Below, in pieces: positions 1 to 64,000 of a stretch of DNA of 64,000 nt. Every line of letters starts with the position of its first letter. Position 1 is the first letter of the stretch. The position numbers and the translations under genes were made by a program. The DNA comes from Paenibacillus ferrarius (lineage in GTDB: Bacteria; Bacillota; Bacilli; Paenibacillales; NBRC-103111), in contig NZ_MBTG01000008.1 in assembly GCF_002027705.1 (NCBI RefSeq), positions 124,001-188,000 on the forward strand, written 5' to 3'. Below the pieces are notes generated by a model. The model worked only from the letters and a program-made list of their open reading frames with translations. It was not told the DNA's origin and did not search any database.

Positions 1-595
1 AGTTTAAGCGGTACACGAGGACTGGCGTTCCGTTCTTTTGACTATAATGCTCGAACACTCTCTCACGCCCCAAGCAGGACTGACCATATTCTCCAATTGG
101 CGCTGGAGCAATTGCTTCATGCGCTCCGCCATAAGATACTGGGGTGAATGGGTAGATATTGCCTGTCGAAAACACGACGATACGGGAGTCGCGAAACTTC
201 TCCGCTACCCGCCCTGGCAAATACGCATTCATAATCCATGTGAAATGCTCCTTGCCTGTCGTACCGAACTTCGTACCTGCCATGTAGATGACATTTTTGA
301 CATCAGGAAGCTCTTGCAAAGCTTGATCGTTAAGCAGATCGCAGGCAATGGTTTGTATGCCATAGGACTGAAGCTCGTCTTTTAATCCCGCTTCAGAGAA
401 ACGTGACACACCATAGACGGTTTTCTTGACGCCTGCCGCTGAGATCGCATTCATAGCTAGCTTCGCGAGGCTCGGCCCCATTTTGCCACCAACGCCCAGA
501 AGCATAATATCCCCGTCCAATTCCTGCATAAATGCTATTAACTCGGCCGATGGCTCCGCCATTACTTGTTCCAAATCCGCCAATGTTCTCATCAT
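1..595 (-). CDS. NAD-dependent epimerase/dehydratase, 3' end outside the window
   Basis: Reading the minus strand from 595 gives an open frame of about 198 codons that runs off the window edge. It contains a Rossmann-type stretch (MLLGVGGKMG, about residues 32-41), later VIYMAGTKFG and VVFSTGNIYP, the usual order in short-chain epimerases acting on nucleotide sugars or related substrates. Two ATG codons in tandem (595, 592) follow an AGAGGGG ribosome site at 6-8 bp. A promoter-like TTGTCT-18-TATACT lies just upstream, so the gene can be transcribed separately from the regulator behind it. The substrate cannot be told from this part; the NAD-binding fold is fairly sure. Confidence 0.75.
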   Translation of the reverse strand, partial: MMRTLADLEQVMAEPSAELIAFMQELDGDIMLLGVGGKMGPSLAKLAMNAISAAGVKKTVYGVSRFSEAGLKDELQSYGIQTIACDLLNDQALQELPDVKNVIYMAGTKFGTTGKEHFTWIMNAYLPGRVAEKFRDSRIVVFSTGNIYPFTPVSYGGAHEAIAPAPIGEYGQSCLGRERVFEHYSQKNGTPVLVYRLN

Positions 596-638
596 CTGTT
601 ACCCCTCTCATCCATTGCAAATAATCGATTCTGATGAA

Positions 639-668
639 AGTATAACTTGCCAAATATATAAAAGACAA
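639..668 (-). promoter_or_regulatory. SigA-type promoter of the epimerase gene
   Basis: On the minus strand TTGTCT is followed after 18 bp by TATACT, ending about 45 bp before the ATG at 595. Confidence 0.45.
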
Positions 669-758
669 ATCTATTAATCGTCTTTAAATGTGGCATAAAA
701 ACCGCCTCCGTCATAGCTTGTGGTTTTGACATTAGCGGTATCGATTTGCGCCTTTGGG

Positions 759-2090
759 CTACACATTTTTCAAAAAAGAGAGATGAAACAACTGCTTCGG
801 CCTTCCTTTGGGCACTTTCACAGAACCAGCTATGGTAATTAGATCATGATCCATCCATTGCAGCAGCAAGCGGTGCGTGCTTCTCACTGTAATTCCAAGA
901 ATAGCTGCTAAATCATGCACCTCGTAATCCAGCTTGCTTGTCCTCGCCACTGTTGTGAGCAGCCGGCTTAAATAGGCGGAGGTCATTCCTGCATCTTCGG
1001 CTTTTTTCAGCAGCTCGGGGTCGGTTACCGACAAGTCACGGCTTAGCGAATCCGCCATTTCCAGCGGCCCGATCAGCGTTTTATCCTCACGAACAATGAA
1101 ACAAGTGTTGCCTCCAGCCTCCTTGCATCGTCTGAGAGCCAGACGCGCATGTGTGCCCGCTTCATTCGCACTACGTCCAAAGCCAATCCCCATGCTTAGC
1201 GACAACCCCAGCGACTTCCAAATCTCTCGGGCTAATGGGACTGTTTTGTAGCCAACCGTTTCCCGCTCGAAAATGCCTCGGGTCGTGAAAAATAAATACT
1301 CATCTGCTCCCAGATGTGTCAAATAACCATCCAGCGATTCTACATAATCAATCAGCTTTCTGTGAATATCCAGCTTAAACCGCTGAATGTCGTGCTCAGA
1401 GCCCTTGAATTGCAGCCTTTTGCCAAAATCATCCACATTCAGCATTCCGACGAGAATTTGTGCTTCCTTGCTTCGTCTGGTTTCCGTAGACAGCAAGGCC
1501 CGCTCGAGCACAACGGTAATATTCTGGTCCGTCGGCTTAATCCATTCACAAGGGATTCCATCTCTGGTCAGTGCTTCCGCAACTTCACTTTCTGTTGTAA
1601 GTGCAGCTTGCGAGCTTCCGCTTCGATACGCCTCCGTATGAAATTTCACAAGCTCATCCGCCTGCGGATAAGGTTGCCCGTCATACACAAGGAAGCTCGC
1701 GGGCTTCTCGCCAATTTCAGCAACGATTCTTCCAATCGCAGATGATGTGAAGGAATCAACGCTGAACACAATCCCGCTGGGACTGTGCCAATGTTCACTT
1801 TTGAGACGATAAAGCGCGCTGATCAGTCCAGTGTCCGTCAGTGGAATCACATGCACCGGCAGCGGTGTAATCACCTGCTCCTTCACCCTGCGGTACAGCG
1901 TCGGTCCCGTAATCAGGAGCACCTCCACTTCGCTTAACAGCTGTTCCGCTGCGGCTGGAGCTTCTTCTACTGAGCATATTCTAGCTACAGGATGAAAAGA
2001 TGGAAATGATGAAGTAATAACATGCAGTACTTTATTCACCAGCGCTTCTGGCCCGAGTATCCCTATCGCGATCCGATTCGCAGTATCCAT
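759..2090 (-). CDS. Transcriptional regulator: PrpR-like sensor, degenerate GGDEF-like domain, C-terminal winged helix
   Basis: About 443 residues. The N-terminal part (IAIGILGPEALVNKV onward, about 160 residues) resembles PrpR-N/periplasmic-binding-like sensor folds. The middle (from ILVGMLNVDDFGKRL) has the spacing of a nucleotide-cyclase/GGDEF fold, but the signature reads GADEY, so diguanylate cyclase activity is unlikely. The last 60 residues (LDYEVHDLAAILGITVRST) look like a winged helix. The longest frame starts at 2165, but the ATG at 2090 has AAAGGAG about 12 bp upstream whereas 2165 has no ribosome site, so 2090 is preferred. It lies just upstream of the epimerase on the same strand and may control it. 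Family assignment is by motif reading only. Confidence 0.7.
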   Translation of the reverse strand: MDTANRIAIGILGPEALVNKVLHVITSSFPSFHPVARICSVEEAPAAAEQLLSEVEVLLITGPTLYRRVKEQVITPLPVHVIPLTDTGLISALYRLKSEHWHSPSGIVFSVDSFTSSAIGRIVAEIGEKPASFLVYDGQPYPQADELVKFHTEAYRSGSSQAALTTESEVAEALTRDGIPCEWIKPTDQNITVVLERALLSTETRRSKEAQILVGMLNVDDFGKRLQFKGSEHDIQRFKLDIHRKLIDYVESLDGYLTHLGADEYLFFTTRGIFERETVGYKTVPLAREIWKSLGLSLSMGIGFGRSANEAGTHARLALRRCKEAGGNTCFIVREDKTLIGPLEMADSLSRDLSVTDPELLKKAEDAGMTSAYLSRLLTTVARTSKLDYEVHDLAAILGITVRSTHRLLLQWMDHDLITIAGSVKVPKGRPKQLFHLSFLKNV

Positions 2091-2165
2091 AACAGCAAGT
2101 AACTCCTTTATAGGCTTGGTGAACCCATTATAACCACACGTCGGGCTAGTGGACAAGGGCTTCAT

Positions 2166-2509
2166 TTTGCGGCTTTGCTGAGTGGAGGGATTAATGGAGG
2201 GAAAGGCTGATCCAGATTAACTTTCCAGATCGTTGTGCGGTTCTTCAGTCAACGCAGCGATACTTGCAAGGAGACTAGTTGACTCCATAAAAAAATACCT
2301 ATAAAAATTCCTTTTTTCATATGGAACCCATCCATTTTTTACAAAAGCACCTATCTTTAAGTTGTTTCTTGTGATATGTTTTTTTTCAATATAAGGACCA
2401 AAAGGAATATCATGAATCATTCGGCTGTGAAGTACACGCCGCTTTTCGAGTCAGCTTTCGCTGTTTAACTCGAAGAGCGGCTTATTTATTTCTAAGGGAG
2501 GCATGTCCG
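2166..2509. other. Gene-poor gap with AT-rich stretch
   Basis: This gap holds an AT-rich segment and, at its right end, the hairpin described at 2438-2481. A 67-codon minus frame (2217-2420) has no ribosome site and was not accepted as a gene. Confidence 0.5.
2438..2481 (+). terminator. Strong hairpin ahead of the DUF559 gene
   Basis: GCCGCTTTTCGAGT pairs with ACTCGAAGAGCGGC (14 bp with one G-T pair, 16-nt loop) and is followed by TTATTTATTT. It sits immediately before the ribosome site of the 2510 gene, so it could be a terminator that insulates that gene or a leader attenuator. Confidence 0.5.
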
Positions 2510-3211
2510 TTGAATGAAGCCAGGCAACTCGCTATTGAACATTTCTTAGAGCAGCATCTCGCTGTGCGAAAAGGAGAACGATTACGGAAGCTTAAAGAAG
2601 GGTTGGGTCACGGAGAAAAACTATTTCTGCAACAAGTTTGGTGGCCGGCATTCCGCAACTTTAACAACCTGCATCCTGAGTACGAAATCAAGGATTTCCG
2701 AGATGGTACCCGATTTCTAGATTTCGCTTTTTTTCATCATGCTTTAAAACTAGCTATCGAAATTGATGGTTATGGTCCTCATTCTTCACAGATAACCCGT
2801 CCCCAGTTTGCTGATCAGTGGATTCGCCAAAACCACCTCATCATCGATGGTTGGAAGATTCTACGTTTCTCCTTCGACGATGTTAAAGATCGACCCAGAA
2901 TGTGCGAACAAATCCTGCAGCAATTTATGGGGCGCTTCCTCGGTGGACGAATATTAGCAGATATAACCATCAACTACATTGAGTCCGAGATCATCCGCCT
3001 AGCTCTCTCTGGTAACGGCATAATTAGACCAAGTGATGTGAGCAACCTTCTCCACTTCGGTATAAAAAAATCATGTGATATTCTTAAATCCATGTCTGAG
3101 AAACGATTACTCAAGCCCGCCGGAACCGGAACAAAGTGTATTAGGAGCTACCGTCTGCATGAGCATACACAAGGCATCTGGGAAGAGCAAAATCAGCTTA
3201 GAGGTAGCTGA
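2510..3211 (+). CDS. DUF559/VSR-like PD-(D/E)XK endonuclease domain protein
   Basis: 233 residues. The central part has the order D71 (RFLDF), E84-I-D86 (LAIEIDGYGPH) and a following helix-strand with IRQNHLIIDGWKILRFS, which fits the PD-(D/E)XK nuclease fold of DUF559 and very-short-patch-repair proteins. Residues about 165-225 (GIIRPSDVSNLL..KSCDILKSMSEKRLL) look like a winged helix, so the protein probably binds DNA through that end. The start is TTG at 2510: GGGAGG lies 9 bp upstream, and the nearby ATG at 2503 opens only a four-codon frame. There is no methyltransferase or restriction partner next to it, so it is an orphan nuclease whose role is open. Its stop codon lies inside the first unit of the 3206 palindrome array. 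Confidence 0.75.
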   Translation: MNEARQLAIEHFLEQHLAVRKGERLRKLKEGLGHGEKLFLQQVWWPAFRNFNNLHPEYEIKDFRDGTRFLDFAFFHHALKLAIEIDGYGPHSSQITRPQFADQWIRQNHLIIDGWKILRFSFDDVKDRPRMCEQILQQFMGRFLGGRILADITINYIESEIIRLALSGNGIIRPSDVSNLLHFGIKKSCDILKSMSEKRLLKPAGTGTKCIRSYRLHEHTQGIWEEQNQLRGS

Positions 3212-3570
3212 GACTGCTTTTTTCACCCGCTCGGGGCGGGGAGGCGGCAGATTCGGCGCTGAGACTGCCTTTTCGGCAGGCTCGCTCTTCTTTTTCTCGG
3301 CTCAGGCCACTTTTGGGGGCTGAGACTGCTTTTTTCGCCCGCTCGGGAAGGGGACGCGGCGGATTGGGTGCTGAGACTGCCTTTTCGGCAGGCTCGCTCT
3401 TCTTTTTCTCGGCTCAGGCCACTTTTGGGGGCTGAGACTGCTTTTTTCGCCCGCTCGGGGCGGGGACGCGGCGGATTGGACGCTGAGACTGCCTTTTCGG
3501 CAGGCTCGCTCTTCTTTTTCTCGGCTCAGGCCACTTTTGGGGGCTGAGACTACTCTTTTCGCCGGCTCGC
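3206..3570. repeat. Palindrome array, family B: 112-bp tandem repeat, seven units
   Basis: Units begin at GAGAC 3210, 3261, 3322, 3373, 3434, 3485 and 3546, so spacing alternates 51 and 61 bp. Even-numbered units are hairpins (GAGACTGCC-TTTTC-GGCAGGCTC, with one conserved A/G mismatch); odd units are weaker versions. Three near-identical 112-bp copies show recent tandem expansion. The array fills the gap between convergent genes. Confidence 0.9.
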
Positions 3571-3584
3571 CCCCCTCCAACATT

Positions 3585-4403
3585 TCAAACCAAAATAGAA
3601 ATCAAAGCCTCATGAATCACTGAATTCGATGCCACCAAGGTGGTATCGCTTAATTCAAAAGCCTTTCCTGCCGCATTGGTTACCTGACCGCCCGCTTCCT
3701 GCAAGATGACGAGACCTGCGGCGACATCCCAAGGATACAGTCCATCATGCCAGAATCCGGTTAATCCTCCGGACGCGACGAGGCAAAGATCCAGACTGGC
3801 TGCCCCCAAAATACGCACGCTCCGCGCCTTGCCCGTCATCCGTCCGATTTGCTCCACAACGACGGAGTTCGGTTTCCAGTCTTTGGCCTGAAATCCTGTT
3901 GCCAACAGGGCTTCGCAGATGTCTTGTTCCTGCCCGACATGAATGGGATCATCATTCAAAAAAGCGCCTCCGTGTTTCCGAGCCGAGTAAAGCTCATCTG
4001 TCACGGGATTATACACGATTCCGATTAACGGACACCCGTCTTTCATGACGCCTACGGAAATGGCAAAATGGGACAAATGATGGATAAAGTTGATTGTGCC
4101 GTCGATCGGGTCAATAATCCATCCGTATCCTTGGCGCGGCTCCTGCAGCATCATATGGGAATCCTCCCTTCCGCCATCGGTTTCCTCCGATAAAATCCAG
4201 TGATCCGGGTAATCCCGACAAATTTGATCACGAAGGAAATGTTCACTATGCATATCCACTCTGGTCACCAGGTCGGATTGATTCTTTTTTTCCTGAATTT
4301 GCAAGGGTTTCTTCATCAGTTCCATGATTAGTCCACCCGCTGCTTTGACATACCGGATTGCGTCCTGCATGATAGCATCTTCGTACGCTAGTTGTTCATT
4401 CAT
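3585..4403 (-). CDS. Inositol-monophosphatase family phosphatase
   Basis: About 272 residues from the ATG at 4403 (AGAGGAG 7 bp upstream; the longer frame to 4460 would overlap the upstream gene). Metal-binding motifs of the family are all present: SEET (Glu 73-74), WIIDPIDGTINF (Asp 98 and Asp 101), and YPWDVAAG near residue 220. Members hydrolyse phosphate monoesters of inositol, sugars or nucleotides with Mg2+. It is the last gene of the seven-gene operon starting at 11233; beside a transporter and a metallo-hydrolase it may release phosphate from the imported compound, which is inference. Exact substrate unknown; suhB/impA-like. Confidence 0.85.
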   Translation of the reverse strand: MNEQLAYEDAIMQDAIRYVKAAGGLIMELMKKPLQIQEKKNQSDLVTRVDMHSEHFLRDQICRDYPDHWILSEETDGGREDSHMMLQEPRQGYGWIIDPIDGTINFIHHLSHFAISVGVMKDGCPLIGIVYNPVTDELYSARKHGGAFLNDDPIHVGQEQDICEALLATGFQAKDWKPNSVVVEQIGRMTGKARSVRILGAASLDLCLVASGGLTGFWHDGLYPWDVAAGLVILQEAGGQVTNAAGKAFELSDTTLVASNSVIHEALISILV

Positions 4404-4435
4404 ATGTTCTCCTCTCATCAAGCTGTCAAATGGGT

Positions 4436-4909
4436 TTATGGGGATGATTTGATTAAGCACAAAACACCCGTCATGATAAGCAGCATGCTGCCTAATTTAG
4501 CAAAGTTAACAGGGCTTTGAGGGACGCCCATGAGTCCAAAATGATCGATAACGGTCGAAGCAATCAACTGCCCGGCCATAATCAAAACAAAAACCGGAAG
4601 GGTTCCAGTTCTCCCAGCGGCATAGGATACCCCGAACATGATGCAGACTCCCATCATTCCGGCAATTCCCATCCATGGAATCACCTGTTGCTGCAAAGGA
4701 GGGGCCGATTTGATCCGCCATAATAGAAAAGTGGCAAGCGCAATTTGCGCAGCCGAAACACCGATAATCATGCCGTATTGGCCCTGTATTTTACCGATAT
4801 AAGCATTGATCATTCCTTGTGCAACACCTAACAAGCCCGCTGAAAAAGCAAGCAAAAGGCTGATTTTATTACCTAGCATAGATTGCGCCCCAGTCTCTGT
4901 AGCTGCCAT
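4436..4909 (-). CDS. YdcZ/DUF606-type small DMT-superfamily membrane protein
   Basis: 157 residues with about five hydrophobic segments (LLLAFSAGLLGVAQG at the N-terminus, a last helix MLLIMTGVLCLI). The pattern INAYIGKIQGQYG and the C-terminal helix are typical of DUF606 half-size transporters related to the drug/metabolite superfamily. It starts 10 bp after the metallo-hydrolase stop and ends 32 bp before the phosphatase, so it is co-transcribed. A start at Met11 (4879) is possible because no clear ribosome site precedes 4909. Two more members of the same family occur at 60532 and 61788. Its cargo is unknown. Confidence 0.8.
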   Translation of the reverse strand: MAATETGAQSMLGNKISLLLAFSAGLLGVAQGMINAYIGKIQGQYGMIIGVSAAQIALATFLLWRIKSAPPLQQQVIPWMGIAGMMGVCIMFGVSYAAGRTGTLPVFVLIMAGQLIASTVIDHFGLMGVPQSPVNFAKLGSMLLIMTGVLCLIKSSP

Positions 4910-4919
4910 TTTTCACAAT

Positions 4920-5864
4920 TTAATTGCCGATTTCAACCAAGATACCTTTGTTATGTATTTGGATTTTTTCTCCAGAAGCGAAGCTGCCTGTCATATATAG
5001 GGAAGCCCTTGTACACAAGCGAAGTTCGTTCCACTCCCCTTGCAGAGGGATGGACCGTTCCATGCTGATGGGGATGATGCAGTGCTCTGGTTTAATCCAA
5101 GCTAGAATACGGGAATTAAAGCCGTCCTTCATGCCATGGTGCGAAACTTTCCAAATCAGGCTGCTGATATCTGTCCGCTGAGCGAGGCGCTCCCACTCTG
5201 GTTCCAATAGATCACCACCAAAAAGCACGCTCGAATTCAAATCTTGCTCATCGCTGAGCCGATATACTGAGCTGTCATGGTTTGATAATTCAAAGAAATC
5301 AATGAGGGTTTCACACACTTCTTTACTTTCAGCACTAGAATGAGCAAGAATGCTTGCCAAACGTTCGTAAGCCGGCAATGTATCACCTTTCCACGGATAA
5401 AGCTGCGAAAGCCTAATGCCGTCCTCCGACCATATTACGGAATCAGCGTTAGATCCGTACTCGTCACGCCATTTTATGGCAGTCCCTTGCTGGGCTAATA
5501 CTTCAATTAACTCCAAATAGGAGGCTAACATCAAATAAACTCTCATGGCGAAGCTGTCACCCTGCTCTTGAACGAGCTGCTTGGGTGGAAGCAGGAAAGG
5601 TTTGTAGGGCAATATCGCCTTATTGACTATTTTAACCTTCGCAATATCCAGGAGTCCTTGCAGATGGTCATTGTGAATATGGGTCAGGATCATCCATTCC
5701 AAGCAATCCTTCCTATTCCGGTTCATCCATAACAAGGGATGATCTTGTTCATCCGAGAATGTGCCATCCCCTCCATCGATCAATGAAACGGAGCCTGAAG
5801 GATGCTGAATCAGATGAGCGTCACCCCAACCGACATTAAGAAACTGAACTTTGGCTTTATTCAT
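4920..5864 (-). CDS. Metallo-beta-lactamase-fold hydrolase (ComEC-C-like)
   Basis: 314 residues. The zinc motif THIHNDHLQG (61-70) and the early strand-turn VGWGDAHLIQHPSGSVSLIDGG are those of MBL-fold proteins related to the ComEC C-terminal domain; a later VSHHGMKDG supplies a further histidine pair. AAAAGGAG precedes the ATG at 5864. Such proteins hydrolyse phosphodiesters or other esters in the cytoplasm. Placement between a phospho-compound-type importer and a phosphomonoesterase suggests it could open a diester before the phosphatase acts; this is inference. Confidence 0.8.
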   Translation of the reverse strand: MNKAKVQFLNVGWGDAHLIQHPSGSVSLIDGGDGTFSDEQDHPLLWMNRNRKDCLEWMILTHIHNDHLQGLLDIAKVKIVNKAILPYKPFLLPPKQLVQEQGDSFAMRVYLMLASYLELIEVLAQQGTAIKWRDEYGSNADSVIWSEDGIRLSQLYPWKGDTLPAYERLASILAHSSAESKEVCETLIDFFELSNHDSSVYRLSDEQDLNSSVLFGGDLLEPEWERLAQRTDISSLIWKVSHHGMKDGFNSRILAWIKPEHCIIPISMERSIPLQGEWNELRLCTRASLYMTGSFASGEKIQIHNKGILVEIGN

Positions 5865-5899
5865 TTACCAATCTCCTTTTTGGATTAGATTGCATGTCG

Positions 5900-6982
5900 C
5901 TATTTTTCGAAAGGCAGCAAATGAATTTTATATTTATCCAAACCCACATACACGTTCCCTTTCAGGTAACCTCTCACACTAGGACTAGCATCATCAACAA
6001 TCCATTGCAGCGGTGATGCATTAATCCAATATCGAATCATTCGTCCCAAAAAGCTGCTTCTTTGTATTTCACCGCTCCACACATTATCACCAGCAACCGG
6101 ATCTTCACTGATTGTGATGCATTCCGGTCTAATCACTAAGGTCACCTGATCCCCTATGCGAAAGGAAGTGTAACTCTGATGCACCCTGAACACGTCCGAA
6201 CCGCATTTTACAAGCAAATCCTTATCTTCAAAAGCTGTTACTTCACCATCTATAAAATTGGCTGTCCCCACGAAATCGGCGATAAACTTGCTTTCCGGCT
6301 TAAAATAAATTTCCCATGGATCGCCCACTTGGCCGATACGGCCTTTGTTGAATACCGCAATCCGGTCCGAGATCGACAAGGCTTCATCCTGATCATGAGT
6401 GACAAAAATCGCGGTTATCCCTAAACGCTGCTGCAATTCTCTCAATTCATTCCTAACTTCGACTCTCATCTTAGCGTCCAAATTGCTGAGGGGTTCATCC
6501 ATTAAGAGGACCTGCTGCCCCATGATCAGCGCTCTGGCGAAGGCAACACGCTGCTGCTGCCCACCGCTTAGTGCTCTTGGCAATCTATCCTGCAAGCCCT
6601 GAAGCCCGAACATGCTGAGCATAGCGTCTACTTTCTCTTTGGCCTCTTGCTTGGACAGCTTCTGCAATTTCAAGCCATACGAAATGTTTTCTTGAACGGT
6701 CATATGCGGAAAAAGCGCATACTCCTGAAAAACTAACGGCGTATTCCGCTTGAACGGCGGCAATCCATTCACATTTTTGCCTTGTATCGAAATAGATCCG
6801 GCATCCGGCTCATAAAATCCGGCAATTAGACGCATCAGTGTTGTTTTGCCGCAGCCGCTTGGCCCAAGCAGCGTAGTGAAGCTGCCGACAGGAATATCAA
6901 GCGACACTTGGCTGATCGCCTCGAAATCACCAAAGCGTTTGGATACATTTGAAATTCGGATCATCGGTTCTTCTGTCTTCAT
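5900..6982 (-). CDS. ABC transporter ATP-binding protein (PotA/FbpC/PhnT type)
   Basis: 360 residues. Walker A GPSGCGKT (40-47), Q-loop Gln86, signature LSGGQ (138-142), Walker B with Glu163, switch His196, then a C-terminal TOBE domain (about 240-355). It powers the importer formed with the fused permease just upstream (12 bp away) and the lipoprotein at 8742. The ribosome site GGAGG precedes the ATG at 6982. Close families include iron(III), 2-aminoethylphosphonate and hexose-phosphate importers; the ATPase alone does not decide. Confidence 0.92.
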   Translation of the reverse strand: MKTEEPMIRISNVSKRFGDFEAISQVSLDIPVGSFTTLLGPSGCGKTTLMRLIAGFYEPDAGSISIQGKNVNGLPPFKRNTPLVFQEYALFPHMTVQENISYGLKLQKLSKQEAKEKVDAMLSMFGLQGLQDRLPRALSGGQQQRVAFARALIMGQQVLLMDEPLSNLDAKMRVEVRNELRELQQRLGITAIFVTHDQDEALSISDRIAVFNKGRIGQVGDPWEIYFKPESKFIADFVGTANFIDGEVTAFEDKDLLVKCGSDVFRVHQSYTSFRIGDQVTLVIRPECITISEDPVAGDNVWSGEIQRSSFLGRMIRYWINASPLQWIVDDASPSVRGYLKGNVYVGLDKYKIHLLPFEK

Positions 6983-6994
6983 GATTTCCTCCGC

Positions 6995-8668
6995 TTAAAG
7001 TTCTATCGATTTTCCTTGTTTCCTGAAAAAATACTGAGCTATGCACAACACAGCGAAGGCGATGGAAATCAGCACAACGGTAAATGCCGAAGCACTCCCC
7101 CATTCTCCGTTCTGAACCAAGCCAAGTATAGACACTGTGCCTACAGAGGTTTTCGCTGAATAAATAAAGATGATGACGCTTAGACAAGTTACGGATCGAA
7201 GAAACGACACTACAATACCCGAAATGAATGGTCCTTTCAATAACGGAAGCACAATCCTTCTGAGCGTTGCCAAACTGTTCATGCCCAGATTGAGCGATGC
7301 CTCTTCGAGTGCCCCGCTGATCTGTTGAAGTCCTGCAAGACTCGCACTATAGCAGGTAGGTAAATTCCAGAACATAAGCGCCAAAACCATGATGACTGAA
7401 GTACCCGTAAGCAGGAACGGTTTCTCATTAAAAGCCATGGCGAAGCCAAGTCCTAAAAAGATCCCCGGAACAGCGCCAGGCAAGATAGCCAGAAAATCAA
7501 GCAAACGGTTGATGCCAATACGTTTTCTTTGAACAATGTAAGCAAGCGGAAGGGCAAACAATCCAGCTGCCAATGAAGCGAGCAAAGCATATTTTAAGCT
7601 ATTCAGAATCTCTCTGCCCTTCGCTTCAACGTAATGGATATTTTGTAAGGTGAAGGACCAGTCGTACCCCCACGTCTTCGTAAATGCGCCATAAAACAAC
7701 ACGCCGTACACAGCAAGTACGATGAGTGTAATCAGCATGCAGCATGCAAACAGTCCCCATTTAACCGCAGACGGTATTGGATAATGCTCCAAAGATGTAT
7801 CCTTTCCCGTTACGGTAACGTAGGATCGTTGGCCAACCCATATTCGGTTCCATACGAACAAGCCTAATGCCGGCAGCAAAAGAGCGGTTGAAAGAACAGC
7901 TGCCGAATTCAAATCAAACAACCCGGACATCTGCATATAAGCCTCCGTTGGCAGAACATTGAAATTGCCGGCAATAATCATTGGATTCCCAAAATCAGCC
8001 AGCACGTTCATTGCTGCAATTAGTGCTCCGCCTGCCAAGCCCGGTCTGCACAAAGGCAGAAAAACATTTTTGAATACTTGGAAATGGGTAGCTCCCATGT
8101 TATAAGCGGCATACTCCAAATTGACAGAGGTCGATTTCATCACCCCATGAATAACCGCGTACGCATAAGGAAAAAAGGTCATCGTCTGAACCAGCCATAA
8201 GCCGTGCCAGCCGTAAATATCGATTTTAACGTGCAAAATATATTTAGAAATAATACCTTGTCCACCAAAAAGCAGGATGTAAGACAAAGCCACAATAAAC
8301 GGAGGTGACACGATCGGCAGCAGCGTGATAAAACGGAAGAGCGGTTTAAACGGAACTTTTAATCTTGTGATTGTATAAGCAAAAACAAAGGCGACAAGCG
8401 TACAGGAAACCGTCGATATCACGGTCATGAATAAACTATGCCAGGCAGCGCGATACCACCTTGGATACGTAATGAGCTTCAGATAATCCTCTACCCTGGA
8501 AAAACTGATGACCTTAACAATAGGCCAAATGACAAAATAACAAGCAATTAGAACGATAACTGCCACACCTATAGCTAAGACAGGCTCGCTTCTTAACTTC
8601 TTCATTTCTGCCCAGGTGTCTTTGATAGTCGTTGAAATCAAGCACTCCCCACACCTTTCGTTTATCAA
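6995..8668 (-). CDS. Fused two-domain ABC permease (FbpB/PhnUV type)
   Basis: 557 residues with two halves of about six transmembrane helices each. Each half carries an EAA loop for contact with the ATPase: EYAAYNMGATHFQVFKNV near residue 190 and EEASLNLGMNSLATLRRIV near 470. Such fused permeases occur in iron(III), AfuB-type and putative 2-aminoethylphosphonate importers. The start is uncertain: TTG at 8668 begins the longest frame; a second TTG at 8641 has AAAGGTGTGGGG upstream. A hairpin separates it from the binding-protein gene. Confidence 0.88.
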   Translation of the reverse strand: MINERCGECLISTTIKDTWAEMKKLRSEPVLAIGVAVIVLIACYFVIWPIVKVISFSRVEDYLKLITYPRWYRAAWHSLFMTVISTVSCTLVAFVFAYTITRLKVPFKPLFRFITLLPIVSPPFIVALSYILLFGGQGIISKYILHVKIDIYGWHGLWLVQTMTFFPYAYAVIHGVMKSTSVNLEYAAYNMGATHFQVFKNVFLPLCRPGLAGGALIAAMNVLADFGNPMIIAGNFNVLPTEAYMQMSGLFDLNSAAVLSTALLLPALGLFVWNRIWVGQRSYVTVTGKDTSLEHYPIPSAVKWGLFACCMLITLIVLAVYGVLFYGAFTKTWGYDWSFTLQNIHYVEAKGREILNSLKYALLASLAAGLFALPLAYIVQRKRIGINRLLDFLAILPGAVPGIFLGLGFAMAFNEKPFLLTGTSVIMVLALMFWNLPTCYSASLAGLQQISGALEEASLNLGMNSLATLRRIVLPLLKGPFISGIVVSFLRSVTCLSVIIFIYSAKTSVGTVSILGLVQNGEWGSASAFTVVLISIAFAVLCIAQYFFRKQGKSIEL

Positions 8669-8672
8669 CAGG

Positions 8673-8708
8673 CACCTGCCCCTGGCCGGTTTGCGGCAAG
8701 AGGAGGTG
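8673..8708 (-). promoter_or_regulatory. Intercistronic hairpin behind the binding-protein gene
   Basis: CACCT...AGGTG arms with an inner partly paired CCTCTTG/CAGGGG stem and no T-tract. Such hairpins often protect the abundant binding-protein mRNA 3' end and lower permease expression. Confidence 0.4.
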
Positions 8709-8741
8709 TCATGTTTTTGTTGGATACTTAAACTTAATGGT

Positions 8742-9857
8742 TTACTTGCCTGTCATTTCCGTAAATTTCTTCACTACATCAGCTTTCATTGAAGATGCCT
8801 TGTCTCTGTCATAATTAACAAGCTTAACATCCTCAATCTTGATCATGCCGTCAGGTGGCGCAACGTCTTTTCTAACCGAGTAGCGATTGGACATTTGTGT
8901 ATTCATTTCCCCAACCGGCTTCGTTAACAGCCAATCAACGAATTTCTTGGCATTTTCCGTGTTCGCTCCGCCTTTCACAACACCAACGCCACCGATTTCA
9001 AACGCCGTTTGCTCAGGAACGATAACCTTGATCGGGTAACCCTTTTTGGCGGATTTCACAATATCATGAGCCCAAGACATGGCGGCAACGAATTCTCCTG
9101 TAGCGGTAAGCGTAATGCCATCGCCTGCAGCCGGCGTATAATGATGCACATTCGCATTTAGTTTCTTGAGATAATCCCAACCTTTATCCTCACCCAATCG
9201 GAACAATTGATCCGCTATAAAAATGTAGCCGCCACCCGCTGTCGCCGGATTGGATGTAAGGAAAAGACCTTTGTAATTAGGATCCAACAAATCGTCCCAA
9301 GTCGCTGGTTCTTTGACGCCTTTGGGAGCCAGCTCCTTTTGAAATCTATCTTTATTGAGCACGATGCCCAGAACGCCCATATACCAGCCTTGCCAGAAGC
9401 CTTTCGGATCATTAAATTTCGCATCGATATCCTTGGCATTCGGGGAGCTGTATTTCTCAAGCAAGCCTTGCTGAGCCAAAGGTTCGTAGAACTCAACGGA
9501 CCCTCCGACGAAAATGTCTGCTTGTGGATTCGCCTTTTCAGCTTGAATCCGTGTACTGGCATCTCCTGCGCCGTTTAAACGGATATATTCGATATCAATC
9601 CCTGTATCTTCTTGAAACTTCTTTTTAATTTGGACGATATCATCCTCATTTAATGCCGCATAGACAACTAGCTTTTTGGACTCTGGAGCTTTCGAGGGTT
9701 TGGCAGCTTCGCTGCTTGCCGCACTTGCAGGAGCAGCCGATGCTGCCGTTGTCTGCGTATTTTTGGCAGTCCCGCACCCCGATAAAACGGTAGTGATTGC
9801 GAATAATGTGACCATGGATAAACTCATAACACGCGCTTTTGGTTTCTGAAAAAACAT
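8742..9857 (-). CDS. ABC transporter solute-binding lipoprotein (iron/phosphonate/sugar-phosphate type)
   Basis: About 371 residues. Signal peptide with lipobox LSGC (Cys28), an Ala/Ser-rich linker, then the binding fold starting KKLVVYAALNEDDI and including QADIFVGGSVEFYEP. This is the cluster that includes Fe(III)-, 2-aminoethylphosphonate- and AfuA-type hexose-phosphate-binding proteins. The tyrosine pair typical of iron coordination is not obvious, which together with the phosphatase and metallo-hydrolase of the operon favours a phosphorylated ligand (inference). The start at 9857 has AGGAGG 6 bp upstream; the frame open to 9962 would overlap the previous gene. Confidence 0.87.
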   Translation of the reverse strand: MFFQKPKARVMSLSMVTLFAITTVLSGCGTAKNTQTTAASAAPASAASSEAAKPSKAPESKKLVVYAALNEDDIVQIKKKFQEDTGIDIEYIRLNGAGDASTRIQAEKANPQADIFVGGSVEFYEPLAQQGLLEKYSSPNAKDIDAKFNDPKGFWQGWYMGVLGIVLNKDRFQKELAPKGVKEPATWDDLLDPNYKGLFLTSNPATAGGGYIFIADQLFRLGEDKGWDYLKKLNANVHHYTPAAGDGITLTATGEFVAAMSWAHDIVKSAKKGYPIKVIVPEQTAFEIGGVGVVKGGANTENAKKFVDWLLTKPVGEMNTQMSNRYSVRKDVAPPDGMIKIEDVKLVNYDRDKASSMKADVVKKFTEMTGK

Positions 9858-9898
9858 GTCCATCCTCCTAATAGATCTATCTCTCTTATTTATCGAAT

Positions 9899-11233
9899 TT
9901 ATTGAGCTGTCACAGTTGCCGTTACTTTGGCCTGTCCATTGCTGGTCAGGGCATTGTTCCAAGTCATCGTATTACCTGGAGCTATCACGGCTGAGACATA
10001 GCCCATATCATCATCACCAGAGGTTCCGTCTGAATCATAAACATGAATTTCCACATTGGTATTGGATGGTTTGGCTACATAAACCGTGCTGTAACTTTCT
10101 GAGAAGTTAGGCCCGAACTCTGCATCGTTAGCCCCAAAAATGATGTTGTACGATTGATTCTTCGGCGCATCATTTTTCTTCCAGAATCTCGCATCAGTCT
10201 GACCTTGGCCATTCACATAGGCTTTGATATAAATATCGCTTTTCCCGCCGAACGGATCACGGTCTTCCAAGCTTTGTGCGTTGGTCAGAACAATTTTATG
10301 AGAATAGTAGGGATTAAACACATAGTTATGTGAGAAGTTGCCTAAACCGTTCAGATGTACATCGACTTGATGAGCCGGATCTGACCAGTTCATCCCTTGC
10401 AAAGCCGGGCCATCGTCGCTATCATCCCAGCCCCACGGTGCATTGGCCGAGTTAGGTGTGTGATTATCTCCGGCAAAGGTGCCCCATGAAGAAAAAATGT
10501 TAGGATCATTTCTTCGGCTCCAAAGATCGCCCCACTCGATTAAGGCATATCCATAGTGGTTCGTGTAGCTGCCGGATGTCGTTGTCGGAAACTGAGCTGT
10601 GCCTGTATAGTCATAAACGATGCCATCTCCACCGGGAGCACTCGATCCATCATAGGCCTTCACGCCATGTCCGCCGCTTGGGCTTTGTCCGTTCGCCTGA
10701 CAGAAAACTTTGGGGTGGCTTCCGTCAAAAAGCACGCCGCCATCCACGTTGTCAGAGCCCGAAGTAATGCTTGGATCATTCGTATAGTCGTACCATTGGT
10801 TATGCGCCATTGTCTCCATTAATTGGAACGTTCCGTATGTAGATCCGTCTTTTTTGATGACAAGGAACAAACCTTCAAGATCATTTTCATGGGCATCAAG
10901 CGGTCTTGTGTAAGCATCATCTCTGGCGTGGAACAAATCATATTCAATAAAATAATGCGTAGTTGTTTCTGCCACCTTGTAATAAACATAGGCATTTTCA
11001 TTGTAGTTGTTCAGATTATCCCAGTTATTTCGAGCCAGATAATCACCGTCATAGTTGAAATTCGTAATAAAGTCAGCTCTTACATCAAGATCGGCATTCA
11101 CATCTTGGTAAATTTGCGGAGCCCAATGAGCAGCCAAATCCGAATAACTTGCGGCTTGTGTCGTGGCGCCGCCACTTAAGAAAGGAACGACCAATGTAAG
11201 TACGGTCATAACACTCAGAACTATTTTCTTCAT
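9899..11233 (-). CDS. Secreted protein with HEND-type (VPS62/NPP1-like?) domain and C2-like C-terminus
   Basis: 444 residues. Signal peptide MKKIVLSVMTVLTLVV..AQAA (cleaved near residue 28). The N-terminal two thirds contains HWAPQIYQDV, FIEYDLFHARDD, AHENDLEGLFLV and MAHNQW, motifs reminiscent of VPS62/NPP1-like secreted proteins, whose biochemistry is poorly known. The last about 110 residues (DIYIKAYVNGQ... VEIHVYDSDGTSGDDDMG) look like a Ca2+-binding C2 sandwich. GGAGGG precedes the ATG. It is the first gene of the operon, 41 bp before the binding lipoprotein, so it likely generates or captures the ligand outside the cell. Catalytic function is not established. Confidence 0.75.
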   Translation of the reverse strand: MKKIVLSVMTVLTLVVPFLSGGATTQAASYSDLAAHWAPQIYQDVNADLDVRADFITNFNYDGDYLARNNWDNLNNYNENAYVYYKVAETTTHYFIEYDLFHARDDAYTRPLDAHENDLEGLFLVIKKDGSTYGTFQLMETMAHNQWYDYTNDPSITSGSDNVDGGVLFDGSHPKVFCQANGQSPSGGHGVKAYDGSSAPGGDGIVYDYTGTAQFPTTTSGSYTNHYGYALIEWGDLWSRRNDPNIFSSWGTFAGDNHTPNSANAPWGWDDSDDGPALQGMNWSDPAHQVDVHLNGLGNFSHNYVFNPYYSHKIVLTNAQSLEDRDPFGGKSDIYIKAYVNGQGQTDARFWKKNDAPKNQSYNIIFGANDAEFGPNFSESYSTVYVAKPSNTNVEIHVYDSDGTSGDDDMGYVSAVIAPGNTMTWNNALTSNGQAKVTATVTAQ

Positions 11234-11376
11234 AAAATAATGTCCCTCCGAGAATGAAGTTATTTTAAATTCAGAATAGCCGTCATGCTTACCCTCATCT
11301 GCCAGAAAATCGACTGTACAGAATCATTTCCGCATTATTTGCGAAAGCCCCCTTTCGTCATGTTCGTACGTCGTTC

Positions 11377-11395
11377 ATGCTGTCTGACATCTCAA
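11377..11395. promoter_or_regulatory. GntR operator, operon side
   Basis: ATGCTGTCTGACATCTCAA. Its core TGTCTGACA is a dyad, and the 19 bp recur inverted, with one change, at 11528. On the minus strand the site begins directly behind the -10 box of the operon promoter. Confidence 0.75.
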
Positions 11396-11425
11396 ATTAT
11401 AGGGACTTTCGCTTCTTAGTGTCAA
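11396..11425 (-). promoter_or_regulatory. SigA promoter of the seven-gene operon
   Basis: Consensus TTGACA-18-TATAAT on the minus strand; the operator touches its -10 box. Confidence 0.8.
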
Positions 11426-11498
11426 TGAATCTAATGTTAAATAATTGTGTAGATAACGCCGTCTATCAAGGTATCTGGGCCATAGGACAAGATAATAG

Positions 11499-11528
11499 TT
11501 GTTCAAAAAAACAAGGTTGTGATACACT
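11499..11528 (+). promoter_or_regulatory. Promoter of the GntR gene
   Basis: TTGTTC-18-TACACT, with the second operator starting at the last base of the -10 box, the mirror image of the operon promoter. Confidence 0.55.
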
Positions 11529-11546
11529 TGAGTTGTCAGACAGCAT
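11528..11546. promoter_or_regulatory. GntR operator, autoregulatory side
   Basis: TTGAGTTGTCAGACAGCAT, the inverse complement (one mismatch) of the site at 11377. Confidence 0.75.
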
Positions 11547-11607
11547 TAAATTTTAGAGCATGCTTTACCCGAATTCGATCACATTTACGGAGAGGAATCG
11601 CTGAAAT

Positions 11608-12315
11608 TTGGAAAAGAAATTGCTATACCTCAAGGTCAAAGAGGAACTCGAAAGAAGCATCAACGAAGGCGAGCTCAAGCCAGGGGAAAAGCTTCCCTCC
11701 GAGCCCGAGCTGGCAAAGAAATTCGAAGTAAGCCGTCCAACGCTTCGCGAAGCGCTTAAGATGCTTCAACGTGAAAAGGTTCTCATCAGCAAAAACGGCG
11801 TTGGAACCTATGTCAACACACGATCTGAGTTCATTATCCATCCGCTTAGCAAATTGCAAAGTGTCGGTCAGATGATCAAAAATCAGGGCTTTCTGGAAAG
11901 CGAGTCCGACATCAAGCTCTACACGCGTGAGCCGGAGGAAGATTGGAAAAAACAACTGCTCATTGACGAACCCGTTGTCATTCTGGAGCGTTCGCGTACA
12001 GCGAATGGCAACAAAGTGGCGTTTTATTATAATATCTTTCCACAAAGCTTGGTCCAAGGTCATTTGGATGGGGAGTTTTCGGGCGCTATTTTTGATTTTC
12101 TCCAAAGCAAGACGGGCATCCATATTGCTTATGCCATGACGGAAATCTGTGCAATAAACAGTTCCAAAAAAATGGATCAGAACGCGATTGACGTGCTTGG
12201 CAGCGAAATCATTTTGTTGAAGCAGCTTCACTTTGATGATAATGATAAGCCTATTTTCTATTCTTTGGACTACTTGAAAAATAGCGTCTTTAAATTTTTT
12301 ATTAAACGTGAATAG
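11608..12315 (+). CDS. GntR/HutC-type regulator with UTRA ligand domain
   Basis: 235 residues. N-terminal winged helix (GELKPGEKLPSEPELAKKF..SRPTLREALKMLQREKVL) followed from about residue 80 by a UTRA effector domain. The start is TTG (11608) with GGAGAGG upstream. It is divergent from the transporter operon, and paired operators sit in both promoters, so it very probably represses both units and is released by a metabolite of the imported compound. HutC-type relatives sense sugar phosphates, phosphonates or amino-acid derivatives. Confidence 0.88.
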   Translation: MEKKLLYLKVKEELERSINEGELKPGEKLPSEPELAKKFEVSRPTLREALKMLQREKVLISKNGVGTYVNTRSEFIIHPLSKLQSVGQMIKNQGFLESESDIKLYTREPEEDWKKQLLIDEPVVILERSRTANGNKVAFYYNIFPQSLVQGHLDGEFSGAIFDFLQSKTGIHIAYAMTEICAINSSKKMDQNAIDVLGSEIILLKQLHFDDNDKPIFYSLDYLKNSVFKFFIKRE

Positions 12316-12453
12316 ATAGGCGCTAAGCTTACTAACTTCCAGGTAAGTAGATAACACTTTCCATACTATCTGCATTAAAAGTGCGTACTTTTGATGCCTC
12401 TTCTTATGGGTTATATTTAAATGGATAGAAACTTGTACCTGGAGGAGATAACT

Positions 12454-13431
12454 ATGAAGTACAGTTACTTGGGACGTTCAGGCTTGAAAGTCAGCCAATT
12501 ATGTTTAGGAACGATGAATTTCGGTGTAGATACAGATGAACAGGAAGCTTTTCGCATCATGGATGCCGCACTAGATGCAGGCATCAACTTCTTCGATACC
12601 GCTAATATTTACGGTTGGGGCGAGAATGCAGGACGCACCGAAGAAATTATCGGCCGCTGGTTCGCACAAGGTGGCAACCGCAGAGAGAAAACGGTTCTAG
12701 CCACCAAGTTTTATGGCGACATGCATGATGCGAACGACGGCCCAAATCGGGATGCCGGTCTATCCGCTTATAAGCTTCGCCGCCATTTGGATGCCTCTTT
12801 GCGCCGTCTTCAAACGGACCATATTGAGCTGTATCAAATGCATCATGTGGATCGCAATGTCTCGTGGGATGAGCTTTGGGAAGCTTTCCAAGTTCCTCTC
12901 AACCAAGGCAAAATCGGCTATGTCGGCTCAAGCAATTTCGCTGGCCGCGATCTTGTGAAAGCGCAATATGAAGCCAAAGCCCGCCATTTCCTTGGGCTTA
13001 TTTCGGAACAGCACAAATACAGCTTGCTTTGCAGGCTGCCGGAGCTGGAAGTATTGCCAGCCGCGGAAGAACTCGGCATTGGCGTCATTGCCTGGAGCCC
13101 TCTAGATGGCGGATTGTTAAGCGGCAACGCCTTGAATCCTGTCCCAGGCTCCAGAAGAGCAAGCAACGCTGAGAATGTAAACAAGCACCGTGCCAAGCTG
13201 GAAGCTTTCGCGGCGTTATGCAAGGAGCTCGGAGAGAACGAAGCGAATGTCGCCTTGGCATGGACACTTGTCCACCCGGCGATGACAGCTCCGATTATCG
13301 GACCTCGTACCCTTGAACAGTTCCAGAATACACTGCGCGTAGTCGACATCGTACTGGATGAATCCACATTGAAGAAGCTAGACGAAATTTTCCCTGGTCC
13401 CGGTTCAGCTCCGCAAGCTTACGCTTGGTAA
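12454..13431 (+). CDS. Aldo/keto reductase
   Basis: 325 residues starting MKYSYLGRSGLKVSQLCLGTMNFG, with the family markers GINFFDTANIYGWGENAGRTEEIIG and LRRLQTDHIELYQMHHVD, a (beta/alpha)8 NADPH-dependent oxidoreductase of the YdhF/YccK-like group. The catalytic Asp-Tyr pair (D of DTANIY and the Tyr four residues on) is visible. GGAGG 7-8 bp before the ATG at 12454 decides the start over 12421. It stands alone behind the GntR gene and ends at a bidirectional terminator. Confidence 0.88.
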   Translation: MKYSYLGRSGLKVSQLCLGTMNFGVDTDEQEAFRIMDAALDAGINFFDTANIYGWGENAGRTEEIIGRWFAQGGNRREKTVLATKFYGDMHDANDGPNRDAGLSAYKLRRHLDASLRRLQTDHIELYQMHHVDRNVSWDELWEAFQVPLNQGKIGYVGSSNFAGRDLVKAQYEAKARHFLGLISEQHKYSLLCRLPELEVLPAAEELGIGVIAWSPLDGGLLSGNALNPVPGSRRASNAENVNKHRAKLEAFAALCKELGENEANVALAWTLVHPAMTAPIIGPRTLEQFQNTLRVVDIVLDESTLKKLDEIFPGPGSAPQAYAW

Positions 13432-13434
13432 TAC

Positions 13435-13475
13435 AAAAAAGCCATTTCATCTGAACATAGATGAAATGGCTTTTT
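13435..13475. terminator. Bidirectional terminator between aldo/keto reductase and ecsB
   Basis: GCCATTTCATC pairs with GATGAAATGGC, flanked by AAAAAA on the left and TTTTT on the right, serving both converging genes. Confidence 0.9.
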
Positions 13476-13487
13476 CTCTGATAGAAC

Positions 13488-14708
13488 TCAATACCAGCTT
13501 GTGAACACAGAAGAAGTCCCGTACGCAAGCGGGAATGCCGCCCCCACCATCAGGATAGGTCCCCACCAAGTGAAGAAGGAGATTCCTGTAAACAAACTGA
13601 TAAGGATAAGCGCTGGCAAGACGAGAACCGGAATTGCCGTTTGCAGGGCTTGATGCTTCGCTGTATCGGGCAGGGTGAACAAGGTCAGGAACGGTGTTGT
13701 TAGTTCACCCTTGCAGAAGGATTTTCTCCAAAAGACTAATAGAGAGGCAGATATAATCCAGATCGTGATTTTAAGAGGACCTGGCAGGACAAACATGACA
13801 CCGCTGATCACAACGACGAATTGGATCGATTGCTTCCACTGGGTACCGTTTCGGAAAAATGATTTCGTTAACAAATCCGCGATCCCGTTGCTCGCCCCTC
13901 TGCCCTTGAACAAGCGTTGGGACCTTCCGAAGAAAAGCGGGTATTTCCGCGTTGATTTCCGTTTCCTTTCGATGACACGAATTAGCATCAGTGAGACGAT
14001 TCTAAACCGCGCATCTCGCTCTCTAGCGATGTCCGTCAGGAAAGCCCCCTTCTCTTGCAAGCGTATTTTGCTTAAGAAAATAAACAGAACAAGCAAAACA
14101 AGATTAGCGGCCCAGCTGTACCAGATTTGAGCAGTCAATTCCGTCACCAATACGTAGTACAGGAAATAAAGACCTGCAAAGAGTACAATTCGTACCAGCC
14201 ATTGAACAATCCCATGAATGCGCAGGGAAAGCAATTGGCGAAGCAGACCAAGGTTTATTTTCAAAAGATAGGTCAGCAGCCACAAGCAAATAACTTGCGT
14301 CAGGTTAAAGGAATCGGCTTGGATGAGCAGAGGCAGAAACACAAGCACTAACAATAACGTGGTAACGCCTTGCAAAACAAGCGAATACCGGTATCCAAGA
14401 TGCATGAGATGCTGGAACCACTCCTGATTCTGCCGAAGGAAAAGCTGATCTCCCTCCTCAACAAAGTAACGAATCGTTCCAAGCCACGTGAACACATAGA
14501 AAACCGCGGTAACCAAGCCTAACGGTATCCAACTAAACCAAGATGGCTGAGTCCCCCACCAAGAGACATATTGATAACCGGCCACAATCATCAGCGGTAT
14601 CACAAAATAAATTGCGATGATCCAATCCACAGCCATTCGCAAGGCGCGATATTGGAAGTGCCAATCCGAACGTACTCTTCGACTAAATAGCTGAAAGCTG
14701 CTCTTCAT
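13488..14708 (-). CDS. ecsB: EcsB-family ABC transporter permease
   Basis: 406 residues with about eight to nine hydrophobic segments and a basic loop (RLQEKGAFLTDIARERDARF), matching EcsB of bacilli in length and N-terminal form (FSRRVRSDWHFQYRALRMAVDWIIAIYF is split by helix 1). It starts 16 bp behind the ATPase stop, with GAGAGGGGG as ribosome site. EcsAB affects secretion, protease processing and competence in Bacillus; the transported substrate is not settled. Confidence 0.85.
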   Translation of the reverse strand: MKSSFQLFSRRVRSDWHFQYRALRMAVDWIIAIYFVIPLMIVAGYQYVSWWGTQPSWFSWIPLGLVTAVFYVFTWLGTIRYFVEEGDQLFLRQNQEWFQHLMHLGYRYSLVLQGVTTLLLVLVFLPLLIQADSFNLTQVICLWLLTYLLKINLGLLRQLLSLRIHGIVQWLVRIVLFAGLYFLYYVLVTELTAQIWYSWAANLVLLVLFIFLSKIRLQEKGAFLTDIARERDARFRIVSLMLIRVIERKRKSTRKYPLFFGRSQRLFKGRGASNGIADLLTKSFFRNGTQWKQSIQFVVVISGVMFVLPGPLKITIWIISASLLVFWRKSFCKGELTTPFLTLFTLPDTAKHQALQTAIPVLVLPALILISLFTGISFFTWWGPILMVGAAFPLAYGTSSVFTSWY

Positions 14709-14724
14709 TTAAGCTGTCCCCCTC

Positions 14725-15438
14725 TCATAATAAAGAATGGAAACAATCGAATAAAGGGGCGTCCGGCATACCGCACTGCTGTTGAATGTCCTGCAGTGTT
14801 CCGTTAGCTACCAATCTGCCGCCTGATAGCAGCACGAACGAACTGCATATACGCTCTGCTGTATCAAGCACATGCGTACTCATCAGAATGCCTGCGCCGC
14901 GCTTGCGTTCTTCTTCCAACATGCCTAAGAAATCCTTAATTGCTTTGGGATCCAAGCCTATGAAAGGCTCGTCCACGATATACACATCCGGCTTGTTCAA
15001 AAAACCAAGAATCAGCATAATTTTCTGCTGCATCCCTTTGGAAAATTTCCCAGGCAATTGATGTTTCTCATCCAACAGCCTAAACCGATGCAGAAGATCG
15101 TCCGCACGCTCAAGGAAAACCTCTCGATCCAGATCGTAAACGGAAGCCGCGAATTCCATATGCTCCCAAAGTGTTAGTTCATCGTACAAAATCGGATGTT
15201 CCGGAATATAAGCATAGCTTTTCCGCTCGCCTATAAACGATATTTTGCCTTTAAAATCCTTCAATAAGCCAAGGATACTCTTGATTGTCGTGCTCTTCCC
15301 TGCTCCATTGGGCCCGAGCAGCCCGACCAATTCTCCTTGCTTCACATCAAAATGAATCTGTTTAATCGTATCCGGCTGCTCATCATAGCCGGCTTGATCA
15401 ATATGTACGTTGAGCACTGCTAATCGTTCATCTGACAC
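14725..15438 (-). CDS. ecsA: EcsA-family ABC transporter ATPase
   Basis: 237 residues. Walker A GPNGAGKST (42-50), Walker B IVDEP, and a divergent signature FSKGMQQK instead of LSGGQ, as is usual in EcsA. An insertion reading YAYIPEHPILYDELTLWEH matches the family. GTG start at 15438 with AAGGGTAGG upstream. Forms a two-gene unit with ecsB. Confidence 0.87.
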   Translation of the reverse strand: MSDERLAVLNVHIDQAGYDEQPDTIKQIHFDVKQGELVGLLGPNGAGKSTTIKSILGLLKDFKGKISFIGERKSYAYIPEHPILYDELTLWEHMEFAASVYDLDREVFLERADDLLHRFRLLDEKHQLPGKFSKGMQQKIMLILGFLNKPDVYIVDEPFIGLDPKAIKDFLGMLEEERKRGAGILMSTHVLDTAERICSSFVLLSGGRLVANGTLQDIQQQCGMPDAPLFDCFHSLL

Positions 15439-15964
15439 TTGTGGTCGCCTACCCTTCTACCTTCATCATATATCACGAACCTTCACATTCCAACATCGTA
15501 TCATGAATTGCTCGTGTGGAACATGAATGTCAGATAAAAAAATAGGCATCTTCAAAAGAACCTATGGGGTTGGTAGTACCTCCATTTTACTAATGAGAGA
15601 CAGCCTTTTTGGCAGGCTCAGCTGACTTTCCCGCGGATGCAGCCTTTTTCATTAATAGCAGCTACTCTTTAACAGAGCCTAACAAAGCACCCTTTGGAGC
15701 AATCTCCCAGCTTCAGCAAGATGCCACCCAGCCACCGCCCTCAAGCTAAAGCCTGCATAAGTGCAGGCTTTTTGGCTCGAATCATGTGAAATCATCACAA
15801 AGCCTGCGATTATGCAGGCTTTGTGAGCTTTTCCTTCCTGAATTCGGAAAAAGCTCTCCAAAGGATGCATTATCGCAGGCTTTTCCCTATTTCCCCTATA
15901 TCCAAGAGAAAAAGATGCATATTTGCAGGAATGTACGAATCTGATGGACCTGAGGCCTGACTAG
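15439..15964. other. Long non-coding gap with repeats
   Basis: No gene accepted. Contains one degenerate family-B hairpin unit at about 15595-15622 (GAGACAGCC..GGCAGGCTC) and the four-unit family-A array at 15751-15930, which ends about 35 bp from the GNAT stop codon. Confidence 0.6.
15751..15930. repeat. Palindrome array, family A, four units
   Basis: Units start at 15752 (CCTGCATAAGTGCAGG), 15803 (CCTGCGATTATGCAGG), 15864 (GATGCATTATCGCAGG) and 15914 (GATGCATATTTGCAGG). Steps are 51, 61 and 50 bp. The first two are extended palindromes with flanking GC and AAA/TTT; the last two have one diverged arm. Confidence 0.88.
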
Positions 15965-16471
15965 CTAGACTTCCTTTTCATATAAACTGCCTCGCCAGCT
16001 ATGCTCGCCGGACTGCAATTGGAATGTTCCTCTATATGTAAAGTTCTGTTTGCGATAATAGCCATTCAACGCCTCATTCGAAGCCATGCAATCAAGTCTC
16101 ACATATCTTTTGTTATGAGCTTTCACATATTCCTCAATCCACTTCAGCATGTATGGGCCAATGCTGCGCCCAGCTTGTGTTCTTCGAACCACAAAGCGAT
16201 GCAAATAGCCTGAATCCTCATTGTGCAGCTCTCCCCACACGCTAGGATCAGACCATTGCAGCGCAAAGCTTCCTACAATTTCGTCGTTTATCTTCACGAG
16301 AAAAATTTGCCTGTTTTGAAAATAGGCCAATACGGTTTCGCGATTAAAATACTCCGGCCGCCACTGATCAATCCCATTGTCCAGCATCCAATGCGCTGCT
16401 TCCAGCCACAACGAAAGAACCTCGTCAACTTGCGAGGGGGAGGCTTCCAAGATGTCTATTTCGTGTAACAT
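15965..16471 (-). CDS. GNAT-family N-acetyltransferase
   Basis: 168 residues. The acetyl-CoA region reads LHRFVVRRTQAGRSIGPYMLKWIEE (split R-x-x-G-x-G/A-like motif), followed by VRLDCMASNEALNGYYRKQNF, typical of GNAT enzymes. The ATG at 16471 has GGAGG 7 bp upstream and is preferred over 16492. Substrate unknown; a single-gene unit. Confidence 0.82.
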   Translation of the reverse strand: MLHEIDILEASPSQVDEVLSLWLEAAHWMLDNGIDQWRPEYFNRETVLAYFQNRQIFLVKINDEIVGSFALQWSDPSVWGELHNEDSGYLHRFVVRRTQAGRSIGPYMLKWIEEYVKAHNKRYVRLDCMASNEALNGYYRKQNFTYRGTFQLQSGEHSWRGSLYEKEV

Positions 16472-16587
16472 GATGAACCTCCAAAATTTCAATTACTAAC
16501 TATTCCTATTGATTAACTTTCATATAAAACCAATTTTACCATCGATATCTTCTGCCTGTCAATTTATTAGCGACGCTGTCCAGCATA

Positions 16588-17184
16588 CTAACCTTCTTCC
16601 CATTTGGCAAGTATGGTTGTCATAATGTCCTTTTTCGTCTCTTCCTCGAACCCATTTCTCAGCTCAATGATGAATTCAATAAACAATAAAGTGACCAGCT
16701 CGTTCAAGTCCATGTCCAGCGATGTCTCATATTTACAATCCCAATCCGCGAAAAATACAGCAATCCGATTCACTTCTCTGGGGTGAACACCGATGTTGAG
16801 AGTCAGATAGTCTCGATCCCCCATCCCACCCAACCGATGAGTCAGACTCCATTGAAATTTAGGAACACTGCGTATGGGTCGTACATCCTTGTCTGCTAAT
16901 ACAGAGTTTGCATGTAGCAGGTGACTGTAGTTTTCTCTCAAATCGAGCAGATAATCGTACAAATCATTTCCTTGGCGGACGCGATCCAGAAAATTATCAA
17001 ATAAGAGCTTGACGATGAACGTTACATTCACGCCGACAAGTTCTTCGTTGGTTGTGTATTTCATGTCCTCAATAAACACTTCAGCCCGGTTAAAAAAGTC
17101 ACGAGGCGCGCGAACTTTAACCGTATGGTAAACATCAACTGAGTCTCTGTTAAAAAAACTTGCCCATGATTTTAAAGTTAGCAT
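16588..17184 (-). CDS. Uncharacterised 198-residue protein
   Basis: No family recognised. Soluble, acidic-basic mixed, with WASFFNRDSVDVYHTVKV, a strand-rich middle and a C-terminal helix LNELVTLLFIEFIIELRNGFEEETKKD. No membrane segment or signal peptide. The ATG at 17184 follows AAGGAGG by 11 bp; a GTG at 17208 would add eight residues but lacks a site. It diverges from the PadR gene across a 246-bp regulatory region. Confidence 0.65.
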   Translation of the reverse strand: MLTLKSWASFFNRDSVDVYHTVKVRAPRDFFNRAEVFIEDMKYTTNEELVGVNVTFIVKLLFDNFLDRVRQGNDLYDYLLDLRENYSHLLHANSVLADKDVRPIRSVPKFQWSLTHRLGGMGDRDYLTLNIGVHPREVNRIAVFFADWDCKYETSLDMDLNELVTLLFIEFIIELRNGFEEETKKDIMTTILAKWEEG

Positions 17185-17317
17185 GCAGCAGCGCTCCTCC
17201 TTATTCACTCTATTACTATGTATTCGAAATCTAGCAAACTTATGACAAGGAGATCAGATTGCTTGAACAAGCCGTAAAGAGGAGTTTTAACTGTGATACA
17301 AAATGTGTTTTTTGCGT

Positions 17318-17346
17318 GTTGACAGCTATATCGCATCGCGATATAC
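17318..17346 (+). promoter_or_regulatory. Consensus promoter of the padR operon
   Basis: TTGACA-17-TATACT; the spacer is occupied by a 19-bp operator. Confidence 0.8.
17326..17344. promoter_or_regulatory. PadR-type operator 1
   Basis: TATATCGCATCGCGATATA, an 8-3-8 perfect palindrome lying between -35 and -10. Confidence 0.7.
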
Positions 17347-17357
17347 TTCACTATATG

Positions 17358-17376
17358 ATATATCGCAACGCGATGT
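17358..17376. promoter_or_regulatory. PadR-type operator 2
   Basis: TATATCGCAACGCGATGTA, a near-copy of operator 1, 32 bp away (three helical turns) downstream of the -10 box. Confidence 0.65.
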
Positions 17377-17430
17377 AACGAGCCGTGACTGACCGACTGA
17401 AACTTCAATCAGTCTAGAAGGAGAAACGCC

Positions 17431-17769
17431 ATGAATAAGGATAAGATTCAACGCAACTACTTGCCTATGTCAGAAACTGCCTATTATATTCTGCTCTCCC
17501 TCATAAAAACCCGCCACGGATATGGGATTATGCAGCATGTGGAAGAAATTACGAAAGGTAGAATCAAGCTAGGGCCAGGCACCTTGTACGGAAGTCTTTC
17601 GAAGATGGAAAAGGATACTTTGATTCATGTTATTGCCGAAGAAGATCGCCGAAAAGTGTACCAAATAACCGCTCTTGGCCGCAACATTTTGACACAAGAG
17701 ATAGCAAGATTAAGTGAATTGTTTCATAATTCCAAATCTGTGGAGGATGACCAACATGGAGGACATTAA
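17431..17769 (+). CDS. PadR-family transcriptional repressor
   Basis: 112 residues: winged helix with the PadR hallmark RHGYGIMQHVEEIT..KLGPGTLYGSLSKMEKD followed by a short dimerisation helix. ATG at 17431 behind AGAAGGAG. Two matching palindromes in its promoter point to autorepression. It overlaps the next gene by 14 bp, the classic PadR plus membrane-partner arrangement in Firmicutes. Confidence 0.9.
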   Translation: MNKDKIQRNYLPMSETAYYILLSLIKTRHGYGIMQHVEEITKGRIKLGPGTLYGSLSKMEKDTLIHVIAEEDRRKVYQITALGRNILTQEIARLSELFHNSKSVEDDQHGGH

Positions 17770-18277
17770 GAAAATAACGAAGATCTGGGCAAGCTGGGAC
17801 AGTGACAAGATTGAGGATTGGCTGGAGAGCATGGAGGCTCAAGGCTGGCAGCTTGTGAAGATCAAATATCACGGCTACCGGATGCATTTTAAGAAGGGTG
17901 TTCCCCGAAAAGTAAGGTATTGTGTAGATTTTCAAGGTAAGAAAGATAAAGCCTATGAAGCCCTTTGCCTAGAAGCAGGCTGGAAATGCGAGTTATCCGC
18001 CAATGGCTGGTATATATGGAGCATGCCTTATACGACGGAGCGCCCTGCGATTTATACGGATGTAGATTCTCTCATCGATCGAAATAAAAGACAGATTGCC
18101 ACTCTCTCTGTAGCTATGACTGCTCAAATTCCGATATTTATCATTACCTTAAATAACCCTATTATTCATTATACCTTTATCTTGTATGCCCTTTTATTCG
18201 GACTACTCTTCTATGGCATTGTTCAATTGAACAAAACGAATCGGAAATTGCGTGATCGCAGCGAGCATGTGAAATAG
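17756..18277 (+). CDS. DUF2812 membrane protein
   Basis: 173 residues from the ATG at 17756 (GTGGAGG 9 bp upstream). N-terminal soluble domain with KIEDWLESMEAQGWQLVKI and LCLEAGWKCEL, then two transmembrane helices near residues 115-160, the DUF2812 layout. It is translationally linked to the PadR gene, which probably controls it. Function of the family is unknown. Confidence 0.87.
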   Translation: MEDIKKITKIWASWDSDKIEDWLESMEAQGWQLVKIKYHGYRMHFKKGVPRKVRYCVDFQGKKDKAYEALCLEAGWKCELSANGWYIWSMPYTTERPAIYTDVDSLIDRNKRQIATLSVAMTAQIPIFIITLNNPIIHYTFILYALLFGLLFYGIVQLNKTNRKLRDRSEHVK

Positions 18278-18302
18278 AACGAGGATTTGTGATCCTCGTT
18301 CT
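18276..18302 (+). terminator. Terminator of the padR operon
   Basis: AGAACGAGGAT pairs perfectly with ATCCTCGTTCT (5-nt loop); the T-tract after it is weak. Confidence 0.65.
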
Positions 18303-18364
18303 GTTGTGGAACAACCTGCACGTTTTTTACAAAGCTGCTGGTCCCTTTCCACCTTCCACCTCTG

Positions 18365-19318
18365 TCAAGTATTTAGCCGGTCCAGCTGATTCTGCGTCAA
18401 ACGAATGTTCAGTGAACCCAAATTCTCCTGCAATTGCTCCGGATTACTTGCCGCAATAAGCGGAATGACCATAGGCGATTTTTGCAGCATCCATGCTAGA
18501 ACAATCTGGTTCACAGTTCCCTCCGTCTCGCTTGCCACTTCTTTCAGAACCTGTAGTTTACTTATTGCCTGGGGCCCTTGGTATTGAGCAGGGAGAAGCG
18601 CCTCACTTCGTGTATATGCCCCATTCAGCAATGGGGAGTAGGCAAGCAGTGAAACATCCTGCGTGCTTTGGCAATAGCTTAACAACTCTTCATCCACACT
18701 AACCTGTACGCCAAAATCTGCAGCCGAATTCGGACGAATGTACGTATACCGTTGTTGAATGCAAGAATAGGCAGCCCAGTTATGAGCTTGGCTAATGCGC
18801 CTTGCTTCTTGCAAACGAGACAATCGGTGATTGCTGCAACCAAGCGCCCGAACCTTACCTGCTCGTACGAGGCGGTCCATAGCCTCTAGCGTTTCTTCCA
18901 GCGGCGTCTCTCCATCATCAATATGGCTGTAATATAAATCAATATAATCCGTTCCCAGCCGCAACAGACTTTCATCTAGCGCTTTTTCAATCGCTTTTGC
19001 GCCTAAGCCTTCCATATGCTCAAATCCTCCGCCAGGAAAAGAAGGCTTTGCTCCCACTTTGGTCGCCACAAACATACGGTCTCGATTGCCGCGTTCCTTC
19101 ATCCATTGGCCAAGCAGCTTTTCACTCTCTCCACCTTGGCAGCCTTCGTTCCAGAAAGCATAGTTATTCGACGTGTCCAAAGAAGTTCCGCCAGCATCCT
19201 GATATTGATCCAGCAAACGATACGATGTAGATTTATCTGTTCGTGATCCAAAGTTTAGACATCCCAGCACGATTGCACTTACTTTCAAGCCTGTCATTCC
19301 TAACGGCAGCTGAAGCAT
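18365..19318 (-). CDS. Aldo/keto reductase, MerR-linked
   Basis: 317 residues starting MLQLPLGMTGLKVSAIVLGCLNFG, with GGTSLDTSNNYAFW (the catalytic Tyr retained), LRLGTDYIDLYYSHIDD and a C-terminal NADPH loop (IPLIAASNPEQLQENL). ATG at 19318 preceded by GGAGGAGG at 8 bp; the longer frame to 19378 would run into the MerR gene. It lies 26 bp behind merR and is most likely controlled by it. Confidence 0.87.
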   Translation of the reverse strand: MLQLPLGMTGLKVSAIVLGCLNFGSRTDKSTSYRLLDQYQDAGGTSLDTSNNYAFWNEGCQGGESEKLLGQWMKERGNRDRMFVATKVGAKPSFPGGGFEHMEGLGAKAIEKALDESLLRLGTDYIDLYYSHIDDGETPLEETLEAMDRLVRAGKVRALGCSNHRLSRLQEARRISQAHNWAAYSCIQQRYTYIRPNSAADFGVQVSVDEELLSYCQSTQDVSLLAYSPLLNGAYTRSEALLPAQYQGPQAISKLQVLKEVASETEGTVNQIVLAWMLQKSPMVIPLIAASNPEQLQENLGSLNIRLTQNQLDRLNT

Positions 19319-19344
19319 GGAACCAACCTCCTCCAATATATCTC

Positions 19345-19734
19345 CTAGTCGTCCAAGTGAGGCTGCTGATCCTCCCAAGCTCTGTAATAGGTGATCTTAT
19401 CCCGCAGTACGCTCAGAGTATCCTGCAGCTCCTTGACCTGAACAAGCAGCTTTTGTTCATGTTCTTCCAGCAATTGTCTTCGTTGTCCAATCCCTCGATC
19501 CCCTTGGCGCATCATCTCCGCAAAACGCTGCATATCGGCGATCGGCATGCCGGTCGTGCGCAAATGCATCAACAGGTTGATCCATTCAAGGTCATGAGAT
19601 TGATAGGAACGATGACCATTCGCTGCGCGGCAAATAGGTTCCATTAAGCCAACCTTTTCATAATAACGCAGCGTATGTGCACTAAGTCCCGTTTTTGCCG
19701 CCACCTGCTGAATCGTTAATTCCATTTCAATCAT
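19345..19734 (-). CDS. MerR-family regulator
   Basis: 129 residues. N-terminal MerR helix-turn-helix (LTIQQVAAKTGLSAHTLRYYEKVGLMEPICR) and a coiled-coil dimer helix to about residue 115. No cysteine metal site at the C-terminus, so it resembles the AdhR/YraB aldehyde-stress group. ATG at 19734 behind GAGGGGG. Its promoter carries a dyad between -35 and -10. Confidence 0.88.
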   Translation of the reverse strand: MIEMELTIQQVAAKTGLSAHTLRYYEKVGLMEPICRAANGHRSYQSHDLEWINLLMHLRTTGMPIADMQRFAEMMRQGDRGIGQRRQLLEEHEQKLLVQVKELQDTLSVLRDKITYYRAWEDQQPHLDD

Positions 19735-19763
19735 GAAGAGGCCCCCTCACTATTATCACTTAC

Positions 19764-19792
19764 TTTATATGTTAGAGCGCACTCGAAGTCAA
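19764..19792 (-). promoter_or_regulatory. MerR-type promoter of the merR/aldo-keto reductase unit
   Basis: TTGACT on the minus strand, then dyad GAGTGCGCTC in the spacer; -10 is TATAAA at 17 bp or TAAAGT at the 19 bp typical of MerR promoters. Confidence 0.6.
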
Positions 19793-19904
19793 TAAGAAGA
19801 TTTCTTGGCTGGACTCGAGGTTTTTTTCTTCAAAAACCAAATAGAACCTATGAGCTGCCGTTTCATCAAGAAACTAGCAAGCCTATAGGCTCTTCCAATT
19901 GCAT

Positions 19905-20729
19905 TCATAAATTGCTTTGAAATCCTGATCTATTCATCGTGCTATAGCGGATTCCGGCATCCAAGGTGGCAATAAACATCATATTGTTCCAGATCAGAAA
20001 GTCCGTCACAGAAGCCTGTATCCCCATGGAGCGAAGCCAAATACTGCCTGATACTTTATAAATGCCAGTATTGGCGCAAGCATACACATCCCCCTGATGG
20101 GTGACTAAACGATGAATAAATTTCCCTTCAAACCATACCTGTTGAAAACCGCCTTTTTTATTTCCGATAACCAGACCGCCATCGTCTGTTGTCCCTAGCA
20201 GCAATTGATTATATACTGCCAAGCTCGTAACAGGCTGATCGATAGGAATCGCCAACCATTCGCTCATAAACACATCATAGTAAGCGATCCCATCCTCGTA
20301 GCCAAGGAATAGAAAATTGGGCGTGACCAGCAGATCAAAGGTGTTCTTTCCCGGATAAGCAACCGAAATCCAGTTCCCATCACTTCCACACTTTAGCCCG
20401 CTTTCGGTTAAAACAAACCGATCTCCCCAACTTACCGTCCGGTAGCAGGGTTCACGCATGGCTGTAGACTGCCACACGTCATCTTCCAAACGGAAGTGGC
20501 CCTGATTCGTAGAAGCAAATAATTGCGCGTCTACCCAATCCAGCCTCAAAATTAAAATGCCTTCAGGCAACCCCTGGGAAATGCTTTCCCAAGAGCGCAG
20601 GGCGGTGTATTGATACACGCCCGACCCCCACGTTCCAGCGAATAAAATGCCGTCGTTCGAAGCAGCTAAGGTTGAAAAGCGAAGCGGCAGCATATCATTG
20701 GTAGAATGCCATAACTGATTTGAATCCAT
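19905..20729 (-). CDS. Beta-propeller-like protein, third gene of the Fur-type operon
   Basis: 274 residues made of repeated strand-rich segments (ILFAGTWGSGVYQYT, QLFASTNQGHFRL, FLFLGYEDGIAYYD, QLLLGTTDDGGLVIG, MMFIATLDAGIRYS) that recur every about 40 residues, as in propellers of the two-component-regulator/BNR kind. No signal peptide, so cytoplasmic. AGGAGG before the ATG. It follows the CSCC-tailed gene by 17 bp. Function unknown; it may be a scaffold for an iron-limitation response (inference). Confidence 0.65.
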   Translation of the reverse strand: MDSNQLWHSTNDMLPLRFSTLAASNDGILFAGTWGSGVYQYTALRSWESISQGLPEGILILRLDWVDAQLFASTNQGHFRLEDDVWQSTAMREPCYRTVSWGDRFVLTESGLKCGSDGNWISVAYPGKNTFDLLVTPNFLFLGYEDGIAYYDVFMSEWLAIPIDQPVTSLAVYNQLLLGTTDDGGLVIGNKKGGFQQVWFEGKFIHRLVTHQGDVYACANTGIYKVSGSIWLRSMGIQASVTDFLIWNNMMFIATLDAGIRYSTMNRSGFQSNL

Positions 20730-20746
20730 GAAGCTCCTCCTACTTG

Positions 20747-21460
20747 TTACATGATAATGCGTCCGGAACTAGCTGCGGGTGAACAGCACGAGCAAGATCT
20801 GCTTTCCATATAGACCTCTTTCACAAGTCGGAGATAATCCATGGATTGGCTCAGATTGTAATCCCTTGCAGCTAGGCTTTGCCTTTCGCCGCTCATTAAT
20901 CGACAAATGTACAGTTGTTCCGGAAGCTGCCCGAATGCTTCATAGCAGAAAATGACGGACATATGGGTAAATAACTCCAACGCCGCTTGGCACGGATTCA
21001 TCACATATTTATGGATATGGAAGGAACGTTCGGAAGGCTCCATCACTTGAATGATCATGGACAGCCTAATATCCAGCTCCTTGACATAGACGTTCATATT
21101 CTCGAACAACATCAGCGGTGTTTCCAAACTGTTCGTGTCTGACAGAAAGCCAAAGAGATGCGCTGTCACGATGCGCTTGACATCCCGATAAAACTCCGGC
21201 GAGCTGAACACATGCACTTTGTTCGTCCATCGACGTTCAAACAGTTCGTTTAGCTTCTGCTGTGTTCGCAGCTTGGCAGGCAGCGAATACCATTCATTAA
21301 TGACGTGATATGCGGCATATTGAGTGAGCTGCTGCCAGTCTGCTTCCTGCGTAGAAGTGTGGCTGAGCTGCGAATGGCTGGCGTGCAGCCAGCTTTCGAG
21401 TTGATAATCGGCAAGCAGCGGCGCGGTTGCAAAATTCTCTTCTCCATGTAAGTTCATCAT
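20747..21460 (-). CDS. Uncharacterised protein with Cys-rich tail, flavodoxin-linked
   Basis: About 237 residues, mainly helical (YAAYHVINEWYSLPAKLR, LFENMNVYVKELDIRLSMIIQV), with no recognised family. The C-terminus reads SRSCSCCSPAASSG, three clustered cysteines that could bind metal or an Fe-S cluster. Start at 21460 (or the next ATG, 21457), 20 bp behind the flavodoxin stop; the ribosome site is weak, which suggests coupling. The order flavodoxin-unknown-second gene under Fur boxes recalls ykuNOP of Bacillus, but no sequence match can be claimed. Confidence 0.6.
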   Translation of the reverse strand: MMNLHGEENFATAPLLADYQLESWLHASHSQLSHTSTQEADWQQLTQYAAYHVINEWYSLPAKLRTQQKLNELFERRWTNKVHVFSSPEFYRDVKRIVTAHLFGFLSDTNSLETPLMLFENMNVYVKELDIRLSMIIQVMEPSERSFHIHKYVMNPCQAALELFTHMSVIFCYEAFGQLPEQLYICRLMSGERQSLAARDYNLSQSMDYLRLVKEVYMESRSCSCCSPAASSGRIIM

Positions 21461-21480
21461 GAATTCTCGAATTCCCGGGG

Positions 21481-21927
21481 CTACACGCCGAGTGCTTGCA
21501 CGAATTGTTGACCGAATTGTCGACAAATTTCCTTGTCATCCTTCGATGGAGACAATTCTACCTTCAATCCTTCCAGCGTCACTTCCGAGCCCAGCTCTTT
21601 CAGCTTCGTAATCAACGTATCAACCGCAGCCCCATATTCGGAATAGGAAGAATCACATGATCCGAAAACCGCTGACTTTTTCCCGTCTAATTGGATATCA
21701 TCCATCTCATCGTAAAAATCGAGGAAATCATCGGCCAAATCTCCATCCCCCCACGTATAAGAGCCTAGAATAATGCCGTCATAGCCTGTAATCTCAGCAG
21801 CACTGGTATCAATAACATTCTTCACAACAGGCTCGATGCCCGCCTCTTTCACACCTTCAGCGATTGCCTCCGCCATCTCCTCGGTGTTTCCGGTCATGCT
21901 TGCAAATACGATAATTACTTTACTCAT
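21481..21927 (-). CDS. Short-chain flavodoxin
   Basis: 148 residues. FMN phosphate loop SMTGNTEE (10-17), aromatic loops GSYTWGDGDLADDF and GSCDSSYSEYG flanking the isoalloxazine. AGGGGG precedes the ATG. It carries electrons at low potential in place of ferredoxin when iron is scarce, in line with two Fur-like boxes upstream. First gene of a three-gene unit. Confidence 0.93.
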   Translation of the reverse strand: MSKVIIVFASMTGNTEEMAEAIAEGVKEAGIEPVVKNVIDTSAAEITGYDGIILGSYTWGDGDLADDFLDFYDEMDDIQLDGKKSAVFGSCDSSYSEYGAAVDTLITKLKELGSEVTLEGLKVELSPSKDDKEICRQFGQQFVQALGV

Positions 21928-22051
21928 CTTATTTCCCCCTATTAGTTATCATTTCAGTTTCTTTCAATAGCAACTCATCCGCTTGTAATACACATAATGT
22001 TAGAAGTTCATGTTCATTTTTGCTATGTAATGGCTTTTGCGTATCCTTCCG

Positions 22052-22082
22052 CTGCTCTTTTCGAGCAGAGCCCTTTTTTTTC
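22052..22082 (+). terminator. Hairpin plus T-run on the + strand in the flavodoxin leader region
   Basis: CTGCTC-TTTTC-GAGCAG followed by AGCCC and eight T. No + strand gene precedes it, so it may stop antisense transcription into the flavodoxin leader, or be incidental. Confidence 0.4.
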
Positions 22083-22140
22083 ACAAGTTCATACAGAAGG
22101 CCCATGTTGCAAAACTCTCCCCTCTAGCCGAAATTATATT

Positions 22141-22159
22141 GAGAATGATTTTCATTTGC
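22141..22159. promoter_or_regulatory. Fur-like box 1
   Basis: GAGAATGATTTTCATTTGC, close to the GATAATGATAATCATTATC consensus; it overlaps the region just upstream of a minus-strand TATAAT (22134-22139). Confidence 0.65.
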
Positions 22160-22170
22160 ATTTAACACTT

Positions 22171-22190
22171 TGAATGATAACTATTCTCAG
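22171..22190. promoter_or_regulatory. Fur-like box 2
   Basis: TGAATGATAACTATTCTCAG; a second match about 30 bp upstream of box 1. Confidence 0.6.
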
Positions 22191-22340
22191 TAAATATGTC
22201 AATATGCTGGCCTTATTTTTCTTCAAAAACTTTAAATTTTTTCACAATTTCTTGAAAATCCCCTTGCGATCACCTTAAGCTCCACGTTTCTCAGCGTATT
22301 CAGTTATCCTTGGCGGACTCGGAACGCTACTGGTTCAAAA

Positions 22341-22568
22341 GCCTGCAATAGTGCAGGCTTATCAGACAAAATCGCCTTAAAAAAGAAAAAACCTGCGAAT
22401 ATGCAGGAATTTCAAGTGTTTTTTTCCTAAAATCAACTTTCGGACTGAAAAAGATGCATTATCGCAGGAATTTGCGCTTGCTGGCCATTTCTAGCCGCAA
22501 AAAGATGCACAATTGCAGGAATTCACGCTCAACGGCTGCTTTAAGACACAAAAATGTACAACGGGAGG
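22341..22568. repeat. Palindrome array, family A, four units plus a degenerate fifth
   Basis: Units at 22342 (CCTGCAATAGTGCAGG), 22392 (CCTGCGAATATGCAGG), 22453 (GATGCATTATCGCAGG), 22504 (GATGCACAATTGCAGG), and a decayed one at 22553. Steps 50, 61, 51 and 49 bp. This array lies between divergent genes. Confidence 0.88.
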
Positions 22569-22653
22569 CTCCCACGATCCCCTCAAATTCACGCATTCCC
22601 CCTACAGAGGTTCTCTTTCCTTACAAATTATTTCATTTAAACTTAACCATTCC

Positions 22654-22683
22654 TTTACAGGCATATTCTAAGCGCGGTATATT
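22654..22683 (+). promoter_or_regulatory. Promoter of arsR-like gene 1
   Basis: TTTACA-18-TATATT; the spacer starts with GGCATATTC, a decayed form of the palindrome AGGAATATTCCT in the promoter of the paralogue at 29649. Confidence 0.6.
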
Positions 22684-22706
22684 TAGACAGAAGGGAGATC
22701 GGTACG

Positions 22707-23048
22707 ATGGGCATGAAAATTACTACTTTGAGTGCGCTTGCCGAGCCCAACCGCTTACACATTGTCGAGCTCTTACGTGACGGCCCGCTTACCGTGGGTG
22801 AAATAGCCGAACGACTTGGGCTGGCACAGCCGCAAGTCTCCAAACATCTTCGTGTATTAAGTGATTGCGGTTTCGTTGAAGTGCATCCGAGCGCCAATCG
22901 GCGTATTTATAAACTGCGGCCTCAGCCGCTCATCGAAATGAGTGACTGGCTGGAATCTTTCCGCCGCATGTGGGAAGAAAGATTTGATCGTCTGGACGAT
23001 TACTTGGCCCAACTGCAAAAGAAAGACAAAGAAGGACCGGGAAGCTAA
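22707..23048 (+). CDS. ArsR-family regulator 1
   Basis: 113 residues: ITTLSALAEPNRLHIVELLRDGPLTVGEIAERL then the recognition helix QPQVSKHLRVLSDCG and wing. No metal-binding cysteine motif (the lone Cys is in the helix), so probably a metal-independent member as found next to SRPBCC proteins. AAGGGAG before the ATG. About 60% like the 29649 gene by eye, but without its SRPBCC neighbour. Confidence 0.9.
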   Translation: MGMKITTLSALAEPNRLHIVELLRDGPLTVGEIAERLGLAQPQVSKHLRVLSDCGFVEVHPSANRRIYKLRPQPLIEMSDWLESFRRMWEERFDRLDDYLAQLQKKDKEGPGS

Positions 23049-23098
23049 GCAAGAAGGCTAGCCGCCCGGTCCATTTGGGAACGCATGAAAGATTCGAC

Positions 23099-24184
23099 TC
23101 AATTGATGATCCCAGGCCTCGTTAATTTCACATGTACATGGGGATCTATTTGAATTGTCGGATACACAGAATCCCAATCCAGTGTTTTCCAATAATCGTG
23201 ATGAAAGGCGATCAATTGTCTGCCAATTCCCAAAGCATCACAGTTCATCAGCTGAAGCTTTTGAACGACTTTGACCGCTTCTTCTGTCATCTCAGCGGAA
23301 ATAAGCTCGTTTAGGTTTCTAACATTCTTTTCATCCGACAAATGATTCTGAGGAAATTCCTCCACTTGTGCTTGCATATTCACTTGAATATCAACATGGA
23401 CTTGATGATTAAGGACAGTAAGCTTCATGTGACTTTTGGATTTATACACTTGCAAGGTTATAAGGCTCCCGAGAGCCTTATTTTTTTTGGTTTTCAGGCT
23501 AAATGTAGCGGTTTTTCCCATTTGTCCAGCCAACAATAAGTAAATCGGCGACTCGCTATCGGATAAGAATCCAGCAAGCGACTGGTTGCTAAAGAGCGCG
23601 ACTCCTTTCACAACACCTCCAGAATACCCAGGCCCCATATAAGGAATTACAATATCTTGCCCAGGATCATGAATAAGCTTTAATACCGATTGCAAATTAA
23701 CAACTGGAACAATTGTCGCTTTCTCAGCACTGATCACTTGCCTGTCTAAGTTAACGATCAAATTCGGTTTATGTTTATGCACACGGGTCAAGAAATCCTT
23801 AGCTTCCCCTTCGATAATTGCAATTTTCGCGCTTAAGGCACTTTTGGGATCTCGATGAAAGACGTCTAAAATAGTAACCAGCTTATTTTTGGCCATTTTC
23901 TCACCAATAGCGACCAAACGGTTCTTCGAAGTATCCGGTACCCTCGTTAGCTGCTTAGCAAGATTACCTCTCGTTTCTCTCGCTGTATAACCATCTGCAT
24001 GCATCAAACGAGGCAGGCTTTTTTTATCAACCACGACAAAAGTCGTCCTCATATTCGTATTGGGCCCCTCATCCAAACCCGTGTCTAGAATGAGTCTTAC
24101 ATCTTTTAGCAGCGTTTGATCCCAGCACCCCGTTAAGCCGACAATTGCTAGGATCCCGATGAAAACCTTATGCCAAATCCTCAT
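23099..24184 (-). CDS. Spore germination receptor lipoprotein, Ger(x)C family
   Basis: 361 residues. Signal peptide with lipobox LTGC (Cys20) followed by WDQ, the hallmark GCWD start of GerAC proteins; the rest shows the family domains including GVALFSNQSLAGFL. It overlaps the B gene by 4 bp (ATGA). C subunit of a nutrient germinant receptor in the spore inner membrane. Confidence 0.92.
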   Translation of the reverse strand: MRIWHKVFIGILAIVGLTGCWDQTLLKDVRLILDTGLDEGPNTNMRTTFVVVDKKSLPRLMHADGYTARETRGNLAKQLTRVPDTSKNRLVAIGEKMAKNKLVTILDVFHRDPKSALSAKIAIIEGEAKDFLTRVHKHKPNLIVNLDRQVISAEKATIVPVVNLQSVLKLIHDPGQDIVIPYMGPGYSGGVVKGVALFSNQSLAGFLSDSESPIYLLLAGQMGKTATFSLKTKKNKALGSLITLQVYKSKSHMKLTVLNHQVHVDIQVNMQAQVEEFPQNHLSDEKNVRNLNELISAEMTEEAVKVVQKLQLMNCDALGIGRQLIAFHHDYWKTLDWDSVYPTIQIDPHVHVKLTRPGIIN

Positions 24185-25278
24185 TCTACCACCGTCTTCA
24201 TTTTTCTATGCTTCCAAGATGATATCGCAAATAAGAGAATCGGCAATCCATAAATCATAATTAAGGTAACTCTCGAAAACCATGCATTGAGCTTTTCAAT
24301 GAGCAAGAAATCGCTGGGCACCACAACAAGCAGCCAACAAATGATAACTACGAGTAGAGTTACCAAAGAGGGTTGTTTCACCTGAAATAGTTTCTGGATA
24401 CTCGTAGCCGCGAAATAGACATAGTTCACAATAGATGTCATAACAACTGTTATCCAAAAAGACAAAAAGATGAGGTCGGTACGTTCAAAAAATCGAAAGG
24501 AAACGGCTTTGAGCATATAAAGAACAGGCTCCGGCACGATATCAAGCTCTTCAGGACTAAAAAATATAAAACATGCGATGACGATAAGCAAATAAAACAA
24601 GGTCACGATTGAATAGGATAACATCATCGTTTTGAGTATGGTTCGCTCCCCTGATTGAATCAGAGGATATACAACGAACATCAGCTCAAAACCAGCCATA
24701 GCAATTGCCGCATTCTCTACCCCTTTGATGATATCCCAGCTTCCCGCTATGCCGATAGGCAGCAGATACAGCATGTTCCCTTTGAATAATGGAAATAAGA
24801 TTAAGCCCATTAAAATAACTAAAATACTCGACATGAGCACTTCGAAACGTGCAATCATTCGCAAGCTTTCTTTGGCTAAATAATAGGTCGTAAACATCAT
24901 TAAGGTCATGATGATCCATCTGGGTGTCGTCGGGAAAATCCAAGAAGAAATGATTTTGGTATAATTCAAAAGCACAATGCTCGCTAAGGCCGTGAAATAT
25001 GCGATGAATAATAGGCTGATAACCATTCCGATGGATTTCCCCACCAGCTTGGGCAAAATTTCGATGAGGGTCAGCTCTGGGTATTTCCTGCAGATTAGCC
25101 AAATTAGAACGATAACAAGTTGTGACGAAATGCCTGCCAAAATCAAAGAGATCCAGCCGTCGCCAGCTGATATCGTATGTAAACTATAAGGTAAAGTGAG
25201 CGCGCCTTCCCCGATAGCTGTTTGTATCGTAAAGAAGGCTAACTGTGTCGATGTGATCTTATTTTTTGCTTCTCCCAT
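24181..25278 (-). CDS. Spore germination permease, GerAB family
   Basis: 365 residues, about ten transmembrane helices of the amino acid/polyamine transporter fold. The N-terminus KITSTQLAFFTIQTAIGEGALTLP (split around helix 1) is typical of GerAB proteins. It binds the germinant in related receptors. It overlaps the A gene by 20 bp. Confidence 0.93.
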   Translation of the reverse strand: MGEAKNKITSTQLAFFTIQTAIGEGALTLPYSLHTISAGDGWISLILAGISSQLVIVLIWLICRKYPELTLIEILPKLVGKSIGMVISLLFIAYFTALASIVLLNYTKIISSWIFPTTPRWIIMTLMMFTTYYLAKESLRMIARFEVLMSSILVILMGLILFPLFKGNMLYLLPIGIAGSWDIIKGVENAAIAMAGFELMFVVYPLIQSGERTILKTMMLSYSIVTLFYLLIVIACFIFFSPEELDIVPEPVLYMLKAVSFRFFERTDLIFLSFWITVVMTSIVNYVYFAATSIQKLFQVKQPSLVTLLVVIICWLLVVVPSDFLLIEKLNAWFSRVTLIMIYGLPILLFAISSWKHRKMKTVVE

Positions 25279-26716
25279 GTTTCACCGAGCCTCTCAAAAA
25301 CAAATTCCTCCACTTTTTCTGAGGACGACTATCTCGTGGCCTCTCATTCATTTGCCAGATGGACGACCGAATAAAGGAATCTTTCAGCCCCTTCCAATTC
25401 AGCGGTGACAGTGGATAGAAGTAAGGCACTCCAAGTACTTCCAGCTTGCACATATGAATCAGAAGGATGGATAAACCAAATACGATTCCAAGAAAACCAA
25501 AGGATGCAGATAGAATCATGATCGGAAATCGGAGGATTCGCAGTGTTTCACGAAACTCATAGGAAGGTACAACAAAAGAGGATATCGCTGTAAGTGCCAC
25601 AACAACAATCATAATATTAGAAACAAGTCCCACTCTGACAATCGCATCTCCAATCACCAATCCCCCAACAACACCTATGGTTTGACCAACAGCCGAGTGC
25701 AGCCGCAGCCCCGCTTCTCTAATCAGCTCCACGGTTAACTCCATCAACATCGCTTCCATAATGGGGGGAAAGGGAATATCCAGCACTGCATTCTGCATAG
25801 GCAGCACCAATTCATTGGGAATCGTCTCAAAATGAAAACTAACAACCGCGATGTAGACGGCCGGCAGTGTAATGGCAATAAAAAAGCTGGAGACTCTCAG
25901 CAACCGAAAAAAGCTGCCATTGAGAATACGCAGATTGTAATCATCCGGCGATTGATAAAAAGCGAAGAAGCTGACTGGAAGAATGATCGCATTCGAGGAA
26001 CCGTCTGCCAGCAAAGCAATACGCCCCTCCATCAGGTTCGCGGATACGCGGTCAACTCTTTCTGTACTTAGCACTTGCGGAAAAGGGGAATACGGCGCGT
26101 CCTCGATGAATTGTTCCACAATTCCTACCGAGGAAATATAGTCGACGCGTATCTCTGCAATTCGCTTCTCAATCTCCGCCACAATATCCTGGTTCGCAAG
26201 CTGATCCATGTAGACTATCGCCAATTTGGTATCGGCTTCCAGACCCACATGGACATAACGTATGGCTAATTGCTTGGATGTTACTTTTTTGCGAATTAAG
26301 TGCAAATTCACATCCAAACGTTCAATAAATCCTTCGTGAGAATTGCCTAATACTTTCTCATTGACTGGCTCTGTGATGCTTCTCTGAAAGCTAGAAGGAG
26401 TATGAAAGAGATACAGATCGGAGTCATCGTCGACATAAATAACGCAAAACCCTCTTAATAACGCATCAACGGCTTGCTCCAGCAGACAGGTGACCTGCAT
26501 TTGTCCTAAGCCAATCGTTTGCAAAAACTGTCCCTGTTTGGTGTGATTTAGAGGTGTCAACACCCCATCTTGGATCATTTCTTCGCTTACTAAAGTTGCT
26601 AAATACACAATATCAATCGGTTTTTGATTCCAAATTAACGTATGTATAATGAAATCATTGGCACTTGCAAATTCCGCCTGAAAGTAGGTCCTAACATCTT
26701 GTATGGAATGATGCAT
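25259..26716 (-). CDS. Spore germination protein, GerAA family
   Basis: 485 residues. Soluble N-terminal half (about 240 residues) followed by the conserved SVGIVEQFIEDAPYSPFPQ, EGRIALLADGSSNAIILPVSFFAF, and four to five membrane helices with FPPIMEAMLMEL and VGQTIGVVGGLVIGDAIV. First gene of the ger operon; AGGTGAGG precedes the ATG. Expected to be made in the forespore under SigG; no convincing SigG promoter was found by eye. Confidence 0.94.
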   Translation of the reverse strand: MHHSIQDVRTYFQAEFASANDFIIHTLIWNQKPIDIVYLATLVSEEMIQDGVLTPLNHTKQGQFLQTIGLGQMQVTCLLEQAVDALLRGFCVIYVDDDSDLYLFHTPSSFQRSITEPVNEKVLGNSHEGFIERLDVNLHLIRKKVTSKQLAIRYVHVGLEADTKLAIVYMDQLANQDIVAEIEKRIAEIRVDYISSVGIVEQFIEDAPYSPFPQVLSTERVDRVSANLMEGRIALLADGSSNAIILPVSFFAFYQSPDDYNLRILNGSFFRLLRVSSFFIAITLPAVYIAVVSFHFETIPNELVLPMQNAVLDIPFPPIMEAMLMELTVELIREAGLRLHSAVGQTIGVVGGLVIGDAIVRVGLVSNIMIVVVALTAISSFVVPSYEFRETLRILRFPIMILSASFGFLGIVFGLSILLIHMCKLEVLGVPYFYPLSPLNWKGLKDSFIRSSIWQMNERPRDSRPQKKWRNLFLRGSVKHGRSKK

Positions 26717-26807
26717 GCCCTCACCTGCCGATTCTTAGTACTCCCAGTAAAAGGTATTGTACCCGTTGCTTGATACATGTTATACATCTTTTATTTAACA
26801 AAAGAAT

Positions 26808-26836
26808 AGCCCTCACCCGTTCGAAAGGGTAAGGGC
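26808..26836. terminator. Hairpin between ger operon and chemoreceptor
   Basis: AGCCCTCACCC and GGGTAAGGGCT pair with one mismatch; no clear T-tract, so its role is uncertain. Confidence 0.4.
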
Positions 26837-26908
26837 TGTTCATAGACTCTTCGATCAATACCCCAATTGTAAACCCTTTCCCAAGGAAATTACAGGAAAC
26901 TATAACAT

Positions 26909-26929
26909 TTTCGACACGATTCGTCGAAA
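26909..26929. promoter_or_regulatory. Inverted Spo0A-like boxes upstream of the chemoreceptor
   Basis: TTTCGAC-7-GTCGAAA. The left arm contains TTCGACA, the exact complement of the 0A box TGTCGAA; the right arm has CGTCGAA, one base off. Confidence 0.5.
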
Positions 26930-27009
26930 TAAGATAAGAATAAACATATCCAAACAAAGGGAAAACATGACCCCTTACAAAAAAAGAGAGACTTCGGAGG
27001 CTATGCATA

Positions 27010-28752
27010 ATGAAACTCACGCTTTACAAGAAACTATTTTTTAGCTTTGTAATTGTTCTACTTCTCCTGTCCGCAATTACTATGACGTCCATCAGCAAGA
27101 TGACCTCTATGGGAGAAACAGCCAAGCAAACTACGAAAACCGGCTTACCCCAAGTCATCCTGCTTGCTAATTTGAATCATGATCTGAAAAATCTGGATGA
27201 TCTTATGCTGCGCATACAGCTTAATATGCAAAATAATACATCGCTGAGCGAGTCCAGCTTAGCAGGCGGCTCAACAGAAGACAGCACCACCCCATCGAAG
27301 AAAGCACAAACCTTGTTTGAGGAGATCCAACAAAAGGTTACACGCCTTGATGCTATCCCGCAAAATGAGAAAGATGCCCAACTGCTCAAAGTGTTTAAAG
27401 ATCAGTGGGCGCAATATGTCAATGGCTTTCCAGCAACGCTTGCTGCGGCAGAAAAGCACGGCATCGAGGGGATGAGACTTATTCAGCAGTCCGATTCGAG
27501 TCTCGGCGGCTGCAGTATCCTAATTGAAATGTTCACCAAAAAAATACAAGAACAGACGGACGAGTGGGCTACGAATCTAGATAATTCCTATCAAACGGGC
27601 ATCACTTGGATTATCACTCTGAGCGTATTAGCTATCATTGTTGGCTTAGCTATTTCATTCTTGATTGCAAGACATGTCTCTAAACCGATTATTGCGATGA
27701 GCGCTGCCGCCAAACGCATTTCGTCAGGCGATCTTTCCGTTCACGATATCTCTCTTCAACGACAAGACGAGATCGGCGAACTAAGTATTTCGTTTACTCA
27801 AATGACTGAGCATATGAGAGATATGATCCATACCATAAACGGGCACGCGCAAAGCGTCTCCTCATCGGCGGAACAGTTGAAATCCAGCTCCATCGACATG
27901 CAGGAAGTATCGCAGCAAATTACAATTACCGTGAAAGAAGTTGCCAGCGGCGCTGACCAACAAACACTCACAATGGAAGAAACCTCACGTTCCATGGAGG
28001 AAGTAGGCTCCGGCATTTATCGGATGGCAGAGAATGCTTCCTCCATCGCGGAATCCGTTGAATTTACCAAACAGCAGGCCGAAGCTGGCGGAACGTACGT
28101 ACAGAACACAGTGCACCAAATGGAGTCTATTCACCAATCCGTTCATCAAACAGATCAAGTCATGACTTTGCTTGAAACTAAATCACAAGAGATCGGTCAA
28201 ATCTTAGGAGCCATTCAAGATATTTCCCAACAAACGAATCTTCTAGCACTGAACGCAGCTATTGAAGCAGCAAGAGCTGGCGAGCAGGGGCGCGGCTTCG
28301 CAGTCGTCGCTGCCGAAGTTCGCAAGCTGGCCGAACAATCCAGCAAATTCTCTGGAGAAATCTCTACGCTTCTCGGTGAAATTCAAGATACTATTCATGA
28401 TTCCGGCGATGCTCTTGGCCATGTCAAAAACGAAGTACAAACCGGTATTCTGCTCGTTCAGAAAACAGAGCAAAACTTCGGAGAAATTTTACAATCCACT
28501 TCTCTCGTAGCTTCACAAATCCAAGAGATGGCTGCAACCACCCAACAAATGTCGGCAGGTGCTCAGGAAATTACGGCTTCGGTGCAGCAGGTTGCATCCA
28601 TTGCCCAAAAAACAGCAGCCTCCTCCCAAGATGTCTCCCTTTCTGCTGTTAATCAGCTCGAAACAACGGGAGAAGTCAGAGTCGCCGCGCAATCTCTCTC
28701 GGCTATGGCGGATGAGCTGCAGGAGATCTTGGCTCGTTTCCGTATCGCCTAA
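27010..28752 (+). CDS. Methyl-accepting chemotaxis protein
   Basis: 580 residues: transmembrane helix 1 (about 8-30), an extracellular helical-bundle sensor to about 195, helix 2 (196-218), HAMP (219-272) and a cytoplasmic signalling coil with the hairpin tip containing [20 protein letters not shown] and [14 protein letters not shown] 9 bp before the ATG. It reports ligand occupancy to CheA/CheW. A strong terminator follows. Possible Spo0A control from the paired boxes upstream. Confidence 0.94.
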
Positions 28753-28762
28753 CAGAAATAAT

Positions 28763-28803
28763 AAAGTGGTTAAACAGGGTTCACTCTGTTTAACCACTTT
28801 TTT
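28763..28803 (+). terminator. Terminator of the chemoreceptor gene
   Basis: AAAGTGGTTAAACAG pairs perfectly with CTGTTTAACCACTTT, followed by TTT. Confidence 0.92.
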
Positions 28804-28934
28804 GATCCTAAAGATCGTTTTTCAGCCGCCCTTGGGATGTTAAGATTTAATTCACCATCAAATGCCTCAACCGAATGTACGTGAAACGCTGTTAATACAG
28901 CAAAAATTGAAATCATGGACACTAGTTTTTTCAA
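28770..28934 (-). CDS. Possible small secreted peptide (weak)
   Basis: A 54-codon minus frame from a TTG start reads MKKLVSMISIFAVLTAFHV followed by SVEA, which would make a signal peptide. The last codons fall in the chemoreceptor terminator and are probably chance. GGGGGAAAA is a poor ribosome site; an AT-rich TATATTATAG element lies upstream. Confidence 0.2.
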   Translation of the reverse strand: MKKLVSMISIFAVLTAFHVHSVEAFDGELNLNIPRAAEKRSLGSKKWLNRVNPV

Positions 28935-29011
28935 GTTTTCCCCCGCTATAATATAGATACTTATCTCTGATACGCCCATTATTATCCCTAAAAAAGGAGA
29001 TTCTACTGTCA

Positions 29012-29506
29012 TTGAAAGAAGGTAATCGTATGCAGCCCTCACCTCCTAAGCTTCCACTAACGCCTGAAGAAAAGCAGCATTTAAAAGCTTCCAAAGTAAA
29101 GCTTAATGACATTGCTCTTATGGAGCTATCCGAGCTCGCATTTTATTTGCAAGCCTCCTTAGAAAGGGCTCAATATCTGCGAGGGTTGGCGCAATTCCAA
29201 TCCGTTCCATCCATTGGTCCAAAGGTGTCTGAGCGTGTTGTGCAGATGGGTTTCTACTCCCTTGATGACATCAAACATACACGTGGTGAGGAATTAATTA
29301 ACCGTTGGGAACAGCATTGCGGCTATTGGGAGGATCCGTGTTTAGAGGATTCTTTCCGCTGTATGGTCCATTATGCCAATCATCCAACTAGTGAAAGAAC
29401 TTGGTTTGATTTTACGGACGAGCGTAAACACTATCGTGAGCAAAATGGATATCCGGCTACTCGGCCTACTGTTTCATGGCAAGACATCTTCAAGAAAACT
29501 CGTTAA
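29012..29506 (+). CDS. Cdd1-like helix-hairpin-helix protein
   Basis: 164 residues. The centre holds a helix-hairpin-helix (LAQFQSVPSIGPKVSERVVQMGFYSLDDI) and the end EDPCLEDSFRCMVHYANHP, the pattern of the Cdd1 (pathogenicity locus) family of presumed DNA-binding proteins. Start either TTG 29012 (AAAAGGAG, 12 bp) or ATG 29030 (AGAAGG, 7 bp); the latter is equally likely. Single gene; function unknown. Confidence 0.82.
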   Translation: MKEGNRMQPSPPKLPLTPEEKQHLKASKVKLNDIALMELSELAFYLQASLERAQYLRGLAQFQSVPSIGPKVSERVVQMGFYSLDDIKHTRGEELINRWEQHCGYWEDPCLEDSFRCMVHYANHPTSERTWFDFTDERKHYREQNGYPATRPTVSWQDIFKKTR

Positions 29507-29565
29507 CGGAGATATAGCGTAATCTAGTTTTTATGTGTCTATAGGAATTGCTTGGTTTTCTTTTC

Positions 29566-29590
29566 AATATTCCTTGACAGGAATATTCCT
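29566..29590. promoter_or_regulatory. Operator of arsR-like gene 2
   Basis: AATATTCC-TTGACA-GGAATATT inverted repeat spanning the -35 box; the right half is also the palindrome AGGAATATTCCT. Confidence 0.65.
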
Positions 29591-29603
29591 TTTGGAGTAT
29601 ATT
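29574..29603 (+). promoter_or_regulatory. Promoter of the arsR/SRPBCC operon
   Basis: TTGACA-18-TATATT, same geometry as the promoter at 22654. Confidence 0.75.
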
Positions 29604-29648
29604 TAAATTGTTAGTACGGTACGATTCAAAAAGAACGAGGCCATAACG

Positions 29649-29978
29649 ATGGATATAACAACCTTTAGCGCACTTGCAGAACCTAATCGTTTGCGTATTG
29701 TGGAGCTCCTGCTTGACGGTCCCCTGATGGTAGGAGAGATCACGGAACGGCTTCAGCTCCAGCAGCCGCAAGTATCGAAGCATCTGCGAGTTCTCCTGGA
29801 TGCCGGACTCGTCGAGGTGCAGGCTGAGGCTAATCGCCGGAACTACAAGCTCCGATTGGACCCCTTTCAAGAATTGGATGCTTGGCTCGAAACCTATCGG
29901 ACTGTCTGGGAGGAGCGTTTCGAAGCTCTAGAACGATACTTGCAGAAACTGAAGGCAAAAGAAAACAAGAAAAACTAA
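29649..29978 (+). CDS. ArsR-family regulator 2
   Basis: 109 residues: TTFSALAEPNRLRIVELLLDGPLMVGEI, recognition helix QPQVSKHLRVLLDAG and wing NRRNYKL, with no cysteines. It is a paralogue of the 22707 gene. GAGG precedes the ATG. It is 19 bp upstream of an SRPBCC gene, a standard ArsR-SRPBCC pair, and its promoter holds a symmetrical operator suited to autorepression. Confidence 0.92.
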   Translation: MDITTFSALAEPNRLRIVELLLDGPLMVGEITERLQLQQPQVSKHLRVLLDAGLVEVQAEANRRNYKLRLDPFQELDAWLETYRTVWEERFEALERYLQKLKAKENKKN

Positions 29979-29997
29979 ATTTTAGGAGGAATGTAGA

Positions 29998-30504
29998 ATG
30001 TCGAGCAAAATGATTAGCAAAGTAGAAGGTCAAGAACTTATATTAGAGCGGGTTTTCAATGCACCGCAGGCACTTGTTTTCAAAGCTTTCTCTGAAGCTG
30101 AGCACCTGAAGCAATGGTGGGGACCTCGCGGCTGGGAAGTCACCGTATGCACCGTAGATTTTCGCCCAGGCGGCATTTGGCATTACTGCATGAAATGTAT
30201 GGATAAAAATCAAGGCGATTTCTATGGATTTGAATCATGGGGAAAAGCTGTCTACGAAGAGATTGTCGAGGCAGAGAAAATCGTTTATGTGGATTACTTC
30301 TCAGATGCTGAAGGCAATGAAGCAGATGGCTTGCCCTCCTCTCATATTACTATGACGTTCGTAGAGCAAGACGGCCAAACCAAACTTATTAGCCGTGCAA
30401 GATACGCTTCAGTTGAAGCACTCAAAACCGTTATGGAAATGGGCATGGAGCAAGGAATCACAGAAACTTGGGATCGCCTCTCCGAGTACCTGCAAGTTAT
30501 TTAA
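29998..30504 (+). CDS. SRPBCC/AHSA1-family protein
   Basis: 168 residues with the START/AHSA1 signature (ILERVFNAPQALVFKAFSEAEHLKQWWGP and VDFRPGGIWHYCM), a hydrophobic-ligand-binding fold. TTAGGAGG before the ATG. Second gene of the ArsR pair; ligand unknown. Confidence 0.9.
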   Translation: MSSKMISKVEGQELILERVFNAPQALVFKAFSEAEHLKQWWGPRGWEVTVCTVDFRPGGIWHYCMKCMDKNQGDFYGFESWGKAVYEEIVEAEKIVYVDYFSDAEGNEADGLPSSHITMTFVEQDGQTKLISRARYASVEALKTVMEMGMEQGITETWDRLSEYLQVI

Positions 30505-30520
30505 GCTGCTATGTTTTAGA

Positions 30521-30557
30521 AAAGCCGTCCGGCCTACAGCCGGCGGCTTTATTTCAT
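30521..30557 (+). terminator. Terminator of the arsR/SRPBCC operon
   Basis: AAAGCCGTCCGGC pairs with GCCGGCGGCTTT (one bulged T), followed by ATTT. Confidence 0.8.
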
Positions 30558-30625
30558 TTGCAAGTCAAAATTAGCTGCCTCAAGAGCTTCCTAGTGTGCA
30601 TTTTTTCATTTCTTGCTTACTAAAT

Positions 30626-30654
30626 TTGAGAAACCATAAAAAAATGAGTAAACT
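30626..30654 (+). promoter_or_regulatory. Promoter of the LLM oxidoreductase gene
   Basis: TTGAGA-17-TAAACT, 27 bp before the ATG. Confidence 0.5.
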
Positions 30655-30680
30655 ATAGATAGTGAAGGAGGCGAGTCTTA

Positions 30681-31739
30681 ATGACCGATTTGACAACGAG
30701 TATGGAAATAGGAATCAGTACATTTTTGGAAACAACACCGGATCCGGTGACAGGAATAATCATGAGCCACGCTGAACGACTGCGCAATGCGGTTGAGGAA
30801 ATCGTGCTGGCCGATCAGGTTGGTCTGGATGTCTATGGTATTGGCGAGCACCATCGAGCTGATTACGCCGGCACCTCACCTGCCGTTGTATTAGCCGCTG
30901 CCGCTGCTATGACCAAGCGAATCCGGCTTACCAGTGCCGTTACCGTGCTGTCCTCCGACGATCCGGTACGTGTGTATCAAGCATTCTCAACGCTGGACGG
31001 CATCTCGAACGGGAGAGCCGAAATTATGGCCGGCCGTGGTTCGTTTATCGAATCTTTCCCGCTTTTTGGGCACAGCCTAGAAGATTATGACGAATTGTTT
31101 GAAGAGAACTTGGAACTGCTGCTGGCGATCAGAGCCTCCGAGAAAGTGACATGGCGTGGCGGACATCGTCCTGCCATCCATAACCTTGGCGTATACCCCC
31201 GTTCCGTGCAAAGCCCACTGCCCGTATGGATTGCAAGCGGCGGGAATGCTCAGTCCGCTGTTCGAGCGGGCATGCTTGGACTTCCGATCGCCTTCGCGAT
31301 CATCGGCGGAATGCCGGAGAGTTTTGCTCCATTAGTCGCACTCTACAAAGAAGCTGCGGCAAAGGCCGGGCACGATCCAAGCAAGCTGCCCATTGCGACG
31401 CATTCCCACGGTTTCATTGGGGAGACAACACAGCAGGCTGCGGATCTCTTCTTCCCATCAACGCAGGCCCAGATGAATGTCATCGGACGCGAACGAGGCT
31501 GGGGGCAAAGTTACAACCGTGCAACCTATGATACTGCGCGCAGCCTTCGAGGCGCTCTCTACGTGGGCGATCCAGAATATGTGGCCGAAAAAATTCTCCT
31601 GCTGCGCAAAAATTTGGGCGTTACTCGTTTCTTCCTGCATGTCAATGTCGGCACAATGCCCCATCGTGAAGTTTTACGCGCTATCGAGCTGCTAGGCACC
31701 AAAGTTGCTCCGATTGTACGTAAGGAACTAGCCCGATAG
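30681..31739 (+). CDS. LLM-class flavin-dependent oxidoreductase
   Basis: 352 residues of the bacterial-luciferase-like (beta/alpha)8 fold: [35 protein letters not shown] and [33 protein letters not shown] are hallmark segments, and [13 protein letters not shown] is the FMN/F420 phosphate area. AAGGAGG 9 bp before the ATG. A single-gene unit; substrate unknown (related proteins are monooxygenases or reductases using FMN). Confidence 0.9.
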
Positions 31740-31751
31740 TTGCTTACCTCT

Positions 31752-32002
31752 GCTGAGTCTGCGTTTTTCGCCGGCTCAGGTCCGATTTCCTAGGGTTTCG
31801 GCTTCTTCCGGCTTGAGACTGCCTTTTCGGCAGGCTCAGCGCGGGTTTGCAGCTTCTCTGCGTCTGAGACTGCGTTTTTCGCTGGCTCAGGTCCGCTTTG
31901 CTGGAGGTTGCGGCTTTTTCCGGCTTGAGACTGCCTTTTCGGCAGGCTCAGCGGGGGTTTGCAGCTTTCCTGCGTCTGAGACTGCGTTTTTCGCCGGCTC
32001 AG
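31752..32002. repeat. Palindrome array, family B, five units
   Basis: Units start at 31755, 31815, 31866, 31927 and 31978 (steps 60, 51, 61, 51). GAGACTGCC-TTTTC-GGCAGGCTC hairpins alternate with GAGACTGCG-TTTTT-CGCCGGCTC versions; the A/G mismatch is kept in both. Between convergent genes. Confidence 0.9.
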
Positions 32003-32017
32003 CAGACACATGTCACT

Positions 32018-32551
32018 CTAGTAGGCTGCGACACCCACGCGATCAATGATTTCTTGGATAAATGCGGGCTCATCCGCCGGTGTGCGAGACGTGATCAAAT
32101 TGCCGTCTACAACGACTTCCTTATCGACAAAAGTGCCCCCCGCCTCACGCACTTCGTCCGCGATACCGGGATAGGAAGTCAACGTCCTGCCTTGCAGCAG
32201 ACCCGCTTTTGCGAGGATTTGAGGGCCATGGCAGATTGCTGCGATCGTCGTACCTGCCTGATCAGCCTTTTGCACGAATGACCGCACATGTTCATTCTCG
32301 AGCAATACGGACGGTGACTTCCCTCCTGGGATCACAATTGCCACATAATCCCCAGCGTCCGCTTCTTCTGCAGCTAGATGCGAGGTATAGGAGATTGTAC
32401 CTTTTTTCCCGTTCAGTACTGCGCCTTTGTCCAGACTGATGATCACGACCTCGTTGCCATTTTGCGTTAAAGCCTCATAGGGGTTTTTCATCTCAGAGTC
32501 TTCATAGCCATCTGCCAATAGAAACGCAACCTTCTTAACCATCTGCTTCAT
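32018..32551 (-). CDS. DJ-1/PfpI-family protein
   Basis: 177 residues. Nucleophile elbow AAICHGPQ with Cys107-His108 and the partner Glu17 (DGYEDSE), the triad of PfpI/YhbO-type enzymes. These act on glyoxal-damaged proteins or nucleotides or as proteases; which applies here is unknown. AGAGGAG 9 bp before the ATG. Confidence 0.9.
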   Translation of the reverse strand: MKQMVKKVAFLLADGYEDSEMKNPYEALTQNGNEVVIISLDKGAVLNGKKGTISYTSHLAAEEADAGDYVAIVIPGGKSPSVLLENEHVRSFVQKADQAGTTIAAICHGPQILAKAGLLQGRTLTSYPGIADEVREAGGTFVDKEVVVDGNLITSRTPADEPAFIQEIIDRVGVAAY

Positions 32552-32712
32552 CGGGGTCCACTCCTCTTTTAAATGATTACAAGCCTTCTCTATGCCTTAC
32601 CCTTATTGCCTGAATTAGTAACATTCATTCACTTGTTAAGCGGACATTTCAGCCTTGGAAGATTCTGATTGTCCATTTTGGGTTAATAATCATGTAAGAG
32701 GAGGTGTCCATC

Positions 32713-32910
32713 ATGAACAAGGATTCAACTTACAATCCGGATGAGCCGAAAAAGAACCCGGAAATCCCCCCAAAGGTCATCCCTGAAATAAAGCCGGAGA
32801 TAACACCCGAGATTCAGCCCAAACAAATACCGGAAATAACACCGGAGCAGCCTACTGAAGTGAACCCTGCGATCACACCAGAAGTACCGGTAATTCCGAA
32901 AGATCAATGA
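32713..32910 (+). CDS. Small proline/glutamate-repeat protein
   Basis: 65 residues of low complexity: after MNKDSTYNPDEP it consists of PEI-x-P-type repeats (PEIPPK, PEIKPEITPEIQPK, PEITPEQPTEV, PAITPEVPVIP), predicted extended and acidic-basic alternating, with no signal peptide. AGGAGG lies 8 bp before this ATG (a GTG at 32704 overlaps that site). Perfect ribosome site and clean frame support a real gene. Role unknown; similar rods occur in periplasm- or wall-spanning linkers. Confidence 0.7.
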   Translation: MNKDSTYNPDEPKKNPEIPPKVIPEIKPEITPEIQPKQIPEITPEQPTEVNPAITPEVPVIPKDQ

Positions 32911-33022
32911 GAAAACCACTATCGAGGTCATTTAAAAGAGGAGCGACCGCGTTGCGCGTTGTGAGGAAGCTTGTATCGTCACGTTTTCAACCGAAACGGA
33001 TACTTTCACTTGTGGCAAACGC

Positions 33023-33055
33023 AAAAAAGGGGCTGCCTCCGCAGTCCCTTTTTTG
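33023..33055. terminator. Bidirectional terminator
   Basis: AAAAAAGGGGCTGC and GCAGTCCCTTTTTT with a CTCC loop. It lies between the proline-repeat gene (+) and the pseudogene (-). Confidence 0.88.
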
Positions 33056-33061
33056 TTAGAT

Positions 33062-33310
33062 CTATGTTTTAACCTTCTTTCGGGGATCAAAAGAGATTTC
33101 ATCGATTCCCTCAAACCACTTTTGGTACACATAAATCATTATACTAACCAGTCCCATGAAAAGCAGCATCGTGAATCCCGACATGTCCCCCGAGATTGAT
33201 TGTATCTCCACCAGTTATTTTCCCAAGCGATCTCGTAGAAAATAACGTTGATGGCAGTCACTAAAAAGGCGACAGACAGGTACCTGCACATTAAAATATA
33301 CTTGAAGCCT
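33062..33310 (-). pseudogene. Frameshifted, 5'-truncated membrane-protein remnant
   Basis: In one minus frame the text reads LLLGFKYILMCRYLSVAF, VTAINVIFYEIAWENNWWRYNQS, then stops making sense; in the next frame it resumes as GDMSGFTMLLFMGLV, YQKWFEGIDEISFDPRKKVKT and a stop. The break is at a run of five G (33180-33190); one more G restores a single frame. Two to three transmembrane helices with a WW-Y motif resemble CBO0543-like membrane proteins of bacilli (tentative). The 5' end is missing and abuts a heptanucleotide repeat. Confidence 0.55.
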
Positions 33311-33349
33311 AGCAGCAGCCTGGTTCAATTGGGTTATTTAGAATTTGTA

Positions 33350-33426
33350 TTTTTACTGTTTACTGTTTACTGTTTACTGTTTACTGCTTACTGTTTACTG
33401 TTTACTGCTTACTGTTTACTGTTTAC
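33350..33426. repeat. Heptanucleotide microsatellite
   Basis: About eleven copies of TTTACTG (some TTACTGC) in 77 bp, ending 4 bp from the stop codon of the binding-protein gene. Copy number is likely variable. Confidence 0.92.
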
Positions 33427-33429
33427 CAT

Positions 33430-35019
33430 TCACCGTTTGCGATCCCGCTCCAGCGCTTGCTCCTGAATTTGAATCGCTCGATCAATTTGCAAAGCTTTGA
33501 TTTGACGGACATTGCGATCAAAAGTATCCACAGACTCAACGCCTAAAATTATTTTTAGCGACATTTCATCTACAAGCGTCGAAACGTCGTTCATAATAGA
33601 GGAAAGCTCTGCGTTCTCCAGCTCCGTTTTGGGAATTTGCGGCAGAATGCTGCGATCAACATCCGTGTCCGACCAAATCTGGACAGCTTTCTTCTGCTGT
33701 GGCAGCGTATACACTTGTTCCATATACCGTATATCCTGAACGAAAGGACCGAAATAGCTCGCACGACTGTACATCGCCAGCGCTTGCGCAGGCGCAAGCT
33801 TGTCCGGGTTCTGCAGAATGAGATTCGTGTAGGTCGGATACCCGTTAACCCATTTGTAACTGGTCCCCTCGACGCCAAAATTAAACAGCATGTGCCCCTC
33901 AGGCCCATAGCCGTAATCCAGCAGCTTCACCGCTTCCACCGCATGCTTGCTCTTGCTCGAAATCGCGACGCCTCCCGTCCCTTCGTAGGCATAGCTTCTT
34001 TGGCTGAATTTGGGCTTTTCACCTTTCTTCAGCACGGGATATGGCGCTGGCTCCAACTGAGCCTTCTTATCTTTCTCTTGAACAATCGGCTGCCATTTCC
34101 CCAGACCAGCGCCCGCATTCCAAATCGTTGCTCCGCTGCGACCCGACATCATGTTGGCATCCATGGTTTTCGTATCGACTGTTGCAATATTTTTATCGAT
34201 CAGACCTTCCTTATACCACTGGTGAAAAGTCTCCAGAAACTGCTTGTAACCAGGTTCGATCGCCCCGAATTTAACATGATCTTGGTCGAGATAAAATGAC
34301 TTTTTGATGCCGTAGGCGCCAACAAAACCCCCTCCTTCAATCCCAAAAAGAGCGCTGGGCACGCCAAGAAAAGTTAGCGGCGCTTCAATCCCCTTTTTCT
34401 CCTTAAAAGCTTGCAGTACCGTGTGCCATTCATCGATCGTCGTTGGCATCGCAAGCCCCAGCTCATCCAGCCAGTCCTTGCGAATGATCGGCCCTTGGTA
34501 GGTGCGCAGCTGATCATCGCCTCTAATAAAAGGAAAAACGTAATAGCTGCCATCATCGGTTTTGATCTGCTTGTCTATATTCGGATGCTCCTTCAAAAAT
34601 TTCTTCAAATTCGGCGCGTACTGATCAATTAATTCATTGAGCCGAATAATATAGCCATCATGAATCGCTTTGACGGGTCCGCCGGGAAACTGATTCCATT
34701 CGTATTCCATCATATCCGGCAAATCGCCGGAGGCCAGCAGCACGTTCATCGCTTCTTTCGCTTGATTCGCCGGAGGCTGCAGGAATTTGAGCTGGACGCC
34801 TGTTCGCTTCTGCCATTCCTGGAAGAAAGGAACATCCTGAAAGCTTGGCTTTACACTGCCGGCATTGCCGTTAAGCTCAGCCCAATAACTCAGCTTGGGC
34901 GCTCTTGATTGTGACTCGGAAACGGCGTCGATGTTCTCTTTGGAGTTTGAGCATGCTGTCAATAAACCGACCCCGATGGCCAACAACATGATCCCTATAT
35001 AAGCTTTTTGGCGCATCAT
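33430..35019 (-). CDS. Carbohydrate ABC transporter binding lipoprotein 1 (LplA-like)
   Basis: 529 residues. Lipobox LTAC (Cys23), then KLSYWAELNGN, QEWQKRTGVQLKFLQPP, LASGDLPDMMEYEW and YYVFPFIRGDDQ, the form of long LplA/YtcQ-type binding proteins of Paenibacillaceae. GGGAGG before the ATG. It is a clear paralogue of the 39491 gene (same order of motifs and near-identical C-terminal pattern VDEMSLKIILG). It lies after the regulator gene, so one importer may use two receptors. Confidence 0.9.
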   Translation of the reverse strand: MMRQKAYIGIMLLAIGVGLLTACSNSKENIDAVSESQSRAPKLSYWAELNGNAGSVKPSFQDVPFFQEWQKRTGVQLKFLQPPANQAKEAMNVLLASGDLPDMMEYEWNQFPGGPVKAIHDGYIIRLNELIDQYAPNLKKFLKEHPNIDKQIKTDDGSYYVFPFIRGDDQLRTYQGPIIRKDWLDELGLAMPTTIDEWHTVLQAFKEKKGIEAPLTFLGVPSALFGIEGGGFVGAYGIKKSFYLDQDHVKFGAIEPGYKQFLETFHQWYKEGLIDKNIATVDTKTMDANMMSGRSGATIWNAGAGLGKWQPIVQEKDKKAQLEPAPYPVLKKGEKPKFSQRSYAYEGTGGVAISSKSKHAVEAVKLLDYGYGPEGHMLFNFGVEGTSYKWVNGYPTYTNLILQNPDKLAPAQALAMYSRASYFGPFVQDIRYMEQVYTLPQQKKAVQIWSDTDVDRSILPQIPKTELENAELSSIMNDVSTLVDEMSLKIILGVESVDTFDRNVRQIKALQIDRAIQIQEQALERDRKR

Positions 35020-35058
35020 GTGTTCCTCCCTAACCCTGCTGCTGATCTCAAACTTGTC

Positions 35059-37416
35059 TCAGCCCATTTCTTTGAATTTGCCTGGTGTAATTCCCTCGTA
35101 TTTCTTAAAAACCCGGATAAAGGTTGCCACTTCGTTATAACCAACAATTTTGGCGATCTCCGAGATGGAGTCTTTCCGGCTGGCCATCATCTTCTTGGCT
35201 TGATCAATCCGATATTTGCTTATATAATCCAACAAACCATCGCCGGTTTGCTCTTTGAATAATTTGGATAAATAGCTGCCCTTCAGCTCGAAGCGTTCAC
35301 CGATCGTATTGACATTCAAATTCGCATCATGATAATGCTCCGCTATGTGCTTCATGACTTTCGCGATGAGATCACGCAGCGTTTCTGTCCGCTCTTTGGA
35401 CTGATTCGATTCCACTTTGGCAGCGGCAAACCCGCACACTTCTTTGAGCAAAGTCTGAAGCTCATGCTGCATTTCTGCGAACGTATCACATGCAATAATA
35501 TTCTCCATCCACAGAGGGTTGTCATCCAAAATGCCGCTATCGCCTTCTCCAAGCTCATTAATAGCTTTCACCATCGTACCTACTAGGTTGAAAATTAGAC
35601 ATTTGGCCAGCGTTAAGGACACGAACGGCTTATTGAAATTGCGCTCTGTGACGTCATTCATGAAAGCAGAAGCTTGGCTATAATCCCCCACTTTGATGAG
35701 ATTGATAATTTGCTGCTCCACCTGCAGGGGGTAATAGTAGCCGAGCTGAGACTTATCCTCCGCGTCCCTGCGAAGATCATCGTAGGTGATAATCTCCCTT
35801 TTACCCAGGATCATCTTATACTCCATTGCATCCATCGCTTCTTGGTAGGCAATTGCCGCCCCAGAGAGAGTACTCTGAATACCGCCGATTGATACGGTTA
35901 AATCCATTCGAAACCGCGTCAGAAAGCGCTGCGCTTCGGCGGCGATCCAATTAAGATCCTCTCTCCAATCGGACGTGCCTGCATCATCAAAATTGATCAA
36001 ACAAGCCATCATATCGTCCATTTCAGCTACATAGCCTGTATGCTGCCGTTGTCCGACTAATTCTTCCACGACATTCGTAATAATGAATTGAATCAGCTTG
36101 CGTCTCTCATTCATATCCATGCCTGGCAGATTGCCATTTAGACTTTCATGATTTTCCACTGCGAATAAAATGACAGCGAACTTGTTTGAGCTTAATTTAA
36201 TATCAAATGACTTGAAAGCCTCTTCATAGGAAACTAAGGTGTCCATCTTGCCTTTCATCAAACGACTGAGCATATTAGAGCGCAGCACATTATGATGGGA
36301 CTGCAATTGCAAAGCAATGCGCTCCTTTTCGTCGCGCGTATTAAAGATTTCTTTTTGGATAAAATGCAATTCATTCCAGTCCGTTCGTTCTTCCGTTGAA
36401 TTCTTGTCAGAGAGCGATTTCACGAGCTGTTGAATAGGCGAATAATTCCGACGCAAGAAGAACCAAGTTAGAACACCAGCGCCCATTAAGCTGATAAAAA
36501 TGCTGATATAGGTGAATTTGCGGACATATTCGGCTTTTTGCCAATAGATATTGCTTGGAATAACTAACACATACTTCAAATCTGAAATCTCGGACTGAAT
36601 ATAGAAAAGCTCTGAATCCCCATTGCCTGACGGTGACACCATCACATGATCACGATCCATCCATTGCTGCAGGATGAGGTTGTCTTGATCCGTCACAGGT
36701 AAATTGGACATTAGAACCTGATTGTCATGATTGAGAATAAGAATTTGACCGCCGTTAAAAAGCGAAATACTTTCCATCGCTTTTTGAAAGCGCTCCATAT
36801 CCGCCATAACGACGACTGTACCCGCCTGTTTCCCATTTAAATCCTTAGGCAAGTGGGTAATGTAAGCGATCGCACTTTGGGGACTGGCAGAATCGACGTG
36901 AGGCAGCAGCACGAACTCGTTATTGGCAGCATGATTAATCATGTCCAGCCATTGCTCGTAGCGAAGCGTGCCTGTGTTGTGAATCGTATCGAAAGCTGTT
37001 TGTTTATCTCTAATATTGCCAGGCCTGAGAACAGCCGATTCCTGATCCCATGTAACATAAAATTCATCAATGGTCGCATACGAAGTTTGATACATGCGAA
37101 ACTCCTTCACTAGCTGATACGCTAGGAATTGGGCATCACTCGACTGCTTCGTAGAATACATTAACGTCTGAAGCTTCGTATTCCAGGAAATTTCCATGTT
37201 CAACCGCTTCATCAAATCAATCTGAGTGTCTATCGAATAACGAACTTGCTTCAGCAAAGAATCATTGGCCCGGTGGATCTCACTCTTCAACGCTTCACTG
37301 GATTGTGAGTAAATAATCATACTCATGATCATCGGAATAAACAAAACAGCGCTATACGAGATGAGCCAAGTAAAAATGATACTCTTTCGCTTCTGCCAAA
37401 GAAAACGGAGATTCAC
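35059..37416 (-). CDS. Membrane-anchored AraC-type regulator
   Basis: 785 residues. Two transmembrane helices (about 12-35 and 295-318) bracket an extracellular sensor with IHRANDSLLKQVRYSIDTQIDLMKRLN; then a cytoplasmic part, and at the end (685-785) the AraC double helix-turn-helix (MKHIAEHYHDANLNVNTIGERF and ISEIAKIVGYNEVATFIRVFKKYEG). One-component regulators of this size sit beside Lpl-type importers in Paenibacillus and replace a YesMN pair. GTG start with AGGAG upstream; a nearby ATG runs straight into TGA. Probably senses extracellular sugar for the operon. Confidence 0.9.
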   Translation of the reverse strand: MNLRFLWQKRKSIIFTWLISYSAVLFIPMIMSMIIYSQSSEALKSEIHRANDSLLKQVRYSIDTQIDLMKRLNMEISWNTKLQTLMYSTKQSSDAQFLAYQLVKEFRMYQTSYATIDEFYVTWDQESAVLRPGNIRDKQTAFDTIHNTGTLRYEQWLDMINHAANNEFVLLPHVDSASPQSAIAYITHLPKDLNGKQAGTVVVMADMERFQKAMESISLFNGGQILILNHDNQVLMSNLPVTDQDNLILQQWMDRDHVMVSPSGNGDSELFYIQSEISDLKYVLVIPSNIYWQKAEYVRKFTYISIFISLMGAGVLTWFFLRRNYSPIQQLVKSLSDKNSTEERTDWNELHFIQKEIFNTRDEKERIALQLQSHHNVLRSNMLSRLMKGKMDTLVSYEEAFKSFDIKLSSNKFAVILFAVENHESLNGNLPGMDMNERRKLIQFIITNVVEELVGQRQHTGYVAEMDDMMACLINFDDAGTSDWREDLNWIAAEAQRFLTRFRMDLTVSIGGIQSTLSGAAIAYQEAMDAMEYKMILGKREIITYDDLRRDAEDKSQLGYYYPLQVEQQIINLIKVGDYSQASAFMNDVTERNFNKPFVSLTLAKCLIFNLVGTMVKAINELGEGDSGILDDNPLWMENIIACDTFAEMQHELQTLLKEVCGFAAAKVESNQSKERTETLRDLIAKVMKHIAEHYHDANLNVNTIGERFELKGSYLSKLFKEQTGDGLLDYISKYRIDQAKKMMASRKDSISEIAKIVGYNEVATFIRVFKKYEGITPGKFKEMG

Positions 37417-37575
37417 ATGGTTCTCCTCCCTATGTATGATGGATAAATGTCTGAAGGGATTGTCTCCACTTCATCTCATTATATCAACAATTGCAGAGGG
37501 AGGAATGTCCAAAATGAGGAATTCGATTGACAAAAAGTCTATTGGGTCCTGTTTTAACAACATGTTGCAGCAATG

Positions 37576-38466
37576 TTAGCCCTTTAACGAACCAACCATG
37601 ACCCCTTTGACGAAGAAACGTTGGACGAACGGATAAATGCATAGCACAGGCAATGTCGCTACAACAATCGTTGCGTATTTAATTGTTTCTGCCATCTGGA
37701 AGCGATCCCCGGCATCTGCGCCTGCGGACATGCCATCCGTCGAGTTCGAGATGAGAATTTCACGAAGCACCAGCTGTAAGGGGAATAGCTCCCGGCTTTT
37801 GATAAACACAGAGGCATAGAACCAACCATTCCATTTATCCACCGCGTAATACAAAATCATAACAGCAATAACCGGCATGGAAAGCGGTATAATGATGCGG
37901 AACAAAATGGTAAAGTGGTTTGCACCATCAATTTTGGCCGATTCCTCCAAGCTGTCCGGTATCCCCATAAATGCTGTACGCATAATGATCAAATTAAAAG
38001 TTCCGATAGAAAACGGAATGATCGTAGCCCATAGCGAGTCTAGAAGACCGACATTTTTCACAACGAGATACAAGGGAATAAGTCCGCCATTGAAGAACAT
38101 CGTGAAGACGATAATCATCATAAAAGCTTTATTCCAGATCACATTTTTTCTAGAAAGCACGTAAGCGCCAAGCGCGGTCATAAATAGGTTGACCACCACA
38201 CCCGCAACGAGAATAAACAAGGTATTCCTGTAACCGATCAGAATTCCGGGATTGCTCATTACATTTTTGTAAGCTTCAATGCTAAAACCAAGCGGCTTGA
38301 ACAAAATGCCTTTGAACGCAATAAGTTGACTGGCATCGCTCAAAGAAGCCATGACCACATAGAGCAGCGGATATAAGGTAACAACAACTAGAAATATGAG
38401 CAAGACATAGATACCAATATCGAACAGTCTTTCAAACAAACTTAGTCCTTTTTTCACAACTTTCAC
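37576..38466 (-). CDS. Carbohydrate ABC permease, LplC/YtcP type
   Basis: 296 residues, six transmembrane helices; EAA loop reads ESAKIDGANHFTILFRII. MalG-family inner-membrane subunit. The frame opens at GTG 38466 directly at the LplB stop; a GTG three codons in (38457) has GAGG 8 bp upstream and may be the real start. Translationally coupled to the previous gene. Confidence 0.9.
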   Translation of the reverse strand: MKVVKKGLSLFERLFDIGIYVLLIFLVVVTLYPLLYVVMASLSDASQLIAFKGILFKPLGFSIEAYKNVMSNPGILIGYRNTLFILVAGVVVNLFMTALGAYVLSRKNVIWNKAFMMIIVFTMFFNGGLIPLYLVVKNVGLLDSLWATIIPFSIGTFNLIIMRTAFMGIPDSLEESAKIDGANHFTILFRIIIPLSMPVIAVMILYYAVDKWNGWFYASVFIKSRELFPLQLVLREILISNSTDGMSAGADAGDRFQMAETIKYATIVVATLPVLCIYPFVQRFFVKGVMVGSLKG

Positions 38467-38467
38467 C

Positions 38468-39424
38468 TCACCATAAACTGCTTTTATTAACCTTACGGCT
38501 AATATAATTGGCTGTAATCAACAACACGAGATTAATAATGGAGTTGAACAAGCCTACTGCCGAACTGTAGCTCCATCCGAATTCCAGCAAACCTTTCCGG
38601 TACACGAAGGACGAAATAACGTCTGCGGTGTCATACGTCACTGGATTGTAGAGCAGAATAATTTTCTCAAAACCAACATTCAGCAGGTTGCCCATCCGCA
38701 AAATAAACATGATCGCTATCGTCGGCATAATGCCTGGCAGCGTAATATACATGATCTGCTTCCAGCGGCTGGCTCCATCCATTCGCGCGGCTTCATATTG
38801 TTCTAGATCAATACTCATTAACGCTGCAATATAAATAATGGATTCCCACCCGATTCGCTGCCAAATCTCTGACAAAATGTAGATCGATCTAAACAACTCA
38901 GGCTTCTGCAGCATGGCTTGTCCATCATAGCCAAACAGCATAAACAGCCTGTTAATTATCCCGTCCGCATTGGTGAAATCCGTAATAATCCCGCAAATCA
39001 CGACGAGTGAAATAAAGTAAGGCATGTACGTAATCGTCTGCGCGACACGCTTAAACATTTTGCTGCGAACTTCATTAATGAGCAGCGCCAAGATAATGGG
39101 AGCAGGAAATTCAAAAACTAACGAATAAAGACTAATGACAATCGTATTTTTTAAAATCCGCCAGAAGTAGTAGCTGCCAAAAAAATCTTTGAAATGGGCA
39201 AAACCTACCCACTCACTGCCCAGAATCCCTTTCATAGGCGAGTATTCCTTAAAAGCAATCAATGCACCGTACATAGGGGCATAGTGAAAAACAGCATAAT
39301 AAGCTAATACAGGAATCATCATGAGATACAAATATTTATTAAGTATAAAATCACGCACATACTTATTGGTGCTTGATTTGGTTCTGCTTGTTTGTGTGCT
39401 TTGCAGTGGCTGTGTCTTCGCCAT
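38468..39424 (-). CDS. Carbohydrate ABC permease, LplB type
   Basis: 318 residues, six helices, EAA loop EAARMDGASRWKQIMYI. The ATG at 39424 follows GAGGAAGAG; the longer frame to 39466 has no ribosome site. Pairs with the LplC-type permease to form the channel. No ATPase is encoded nearby, so a shared MsmX-type ATPase is expected. Confidence 0.9.
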   Translation of the reverse strand: MAKTQPLQSTQTSRTKSSTNKYVRDFILNKYLYLMMIPVLAYYAVFHYAPMYGALIAFKEYSPMKGILGSEWVGFAHFKDFFGSYYFWRILKNTIVISLYSLVFEFPAPIILALLINEVRSKMFKRVAQTITYMPYFISLVVICGIITDFTNADGIINRLFMLFGYDGQAMLQKPELFRSIYILSEIWQRIGWESIIYIAALMSIDLEQYEAARMDGASRWKQIMYITLPGIMPTIAIMFILRMGNLLNVGFEKIILLYNPVTYDTADVISSFVYRKGLLEFGWSYSSAVGLFNSIINLVLLITANYISRKVNKSSLW

Positions 39425-39490
39425 TCTCTTCCTCACCTCTATGCAAACGGATAGAGAGGGCAGCACGGCCCTCCCTCGTATGAAGTTTTC

Positions 39491-41113
39491 TTATCGTTTA
39501 TTAAACCGATCATTCGCCGCTTTTTGAATTTCAATCGCACGATCCAGCTTTAATGATTTCATTTTGGCTACATAGGAATCAAATTGATCCACTTTCTCAT
39601 TGCCCAGAATAATCTTCAGTGTCATTTCATCGACCAAAGTATTGACATCCGTCATAATTTTCGCGAATTCCGAGCTCTCTTCCGGTGTTGGCGTAATTGG
39701 CGGCAGACTGTACTTATTTGCATCTGTTTTCTTCCACACGTTCACAGCTTCCCGTTGGGTTGCCATTGTAAAGAACTGCTCGGCATATCGTTTATCCTGC
39801 ACGAACGGCCCGTTGTAACTGCCTCGTGTGTAAAGGGAAATTGCTTGCGCCGGCGCTAGTTTATCCGGATTTTTCAACAGCAGGTCCGTATATTTCGGAT
39901 ACCCGTTCTCTGAGTTATAGCTGACGCCTTCAGTTCCAAAGTTAAAAAACATATGGCCTTCATCGCTATAACCATAATCAAGCAATTGAACGGCAAGCGC
40001 CGGATCTTTCGCTTTCGTGGAGATTGCAACCATACCGCCGGAATCAAAAGCGGAAGCTCTTTGACCGAATTTAGGCATATCGCCTTTCTTTAAGACCGGA
40101 TAAGGTGCGGCTACCAGCTGCGCTTTCGGATCTTTGCCTTGAACAAGCGGCTGCCATTTGCCGATTCCGCCCCCGGCATTGCCAATACTCGCTCCCGTCG
40201 CTCCTGAAGCAAAACCGCCATCAAGCGCTTTGGTATCCGCGGTAGCAATGTTTTTATCCAGCAAGCCTTCTTGGTACCATTGGCGGAAAAGGGTCAAATA
40301 ATCCTTAAATCCGCTTTCCGCCGGGCCGAATTTAATATCGCCATTTTCAATGTAGAAGTTGCGATTCACGCCAAATGCGCCAAGGAATGCGCCATTGTAT
40401 GACTCATTGAAGAAACGCGGTTTACTCACGAATGACAGAGGAGCTGCTGCGCCTTTCTTCTCCTTGAATGCTCTTAATGCCGCAGTCCACTCATCGATCG
40501 TCTCTGGGACAGGCAACCCTAACTCATCGAGCCAGTCTTTGCGAATAATAGGTCCTTGGAATACTTGCAAGTACTCATCGCCCCGGATAAAAGGAAATGC
40601 ATAATAGCTGCCGTTATCTGTTTTGATTAACTTATCGACTTCTGGATGCTCTTTCAAATATTTCTTTAGATTAGGCGCGTTTTTATCAATCAGGTCATTC
40701 AACTTGAGAATGTAGCCATCCTTAATCGCTTTCTCCGGCCCCCCTGGGAAATCGTTGAGGAAATTGTACTCGATCATATCCGGCAAATCGCCGGATGCCA
40801 GCATCACATTAAGCGCTTCCTTTACTTGCCCTGTCGGAGGCGCTGTGAATTTAAGCGGAACTCCTGTTTTCTTCTGCCATTCTTGGAAGAACGGCACCTC
40901 GCTGTGCGATGTTTTTACACCGGTCAAGTTGCCATTCATCTCACCCCAGTAAGTAAGCGTCTTGCTCGTTTTTATCGGATACGATACTGCTGCAACCGCT
41001 GCCGGTGACTGCGTATCCGTATTCGTTGTTTTGGTTTCCGTTGGCGTGGAACAAGCAACCAGTGTTGTTCCCATCATCACTACGGCCACCGTAGAAGCTA
41101 ACATTTTCTTCAT
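39491..41113 (-). CDS. Carbohydrate ABC transporter binding lipoprotein 2 (LplA-like)
   Basis: 540 residues from the ATG at 41113 (GGAGGG 7 bp upstream). Lipobox LVAC (Cys21), then LTYWGEMNGNLTGVKTSH, FFQEWQKKTGVPLKF, LASGDLPDMIEYNF. Highly similar to the 33430 protein over its whole length, showing a duplication. First gene of the importer operon. Confidence 0.92.
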   Translation of the reverse strand: MKKMLASTVAVVMMGTTLVACSTPTETKTTNTDTQSPAAVAAVSYPIKTSKTLTYWGEMNGNLTGVKTSHSEVPFFQEWQKKTGVPLKFTAPPTGQVKEALNVMLASGDLPDMIEYNFLNDFPGGPEKAIKDGYILKLNDLIDKNAPNLKKYLKEHPEVDKLIKTDNGSYYAFPFIRGDEYLQVFQGPIIRKDWLDELGLPVPETIDEWTAALRAFKEKKGAAAPLSFVSKPRFFNESYNGAFLGAFGVNRNFYIENGDIKFGPAESGFKDYLTLFRQWYQEGLLDKNIATADTKALDGGFASGATGASIGNAGGGIGKWQPLVQGKDPKAQLVAAPYPVLKKGDMPKFGQRASAFDSGGMVAISTKAKDPALAVQLLDYGYSDEGHMFFNFGTEGVSYNSENGYPKYTDLLLKNPDKLAPAQAISLYTRGSYNGPFVQDKRYAEQFFTMATQREAVNVWKKTDANKYSLPPITPTPEESSEFAKIMTDVNTLVDEMTLKIILGNEKVDQFDSYVAKMKSLKLDRAIEIQKAANDRFNKR

Positions 41114-41359
41114 TCGTGGACCCTCCAATAGTAGGTTAGAAATTGTGAGATGCATCTCTCCCTTAAGACTACGGGAATTTAGCGGCCCTCGATATGAGCA
41201 AAAACCAAAACTGCATGATCATTTCAGCAGCAAGCACTGACGATTTCTCCAACTGGATGGATGAAATCGTGAATGTAAAGCAGGCTCAGCCTTCATTCGC
41301 GCTGCCTTGGCGAGTTTGCTATTGCGATCTAGCAGTCTTTTTCAGTTGGGAAGGCTTGA

Positions 41360-41600
41360 TTATCCCCGCACAGTGCATCCGTTTGGCGAAACAAATATTC
41401 GGCACGCTTCTTGAAAGGTGCGATCCAAAGCATACAGCCCCGTTTCCCCGCCAAGCAGGGCAGATTGCCCGGGAAATAATGGCACGCCTTCAGGCAGCCC
41501 CAGCCATAGCCCCAGCTCCAGCTGATCTGTCGTATCCTGCTTGCGGCCTGTGAACCAATACGCATTCTGATTTCACCAAATAAAAGTAAGTTACATACTC
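41360..41600 (-). pseudogene. Decayed protein-coding remnant
   Basis: A minus frame reads AYWFTGRKQDTTDQLELGL, LGLPEGVPLFPGQSALLGG and ETGLYALDRTFQEACRIF before a stop at 41360; the upstream part (VEYVTYFYLVKSE) continues in another frame. Protein-like composition but with a frame break and no start. Family not recognised. Confidence 0.4.
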
Positions 41601-41668
41601 AACTCCAAGGCAGCATGATATAGCCCAGTGCTCTTCGGAAGCAATGAACTCAGTCGGATAACAGAAAA

Positions 41669-41695
41669 AGAAGGCCGGACTCACGTCCGCCTTCT
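41669..41695. terminator. Hairpin terminator
   Basis: AGAAGGCCGGAC and GTCCGCCTTCT with a TCAC loop, one mismatch; weak T-tract on the + side, A-tract (AGAAAAAG) serving the minus side. Confidence 0.6.
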
Positions 41696-41777
41696 CTTGT
41701 CAGCCCTTATAAAATTCACCCGAAGCCAGCAGCTTCCATTCGCCAATTATGAAACGTCCAAGGAGAATCGTTACCAA

Positions 41778-41957
41778 AAGGAACTATGATCCGCTAATTG
41801 ACTCAAAATCGGATATTTGCAGCTGAAAGGGAAGTACGATCCCTTATTTCCCCACTTTACCGTGATATTACGGCAAATCAGACAAATTAGCGTACCATAG
41901 TTCCGTCTGACTAGCCAAATGGCTCGTTGAAGCACGAATAAGGGAACACAGTTCCCC
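41778..41957. repeat. Palindrome array, family C, four units
   Basis: Palindromes GGAACTATGATCC (41780), GGGAAGTACGATCCC (41829), GTACCATAGTTCC (41892) and GGGAACACAGTTCCC (41941). Centres 41786, 41836, 41898 and 41948, so steps are 50, 62 and 50 bp, the same geometry as families A and B with another sequence. Confidence 0.85.
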
Positions 41958-42027
41958 TCCAAGGGGTTCATGTGAGCCGAATTACGCTTAAGCCCGATGA
42001 ATCCAGCAGGATTCCGGCTGATTACAC

Positions 42028-42486
42028 TTAAATACCAAAGCCGCTCATCAATGGCATAATAAATTTAAGCATCCCCATGCCAAATTTCATGAACCCGCCA
42101 ATGTTCCCCAGGAAGCCTCCGCCTCCGCCCGTAGCAGCGCCAGCTCCAGCTCCGGCCCCTGCTCCAGCCCCGCCGCCTAGACCGCCCAATAGTCCGCCCA
42201 GTCCACCGGAACCTCCACCTCCGAACATACTGAGCAAGCCGCCTAAACCGGAGATGCTTGCTTTAGCTTTGCTCGAATTCTTCGGAAGTTTTTTCTGACT
42301 TTTCACACCTTCAAACAGCACCTCTTGACCTTGCACATCACGAACCATTCCGTAGTAGCAGCTTCCATCGGTTAAAACGATGACGACCGGCACCTTATTC
42401 ATAACCTGACTAATTTGTGCAGTCGCCTGTGTGATTTCCATGTTCCCAGAACGTCTTTTCTTTGACTTGTAAGTTCTCTTCTTCAT
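42028..42486 (-). CDS. LSm/Hfq-like domain protein with glycine-rich tail
   Basis: About 152 residues. Basic start KKRTYKSKKRR, then NKVPVVIVLTDGSCYYGMVRDVQG..VLFEGVKS, which has the strand pattern of an Sm-like fold, then a low-complexity region (Gly-rich, five GA repeats) and a hydrophobic end FMKFGMGMLKFIMPLMSG. ATG at 42486; AGAGGAA is 13 bp upstream. May be an RNA-binding or spore/surface protein; neither is shown. Confidence 0.6.
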   Translation of the reverse strand: MKKRTYKSKKRRSGNMEITQATAQISQVMNKVPVVIVLTDGSCYYGMVRDVQGQEVLFEGVKSQKKLPKNSSKAKASISGLGGLLSMFGGGGSGGLGGLLGGLGGGAGAGAGAGAGAATGGGGGFLGNIGGFMKFGMGMLKFIMPLMSGFGI

Positions 42487-42691
42487 GTAACGAAACACTT
42501 CCTCTCATCGCACTCGTCCCTTCTAGGCAGTGTATGATACTGTTTTGGCATTTGACTGAGCAGGTATGTAGATAAATGAAAAAAGGCGCTTTAGACTCGC
42601 CAAACATGGCCATTCACACAATTCCTTGTCACAAAAGCAAAAACTGCCAAGACAGCGTTATCGCTGCCTTGACAGTTCATTCAGTCTACTC

Positions 42692-43684
42692 CTATTTCCC
42701 AATAAGAACCTGCTCCTGCCCGGTTTCCGCTGAACGATATACAGCTTCAAGCACAGCTATCACTCCGCGCGCATAATCAGGTGTGCAGCTAGTTTCACTG
42801 TGATTCCTGATGGCAGCAAGCAAATCGGAATATTGCCGTTCAAACGGCTTCGTCGTTCCCACCGCCTCGAGCTTCACATAAGCACCAGCTTGGCTGATCC
42901 ACAAACTATTGCCCGTAACGAGCTTCAGCATGCCTTCCGTGCCAATGATTTCTGTTTCATTGCGTGATGCTCCTGCGTAGCCGGATTGAACAATTGTCGC
43001 CGGAATCCCTTCCTCCAGCTCCAAATAAATCATCCCGCTGCCTTCCACGTTTCCACGGCTTCCATAGTGACTGGTCGATGCTCGCAGTTTGCGAACGGAT
43101 TGATCCGTCAGCCACTGTATTTTATCAATGGAATGTGTACCTAGATTGGCTAGAATGCCGCCGCCTGATTTTTCTTTTTCTAGAAACCACTGTGGACGCG
43201 AATCTTGAAAATAATGGATATGCCGGACATCATGGATCATTACCAGCTTGCCTATTGCCCCGCTTTGGATCAGGTTTTTGGCTTGGATATTCTCCGCCAT
43301 GTAGTGCTGGGTATGTCCGACCAGAATACGAATATCTGCTTTCCGCCCCGCTGCAATGATCTCATCGCATTCAGCTACAGATAATGCCATTGGCTTCTCC
43401 AGCATAATATGACAACCATGCTCAGCCGCAAAAATGGCTGTCTCTTTATGCAAATAATGAGGCAGCGCGATCGTCACAATATCCGGTTGTTCCTGTTCGA
43501 TCATCTCTTTGTAATCGCTATAGGCTTTAATCGAATAGAGATCAGCAATTTCATTTGCTTTTTCCACCACATAATCTACAACCGCACAAGCCACAAGCCC
43601 TTTGGTTGCTTGAATCGCATCAAAATGCTGTTTGGCAATAATCCCCGCACCGAGCACCGCTACCCGTAATTCTGCTTTTTGCAT
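42692..43684 (-). CDS. Gfo/Idh/MocA oxidoreductase 1
   Basis: 330 residues. Rossmann motif VAVLGAGIIAKQH (8-20) and the family EKPMALSVAECDEII loop with its Lys, then a C-terminal alpha/beta domain. Uses NAD(P) to oxidise sugars or cyclitols. AAAGG precedes the ATG. Second gene of a unit with the 43706 gene, 21 bp apart. Confidence 0.92.
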   Translation of the reverse strand: MQKAELRVAVLGAGIIAKQHFDAIQATKGLVACAVVDYVVEKANEIADLYSIKAYSDYKEMIEQEQPDIVTIALPHYLHKETAIFAAEHGCHIMLEKPMALSVAECDEIIAAGRKADIRILVGHTQHYMAENIQAKNLIQSGAIGKLVMIHDVRHIHYFQDSRPQWFLEKEKSGGGILANLGTHSIDKIQWLTDQSVRKLRASTSHYGSRGNVEGSGMIYLELEEGIPATIVQSGYAGASRNETEIIGTEGMLKLVTGNSLWISQAGAYVKLEAVGTTKPFERQYSDLLAAIRNHSETSCTPDYARGVIAVLEAVYRSAETGQEQVLIGK

Positions 43685-43705
43685 GTGCGACTCATCCTTT
43701 CTAAT

Positions 43706-44614
43706 TTACAAATTCACAGGCAAACCGGTAACTCGGCTTTCATTCGCAGCTTCCATAAAACGAATAATTTGCAAAGTTTCTTCCGCATCAATATGTGCTT
43801 TTTTCAACTGAAACATCGACATTATCTGTTCCAATAAACTGGCGTAATACGATTTGGGATGTTGATAGATATCTATAAATTGTGTTTTGTTCTCCCTATG
43901 CAGCAGAGCACCAAATTCTGTATTGCCTTTGCGATTGCCACGGATCGTCCCGATACTGCCGTTCGCCCAAACACCTGTAATGAAATCATGATTTTCATTG
44001 GTCACAGCTGTTACTTGCTTGCAGTCTTTGCCCAATGTTCGGAACAGCATCTCTACCGTATGCACGCCATACCAAAACAATCCCGGCTGCGTCGCTTGCA
44101 GCGCCATCGGTCCGTAGCAATCCATTCCAAACACAGGACCACCTTCTGTTTCCAGCAGTGCCTCGGTTAATCCTTCCGCATAGCGCAGTGCCGAGCTGCT
44201 CATTACAGATATGCCATGCTGCTTCGCCATTTCAAACATTGCTTTGGCATCCGCCGATGAAAGGGCCATAGGCTTATCAACAAAAACAGGTTTACCGTAT
44301 GCGGCAATGCGTTGAAACTGCTCCAAATGTACCCGACTATCTACGGACTCGAGCAAAATAGCATCACAATTCGCAGCAACTTCTTCAATGGAATCCACGA
44401 TCTTCACACCATATTGAGTGCGCAGCTTATCCGTAAATCCCTCAACACGCGAATAACTCAATTCGAAATCGGCTGAACCTCCCGGGAAAGCAATCGTTAC
44501 CTCTCCGCCCGGAACATGATAAGCATGATTCTGATCATGCAATAATTCCGTAAAGGCAACAACATGAGACGTATCCAAACCTATAATACCGATGCGAATC
44601 TTGCTCTGTGACAT
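43706..44614 (-). CDS. Gfo/Idh/MocA oxidoreductase 2
   Basis: 302 residues: IRIGIIGLDTSHVVAFTELL, then VFVDKPMALSSADAKAMFEMAK with the catalytic Lys. The N-terminal LDTSHV loop differs from the usual GxGxxG, as in a subgroup of the family. GAGG before the ATG. Lies downstream of an AraC regulator and a perfect palindrome; probably a catabolic pair for a sugar acid or cyclitol. Confidence 0.9.
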   Translation of the reverse strand: MSQSKIRIGIIGLDTSHVVAFTELLHDQNHAYHVPGGEVTIAFPGGSADFELSYSRVEGFTDKLRTQYGVKIVDSIEEVAANCDAILLESVDSRVHLEQFQRIAAYGKPVFVDKPMALSSADAKAMFEMAKQHGISVMSSSALRYAEGLTEALLETEGGPVFGMDCYGPMALQATQPGLFWYGVHTVEMLFRTLGKDCKQVTAVTNENHDFITGVWANGSIGTIRGNRKGNTEFGALLHRENKTQFIDIYQHPKSYYASLLEQIMSMFQLKKAHIDAEETLQIIRFMEAANESRVTGLPVNL

Positions 44615-44667
44615 ATCTAATCCATCCTCTTAAAAATAATCTTCTATCTGTTATTTTAATCAGCATT

Positions 44668-44693
44668 CATTTTAAAGACAAGTCTTTAAAATG
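44668..44693. promoter_or_regulatory. Perfect 26-bp palindrome upstream of the oxidoreductase pair
   Basis: CATTTTAAAGAC-AA-GTCTTTAAAATG, 12-bp arms, 54 bp before the ATG at 44614. No T-tract beyond the arms; more likely an operator than a terminator. Confidence 0.55.
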
Positions 44694-44823
44694 TCCTTAT
44701 ATAAAACACCGACTTCTCTATATACTCAACATGTTTGATTTCTACCTCTACCTTTTGCTTTCCGAGAAAACGAATGCTTACTGTTTCCATAGACATACCC
44801 GCTTGAATGGAAATATTCTCCTT

Positions 44824-45657
44824 TTAAATCGTTTTATTAAACAATCCTTTGTACTGCTTTGGAGAGATTCCCGTATATTTCTTAAACAGTCGTGTAAAGG
44901 TTTGAATATCATTAAAGCCAAGCCGTTCACTGATTTCCGTTATATTCATTTCGCGCATTTCGAGCAGCGATTTGGCCTTGGCGATTTTGATTTCCCGGTG
45001 CAGCAGAATCGGGGACTTGCCGAATATCGCTTTGAACTGGTTGCTGACATAGGTCGGATTCATATGCAGTTCTTCAGCTAGATCCGCGAGTGAAAGCGAT
45101 GCTTCGGGCTGGGTAACAATTTTTAGCAGGATGGATAAAAAACTATGGGATTGCTGGCTCTCCGTTACGGTCTTGGCGCTTCCCCAAGCGCTACCCAGCA
45201 GTAAATAAAGCAATTCAAGCGATTTGGCCTTTTGTAAAATGATAGTGGGCAAATGCCCCTGCGTAGACATTGAAAGCATGAATTCATCGAATACTTGCTC
45301 AAATCTTTTATGATTTTTCAGCGGATATATATAGGGAATCTGTAAAAAGGGCAAAACATCAACCACGTTATGAATGTTGTACGTGAAGTGCCACCACAGG
45401 AATTCGGTTTCCTCATCACTATCCTTGTATTGATCATGCTTCAGATATGGAGGAATAAAGATAACAGAACCCGGATGCAGGTTGTATACCTGGTCCTGGA
45501 CCTTCAATTTAGCAGAACCTTTCCTGACATAAGTCATCATATAGCAGTCATCTAATCTCCGGTTGCGGTAGTTCATTTCCTTGCGGTTGTGGATATCAAA
45601 TTTTAGAATTTTTAATTCCGCTGTTTCCAGCAGGGAGGAGATCAAATCTGCTTTCAC
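44824..45657 (-). CDS. AraC-family regulator with cupin sensor
   Basis: 277 residues. N-terminal cupin-like ligand domain (YVRKGSAKLKVQDQVYNLHPGSVIFIPPYLKHD split by strands), C-terminal AraC DNA-binding domain (LSLADLAEELHMNPTYVSNQFK and MNITEISERLGFNDIQTFTRLF). GTG at 45657 has AGGAGG 8 bp upstream; an earlier GTG overlaps that site. Likely controls the dehydrogenase pair behind it. Confidence 0.9.
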   Translation of the reverse strand: MKADLISSLLETAELKILKFDIHNRKEMNYRNRRLDDCYMMTYVRKGSAKLKVQDQVYNLHPGSVIFIPPYLKHDQYKDSDEETEFLWWHFTYNIHNVVDVLPFLQIPYIYPLKNHKRFEQVFDEFMLSMSTQGHLPTIILQKAKSLELLYLLLGSAWGSAKTVTESQQSHSFLSILLKIVTQPEASLSLADLAEELHMNPTYVSNQFKAIFGKSPILLHREIKIAKAKSLLEMREMNITEISERLGFNDIQTFTRLFKKYTGISPKQYKGLFNKTI

Positions 45658-45839
45658 CTGCCTCACCTCCTATTCACGTTCTCATCTTTGCTGAAATCGT
45701 ATGTCAATTATGCTTTGTTGTAAAGATACTCATGTTAAAATTTAGAATAGCCTCAAACAGGTTCTAGTTGATCGTGATGCAAGCTATTTGTCCGGAATCG
45801 ACACAGCATCAGCGAAAAGGTGAATAGGTTGGAGTAAAA

Positions 45840-46020
45840 ACCTGCGATAATACATCCTTTTTCATAGAAATCGCATGAAAATCTGGAAATCCCTGCAATA
45901 ATGCAGGAATCCCCAGATTTTCCGCCCTATAATCAGAGTATAGTCTCAAAAACCTGCACAATCGCAGGAATTTACCACAAATGGCTGCTTCACCAACCAA
46001 ATGCCTGCACAATCGCAGGT
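45840..46020. repeat. Palindrome array, family A, four units
   Basis: Units at 45841 (CCTGCGATAATACATCC), 45892 (CCTGCAATAATGCAGG), 45953 (CCTGCACAATCGCAGG) and 46004 (CCTGCACAATCGCAGG). Steps exactly 51, 61 and 51 bp. Confidence 0.9.
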
Positions 46021-46130
46021 TTACACAAACACAGCCCCACAAAAACAACATCTCAACAGTTCAGTGATGCCAAACCCGTCCCTTCTTCCCTCCATTTCAG
46101 GATTTCATCTGGAAAATCTTATGCCTAACG

Positions 46131-46174
46131 AAAAAGAGAGAACCGACGACACGATCACCGCCGGTTCTCTCTCG
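46131..46174 (-). terminator. Terminator of the cohesin-SLH gene
   Basis: On the minus strand GAGAGAACCG...CGGTTCTCTC followed by TTTTT. Confidence 0.8.
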
Positions 46175-46175
46175 T

Positions 46176-47222
46176 TTATTTTCCCAAAAAAGCAACTATT
46201 TTGCTTATTAGCATCGCAGCCTGTGCGCGGTTCGACGTCTCTTTCGGATGGATGCCGTTAGAGTAGCCTTCCAGCAGTCCTAACTGGACGAAATCCGCGA
46301 CACTGTCAGCAGCATAGTCGGATATCGACGAATAGTCGTTGAATGTCTCCAATACAGACAGGCTGCTATGAGTGGAGAGGTGATTGGACGCTCGTAATGC
46401 GCGATTCGTAAGTACCACCATATCCTCTCGTGTAAGGGACTCTTTGGGGTGGAAATTGTTGCTTTCATCACCTTCCACGATACCCAAGCTTCTTGCCGCA
46501 GCTAGAGGCTCAGCGTAATACAAACCATCCTGCACATCCTCAAATTGGTGTTCTGTCGTGCCCTTTAGCTGCAGGGTTCTCATCAACAGCAAGACAAAGT
46601 CGGCACGTGTGACCGAACTAGCAGGACTAAACATACGCTCAGCCGTACCTGTCACAATACCTTTGGCAGCCAGTGCTTCAATCGCCGATATCGCCCAGTC
46701 GAAATCATCGAGGTCATCGAAGCGGTATTGACTCAGTATAGCAAGAGAGAGTTTGCTATCTATTTGAAGAGCGGAACTCGCAAGTGCGGAATCGACGACC
46801 TTCACGCTGCTCAACATCAGCTCAACATTTCCCGAACGTATCGCTTCCAAATGAATCTTGAAAAGCTGCTGCTCGCCATTCAATCCCTTAGCTTTTCCTA
46901 CTTGTGTGTGCGCGAGCTGAATATTTGTATCTTTGATGATCGGATTCACAGAAAATCCGGGAATGTCCGTCTTAGCATCCTTCAGCTTTAAACGAGTTGG
47001 ATCATAAACCAAATTGACTTCGAAAGCATAAACGTCTTTGAGATGACTTCCTTGGATCAGAACTTCAATGGTATCACCTTTTGTAACCGATTTATTGGAA
47101 ATCTTCATTGCATACGCAGGTGCCTCACTTATTTCTGATGCTGCTGCAGATACGGATGTAAGGATCATACTCGTTAAGAAGAATAACATCATACTGCTGG
47201 TTAACCATCGCCTCAATCCCAT
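46176..47222 (-). CDS. Surface anchor: cohesin-like domain plus three SLH motifs
   Basis: 348 residues. Signal peptide (to about residue 28), a cohesin-like beta-sandwich (about 35-165: KGDTIEVLIQGSHLKDVYAFEVNLVYDPTRLKL is its first half) and three SLH motifs (DDFDWAISAIEALAAKGIVTG, YYAEPLAAARSLGIVEG, SVADFVQLGLLEGYSNG). SLH motifs hold proteins on pyruvylated wall polymer; cohesins bind dockerins, and the gene just upstream encodes a dockerin protein. AAGGGAG before the ATG. A simple scaffold for one enzyme is likely. Confidence 0.88.
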   Translation of the reverse strand: MGLRRWLTSSMMLFFLTSMILTSVSAAASEISEAPAYAMKISNKSVTKGDTIEVLIQGSHLKDVYAFEVNLVYDPTRLKLKDAKTDIPGFSVNPIIKDTNIQLAHTQVGKAKGLNGEQQLFKIHLEAIRSGNVELMLSSVKVVDSALASSALQIDSKLSLAILSQYRFDDLDDFDWAISAIEALAAKGIVTGTAERMFSPASSVTRADFVLLLMRTLQLKGTTEHQFEDVQDGLYYAEPLAAARSLGIVEGDESNNFHPKESLTREDMVVLTNRALRASNHLSTHSSLSVLETFNDYSSISDYAADSVADFVQLGLLEGYSNGIHPKETSNRAQAAMLISKIVAFLGK

Positions 47223-47276
47223 GTTCGATATCTCCCTTCAACATCGAAAAACGTGAACTTATTCTTTTGTTAGAAG

Positions 47277-47309
47277 GCCGTATGCGATACATTTCGTATC
47301 GCATACGGC
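47277..47309. promoter_or_regulatory. Perfect intercistronic hairpin
   Basis: GCCGTATGCGATAC-ATTTC-GTATCGCATACGGC, 14-bp perfect stem without T-tract, between the dockerin and cohesin-SLH genes. Could be a processing or attenuation element. Confidence 0.5.
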
Positions 47310-47334
47310 GCAATTTTACCAGTTGCCTACATAA

Positions 47335-50300
47335 CTATTCCTGAAGAATTTTTTGTGCAACAGCTGCAAGATCGAAGAGATCCACTTTATTATCGTTGTT
47401 GACATCTGCCTTCTTGTACAGTGCCCAATCTGGATCCGAGGATGTTTTGCCATAAGCTGCCGCAACAATAGCCAAATCACCGATGGTGAATTTGCCATCT
47501 CCATTTGTATCTCCTGGCGAAGCGGTCCGTACGGATTGCGTGAATGTCGACAAGGCCGCACTCAAATCAGTTACCGCTTGAGCGACTTGTTGTTTCGTTG
47601 CATTGGCATTCGCTGCTACCGCTTTCGCTATATCAATCGCAGCTTGCAGTGCCGCTTTGGAACCAGCAGGGTATTGACCTATTTGCGAACCTTCTACAGC
47701 AGCATCGTGTTTCGATTGCGCATCCTGTATGGTTGCATTCAGCAGGGTCAAATCTACCGTTGCCTTAATCTGAATAGGCAGTGAGGTGCCGTCGATATCA
47801 CTCTCGATCCCTTGCCCATCCGCTAAGGTAAACTTCGTCAATGTTATTGCTGTGTTTGTCGACTCCTCCGAAGACTTCGCCTTCCAATGAAGCGTAATTA
47901 CATTGCCACTCAGAGCTGAACCGCTTAAATTCGCTGTAATTAAACGTACTTTACCCGCTTCAACCTTCTTGTCAACAAGAATGAAGCCTTCTTTTAAAGA
48001 ATCCGCTGAAATAAATTCAAGCTGACTGTCATTGTAAGAAAAACTCAAATCTTGCGCATAACTGCCCGTTGTTAGAGCATCCAAACCAAGAGTAACATCA
48101 AAGGCTTGGCCGCTGGAGACTGCTGCCGGGCCTGTCAAGGTTGTGCTTGAAGCTGCAACTCCATAGACGTTGAGTTCTCTAACGGACCACCAGCTTGAGG
48201 ATGTACTCGTTTGCACCACCTTGATGTAACGTGCAGTTTGTTTCGCAAAAGAGACTGACATCACAGGCCCCGTGCCTGCTCCGCTGGCAATTGCACTGCC
48301 CCAATTCGTACCGTCATTGGAAACATAGACTTCATAGCCACGTGCATAATCTTGATTGCTGCCCGTTGAATCCAGCACAATTTTGTTGAAGCTTTGGGCA
48401 GTCTTCATATCTACTGTAATGGATTGACCCGGTACCATCGGGGCTCCCGTACTCCAGCGGGTGGACATGCTGCCATCCAGTAGATTGGCCGGACCGTCTC
48501 CGCTAGTTGGGGAAGAGGTCGCTGTCCATCCTGTCCGGTCAAGAGCTTTGGCCGGTGTTGTGACCGTTGCTGTGTTGCTGGCCGGCGATATGTTGCCCGC
48601 ACTATCCTTTGCTTTGACCGTATAGCTGTAGGACGTAGAGGCTTTCACCCCAGTATCGCTGAATGTCTTGGCTGCTGTCGTGCCAACAACCACTCCATCG
48701 CGATAAATGTCATAGCCAGCGACACCAATATTGTCCGTAGAAGCTGTCCAACTTAAATTGACTTGATTATACGTCGCAGCCGTTGCCGTCAGATTCTGCG
48801 GGGCAGTTGGCGGAATCGTATCCCCCTGATTGGACCCCACGAATTCTGTAACAGTTTGCCGCATCGCTTCTCCTGGGGAGTTGGCATATACAGCACCGCC
48901 AGTATCGTTAATAATATGCGAGATTTCACTGCCAGGCGTTCCATTTAACCAAATTGTTGTGGCATGATGGATTTTCACACCCTCTACCTTAGGAACTTCG
49001 ATTGCACTATCCAGCTTCACAGCTGCATCTCGGAAGAAGGAATAAACGCCAAGGCCCCATGCCTCATGGTCGGTTACCGTATCTGCCACTTTATAAGAAG
49101 CATATCCCTTGACTGTCCCATTTTTACTCATCCAAGCTGCTTGATTAGGAACATCGTACGGAATCTCTGATTGATAAAAATAAACTCGACCGCCATTGCC
49201 GTTCCACAGCGTTTGATATTCGTTATGGTGTTCATTAAATAAACCATACAGCGTAACATTGTTGCCATTGACAACTAGGCCGTTTTTGGAAACATTATTC
49301 GTCCAAGCAGCGCCTGCCCCATGGTCAGCACGCCATAACCAGAAATGGTCCCCAATGACATTATTGCTGTTAATCTTCAGTTCCGCATCATTCTTGCCAT
49401 TAACGAAACCGCCCGTGCGGAAAAAAAGATCGCTGAGCGAAGTTGGATTGGCTGAATGATCTGCCGAACTGCCTGTAGGACCAACTTCCAACAAAGAAGT
49501 AGAGCCAATTGGACCCGCATCATAAACAATCCCCGCAATTTTCACACCGTCTACATCAGCAACCGACATGGCCGCTTTGCCTGTATCTGGAATGAGTGTC
49601 GGCATACCTATACCAAGCACGACCGTATTTGGATTACTGATACGAATCGTATCATTCAAGTGATAGATTCCCGGTGTAAATAAAATATGCTTCCCTTGGC
49701 TAAGCGCATCGTTAATGCTTGCGGCATTCGATAAATCTGATCGAGCAATGTAGAACTGATCCAAAGAGATGGATTGACCAGGTGTAGTTCCGTTCGCCCA
49801 GCTCGCTCCTTGCGTATTCGTCGCAAGAGATGGAACAAATACTTCGTATTGTCCAGAATTATTGATATACAGATATGGCTTTTCTCTTACGGTTGGCGTT
49901 TTGTCGACAACCGTATAAGGCGCGTCTGGGAACTGCCCTGCGGGCGCATTCTTATCTCCGACAAATACCATGTTCCACACACCGTTCGACCAGCTGGCCC
50001 ATTCACTATTCCGCGAGAACCACTGCTGCTGAGAGGCTGGAACAATCGCATTATCAACGATAGAGTCAGCCAGATATCCACCACTCGCCCATCCAGCGTT
50101 CCAGTTCGAATCAAAATCAAATAATTGCAATTCACCTTTAATGTGCAATCTTCTTAGTGGCGCTGCTTGTGAAACCGCGATTTGCGTTTTACCGTTGGAT
50201 GGGATAATCGTTAGATTCTCAATCCCTCGCCAAAAGTTACGCGTCGCGTTGCCGTTATCCCAATCCGCATTCACATTCAATCCGCCGTTAATCGTCACAT

Positions 50301-50619
50301 CGCCCGGATTTTGCCCAAGGCCGGATGCCTGTGTATAGAAGCCTACATTGAAGTTCACGTTATAGGTACCTGGTTTGAAAAGAAAGGCATCTCGCTCGCT
50401 TCCAAACTCGTTAGACTCTTGTCTGCTGAATACGGAATTCGTTGTATTCTGAATATCAGCAGCCGACATGGATGGGTCAAATACATACACATTCGGGCCA
50501 AAAATCGTTGAATTGGCCGCACTTATTGGCGTTTCCGCGCTTGATACACCTGGCATCCACATACTTAACGCTATTGCCATTACGGAAATAGACGAAACCA
50601 TCTTTTTGATTTTTCGCAT
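47335..50619 (-). CDS. Large secreted beta-helix enzyme with FN3, F5/8C, cohesin-like and dockerin domains
   Basis: 1094 residues. Signal peptide (to about 28), a right-handed beta-helix of about 570 residues typical of pectate-lyase/GH55-type glycosidases, FN3 (about 605-690), F5/8-type-C/CBM32 sugar-binding domain (about 695-825), cohesin-like sandwich (about 830-955), a FIVAR-like helical piece (about 960-1030) and a C-terminal dockerin with two calcium repeats (DTNGDGKFTIGDLAIVAAAYG and DVNNDNKVDLFDLAAVAQKI). AGGAGG before the ATG. Having both cohesin-like and dockerin on one chain would allow chaining as well as anchoring to the neighbour. Substrate unknown. Confidence 0.87.
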   Translation of the reverse strand: MRKIKKMVSSISVMAIALSMWMPGVSSAETPISAANSTIFGPNVYVFDPSMSAADIQNTTNSVFSRQESNEFGSERDAFLFKPGTYNVNFNVGFYTQASGLGQNPGDVTINGGLNVNADWDNGNATRNFWRGIENLTIIPSNGKTQIAVSQAAPLRRLHIKGELQLFDFDSNWNAGWASGGYLADSIVDNAIVPASQQQWFSRNSEWASWSNGVWNMVFVGDKNAPAGQFPDAPYTVVDKTPTVREKPYLYINNSGQYEVFVPSLATNTQGASWANGTTPGQSISLDQFYIARSDLSNAASINDALSQGKHILFTPGIYHLNDTIRISNPNTVVLGIGMPTLIPDTGKAAMSVADVDGVKIAGIVYDAGPIGSTSLLEVGPTGSSADHSANPTSLSDLFFRTGGFVNGKNDAELKINSNNVIGDHFWLWRADHGAGAAWTNNVSKNGLVVNGNNVTLYGLFNEHHNEYQTLWNGNGGRVYFYQSEIPYDVPNQAAWMSKNGTVKGYASYKVADTVTDHEAWGLGVYSFFRDAAVKLDSAIEVPKVEGVKIHHATTIWLNGTPGSEISHIINDTGGAVYANSPGEAMRQTVTEFVGSNQGDTIPPTAPQNLTATAATYNQVNLSWTASTDNIGVAGYDIYRDGVVVGTTAAKTFSDTGVKASTSYSYTVKAKDSAGNISPASNTATVTTPAKALDRTGWTATSSPTSGDGPANLLDGSMSTRWSTGAPMVPGQSITVDMKTAQSFNKIVLDSTGSNQDYARGYEVYVSNDGTNWGSAIASGAGTGPVMSVSFAKQTARYIKVVQTSTSSSWWSVRELNVYGVAASSTTLTGPAAVSSGQAFDVTLGLDALTTGSYAQDLSFSYNDSQLEFISADSLKEGFILVDKKVEAGKVRLITANLSGSALSGNVITLHWKAKSSEESTNTAITLTKFTLADGQGIESDIDGTSLPIQIKATVDLTLLNATIQDAQSKHDAAVEGSQIGQYPAGSKAALQAAIDIAKAVAANANATKQQVAQAVTDLSAALSTFTQSVRTASPGDTNGDGKFTIGDLAIVAAAYGKTSSDPDWALYKKADVNNDNKVDLFDLAAVAQKILQE

Positions 50620-50816
50620 TTCGTACCTCCTATAGTTTTAACCCTTCAAAGCTTCCCACTTCAATCAGTAAGCGTTTACAAAGTTGCTGCACCATTCTCC
50701 TTTCTTTTTTAAAATAAGAGCATGTTCGTAGTTGATATATGTATCATAAGTAATTAAATCCCCTATTGAAAGGGGAGAACTTAAGATTAAAGGTGTGCTT
50801 TATTAAGAACATGCTA

Positions 50817-51260
50817 TTAATTCCCTTCACTCCTTTCATCAATCAGGCTTTTATTTTCAATCGCTGCCGAAAGCACGATAAGTGTCGAAGAGAAACCGTA
50901 AGGGCCGCACGAATCCAGAAAAACGGTTAATGTTTCCATGGATGTGGTAATTATTTTCATCATGAAATTATATTCTCCGCTGATGCGGTACAATTCGATG
51001 ACATCCGGAGATTGCGAGCAGAATGCCTGAAAATCCATACAACTGCTCGTCTTGAAAAGTACGAACGCCGTGACATCTTTACCAAGCCTCTTGGGCGAGA
51101 GAACGGCCTTGTAGCCTGCGATGATCCCTTGCTCCTCCAGCTTGCGGATCCGTTCAGTAACGGCTGGCTGTGTCATCGCGATTGTTCTGCCGATTTCGGC
51201 AACTGCCATTCGCGCGTTCTCATGCAGCAGGGAAAGTATTTGACTGTCGATTTTATCCAT
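50817..51260 (-). CDS. Lrp/AsnC-family regulator
   Basis: 147 residues: helix-turn-helix (DSQILSLLHENARMAVAEIGRTIAMTQPAVTERIRKLEEQG across two segments) and RAM domain. Start ATG 51260 with AAAGGCGG 9 bp upstream; earlier ATGs are less well placed. Divergent from the OYE gene, with 153 bp between, so it may control it. Confidence 0.9.
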   Translation of the reverse strand: MDKIDSQILSLLHENARMAVAEIGRTIAMTQPAVTERIRKLEEQGIIAGYKAVLSPKRLGKDVTAFVLFKTSSCMDFQAFCSQSPDVIELYRISGEYNFMMKIITTSMETLTVFLDSCGPYGFSSTLIVLSAAIENKSLIDERSEGN

Positions 51261-51413
51261 ATCAATCATCCGCCTTTCATTTATACGGTTCAAGTGCATT
51301 TTTAACTTTAATATGAAGAATTTTATTCAATTATAACATGATTTATATATGTAAAACTTTTTTTAATCCTTATAAAATGTTATCAGAAGATACTTTAAAG
51401 GAGTGGATCCTAC

Positions 51414-52415
51414 ATGATCACGACAAAATCATTTACGCTCGACAGCCCTCTGGCCATCGGCAGCTTGGAGCTTCGCAACCGATTAATTATGGCGCCTATG
51501 CAGCAATACAATGGCTCTCCGGAAGGTTATGCCACTGAGCATCATATTCAGCATTACGCGAGAAGTGCGAATGCCGTTGGACTCATCATTGTGGAGTCAA
51601 CCGCGGTGTCGGGCAACGGCAGATTGGTGCCTAATGACATCGGGATTTATTCAGATCGGCACGCCGACGCGCTGAAAAGGGTAACTGAAGCCGTGCATGC
51701 CCGGCATACCCCGCTATTCGTGCAGCTATCCCACGGAGGAAGAAAATCGGACCCGCAAGTGACGAAACGGCTTATCGCGCCTAGTGCGATTGCCTATGAC
51801 GAGATATTCGGAAAACCGGCGCAATTATCGGTCTCCGACATAGAAACCCTTATTGAGGATTACCGTTTGGCTGCCAGACGCAGCATCGCGGCGGGCTTTG
51901 ACGGGATCGAGGTACATGCGGCTCACGGATTCTTGATTCATCAGTTTTTGTCTCCGCTCTCTAATTTCCGCACCGACGCCTACGGCGGAACACTGGAGGG
52001 CAGAAGCAAATTTTTGCAAGACACACTTGCTGCAATCCGCTCCGAAACCGGCAGCCAATACCCCGTTATCGTGCGGGTCTCCTCAACGGATTACACCGAT
52101 GGCGGTTTAAATCCGCATGAGCTCGCGCTCATACTTAAACCGCTTGAAGCCAAAGGGCTTCTTGACGGCGTCGATGTCTCCTCTGGCGGTCTTCTACCGA
52201 CCGCGCCGACGGATGTCCATCCTGGCTACCAGCTGCCAGACGCTGCTGTGATCAAGCAGCATCTTCAAATCCCTGTTATCGCCGTCGGGAAAATCTATAC
52301 CCGCAGCTTCGCGGACCGGATCATCAGGGACCAATTGGCGGATGCCGTCGCGATTGGCCGGCCAATGCTTGAGAATCCCGACTTCGCGCAGCAAATGCTG
52401 ATGAGTCCTCGCTGA
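51414..52415 (+). CDS. Old-yellow-enzyme family NADH:flavin oxidoreductase (YqjM-like)
   Basis: 333 residues, FMN-binding (beta/alpha)8 barrel. Typical segments: LRNRLIMAPMQQYN, FVQLSHGGRKSD, FDGIEVHAAHGFLIHQFLSP and FRTDAYGG, VAIGRPMLENPDF. The position of the active-site Cys in YqjM (MCMY) is MQQY here, so the redox-tuning Cys is missing. AAAGGAG before the ATG. Reduces activated alkenes in relatives; possible Lrp control. Confidence 0.9.
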   Translation: MITTKSFTLDSPLAIGSLELRNRLIMAPMQQYNGSPEGYATEHHIQHYARSANAVGLIIVESTAVSGNGRLVPNDIGIYSDRHADALKRVTEAVHARHTPLFVQLSHGGRKSDPQVTKRLIAPSAIAYDEIFGKPAQLSVSDIETLIEDYRLAARRSIAAGFDGIEVHAAHGFLIHQFLSPLSNFRTDAYGGTLEGRSKFLQDTLAAIRSETGSQYPVIVRVSSTDYTDGGLNPHELALILKPLEAKGLLDGVDVSSGGLLPTAPTDVHPGYQLPDAAVIKQHLQIPVIAVGKIYTRSFADRIIRDQLADAVAIGRPMLENPDFAQQMLMSPR

Positions 52416-52492
52416 GCCTTCTACTCTCTTGCCATGTCATTGGCAAGAGATAACAACACGGCCAAAAGACTGTCAGCGCATTTGCAAGCCAA

Positions 52493-52672
52493 ACCTGCAA
52501 AAATGCATCCTTTTGAGCTCAAAATAAGCTGTATCACCAAAAGCCTGCAGGAATGCAGGCTTTTGAGGCATTTGCTTACCTATCGAGCAAAAAAACAAAA
52601 AATTCCTGCACAATCGCAGGAATTTCCATATTTCACCTCGGTTTATCCCGGGAAGCCTGCATTATCGCAGGC
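52493..52672. repeat. Palindrome array, family A, four units
   Basis: Units at 52494 (CCTGCAAAAATGCATCC), 52544 (CCTGCAGGAATGCAGG), 52605 (CCTGCACAATCGCAGG) and 52655 (CCTGCATTATCGCAGG). Steps 50, 61 and 50. Between convergent genes; the last unit ends about 6 bp from the nucleotidyltransferase stop codon. Confidence 0.9.
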
Positions 52673-52676
52673 TTTC

Positions 52677-53483
52677 CTAGCGATTAGCATCCAGATGAAT
52701 ATATTGAAGCAAGGCTACCAGATCCGTCAATCGCTCTTTTTGCGATAAATAATAACGACTTGGCTCGAGCCGCTTTATCGCGATAGCTTCTTGTATAAGT
52801 CCGTGCCATTTTTCCGGCAGCTGCTGAATACCGTAGTTTCCTGCGCCAATTTTGCTGGTTATGTCCCGTTCTTTTAACGTATACCATTGTCGCAACATTC
52901 CCAGTGTACACCACTCGATCGCTTTATCAAGCTGTTCGATATAGGTTACGTCCTCCAACACGTTGTCGAACGATAATTGTTTCTCTAAGCGGTCTATCCA
53001 ATTAACCCAGTAGCTATTCAGGTTGCCTTTGACATATGCGAGCAGCGAAGCAAGGTCTATCTCGTAATGGAATGCTACAGCCGAGCCATAGATGCGAATA
53101 CCATGCTTTTTCAAAATCCACCAAGTAATCGGATTAATATCGGCTCCAGAGCCATCGGTATGCAGCCGTTTATTGAAATAAGCAACGAAAGTGTTCATTT
53201 CATTTGGCTTTTTCCCTACGTCTTCGAGGAGGATGTAAGCCCCCATTATATCTGCATTTGGAAGCTCTCTTTCAACCTCTTCATGTGCCGCCATAATGGA
53301 CTGGATCTCTAACTGCGTAAGCGGTTTGCGAACAATGGCTACAAAGTCGATATCACTGGTACCCTCTATATAGTCATTTAACGCAACCGAGCCGTACAAA
53401 TACACGGATTCAACGCTCGATGTGCGGGCCTCTAAAGCTTCGCACAACCGATTCATCGTTTTTTCGACTATTTCAGGCAACAT
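52677..53483 (-). CDS. AadA-like nucleotidyltransferase (DUF4111)
   Basis: 268 residues. Nucleotidyltransferase motif YLYGSVALNDYIEGTSDIDF with G-S and D-x-D metal ligands, then a helical DUF4111 domain as in aminoglycoside (9)/(3'')-adenylyltransferases. ATG 53483 follows AGGAGG by 8 bp. Real resistance activity is not implied by the sequence alone; sequence is only distantly AadA-like. Confidence 0.82.
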   Translation of the reverse strand: MLPEIVEKTMNRLCEALEARTSSVESVYLYGSVALNDYIEGTSDIDFVAIVRKPLTQLEIQSIMAAHEEVERELPNADIMGAYILLEDVGKKPNEMNTFVAYFNKRLHTDGSGADINPITWWILKKHGIRIYGSAVAFHYEIDLASLLAYVKGNLNSYWVNWIDRLEKQLSFDNVLEDVTYIEQLDKAIEWCTLGMLRQWYTLKERDITSKIGAGNYGIQQLPEKWHGLIQEAIAIKRLEPSRYYLSQKERLTDLVALLQYIHLDANR

Positions 53484-53614
53484 AGCAGCCACCTCCTTCC
53501 GGGTTCAAAGCTCATTCTTAAGCCACATTATAAGTGGAGCGAGCCTCCCGATAAAGAGAAAAAAGCCTGCTGACTTTTTCCAGTTTTAGTTTGAAGATTC
53601 CTAACATGCAAATC

Positions 53615-53655
53615 AAAAGAGAAGCTGCCGCAACCAACCGAGGCACCTTCTCTTT
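53615..53655. terminator. Hairpin behind the PrmC-like gene
   Basis: AAAGAGAAG..GCC and GGC..CTTCTCTTT, 12-nt loop. Confidence 0.6.
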
Positions 53656-53666
53656 ATACGCAAGTT

Positions 53667-54452
53667 TTATTTTGTTCCGATGACAACAGTGGCGTCCAAC
53701 TCGTCGCAACGGGCTGCTCGCGCAATCAGTCCATTCCGGGCGAAAATCTCGACAGTATGCGGCGCTTGGCGCTCACTAGTCTCGACTAGCAGATGGCCGC
53801 CCGGCGCCAGCCAAAGTGGCGCCGCAGAAGCTACCCGGCGCTGAATGTCAAGCCCGTCCGCGCCCCCGTCGAGAGCGGCCCGCGCTTCATGGATGCGGGC
53901 CTCTTGAGGGAGCAGCTTGATCGACTCCGTAGGTACGTAGGGGGTGTTTGCGATCAAGATATCGACGCGGCCCTGCAACCTGGCAGGCAGCGGCTCGAAG
54001 AGGTCGCCTTCGTATACATGGCCGCCAACACCTGCAACGTTGCGGCGGGCACAACGAACGGCAGCAGGGTCGATGTCGACGGCGTGCAATTCGCTCCAAT
54101 CCAGCGCTGCGACCAGCGCGACGCCTAGTGCTCCGGAGCCGCAGCACATGTCCACCACGATGGTTCTTGACCTTGCAAGATCAGCAGCTTGACGGACAAG
54201 AAACTCGGTGCGATGTCGCGGAACGAATACGCCCGAGTCGACCGCTATCCGCAGACCGCAGAACTCCGCCCAGCCGATCACATGTTCGAGGGGCGAACCG
54301 GCAACCCGGCTTTCGATCATCGCGGCGAGATCAGCAGGTGTCCGCCCAGCGGAGATGAGCAAATCGGCCTCATCTTCGGCGAACACACAACCAGCAGCCC
54401 GAAGCCTGTTGACGATTGCTGTATAGCTCCAAGGTGATTTTGTTATGTCCAT
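53667..54452 (-). CDS. PrmC-related methyltransferase (putative N5-glutamine type), GC-rich
   Basis: 261 residues. SAM motif VVDMCCGSGALGVAL (about 98-112), acidic loop AVDID, and the catalytic loop NTPYVP instead of NPPY, which marks the 'putative PrmC-related' group rather than the release-factor enzyme. GAGGG is close before the ATG. Codon use is far richer in G and C than its neighbours (many GCG, CGC, GGC), unlike the rest of the window. Probably acquired from a high-GC donor. Confidence 0.82.
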   Translation of the reverse strand: MDITKSPWSYTAIVNRLRAAGCVFAEDEADLLISAGRTPADLAAMIESRVAGSPLEHVIGWAEFCGLRIAVDSGVFVPRHRTEFLVRQAADLARSRTIVVDMCCGSGALGVALVAALDWSELHAVDIDPAAVRCARRNVAGVGGHVYEGDLFEPLPARLQGRVDILIANTPYVPTESIKLLPQEARIHEARAALDGGADGLDIQRRVASAAPLWLAPGGHLLVETSERQAPHTVEIFARNGLIARAARCDELDATVVIGTK

Positions 54453-54565
54453 AATCCCTCATTTCGGAATGATTATCTTTTTAGCAGATACCCATCATTT
54501 TATCCCCGTCTCCGTTTGCTGAACAGATACAAAATCATTATAAGAATTCTCTCTTCCATCACAAA

Positions 54566-54595
54566 GGAACCCACAGCTCAAGGCTGAGGGTCTCC
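54566..54595 (-). terminator. Hairpin behind the SMR operon
   Basis: GGAACCC..AGC and GCT..GGGTCTCC with one bulge, 5-nt loop. Confidence 0.5.
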
Positions 54596-54664
54596 GTTCT
54601 ATCTATCAGCGGGCAATTGCTCACTCGAAATAGTGTCTGCTGCTGCTCCCTGTAACGTTCCCTC

Positions 54665-55012
54665 CTAGATGGAAGGTGCCGTATCTTTTTCAGATTGATT
54701 AGAAGCGTTTAATAAGACTACGCCGCCGATGATGAAGGCAATCCCGCAAAAAGTCATCAGACTGAACGCGTCGCCCCATACTAGGACCCCTATTAACGCA
54801 GTCAACGCTGTACCTACACCTGACCATATCGCATAGGCTAAGCTTAAAGGCAGGGTTCTAAGACTTATCGAAAAGAAATAAAAGGCAATGCCAAAGCCCA
54901 AAATAACGGCAACAGAAGGCGCCAAGACAGTAAATCCATTTGACATTTTAAGCATCGTTGTCCCACATATTTCACTAATAACGGCGATTCCTAATGCTAG
55001 ATATCCATTCAT
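54665..55012 (-). CDS. SMR-family efflux subunit 1
   Basis: 115 residues, four transmembrane helices, conserved Glu14 (VISEICG), LAYAIWSGVGTALTALIG and a charged tail. Small multidrug resistance half, probably working as a heterodimer with the adjacent paralogue. GGAGG before the ATG. Confidence 0.92.
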   Translation of the reverse strand: MNGYLALGIAVISEICGTTMLKMSNGFTVLAPSVAVILGFGIAFYFFSISLRTLPLSLAYAIWSGVGTALTALIGVLVWGDAFSLMTFCGIAFIIGGVVLLNASNQSEKDTAPSI

Positions 55013-55038
55013 AACTATGACCTCCGATTCACCAAAGG

Positions 55039-55371
55039 TTAATGCGAGCCGTCCACAGAAAGCTTCATCATAACAACGCCGCCAATGATTAGCACTAATC
55101 CTAAATAGTTTTTGAGATTTAACTTTTCCTTATAAATAACGACACCGATTAAGGCGGTCAAAGCTGTACCTGCACCTGACCATATCGCATAAGCTGTTCC
55201 GAGCGGAATCACTTTAAGGGATAACGACAAGCAATAAAATGCTAAACCCATCCCCATAACTACGCCTAAAGAAGGGAACAGCTTCTTAAATCCGTTCGAC
55301 ATTTTAAGCATCGAACTCCCGAATACCTCAGCTAGAATAGCTGCTGCCAATAATACAAATGAATTCAACAC
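55039..55371 (-). CDS. SMR-family efflux subunit 2
   Basis: 110 residues, four helices, Glu15 (LAEVFGSS), GTAYAIWSGAGTALTALIG. GTG start with GGAGG upstream; 8 bp behind the TetR stop and 26 bp before SMR 1. The pair resembles EbrAB/YkkCD/YvdRS heterodimers. Confidence 0.92.
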   Translation of the reverse strand: MLNSFVLLAAAILAEVFGSSMLKMSNGFKKLFPSLGVVMGMGLAFYCLSLSLKVIPLGTAYAIWSGAGTALTALIGVVIYKEKLNLKNYLGLVLIIGGVVMMKLSVDGSH

Positions 55372-55379
55372 TACACCTC

Positions 55380-55910
55380 CTACTCCGTCATCGCGCTCAT
55401 TTCACGAAGTACTTTCTCACGCAGTTCGTCATCCAACTTCCCTAGACCAAACATTTCGGCAAACCATAAGCCATCAGCTGCCAGCCTGACCATCGTAGAA
55501 CGTACAGGATCAATGCCATCGTTCTCTAAATTCCTTTGCCAGATGGCGTATTGATTTTGAAGCTTGCCAAGCAATTCCGGATTAGTAAAGAGGGCAGCGG
55601 TAAGAGCTGTATTGATCCCGTTTCCTGCTATATCTTCATAGGTGGATGTGAGATAAGCACGACTCCACTTGCCATTCTCCACCGTGTCTCGGTCCACCCT
55701 ATCTTGAATATCAGCAACAAATTCAGTAGCGATTTCTTCCACCATGCCTTTGATTAAAGCTTCTTTACTCGGAAAATGGTGAAGCAAGCCTCCTTTGCTG
55801 ACCCCAGCTTCCTTCGCTGCTGCCTCAAGTGTAAGCTTCTCAACCCCTCGAGTTTTGACTAGATTCGAAGCTGCCGCCAAGATATTATTGCGTTTAGAAT
55901 TACTGTTCAC
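55380..55910 (-). CDS. TetR-family repressor of the SMR pair
   Basis: 176 residues: N-terminal TetR helix-turn-helix (LTLEAAAKEAGVSKGGLLHHFPSKEALIKG) and a ligand domain ending EVLRE-type. GTG start at 55910 (AGAGG 8 bp upstream). First gene of the efflux operon; a palindrome sits inside its promoter. Confidence 0.9.
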   Translation of the reverse strand: MNSNSKRNNILAAASNLVKTRGVEKLTLEAAAKEAGVSKGGLLHHFPSKEALIKGMVEEIATEFVADIQDRVDRDTVENGKWSRAYLTSTYEDIAGNGINTALTAALFTNPELLGKLQNQYAIWQRNLENDGIDPVRSTMVRLAADGLWFAEMFGLGKLDDELREKVLREMSAMTE

Positions 55911-55928
55911 GTTTATCACCTCTCATTT

Positions 55929-55957
55929 AGTATACCGTCCAGACGGTTTTATCGCAA
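55929..55957 (-). promoter_or_regulatory. Promoter/operator of the TetR-SMR operon
   Basis: TTGCGA-17-TATACT on the minus strand; the spacer contains ACCGTCCAGACGGT (55934-55947), a 14-bp palindrome. Confidence 0.75.
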
Positions 55958-56002
55958 ACGCAAACTAATGTTTTTTGATTTTAATTTTTATTCAAATAGT
56001 TA

Positions 56003-56031
56003 TTTACAAACCGATGGTCGGTTTATATAAT
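56003..56031 (+). promoter_or_regulatory. Promoter/operator of the second TetR gene
   Basis: TTTACA-17-TATAAT; the spacer holds AAACCGATGGTCGGTTT (56008-56024), a perfect 7-3-7 palindrome. Confidence 0.8.
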
Positions 56032-56076
56032 AAGAGTAACAAAGCCACCCCCACCAACAAATAAGGAGGAATTACG

Positions 56077-56673
56077 ATGAAGCAAGAAGATCGCAGGCAG
56101 CAAACCATTCAACTGTTGCTTCAATCAACCAAAGTGCTAATAGCGGAAAAAGGATGTCACGCATTCACATTGAAGGACATTATGGATAAGTCGGGGTTAT
56201 CGAAGGGTGCTATCTTCCATTATGTGAAGAGTAAAGACGAAATCTTCGCCTGGGTGCTGCAAGAACGACTCGAGGAGACCAATGAACGATTCATGAACGA
56301 GGTGAAGCAGGAATCCCCTTCCTTCGATGGGCCGATGCAGCAAATCGTCGGACGGTTCGCCTCTTTGAGCGACACGAATGACGTCACGAACAAGGTGTTG
56401 ATGTATTTGCTGGGCAAGGAAGATCAGCCTGCGGTTGCCCAAGCGCTCAACCAGTTTTATGAGCAATCCGTCCATTATGCCAAGCTTTGGATCACAACCG
56501 GCCAACAACATGCGGTCATCTCAGCGGCGGTGGATGCAGGCAAAACAGCGGAGCTCTTCGTTCTGCTCTCCCTTGGCATAAGGATGCGCACTTCTATGCC
56601 GCAAGCCTCCTCTGCTTTCCATATCCAAGATTATTCAGCATGGATGACGCAAATTTTGAATCCGCACCAATAA
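56077..56673 (+). CDS. TetR-family regulator 2
   Basis: 198 residues with helix-turn-helix FTLKDIMDKSGLSKGAIFHYVKSKDEIFAW and an AcrR-type C-terminal domain. AAGGAGG before the ATG; autorepression is implied by the palindrome in the promoter spacer. Followed 23 bp on by a DoxX-like gene, its probable target. Confidence 0.92.
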   Translation: MKQEDRRQQTIQLLLQSTKVLIAEKGCHAFTLKDIMDKSGLSKGAIFHYVKSKDEIFAWVLQERLEETNERFMNEVKQESPSFDGPMQQIVGRFASLSDTNDVTNKVLMYLLGKEDQPAVAQALNQFYEQSVHYAKLWITTGQQHAVISAAVDAGKTAELFVLLSLGIRMRTSMPQASSAFHIQDYSAWMTQILNPHQ

Positions 56674-56696
56674 TACAAACGACCGGAGGGATAACG

Positions 56697-57131
56697 ATGA
56701 TTCCTTTTTATGCGCTTATCGTTTCTTTTCTATTATTCAAGGTTCTTGGCTTACTCGGACTATCTTATTGGGAAGGATGGCATACAGCTCTTCAAGGAGC
56801 AGTAGCTGCCATGTTCTTACTTACCGCCTCAGCTCATTGGGGGAAAAGCCGACAAGACCTGATTCGCATGGTCCCTTCATCGTTCCCGCGGCCGGATTGG
56901 CTAGTAACGGCGACCGGATGGCTTGAAATTGCCGGAGCTGTCGGCATACTGCTTCCAGCTACTTCCCGCGTAGCTTCCATCTGCTTGGCACTCATGCTGA
57001 TTGCAATGTTCCCTGCTAATCTGCGTGCAGCCCGAGAAGGATTAACCATACGCGGCCGAGCAACGCCCAAACTGCTTGTTCGAACATTACTGCAGCTCGT
57101 GTTTCTCACTGCGGTTATTCTAGCTGGCTAA
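56697..57131 (+). CDS. DoxX-like small membrane protein
   Basis: 144 residues, four transmembrane helices, with WLVTATGWLEIAGAVGILLPATSRVA (split at the helix end), the DoxX/DUF-type signature. GGAGGG before the ATG at 56697. The longer frame to 56487 overlaps the TetR gene and has no site. Confidence 0.87.
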   Translation: MIPFYALIVSFLLFKVLGLLGLSYWEGWHTALQGAVAAMFLLTASAHWGKSRQDLIRMVPSSFPRPDWLVTATGWLEIAGAVGILLPATSRVASICLALMLIAMFPANLRAAREGLTIRGRATPKLLVRTLLQLVFLTAVILAG

Positions 57132-57147
57132 GCCTAAACTAATGGGA

Positions 57148-58413
57148 TTATTCTGTCATAGTGGAAGGAAATGAAATTTCAAATATGGTTCCTCTCCCCA
57201 CTTCGCTCGCTACGTTGATGTTCCCCTTCATCGCTCGGAGCAGGCTGAAAGAAACCATAGTGCCTAGACCAGTCCCTTTTTCTTTGGTCGAAAAGTAAGG
57301 AGTTCCAAGCCTGCTGATCTGCTCTTGCGTCATCCCAATCCCTGTATCCGTTATGGTTAATACGAGGTCATTCTTCTGTTTGCTTAAGCTGATGCTTAAC
57401 ACACCGCCGTCGGCAGACATGGCCTCAATCGCGTTTTTCCCAATATTAATCAGCGACTGCCGAAGTTTATTTCGATCACCGAGCATAAACATACTGTTCT
57501 CCTGCAATAAAACATTGATCTGCACCTCATGGTAATTCGCGAAAGTTTGAAGCACATGGACGACATACTGAACCTCATCATGCAAATTAATCTTCTCGAT
57601 CTTCTCCGGCTCCGGTTTGGCAATGGCCAAATAATCCGTAATAATCATTTGTGCGCGCTCCAGCTCCTCCAGCGAGATCTTTTGATAAAACAGTTTTTTC
57701 TCCTGCTCCAGCCCCTGAGCTCCCATTAGTTGAATAAACCCTCTTACCGACGTAAGTGGATTACGTATTTCATGTGCAACTGAGGCAGCCATCTCACTGA
57801 CGATTTTTATTTTATCGCTAAGCACAGCCTTTTCTTGCATATGATGATAGTTTTGTAGAAACTCGATTAGAAATACGACTAAAGCTGTCACCGCACCTTG
57901 CAAAATATATACTTTTAACGTTTCCGATCTGTGCAACAGCAAAAGGCCAATGTTATGTATCAGCAGCAGATAGATTGTAAATGTCACAATTTTTATAAAA
58001 ACGCCCATCAATATGGCCGTGATCATTTTCTTATAGATATCATATTGCTTGTACTTTTTCAAAAAAACAGCAATACAAATCATCGTCGGTACAAAAGCAA
58101 GAGCATATTCAAGATTATTCGGACTCCCTATCACAAATCGACAGACGAGCACCGTCGCATAGAGGAACACCGACACATAAATACCGCCATACAAAGAGCC
58201 CACCAGCAGCGGAATCGAACGGAAATCATAAATAAGGTTGTATAAATTCACAGGAAACGACATCGTAAATACGATAGCTACAGCAAAAACAATGAAAATC
58301 ATTAACCGATAAAGCTTGGAATTATTCTGAAATTTAATGATATAAGGATAGAAAGCCAGCGGGGAATAGATTAAGAAGACATTTAATATAAAGTCTTTAA
58401 AATAGTTGATCAT
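57148..58413 (-). CDS. KinB-like membrane histidine kinase
   Basis: 421 residues from the ATG at 58413. Five to six N-terminal transmembrane helices (5TM LYT-type), HisKA with the phospho-His in SVAHEIRNPLTSVRG (about 215), and HATPase with N box GKNAIEAM, G1 DTGIGM and G2 GTGLGT. Resembles KinB and sporulation-type kinases; no response regulator is adjacent, as is usual for phosphorelay kinases. Confidence 0.9.
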   Translation of the reverse strand: MINYFKDFILNVFLIYSPLAFYPYIIKFQNNSKLYRLMIFIVFAVAIVFTMSFPVNLYNLIYDFRSIPLLVGSLYGGIYVSVFLYATVLVCRFVIGSPNNLEYALAFVPTMICIAVFLKKYKQYDIYKKMITAILMGVFIKIVTFTIYLLLIHNIGLLLLHRSETLKVYILQGAVTALVVFLIEFLQNYHHMQEKAVLSDKIKIVSEMAASVAHEIRNPLTSVRGFIQLMGAQGLEQEKKLFYQKISLEELERAQMIITDYLAIAKPEPEKIEKINLHDEVQYVVHVLQTFANYHEVQINVLLQENSMFMLGDRNKLRQSLINIGKNAIEAMSADGGVLSISLSKQKNDLVLTITDTGIGMTQEQISRLGTPYFSTKEKGTGLGTMVSFSLLRAMKGNINVASEVGRGTIFEISFPSTMTE

Positions 58414-58531
58414 CGGGGGCACCGTCTTATGGTTATATTTTCAAATGTATACGCTCGCTCTACCTGTCATAATTCGGTGTAATTCCTTGGAATCCTTCAA
58501 ACCATTTTACATATTTCTCCTTTTCAAACGG

Positions 58532-58567
58532 AAAGAGACCCACAGGAACATGCTGTGAGTCTCTTTT
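58532..58567 (-). terminator. Terminator of the LTA-synthase-like gene
   Basis: GAGAC..CACAG and CTGTG..GTCTC with flanking A and T tracts (AAAG and TTTTT); works in both directions. Confidence 0.8.
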
Positions 58568-58570
58568 TAC

Positions 58571-60451
58571 TTATTTATGGAAATAGTTGCTTTCGTGCAC
58601 CCAATCCGCAATCTGAAAGGAACGAAGAAGATGGCTCATGTCTGGCTCTTCAGGCTGTCTGCCTACAATGGCCCCATCGTTCAGAACGGTATAATCTCGC
58701 TTCGTATTGACGAGAATTTTGCCCATTGCGGTCGATTCGAATTTCGCGGCGTCTACCCCCATCAGATAAGCAAGCGTTGGCAAGGTATCGATTTGTCCAC
58801 CGACCGTTTCAATCGTCTCGCTCTGCATGCCCTTGCTGTAGACGATGAATGGAAGTTTCAGCGTATGCGATCTCCACTTTTCGTTTTCCAGCGGTGGGAG
58901 GGCGTCAATCTGGTCCTGATAATATTTATGGACGCCCGTATGATCGCCATACACGACGACAACCGTGTTATCCAATAGTCCTGCTTTGTCCATTTTACCT
59001 AAAAATGCACCGATCTGCTTATCCGTATAATGCAGTGCCTGAAAGTAGGCACCCATAATCGTCTGCTCGAGGCTGGGATTCAGGCGCAGTTCCCTCTTGT
59101 CTTCGGCCAAATCAAACGGACCATGGCTTGATAAAGTAACCAGATGCAGCAGGAATGGCTGATGTACGTCCTTGATTTTATCACTCATCTGGCGCAGGTA
59201 CGACTCATCTGAGAAGCCGATTCCGACCTGCTCGTCGAAATTAAATTTACGTAAATCCCAGCTCTCTTGATAGCCAATCGCATGATGCGCTTCAAGCCAA
59301 TTCCAGTTTCCGGCTGGTTCCGGATGTGACGAAATCGTATGATACCCGATGCCCTCAAGCAGCTTTGGCAGCGAATTGTACGTATTGGTAGGGTAGCGAT
59401 AGAAGTTTGTCCCCGACCTGAGCGGAAATATCGAAGTTGTCGTAAGCAAATCACTGTCTGAGCTGGTTCCGTTATTGACTTGCTCATAGAAGTTCGTAAA
59501 GTTCAAGCTGCTGCCCAGCATCCGATTCAAGTTCGGTGTAATTTCCTGCCCGTTTGCCTTCTGGCCGAGCACGAACGCTTCCAAGGATTCAACCTGAATC
59601 ACAATCAGGTTTTTCCCTAGAAATTTGCCTTTATAGCCATTGTCAGGCAGCTTCTCAGCATTACTCGCGAACCAATCCTGCACTTCGCCGCGTTCTTGCG
59701 ATGTAAGATCAACTTCTTTGGTTTCACCAAACAACCTTAGTCCATCGAGAAAATGATAGCCAATCGGCGACATGTTCGACATGGACTGAAAGGGAACCCA
59801 GCACATTCTCAGAAAGATCATCTGACCTTTCGTAGCGTCCTGCACATCAATTCGGTAATGGTCGTAGGAGATGACGCCTACGGCTGCTGCCATCAGAATG
59901 GCAGCGAGTACCGGATGCCTTCTGTGCCTGCGCTTTCCAGCTGCAGCGGCGGTTTTCATGCGAAAAAGCGCAAAGCAACCGATGATGATGAGATCGATCA
60001 GAAACCAAAAATCGAATAATCGAATAACCGTCCATAGATTTAAGTGGAGCGGATTAAAACCGTTTGCATGCTGAATAAACCGCAGAGACAAAAAAGCGGC
60101 ATAGGCACGGTAGTAAACCAAATCCCAGAAAAGCAGCAAACTAAAGGCCGTATGTATAACGAGCAAATACGTACGGCGGCCGCGGTTTGTGAAGAACAGT
60201 CCGATCGCCACGAAGAACAAAACGAACATAAGATGCGAGAAAACGGGAGGAAGACTAAAGTACATTTTACCAATATTAACTCCGGCCGAATCCGGTGCGT
60301 GCAGCGCTGCCAGAAGCAGCAATGACTTTAGCAAAACAGCCGCGTACGTATAGATCAGCAGCTTATTGTTCAGCAGTATTAACCAGAACGAAGCGTAAAC
60401 TGTGGTGCGTTGTTTCTGTTTCTTTTGCTTTTGTAATTGGAATGGAAGCAA
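58571..60451 (-). CDS. Lipoteichoic-acid-synthase-family sulfatase-fold protein
   Basis: 626 residues. Five N-terminal membrane helices, then an extracellular alkaline-phosphatase-fold domain: NLIVIQVESLEAFVLG (metal Glu), NNGTSSDSD with the Thr nucleophile, PEPAGNWNW, VTLSSHGPF and VVVYGDHTG with metal ligands. TTG start at 60451 behind GAGG. Transfers glycerol-phosphate or another phospho-group onto glycolipid in relatives; may be LtaS, YfnI or YqgS type. Confidence 0.9.
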   Translation of the reverse strand: MLPFQLQKQKKQKQRTTVYASFWLILLNNKLLIYTYAAVLLKSLLLLAALHAPDSAGVNIGKMYFSLPPVFSHLMFVLFFVAIGLFFTNRGRRTYLLVIHTAFSLLLFWDLVYYRAYAAFLSLRFIQHANGFNPLHLNLWTVIRLFDFWFLIDLIIIGCFALFRMKTAAAAGKRRHRRHPVLAAILMAAAVGVISYDHYRIDVQDATKGQMIFLRMCWVPFQSMSNMSPIGYHFLDGLRLFGETKEVDLTSQERGEVQDWFASNAEKLPDNGYKGKFLGKNLIVIQVESLEAFVLGQKANGQEITPNLNRMLGSSLNFTNFYEQVNNGTSSDSDLLTTTSIFPLRSGTNFYRYPTNTYNSLPKLLEGIGYHTISSHPEPAGNWNWLEAHHAIGYQESWDLRKFNFDEQVGIGFSDESYLRQMSDKIKDVHQPFLLHLVTLSSHGPFDLAEDKRELRLNPSLEQTIMGAYFQALHYTDKQIGAFLGKMDKAGLLDNTVVVVYGDHTGVHKYYQDQIDALPPLENEKWRSHTLKLPFIVYSKGMQSETIETVGGQIDTLPTLAYLMGVDAAKFESTAMGKILVNTKRDYTVLNDGAIVGRQPEEPDMSHLLRSFQIADWVHESNYFHK

Positions 60452-60531
60452 GGATTGTTCACCTCATGGAATAGTCGAGAAAGCCGATTTTTCCATTTTA
60501 ACACAAGATGTATAAGGATGTTAGAACAGAA

Positions 60532-61008
60532 TTATTCCAACGACGCTGCCTCAGTTGCGCGCTTTGGCTCACTTTTCCCACCTAATTTAAACACTATAAT
60601 GCCGCCAACAATGATCAAGACGCCTAGCAGCTGCTTCATCGTGAAGTCGATCTTTTCCAAACCCAGCCAACCGAAAGAGTCCCATACTAAAGCAAATACA
60701 AGCTGTGAAGTCAATATGATCGAGACCGCAACCGTGGGACCCAGCAGCCTTATTCCATTGACCAAAGATAGCACAACACCTACTCCGATCATGCCGCTGA
60801 ACCAATACCAGACCTGCATATTGGGCAAGTGAAACATTTGCTTGCCTTCAAAAATGAAACCTAACGTCAACGAAGCGACAAATCCCAGTCCTAGAACCAA
60901 TGCCGTTGTAGCCCAAGAACCTGCTCGTTCATTTACTTTGCTGTTGAAAATGTTTTGCAAGCTAACGAGCGAACCTGCAATTAATGCCAAAACGAGCCCC
61001 ACAATCAT
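60532..61008 (-). CDS. YdcZ/DUF606-type permease 2
   Basis: 158 residues, five helices (VLALIAGSLVSLQNIFNSKVNERAG at the N-terminus). GAGGGAG before the ATG, 18 bp behind the Crp-like gene. Paralogue of 61788; together the two halves may form a heterodimer. Confidence 0.9.
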   Translation of the reverse strand: MIVGLVLALIAGSLVSLQNIFNSKVNERAGSWATTALVLGLGFVASLTLGFIFEGKQMFHLPNMQVWYWFSGMIGVGVVLSLVNGIRLLGPTVAVSIILTSQLVFALVWDSFGWLGLEKIDFTMKQLLGVLIIVGGIIVFKLGGKSEPKRATEAASLE

Positions 61009-61026
61009 CGCACATCGCTCCCTCTT

Positions 61027-61725
61027 TTACTCATAAATATTGCGGCTTGCCAGCGTACTTAACCCTTCCCTATCCTTCACAACAATGACCCCTTTATCGC
61101 GCTCTATCAAGCCTTCTTTACCGAATTGTTGGATGACGCGATTCAAATGCCGATAGCTGGTTCCAATTAAATTGGCGGCATCTCTGAGATTGGCCGATTT
61201 CAGATGTCCTTGAAACTGGGAGTCCGCCTCATCAAAAGAGACAGACAACAGATAGCTGGCTAGCCGAATTTCGACAGGATGCATTAAATTAAAACTCAAA
61301 GAATTCGATTTCACACAAAATTTATTCGTAATAATCTCGAGCAAAAATTGCAGCAAAGAAGCGTCGCCTTTTCCATACTTTTTCAGCCACCGCTGTTGAA
61401 CGCCTATCATATGAACCGGGGACACCGCTTCTACCGTATTGATGAATTCAATGCCCTGCACATATTCAATATCCCCAATCACCTCTACTGGGTTTTTAAA
61501 AGAGAGAATCAAGGATTTGCCTTCAGCCGAAGTATGATAGATTTTAACTTTCCCTTTTACCAGGACATACAGATACTCAGCCGCCTCTCCTTGGGAACAG
61601 ATAAGCTCACCTTGGTTGAAGCTGAACAGTGATAAATATGGTACTATTTGTTCATTAAAAATGGCTTCTATTCGATACAGCTGCAAATAGCGCCTGAGCT
61701 GTTCGTGATCTTTGATTTCTTTCAT
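61027..61725 (-). CDS. Crp/Fnr-family regulator
   Basis: 232 residues. Cyclic-nucleotide-binding-like jelly roll (about 30-140: FNQGELICSQGEAAEYLYVLVKGKVKI) and a C-terminal winged helix (ANLRDAANLIGTSYRHLNRVIQQFGKEG). The four-cysteine cluster of Fnr is absent, so it is YeiL/CRP-like. The ATG at 61725 has GGAGG 11 bp upstream. Sandwiched between two YdcZ genes, which it probably activates. Confidence 0.9.
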   Translation of the reverse strand: MKEIKDHEQLRRYLQLYRIEAIFNEQIVPYLSLFSFNQGELICSQGEAAEYLYVLVKGKVKIYHTSAEGKSLILSFKNPVEVIGDIEYVQGIEFINTVEAVSPVHMIGVQQRWLKKYGKGDASLLQFLLEIITNKFCVKSNSLSFNLMHPVEIRLASYLLSVSFDEADSQFQGHLKSANLRDAANLIGTSYRHLNRVIQQFGKEGLIERDKGVIVVKDREGLSTLASRNIYE

Positions 61726-61787
61726 AACACCGTTCACCTCCGGCTATCCAATTCCTCTGAATTTGGTGAATTGGCACCCTTTTCCAC

Positions 61788-62213
61788 TCAAAATCTTAGT
61801 ATGACCACACCAGCAATCATCATTCCAATACCGATGAACTGTGGCAGCTGCATCTTCTGTTTAACCACTCCAAACCATCCGTTGCTGTCAATTAAAAAAG
61901 TGAGACTCAGTTGGGCAATCAGAATAGCCGATATGGTAAGCGTCACTCCAATATGATGAATCGCGGTGACATTGCTAAAAATAATGATAGCCCCAAAAGT
62001 CCCGCCAATCAAATACAATGGCTTTACCTGCTTAAAGCTGTGCCCTTTGCCGCCTCGGACAAAAAACAAGATAACCAAAGCCGTTACGAAGCCGGTAAAA
62101 TGGGTAATCGTTGCCGCCTGCCAAGTCCCAATATCTTGACTGATGCGAGAATTAGCCACGCCTTGCAATGTAATCAAGGTTCCACCTAAAAAAGCAAATA
62201 AACTCCCTCTCAT
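61788..62213 (-). CDS. YdcZ/DUF606-type permease 1
   Basis: 141 residues, five helices (FAFLGGTLITLQGVANSRISQDIG). AAGGGAG before the ATG. First gene of the three-gene unit DUF606-Crp-DUF606. Confidence 0.9.
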   Translation of the reverse strand: MRGSLFAFLGGTLITLQGVANSRISQDIGTWQAATITHFTGFVTALVILFFVRGGKGHSFKQVKPLYLIGGTFGAIIIFSNVTAIHHIGVTLTISAILIAQLSLTFLIDSNGWFGVVKQKMQLPQFIGIGMMIAGVVILRF

Positions 62214-62274
62214 TTGGTCTCTCCCTTCCTTTCGATGTCTTTATTATTAAATGACAACTCCCCGCCTCTTGGAA

Positions 62275-62288
62275 AGGACATATGTCCT
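62275..62288. promoter_or_regulatory. Palindrome, candidate Crp-type operator
   Basis: AGGACATATGTCCT, centred about 33 bp before a minus-strand TAATAAT -10-like box with no recognisable -35, i.e. near -42 to -45, a class II activator position. Confidence 0.5.
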
Positions 62289-62452
62289 CAGATTCGCAAA
62301 GATCATTTCTTTCATAAAAACAAGTAGGGAGCAACCATAAACAACACATTTTCGTCTGAAATTATGTCGATATTTGTAGGAAAATCCATGTAAACAAATG
62401 TTTAGTTGAGGTATACTTTGTCTATAGACGTAAACAAAGAGGATGTGCGGAA

Positions 62453-63379
62453 ATGAGTATCGACCGGCAAGCTATTTATACAAGTACACAAGTATTACAA
62501 GAGAACGCAGTATTAGCCGCGCTCGAACAGTCACTGGCGATGATTGAATTTAATATTGATGGTGAAGTGCTTTGGGCGAACGAGCATTTCGCGCATGCTA
62601 TGGGCTACCAAGTTCAAGAACTTCCCGGCATGCACCATCGGCAGTTCTGTTCACCCGATTTTGCCCAAAGTCCAAAGTACGCAATCCTGTGGGAAAATCT
62701 CAGAAATGGCGTTAAATTTCAGGAAAAAATCATTCGCGTTGGGAACAACGGCCAATCTCTTTGGCTTGAGGCCACCTACATGCCCATCTACAAGGATGAC
62801 AATCAGGTTGTCGCCGTTCTGAAAATAGCGACTGATATTACGGCAAGGGAAACGGCTGCTACCCAAGTCACCAAAGAGCTGCAGCAGATGGCTGAGAACT
62901 TGCTAAAGCGCACAGATGAAGGCATACAACGCAGTCAGCAAGTCGCTTCAACCATCGAACATGTAGTTCACGACAACGAGAACAACCTGGGCTCTCTTCA
63001 AGATCTCGAACAGCAAGCCAAAATTATTCATGGTATCGTCCAGACCATTCGGGACTTCGCCTCGCAAACGAACCTTCTTGCCTTGAACGCGACCATAGAA
63101 GCGGCGCATGCCGGGGAACACGGACGGGGCTTCAATGTTGTGGCAACAGAAGTCAGAAAGCTTGCCCAGAATGTGCAAGAAGCTATTAAACAAATCCAAA
63201 CCACCGTAACCGCGATCTCTGAGCAAGTTGCTCGGGTCAGCAGCGGCACGAAAAACTCCCAAAAGTCCGTCATCCACAGCCAACTTCAAATCCAACAAGC
63301 CGTCAACGAGTTCACCCTCATCGGTCAAGCCGCAAGCAATTTGGATGCTCAAGCCAAAATTCTGAACCAGCTAATTTGA
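62453..63379 (+). CDS. Soluble PAS-type chemoreceptor-like protein
   Basis: 308 residues, no transmembrane segment. PAS domain (about 22-132: [26 protein letters not shown] and [22 protein letters not shown]) and a short MCP signalling coil with the tip [26 protein letters not shown] and VRKLAQN. The coil is shorter than in the 27010 receptor. GAGG before the ATG. Probably a cytoplasmic energy/redox sensor for CheA. Confidence 0.9.
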
Positions 63380-63411
63380 TGGGTATTTTTCACACTTGGA
63401 AGCCTGCTTTG

Positions 63412-63605
63412 CGCCTGAGCCTGCTTTTTTCGCCTTCTCAGCAGCTTGTTGCACCTTTTGTTCCGCCGAGACGGCTTTTTTGGCTGGCTCAGCTTGCTTT
63501 CTTGCTCGAAACTTCGTTTTCTGCACCTGAGCCTGCTTTTTTCGCCTTCTCAGCAGCTTGTTGCACCTTTTGTTCCGCCGAGACGGCTTTTTTGGCAGGC
63601 TCAGC
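63412..63605. repeat. Palindrome array, family B, four units
   Basis: Units start at 63417, 63468, 63529 and 63580 (steps 51, 61, 51). Two near-identical copies of about 80 bp lie 112 bp apart. T-rich loops again on the + strand; between convergent genes. Confidence 0.9.
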
Positions 63606-63636
63606 GGCTGACGGACTCATATTTCCTCTCTTCCAC

Positions 63637-63688
63637 TGCTTTCAACCCAAATAAGAGCCCCCAAGGGCTCTTATTTGGGTTGAAAGCA
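63637..63688. terminator. Terminator with a 24-bp perfect stem
   Basis: The arms 63637-63660 and 63665-63688 are exact complements around a CCAA loop, with no mismatch. Serves the convergent genes on both sides; unusually long for a terminator. Confidence 0.8.
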
Positions 63689-63698
63689 ACCTCACTAT

Positions 63699-63992
63699 TT
63701 AAAATTGAGAATAAACCAAAAACCCTAACATCGGCACGATCCAGATTAGCGGAATGGCGTTCCAGATCAGCGCAGCTTTATATCTTGTGCGGGCAAACAG
63801 AACCCAACCTCCAATTAGTGCAGCAAGAAGGCCCAGAGGATAAGCGACAATATAAGAAAAAATGAGCCACGTCTTCGTGTCACTCATCGCACTGGGATCG
63901 TCGAACATCATGACAGAAAATCCAGCAATAAACAGCCAAACAGCGATAAATAAAACATAGACGATTTGCGATAAAATGAAGCTCCAAAGCAT
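63699..63992 (-). CDS. Small membrane protein with three helices
   Basis: 97 residues: helices near 6-30, 45-66 and 74-93, with FARTRYK between the last two. No known family. The ATG at 63992 is near the window edge; the frame is open upstream, so the true start may be outside. Confidence 0.6.
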   Translation of the reverse strand: MLWSFILSQIVYVLFIAVWLFIAGFSVMMFDDPSAMSDTKTWLIFSYIVAYPLGLLAALIGGWVLFARTRYKAALIWNAIPLIWIVPMLGFLVYSQF

Positions 63993-64000
63993 TTTTTGAC

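Follow-up and report, generated by a model that had tools for sequence, protein, structure and literature searches.

The palindrome arrays described here occur eight times, as three copies of family A, four of family B and one of family C, in the window, a stretch of 64,000 nucleotides that corresponds to contig C8, positions 124001-188000, of the source genome (G000; 9.18 Mb, 73 contigs). The pattern formed by the four palindromes of an array is not due to chance, and an A/T rhythm of 10.1 bp along the whole element, which the first-pass annotation had missed, underlies their spacing. With moderate confidence, we read each array as a double-stranded DNA element of ~190 bp that would act as a bent or wrapped platform for a candidate binding protein. 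The computed part of this reading is that four imperfect palindromes, each with its conserved half facing outward, stand ~5, 6 and 5 turns apart around a dyad, that A/T patches lie in phase with them, and that the arrays keep their place between two sister species, retain A/T where the phase peaks and lie at the 3' ends of genes.

Anatomy of the arrays

The arrays of the window and the parts of its family C array are listed in Table 1. The C array lies between two minus-strand genes: it stands 67 bp beyond the 3' end of the gene for a 156 aa protein without a Pfam match (42028-42498), and the gene downstream of it (39491-41155) encodes a solute-binding protein. Its centre-to-centre distances, read directly from the sequence, are 50/62/51. 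The first-pass annotation had placed the centres at 41786, 41836, 41898 and 41948; the first three are confirmed, whereas the fourth is one base low, direct reading giving 41949. Among the four sites only P4 is a perfect palindrome. The A/T phase of this array reaches a z of 5.3 near the element centre and of 5.7 at best (10.2 bp period).

Table 1. Palindrome arrays of the window and parts of the family C array (window positions)
Feature	Position	Strand	Remarks
Family A tandem array (GAGACTGC..GCAGGCTC)	3207..3563	no strand	spacing 51/61/51/61/51
Family B array (CCTGC-6-GCAGG), four sites	15747..15934	no strand	
Family B array, four sites	22337..22524	no strand	
Family A tandem array	31753..32021	no strand	
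Family C array, whole element, ~188 bp	41774..41961	no strand	four sites, A/T phase and conservation edges
Site P1 of C array, GGAACTATGATCC	41780-41792	+	centre 41786; conserved half faces outward
Site P2 of C array, GGAAGTACGATCC	41830-41842	+	centre 41836
Central linker of C array	41843..41891	no strand	includes dyad at ~41867
Site P3 of C array, GTACCATAGTTCC	41892-41904	-	centre 41898; mirror orientation
Site P4 of C array, GGAACACAGTTCC	41943-41955	-	centre 41949; mirror orientation
Family B array, first site degenerate	45836..46024	no strand	
Family B array, four sites	52489..52676	no strand	
Family A tandem array	63414..63605	no strand	

The families differ in their consensus, which is CCTGC-6-GCAGG for B, GGAAC-3-GTTCC for C, TTGGA-5-TCCAA for D and GAGxCTGCC..GGCAGGCTC for A, the last of which forms longer tandems at 51/61/51/61. 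Family A may be related to B, as the CTGC/GCAG core common to both suggests. Family E, found in the sister species G009 from A/T phase alone, consists of two palindromes in alternation at 51/62/51/62/51. A candidate family F (G039, L134:17239) has the A/T phase and no clear 51/61 spacing, and was left out of the family count.

Among 33 aligned C arrays, the outer half of each site is kept (GGAACTA at P1 and P2, the mirror sequence at P3 and P4), the inner half is variable, and conservation drops to about zero beyond ~6 nt outside the outer sites. These edges delimit an element of ~190 bp with the orientation -> -> <- <- around the dyad. For B, orientation was assigned from the alternative arms of each array, and the side bias seen there is thus partly a product of construction. 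The inner flanks of the C sites show a further regularity: P1 resembles P3 and P2 resembles P4, 112 bp apart in each case, without matching mirror partners. Between copies of one family, linker identity is no more than 37-50%, though length and A/T phase are kept. Aligned on the sites, the linker profiles of B and C correlate at 0.22-0.31, whereas 2000 column permutations gave a standard deviation of 0.063 and a maximum of 0.19.

Several other features were recorded. The gene for an aminoglycoside adenylyltransferase-domain protein (AadA_C, NTP_transf_2; 52677-53492, minus strand) ends directly beside a B array. Simple short tandem repeats at window positions 33338-33442 and at L033:9619-10586 (TTTACTG; TGTAGCT-like) are unrelated to the arrays. 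At L183:8900-9350, a B array stands beside a single-site unit that recurs in tandem every ~60 bp, with more units in G000 than in G009.

A common spacing ruler and its A/T phase

Scoring of symmetric palindromes with mismatch penalties masked the spacing signal, and scoring of similar palindromes revealed it. Over 851,118 bp of the source genome, similar palindromes lie most often 50/51 (39 pairs), 112/113 (27 pairs) or 61/62 bp (14 pairs) apart, whereas the median over all distances is 1 pair. The highest count at any other single distance, 10 pairs at 27 bp, is due to other repeats, and so are the peaks at 54 and 108 bp. The same 851 kb contain 33 B, 16 C and 5 D arrays with at least three of the four sites. 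A scan of 2.05 Mb from eight genomes, with a tolerance of ±2 per site and with eight stretches (G028, G034, G039) chosen for their pair hits, detected arrays with all four sites on a 51/61/51 ruler, 40 of them in family B, 18 in C and 4 in D. The control rulers 41/71, 56/56, 61/51, 46/66, 66/46 and 36/76 gave no full array in the same DNA. Within the limits of a detector that allows ±2 per site, C arrays measure 50-51 / 61-62 / 49-51 (45 arrays) and B arrays 51 or 50 (one 53) / 61 (60-62) / 51 or 50 (68 arrays).

Exact palindromes in contiguous stretches were then counted as partnered if another site lay 51, 61, 112 or 163 bp away (±2). This applied to 85/90 palindromes in B, to 6/7 in D and to 12/15 in C, where several of the stretches came from contigs previously known to carry C palindromes; control palindromes with scrambled arms had a partner in 0/13 cases. 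The first-pass annotation had proposed that families of different sequence share one spacing, and this has held up: B, C, D, tandem A and the new family E all lie on one ruler. A check for C copies lacking the 50/62 spacing left the three lone exact palindromes, around which 170 bp of DNA hold no other site.

When A/T content is folded about the dyad, B and C both peak near 0, 10, 20, 31, 41, 50, 60, 70, 82 and 91 bp. Most peaks reach 0.85-0.99, those of C at the site centres and the outer end being lower (0.66-0.73), and the phase counted outward from the central dyad is identical in the two families. The folded profiles yield a period of 10.10 bp for B (52 arrays; bootstrap 95% 10.10-10.12) and 10.14 bp for C (33 arrays; 10.12-10.16), and the linkers alone 10.04 and 10.10 bp, respectively. 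Per-array mid-linker coherence, calculated without folding and with 16 bp masked on each side of the sites, is 0.93 in B and 0.98 in C, versus 0.13 and 0.26 in controls. With a period of ~10.1 bp, the 51/61/51 ruler comes close to 5/6/5 helical turns, and 112 bp to ~11 turns.

The phase is also specific in period. Positions with z>5 amount to 4.2e-4 at 10.2 bp, versus 0 to 8e-6 at five other periods. In the window, the threshold of z>4.3 marks nine clusters, of which eight are the arrays and the ninth is a weak stretch at 6753-6825; at control periods, 0, 0, 0 and 3 positions pass it. Overall, 198 loci exceed z 4.6 at 10.2 bp, against 8 on average at control periods. Among these, 85 loci lie away from known arrays, and the best 60 of the 85 include many variants of A, B or C and some coding DNA. 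D arrays show a weaker phase (median z 3.8, n=7). The excess at 10.2 bp is absent from the stretches analyzed in G015, G019, G029, G003, G032, G035, G037 and G045 (480 kb; 20-120 kb each).

Spacing and period vary between species. Judged by match lengths, site pairs are 49-50 bp apart in most G028 hits and 52 bp apart in most G034 hits. In G028, the best fit is at 9.9 bp in 3/3 arrays (z 4.3-4.9), with low scores at 10.2 bp (2.5-3.6), and in G034 one of two arrays fits best at 10.5 bp, the other being level between 10.2 and 10.5 bp (L128, L129, L131, L132 and L133 for both genomes). Two C arrays of G024, 3/4 arrays of G039 and a C array of G001 fit well at 10.2 bp. In these few arrays, the A/T period seems to follow the site spacing from species to species, and the shared feature seems to be the number of turns, or A/T steps, between sites more than an exact number of bases. 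An effective period of 9.9 to 10.5 bp between species is not predicted by a fixed helical repeat, which counts against a wrapped element.

Placement, distribution and stability of the arrays

The arrays are located at the 3' ends of genes. In G000 and G009, with tandem neighbours counted apart, 62/78 arrays are centred in gaps of a simple ORF map, 27 of them convergent, 34 co-directional and 1 divergent; the remaining 16/78 lie inside naive ORF calls of at least 120 aa. Available gaps of at least 250 bp number 58 convergent, 185 co-directional and 49 divergent, so that the placement of the arrays has a p of 4e-8. The first 17 stretches of contig C1 of G000 (C1:1-340000) contain no B, C or D array.

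Among 60 genomes, the own genome included, the B pair pattern occurs in 12 and the C pair pattern in 13, and reversed control patterns in 0/60. Since 48/60 genomes lack B pairs and 47/60 lack C pairs, the system is dispensable in the genus. Some arrays are present in other genera of the order (G034, G039). Alicyclobacillus ferrooxydans carries tandem arrays of GGAAC-GTTCC in which 125/126 neighbour distances below 400 bp are 51 or 52 bp and one is 62 bp. This sample comprises 16 loci among the matches listed, some on one contig and possibly overlapping, and only the further repeats are informative because each locus was fetched for one ~50 bp pair; linkers differ in the three loci inspected. 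In a Euryarchaeota MAG (L301:1180-1500), some ten near-perfect palindromes, no two with the same stem, form a chain at distances of a few tens of bases.

Replication polarity was rejected as a general rule, with 28 concordant and 20 discordant B arrays in G000 and G009. C arrays with a callable orientation are concordant with replication in 13/15 cases, which makes polarity a trait of subfamilies. In G024, a C subfamily of ~350 bp on contig C1 (L138-L157) has at least 44 copies, counted by eye among the matches listed, all oriented with replication. Among the matches listed, copies between 0.287 and 2.92 Mb are on the minus strand, those between 2.93 and 7.10 Mb on the plus strand, and minus returns at 7.75 Mb. 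GC skew at the fetched loci is positive to 2.91 Mb (one value of -0.008) and negative from 3.07 to 5.8 Mb; it is about zero at 6.45 Mb and has turned positive by 7.75 Mb. By eye and among the matches listed, C pairs appear sparse round the inferred origin (~7.4 Mb).

For comparison with the sister species G009, four segments of G000 and the window segment were matched by homology alone. In these segments, 11/12 B and C arrays of G000 lie inside or in line with syntenic G009 matches, and the twelfth, at window position 45836, falls at a contig end. Within this comparison with a single sister species, no empty array site was found among the 12 (one uncovered), and no array-sized empty site was seen among the listed indels of the pair. 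One array (L050) has no first site in G000, while its G009 counterpart (L115) has it. A stretch of 192 bp in G009 (L113:12670-12861) is missing from G000 between homologous flanks; it is not an array, and we presume a likeness to a c-di-GMP riboswitch.

A first count of substitutions in the 12 orthologous arrays gave 12/470 in arms, 31/234 in loops, 135/1121 in linkers and 406/5572 outside, with the arm figure flattered by the choice of G009 stretches by arm patterns and of G000 arrays by good arms. In the half-arrays not needed for this choice, arms have 9/230 and linkers 129/1050 substitutions; compared to a one-lineage expectation of 6.1% (half the linker rate), p is 0.1. The window array, whose ortholog was located via its flanks and without an arm pattern, has 1/39 changes in arms, 14/94 in linkers and 66/419 outside, too few to be read alone. 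Constraint on the arms in place is therefore suggestive. The linkers, which played no part in the choice, changed from A/T to G/C at 15/474 A/T bases in phase peaks, 25/329 between and 17/139 in troughs (p 1e-4), whereas the same count outside the arrays is flat (52/1048, 63/1032 and 51/1009). Measured against all outside DNA, the retention of A/T at peaks is marginal (p 0.04).

Spacing is well preserved. The window array has the same three intervals in G009, and the central interval, which lies outside the fetch pattern, agrees within 1 bp in 12/12 orthologous arrays. Half-intervals not needed for the choice agree within 1 bp in 10/12 cases, one being off by 2 and one lost via a 40 nt indel. 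Indel events are about equally frequent in linkers (13/1517 columns) and outside (57/5599 columns). They differ in size, 13/14 inside arrays being 1-2 nt and 31/57 outside being at least 3 nt, a difference that stems partly from the tolerance of the detector. The earlier claim that spacing, not sequence, is selected is thus borne out for spacing, given the one ruler and the central intervals. Its second half was too strong: copies of a family agree best in their arms, though constraint on these in place is suggestive.

Palindromic repeats of bacteria are commonly explained as mobile hairpins. In one rival reading, the arrays would descend from ancestral 190 bp copies of a miniature mobile element that were spread by a transposase, and their spacing would be inherited, not selected. 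The sharp boundaries at the outer sites, the pair hits, which in some species run into the hundreds per genome, and the replication-oriented G024 subfamily, near whose strand changes GC skew changes sign, are consistent with such an origin, which gains some weight from the corrected arm count. We nevertheless regard it as unlikely, as families with unrelated arms share one ruler, linkers diverge between copies while keeping length and phase, and the arrays covered in G009 all occupy the same place. Furthermore, the Y1 transposase of the REP/RAYT type (PF01797) has 0 matches in G000 at E<=0.001, while 5/14 control genomes match. Past spreading and present function are compatible, not exclusive.

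Alternative readings and known systems

A quite unlikely alternative is that the phased G/C pattern marks BIME-2-like sites at which DNA gyrase wraps DNA at gene 3' ends. According to the part of PMC6379681 available, E. coli gyrase favours G/C content that varies in phase as well as the DNA downstream of transcribed loci, and BIME-2 elements are enriched in its cleavage sites; an excerpt of PMC12324340 reports a 10-11 bp G/C preference for the gyrases of three species including Bacillus anthracis. These preferences, the location of the arrays and the one G034 array with a best fit at 10.5 bp favour the gyrase reading. However, the Topo-Seq motif given in that part of PMC6379681 has a period of 10.75 bp and a length of 130 bp, with two 47 bp arms and a 36 bp non-periodic centre, whereas the arrays have a period of 10.1 bp over a length of ~190 bp, and the dyad does not interrupt it. 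At 10.75 bp the window arrays score 0.3-2.3. In addition, gyrase has no need of CCTGC or GGAAC arms and, as far as the excerpted sources go, occurs in nearly all bacteria, whereas the arrays are patchy.

Very improbable is an action at the RNA level, with the palindromes as hairpins, terminators or a structured 3' UTR. The fold of the window array does beat 200/200 shuffles (z -3.39), with P1 paired with P3, A and T runs flank the B sites, and a 3' location would suit such elements. Yet 53 B and 33 C arrays hold no compensatory changes within sites (largest z 2.6 for any column pair), and oriented B arrays tend to have G-T closing pairs at P1/P2 and A-C at P3/P4, so that neither strand offers four good hairpins. 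No C site was called a terminator in a scan of 41100-42600, outside of which lie the B sites with their short T runs, and the window has no Rfam match at gathering score. A helical A/T phase in linkers would also be meaningless for RNA.

The chance that the arrays are debris or targets of group II introns is next to negligible: three tandem C arrays of G024 (L157:1810-3400) do lie beside a degenerate group II intron (RF02003, 84.5 bits; domain V-VI match to RF00029 at 31.8 bits, below gathering score) and a G028 intron (L130) ends ~140 bp from an array, but maturase matches do not track arrays (G018, 175 B pair hits on both strands and 0 matches; G039, 44 and 0; G015, by contrast, 15 matches without a pair hit), the Rfam threshold is reached at 1/20 G024 loci, and intron sequence is absent at nearly all arrays scanned. 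The maturase fragment at L157 carries a stop codon, and the arrays there may have hitchhiked with the intron.

Under the protein-platform reading that we prefer, each palindrome would bind a dimer of a sequence-specific protein, and four such dimers would sit on one side of the helix. The phased A/T patches could allow the DNA to curve around the complex, by analogy with rotational phasing in a nucleosome or a gyrase wrap. Separate palindrome families might be read by separate proteins, or by differing specificities of one protein family, on a common scaffold. Lying between transcription units, the arrays would probably serve local DNA topology or the folding of the nucleoid. Besides the species-dependent period, points against this reading are the weaker phase of D, the likeness in C of P1 to P3 and of P2 to P4, indels about as common in linkers as elsewhere, the stretch and the first site that two arrays have lost, the marginal A/T retention relative to outside DNA and the absence of the pair patterns from most genomes.

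A bolder form of this proposal, which we put forward tentatively and hold to be somewhat unlikely, sees in the arrays a bacterial counterpart of nucleosome-positioning DNA. Elements of ~190 bp, wrapped at ~10.1 bp per turn by a putative family of sequence-specific proteins, would carry several unrelated palindrome codes on one scaffold between transcription units of some Paenibacillus genomes, with 51 bp tandems as the version in Alicyclobacillus. Since palindrome families without common arms share one geometry, with intervals of roughly five and six turns and A/T in helical phase, an architecture at the level of DNA can be tested in culturable bacteria. If this is true, the genomes of some bacteria have sites for bending or wrapping built in by the hundred at the ends of their genes, which would bear on supercoil handling and on the folding of bacterial chromosomes without histones.

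Among the known kinds tested, the arrays are rated as outside all, though near BIMEs and gyrase wraps. This rating follows from the transposase, tag and compensation tests, which speak against REP/REPIN elements, from the period and centre of the gyrase motif, from a search for histones (the histone fold PF00808 matched 0/60 genomes and 3/14 control genomes) and from the poor support for introns, terminators and mobility by empty sites. In open PubMed Central papers, a scope that leaves subscription papers and most preprints aside, we recognised no description of such arrays.

The arrays share with REP, BIME and REPIN elements short extragenic palindromes in many copies, a location at gene 3' ends and preferred doublet distances, which are 71 and 110 bp for REP doublets of P. 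fluorescens in the portion of PMC3116915 at hand. They differ in having four sites instead of two, several unrelated families on one ruler and A/T phasing at ~10.1 bp. The GTAG or CGTC tag at the palindrome foot, as defined in an excerpt of PMC3733652, is found in none of the B and C consensus sequences of site and flank, and the compensatory changes by which REP/REPIN hairpins are recognised were not found either. The gyrase motif is similarly long, symmetric, downstream of genes and marked by phased G/C that is read as wrapping (PMC6379681, in part), but has no fixed palindromic arms, and its period and centre differ from the 10.10-10.14 bp of B and C in G000 and G009. The same part of that paper likens the gyrase motif to nucleosome-positioning DNA. 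Our arrays resemble nucleosome-positioning DNA in their ~10 bp A/T phase and differ from it in carrying palindromic arms at set turns. In nucleosome-positioning DNA, A/T recurs in helix phase, every ~10 bp, over a stretch the size of one wrap.
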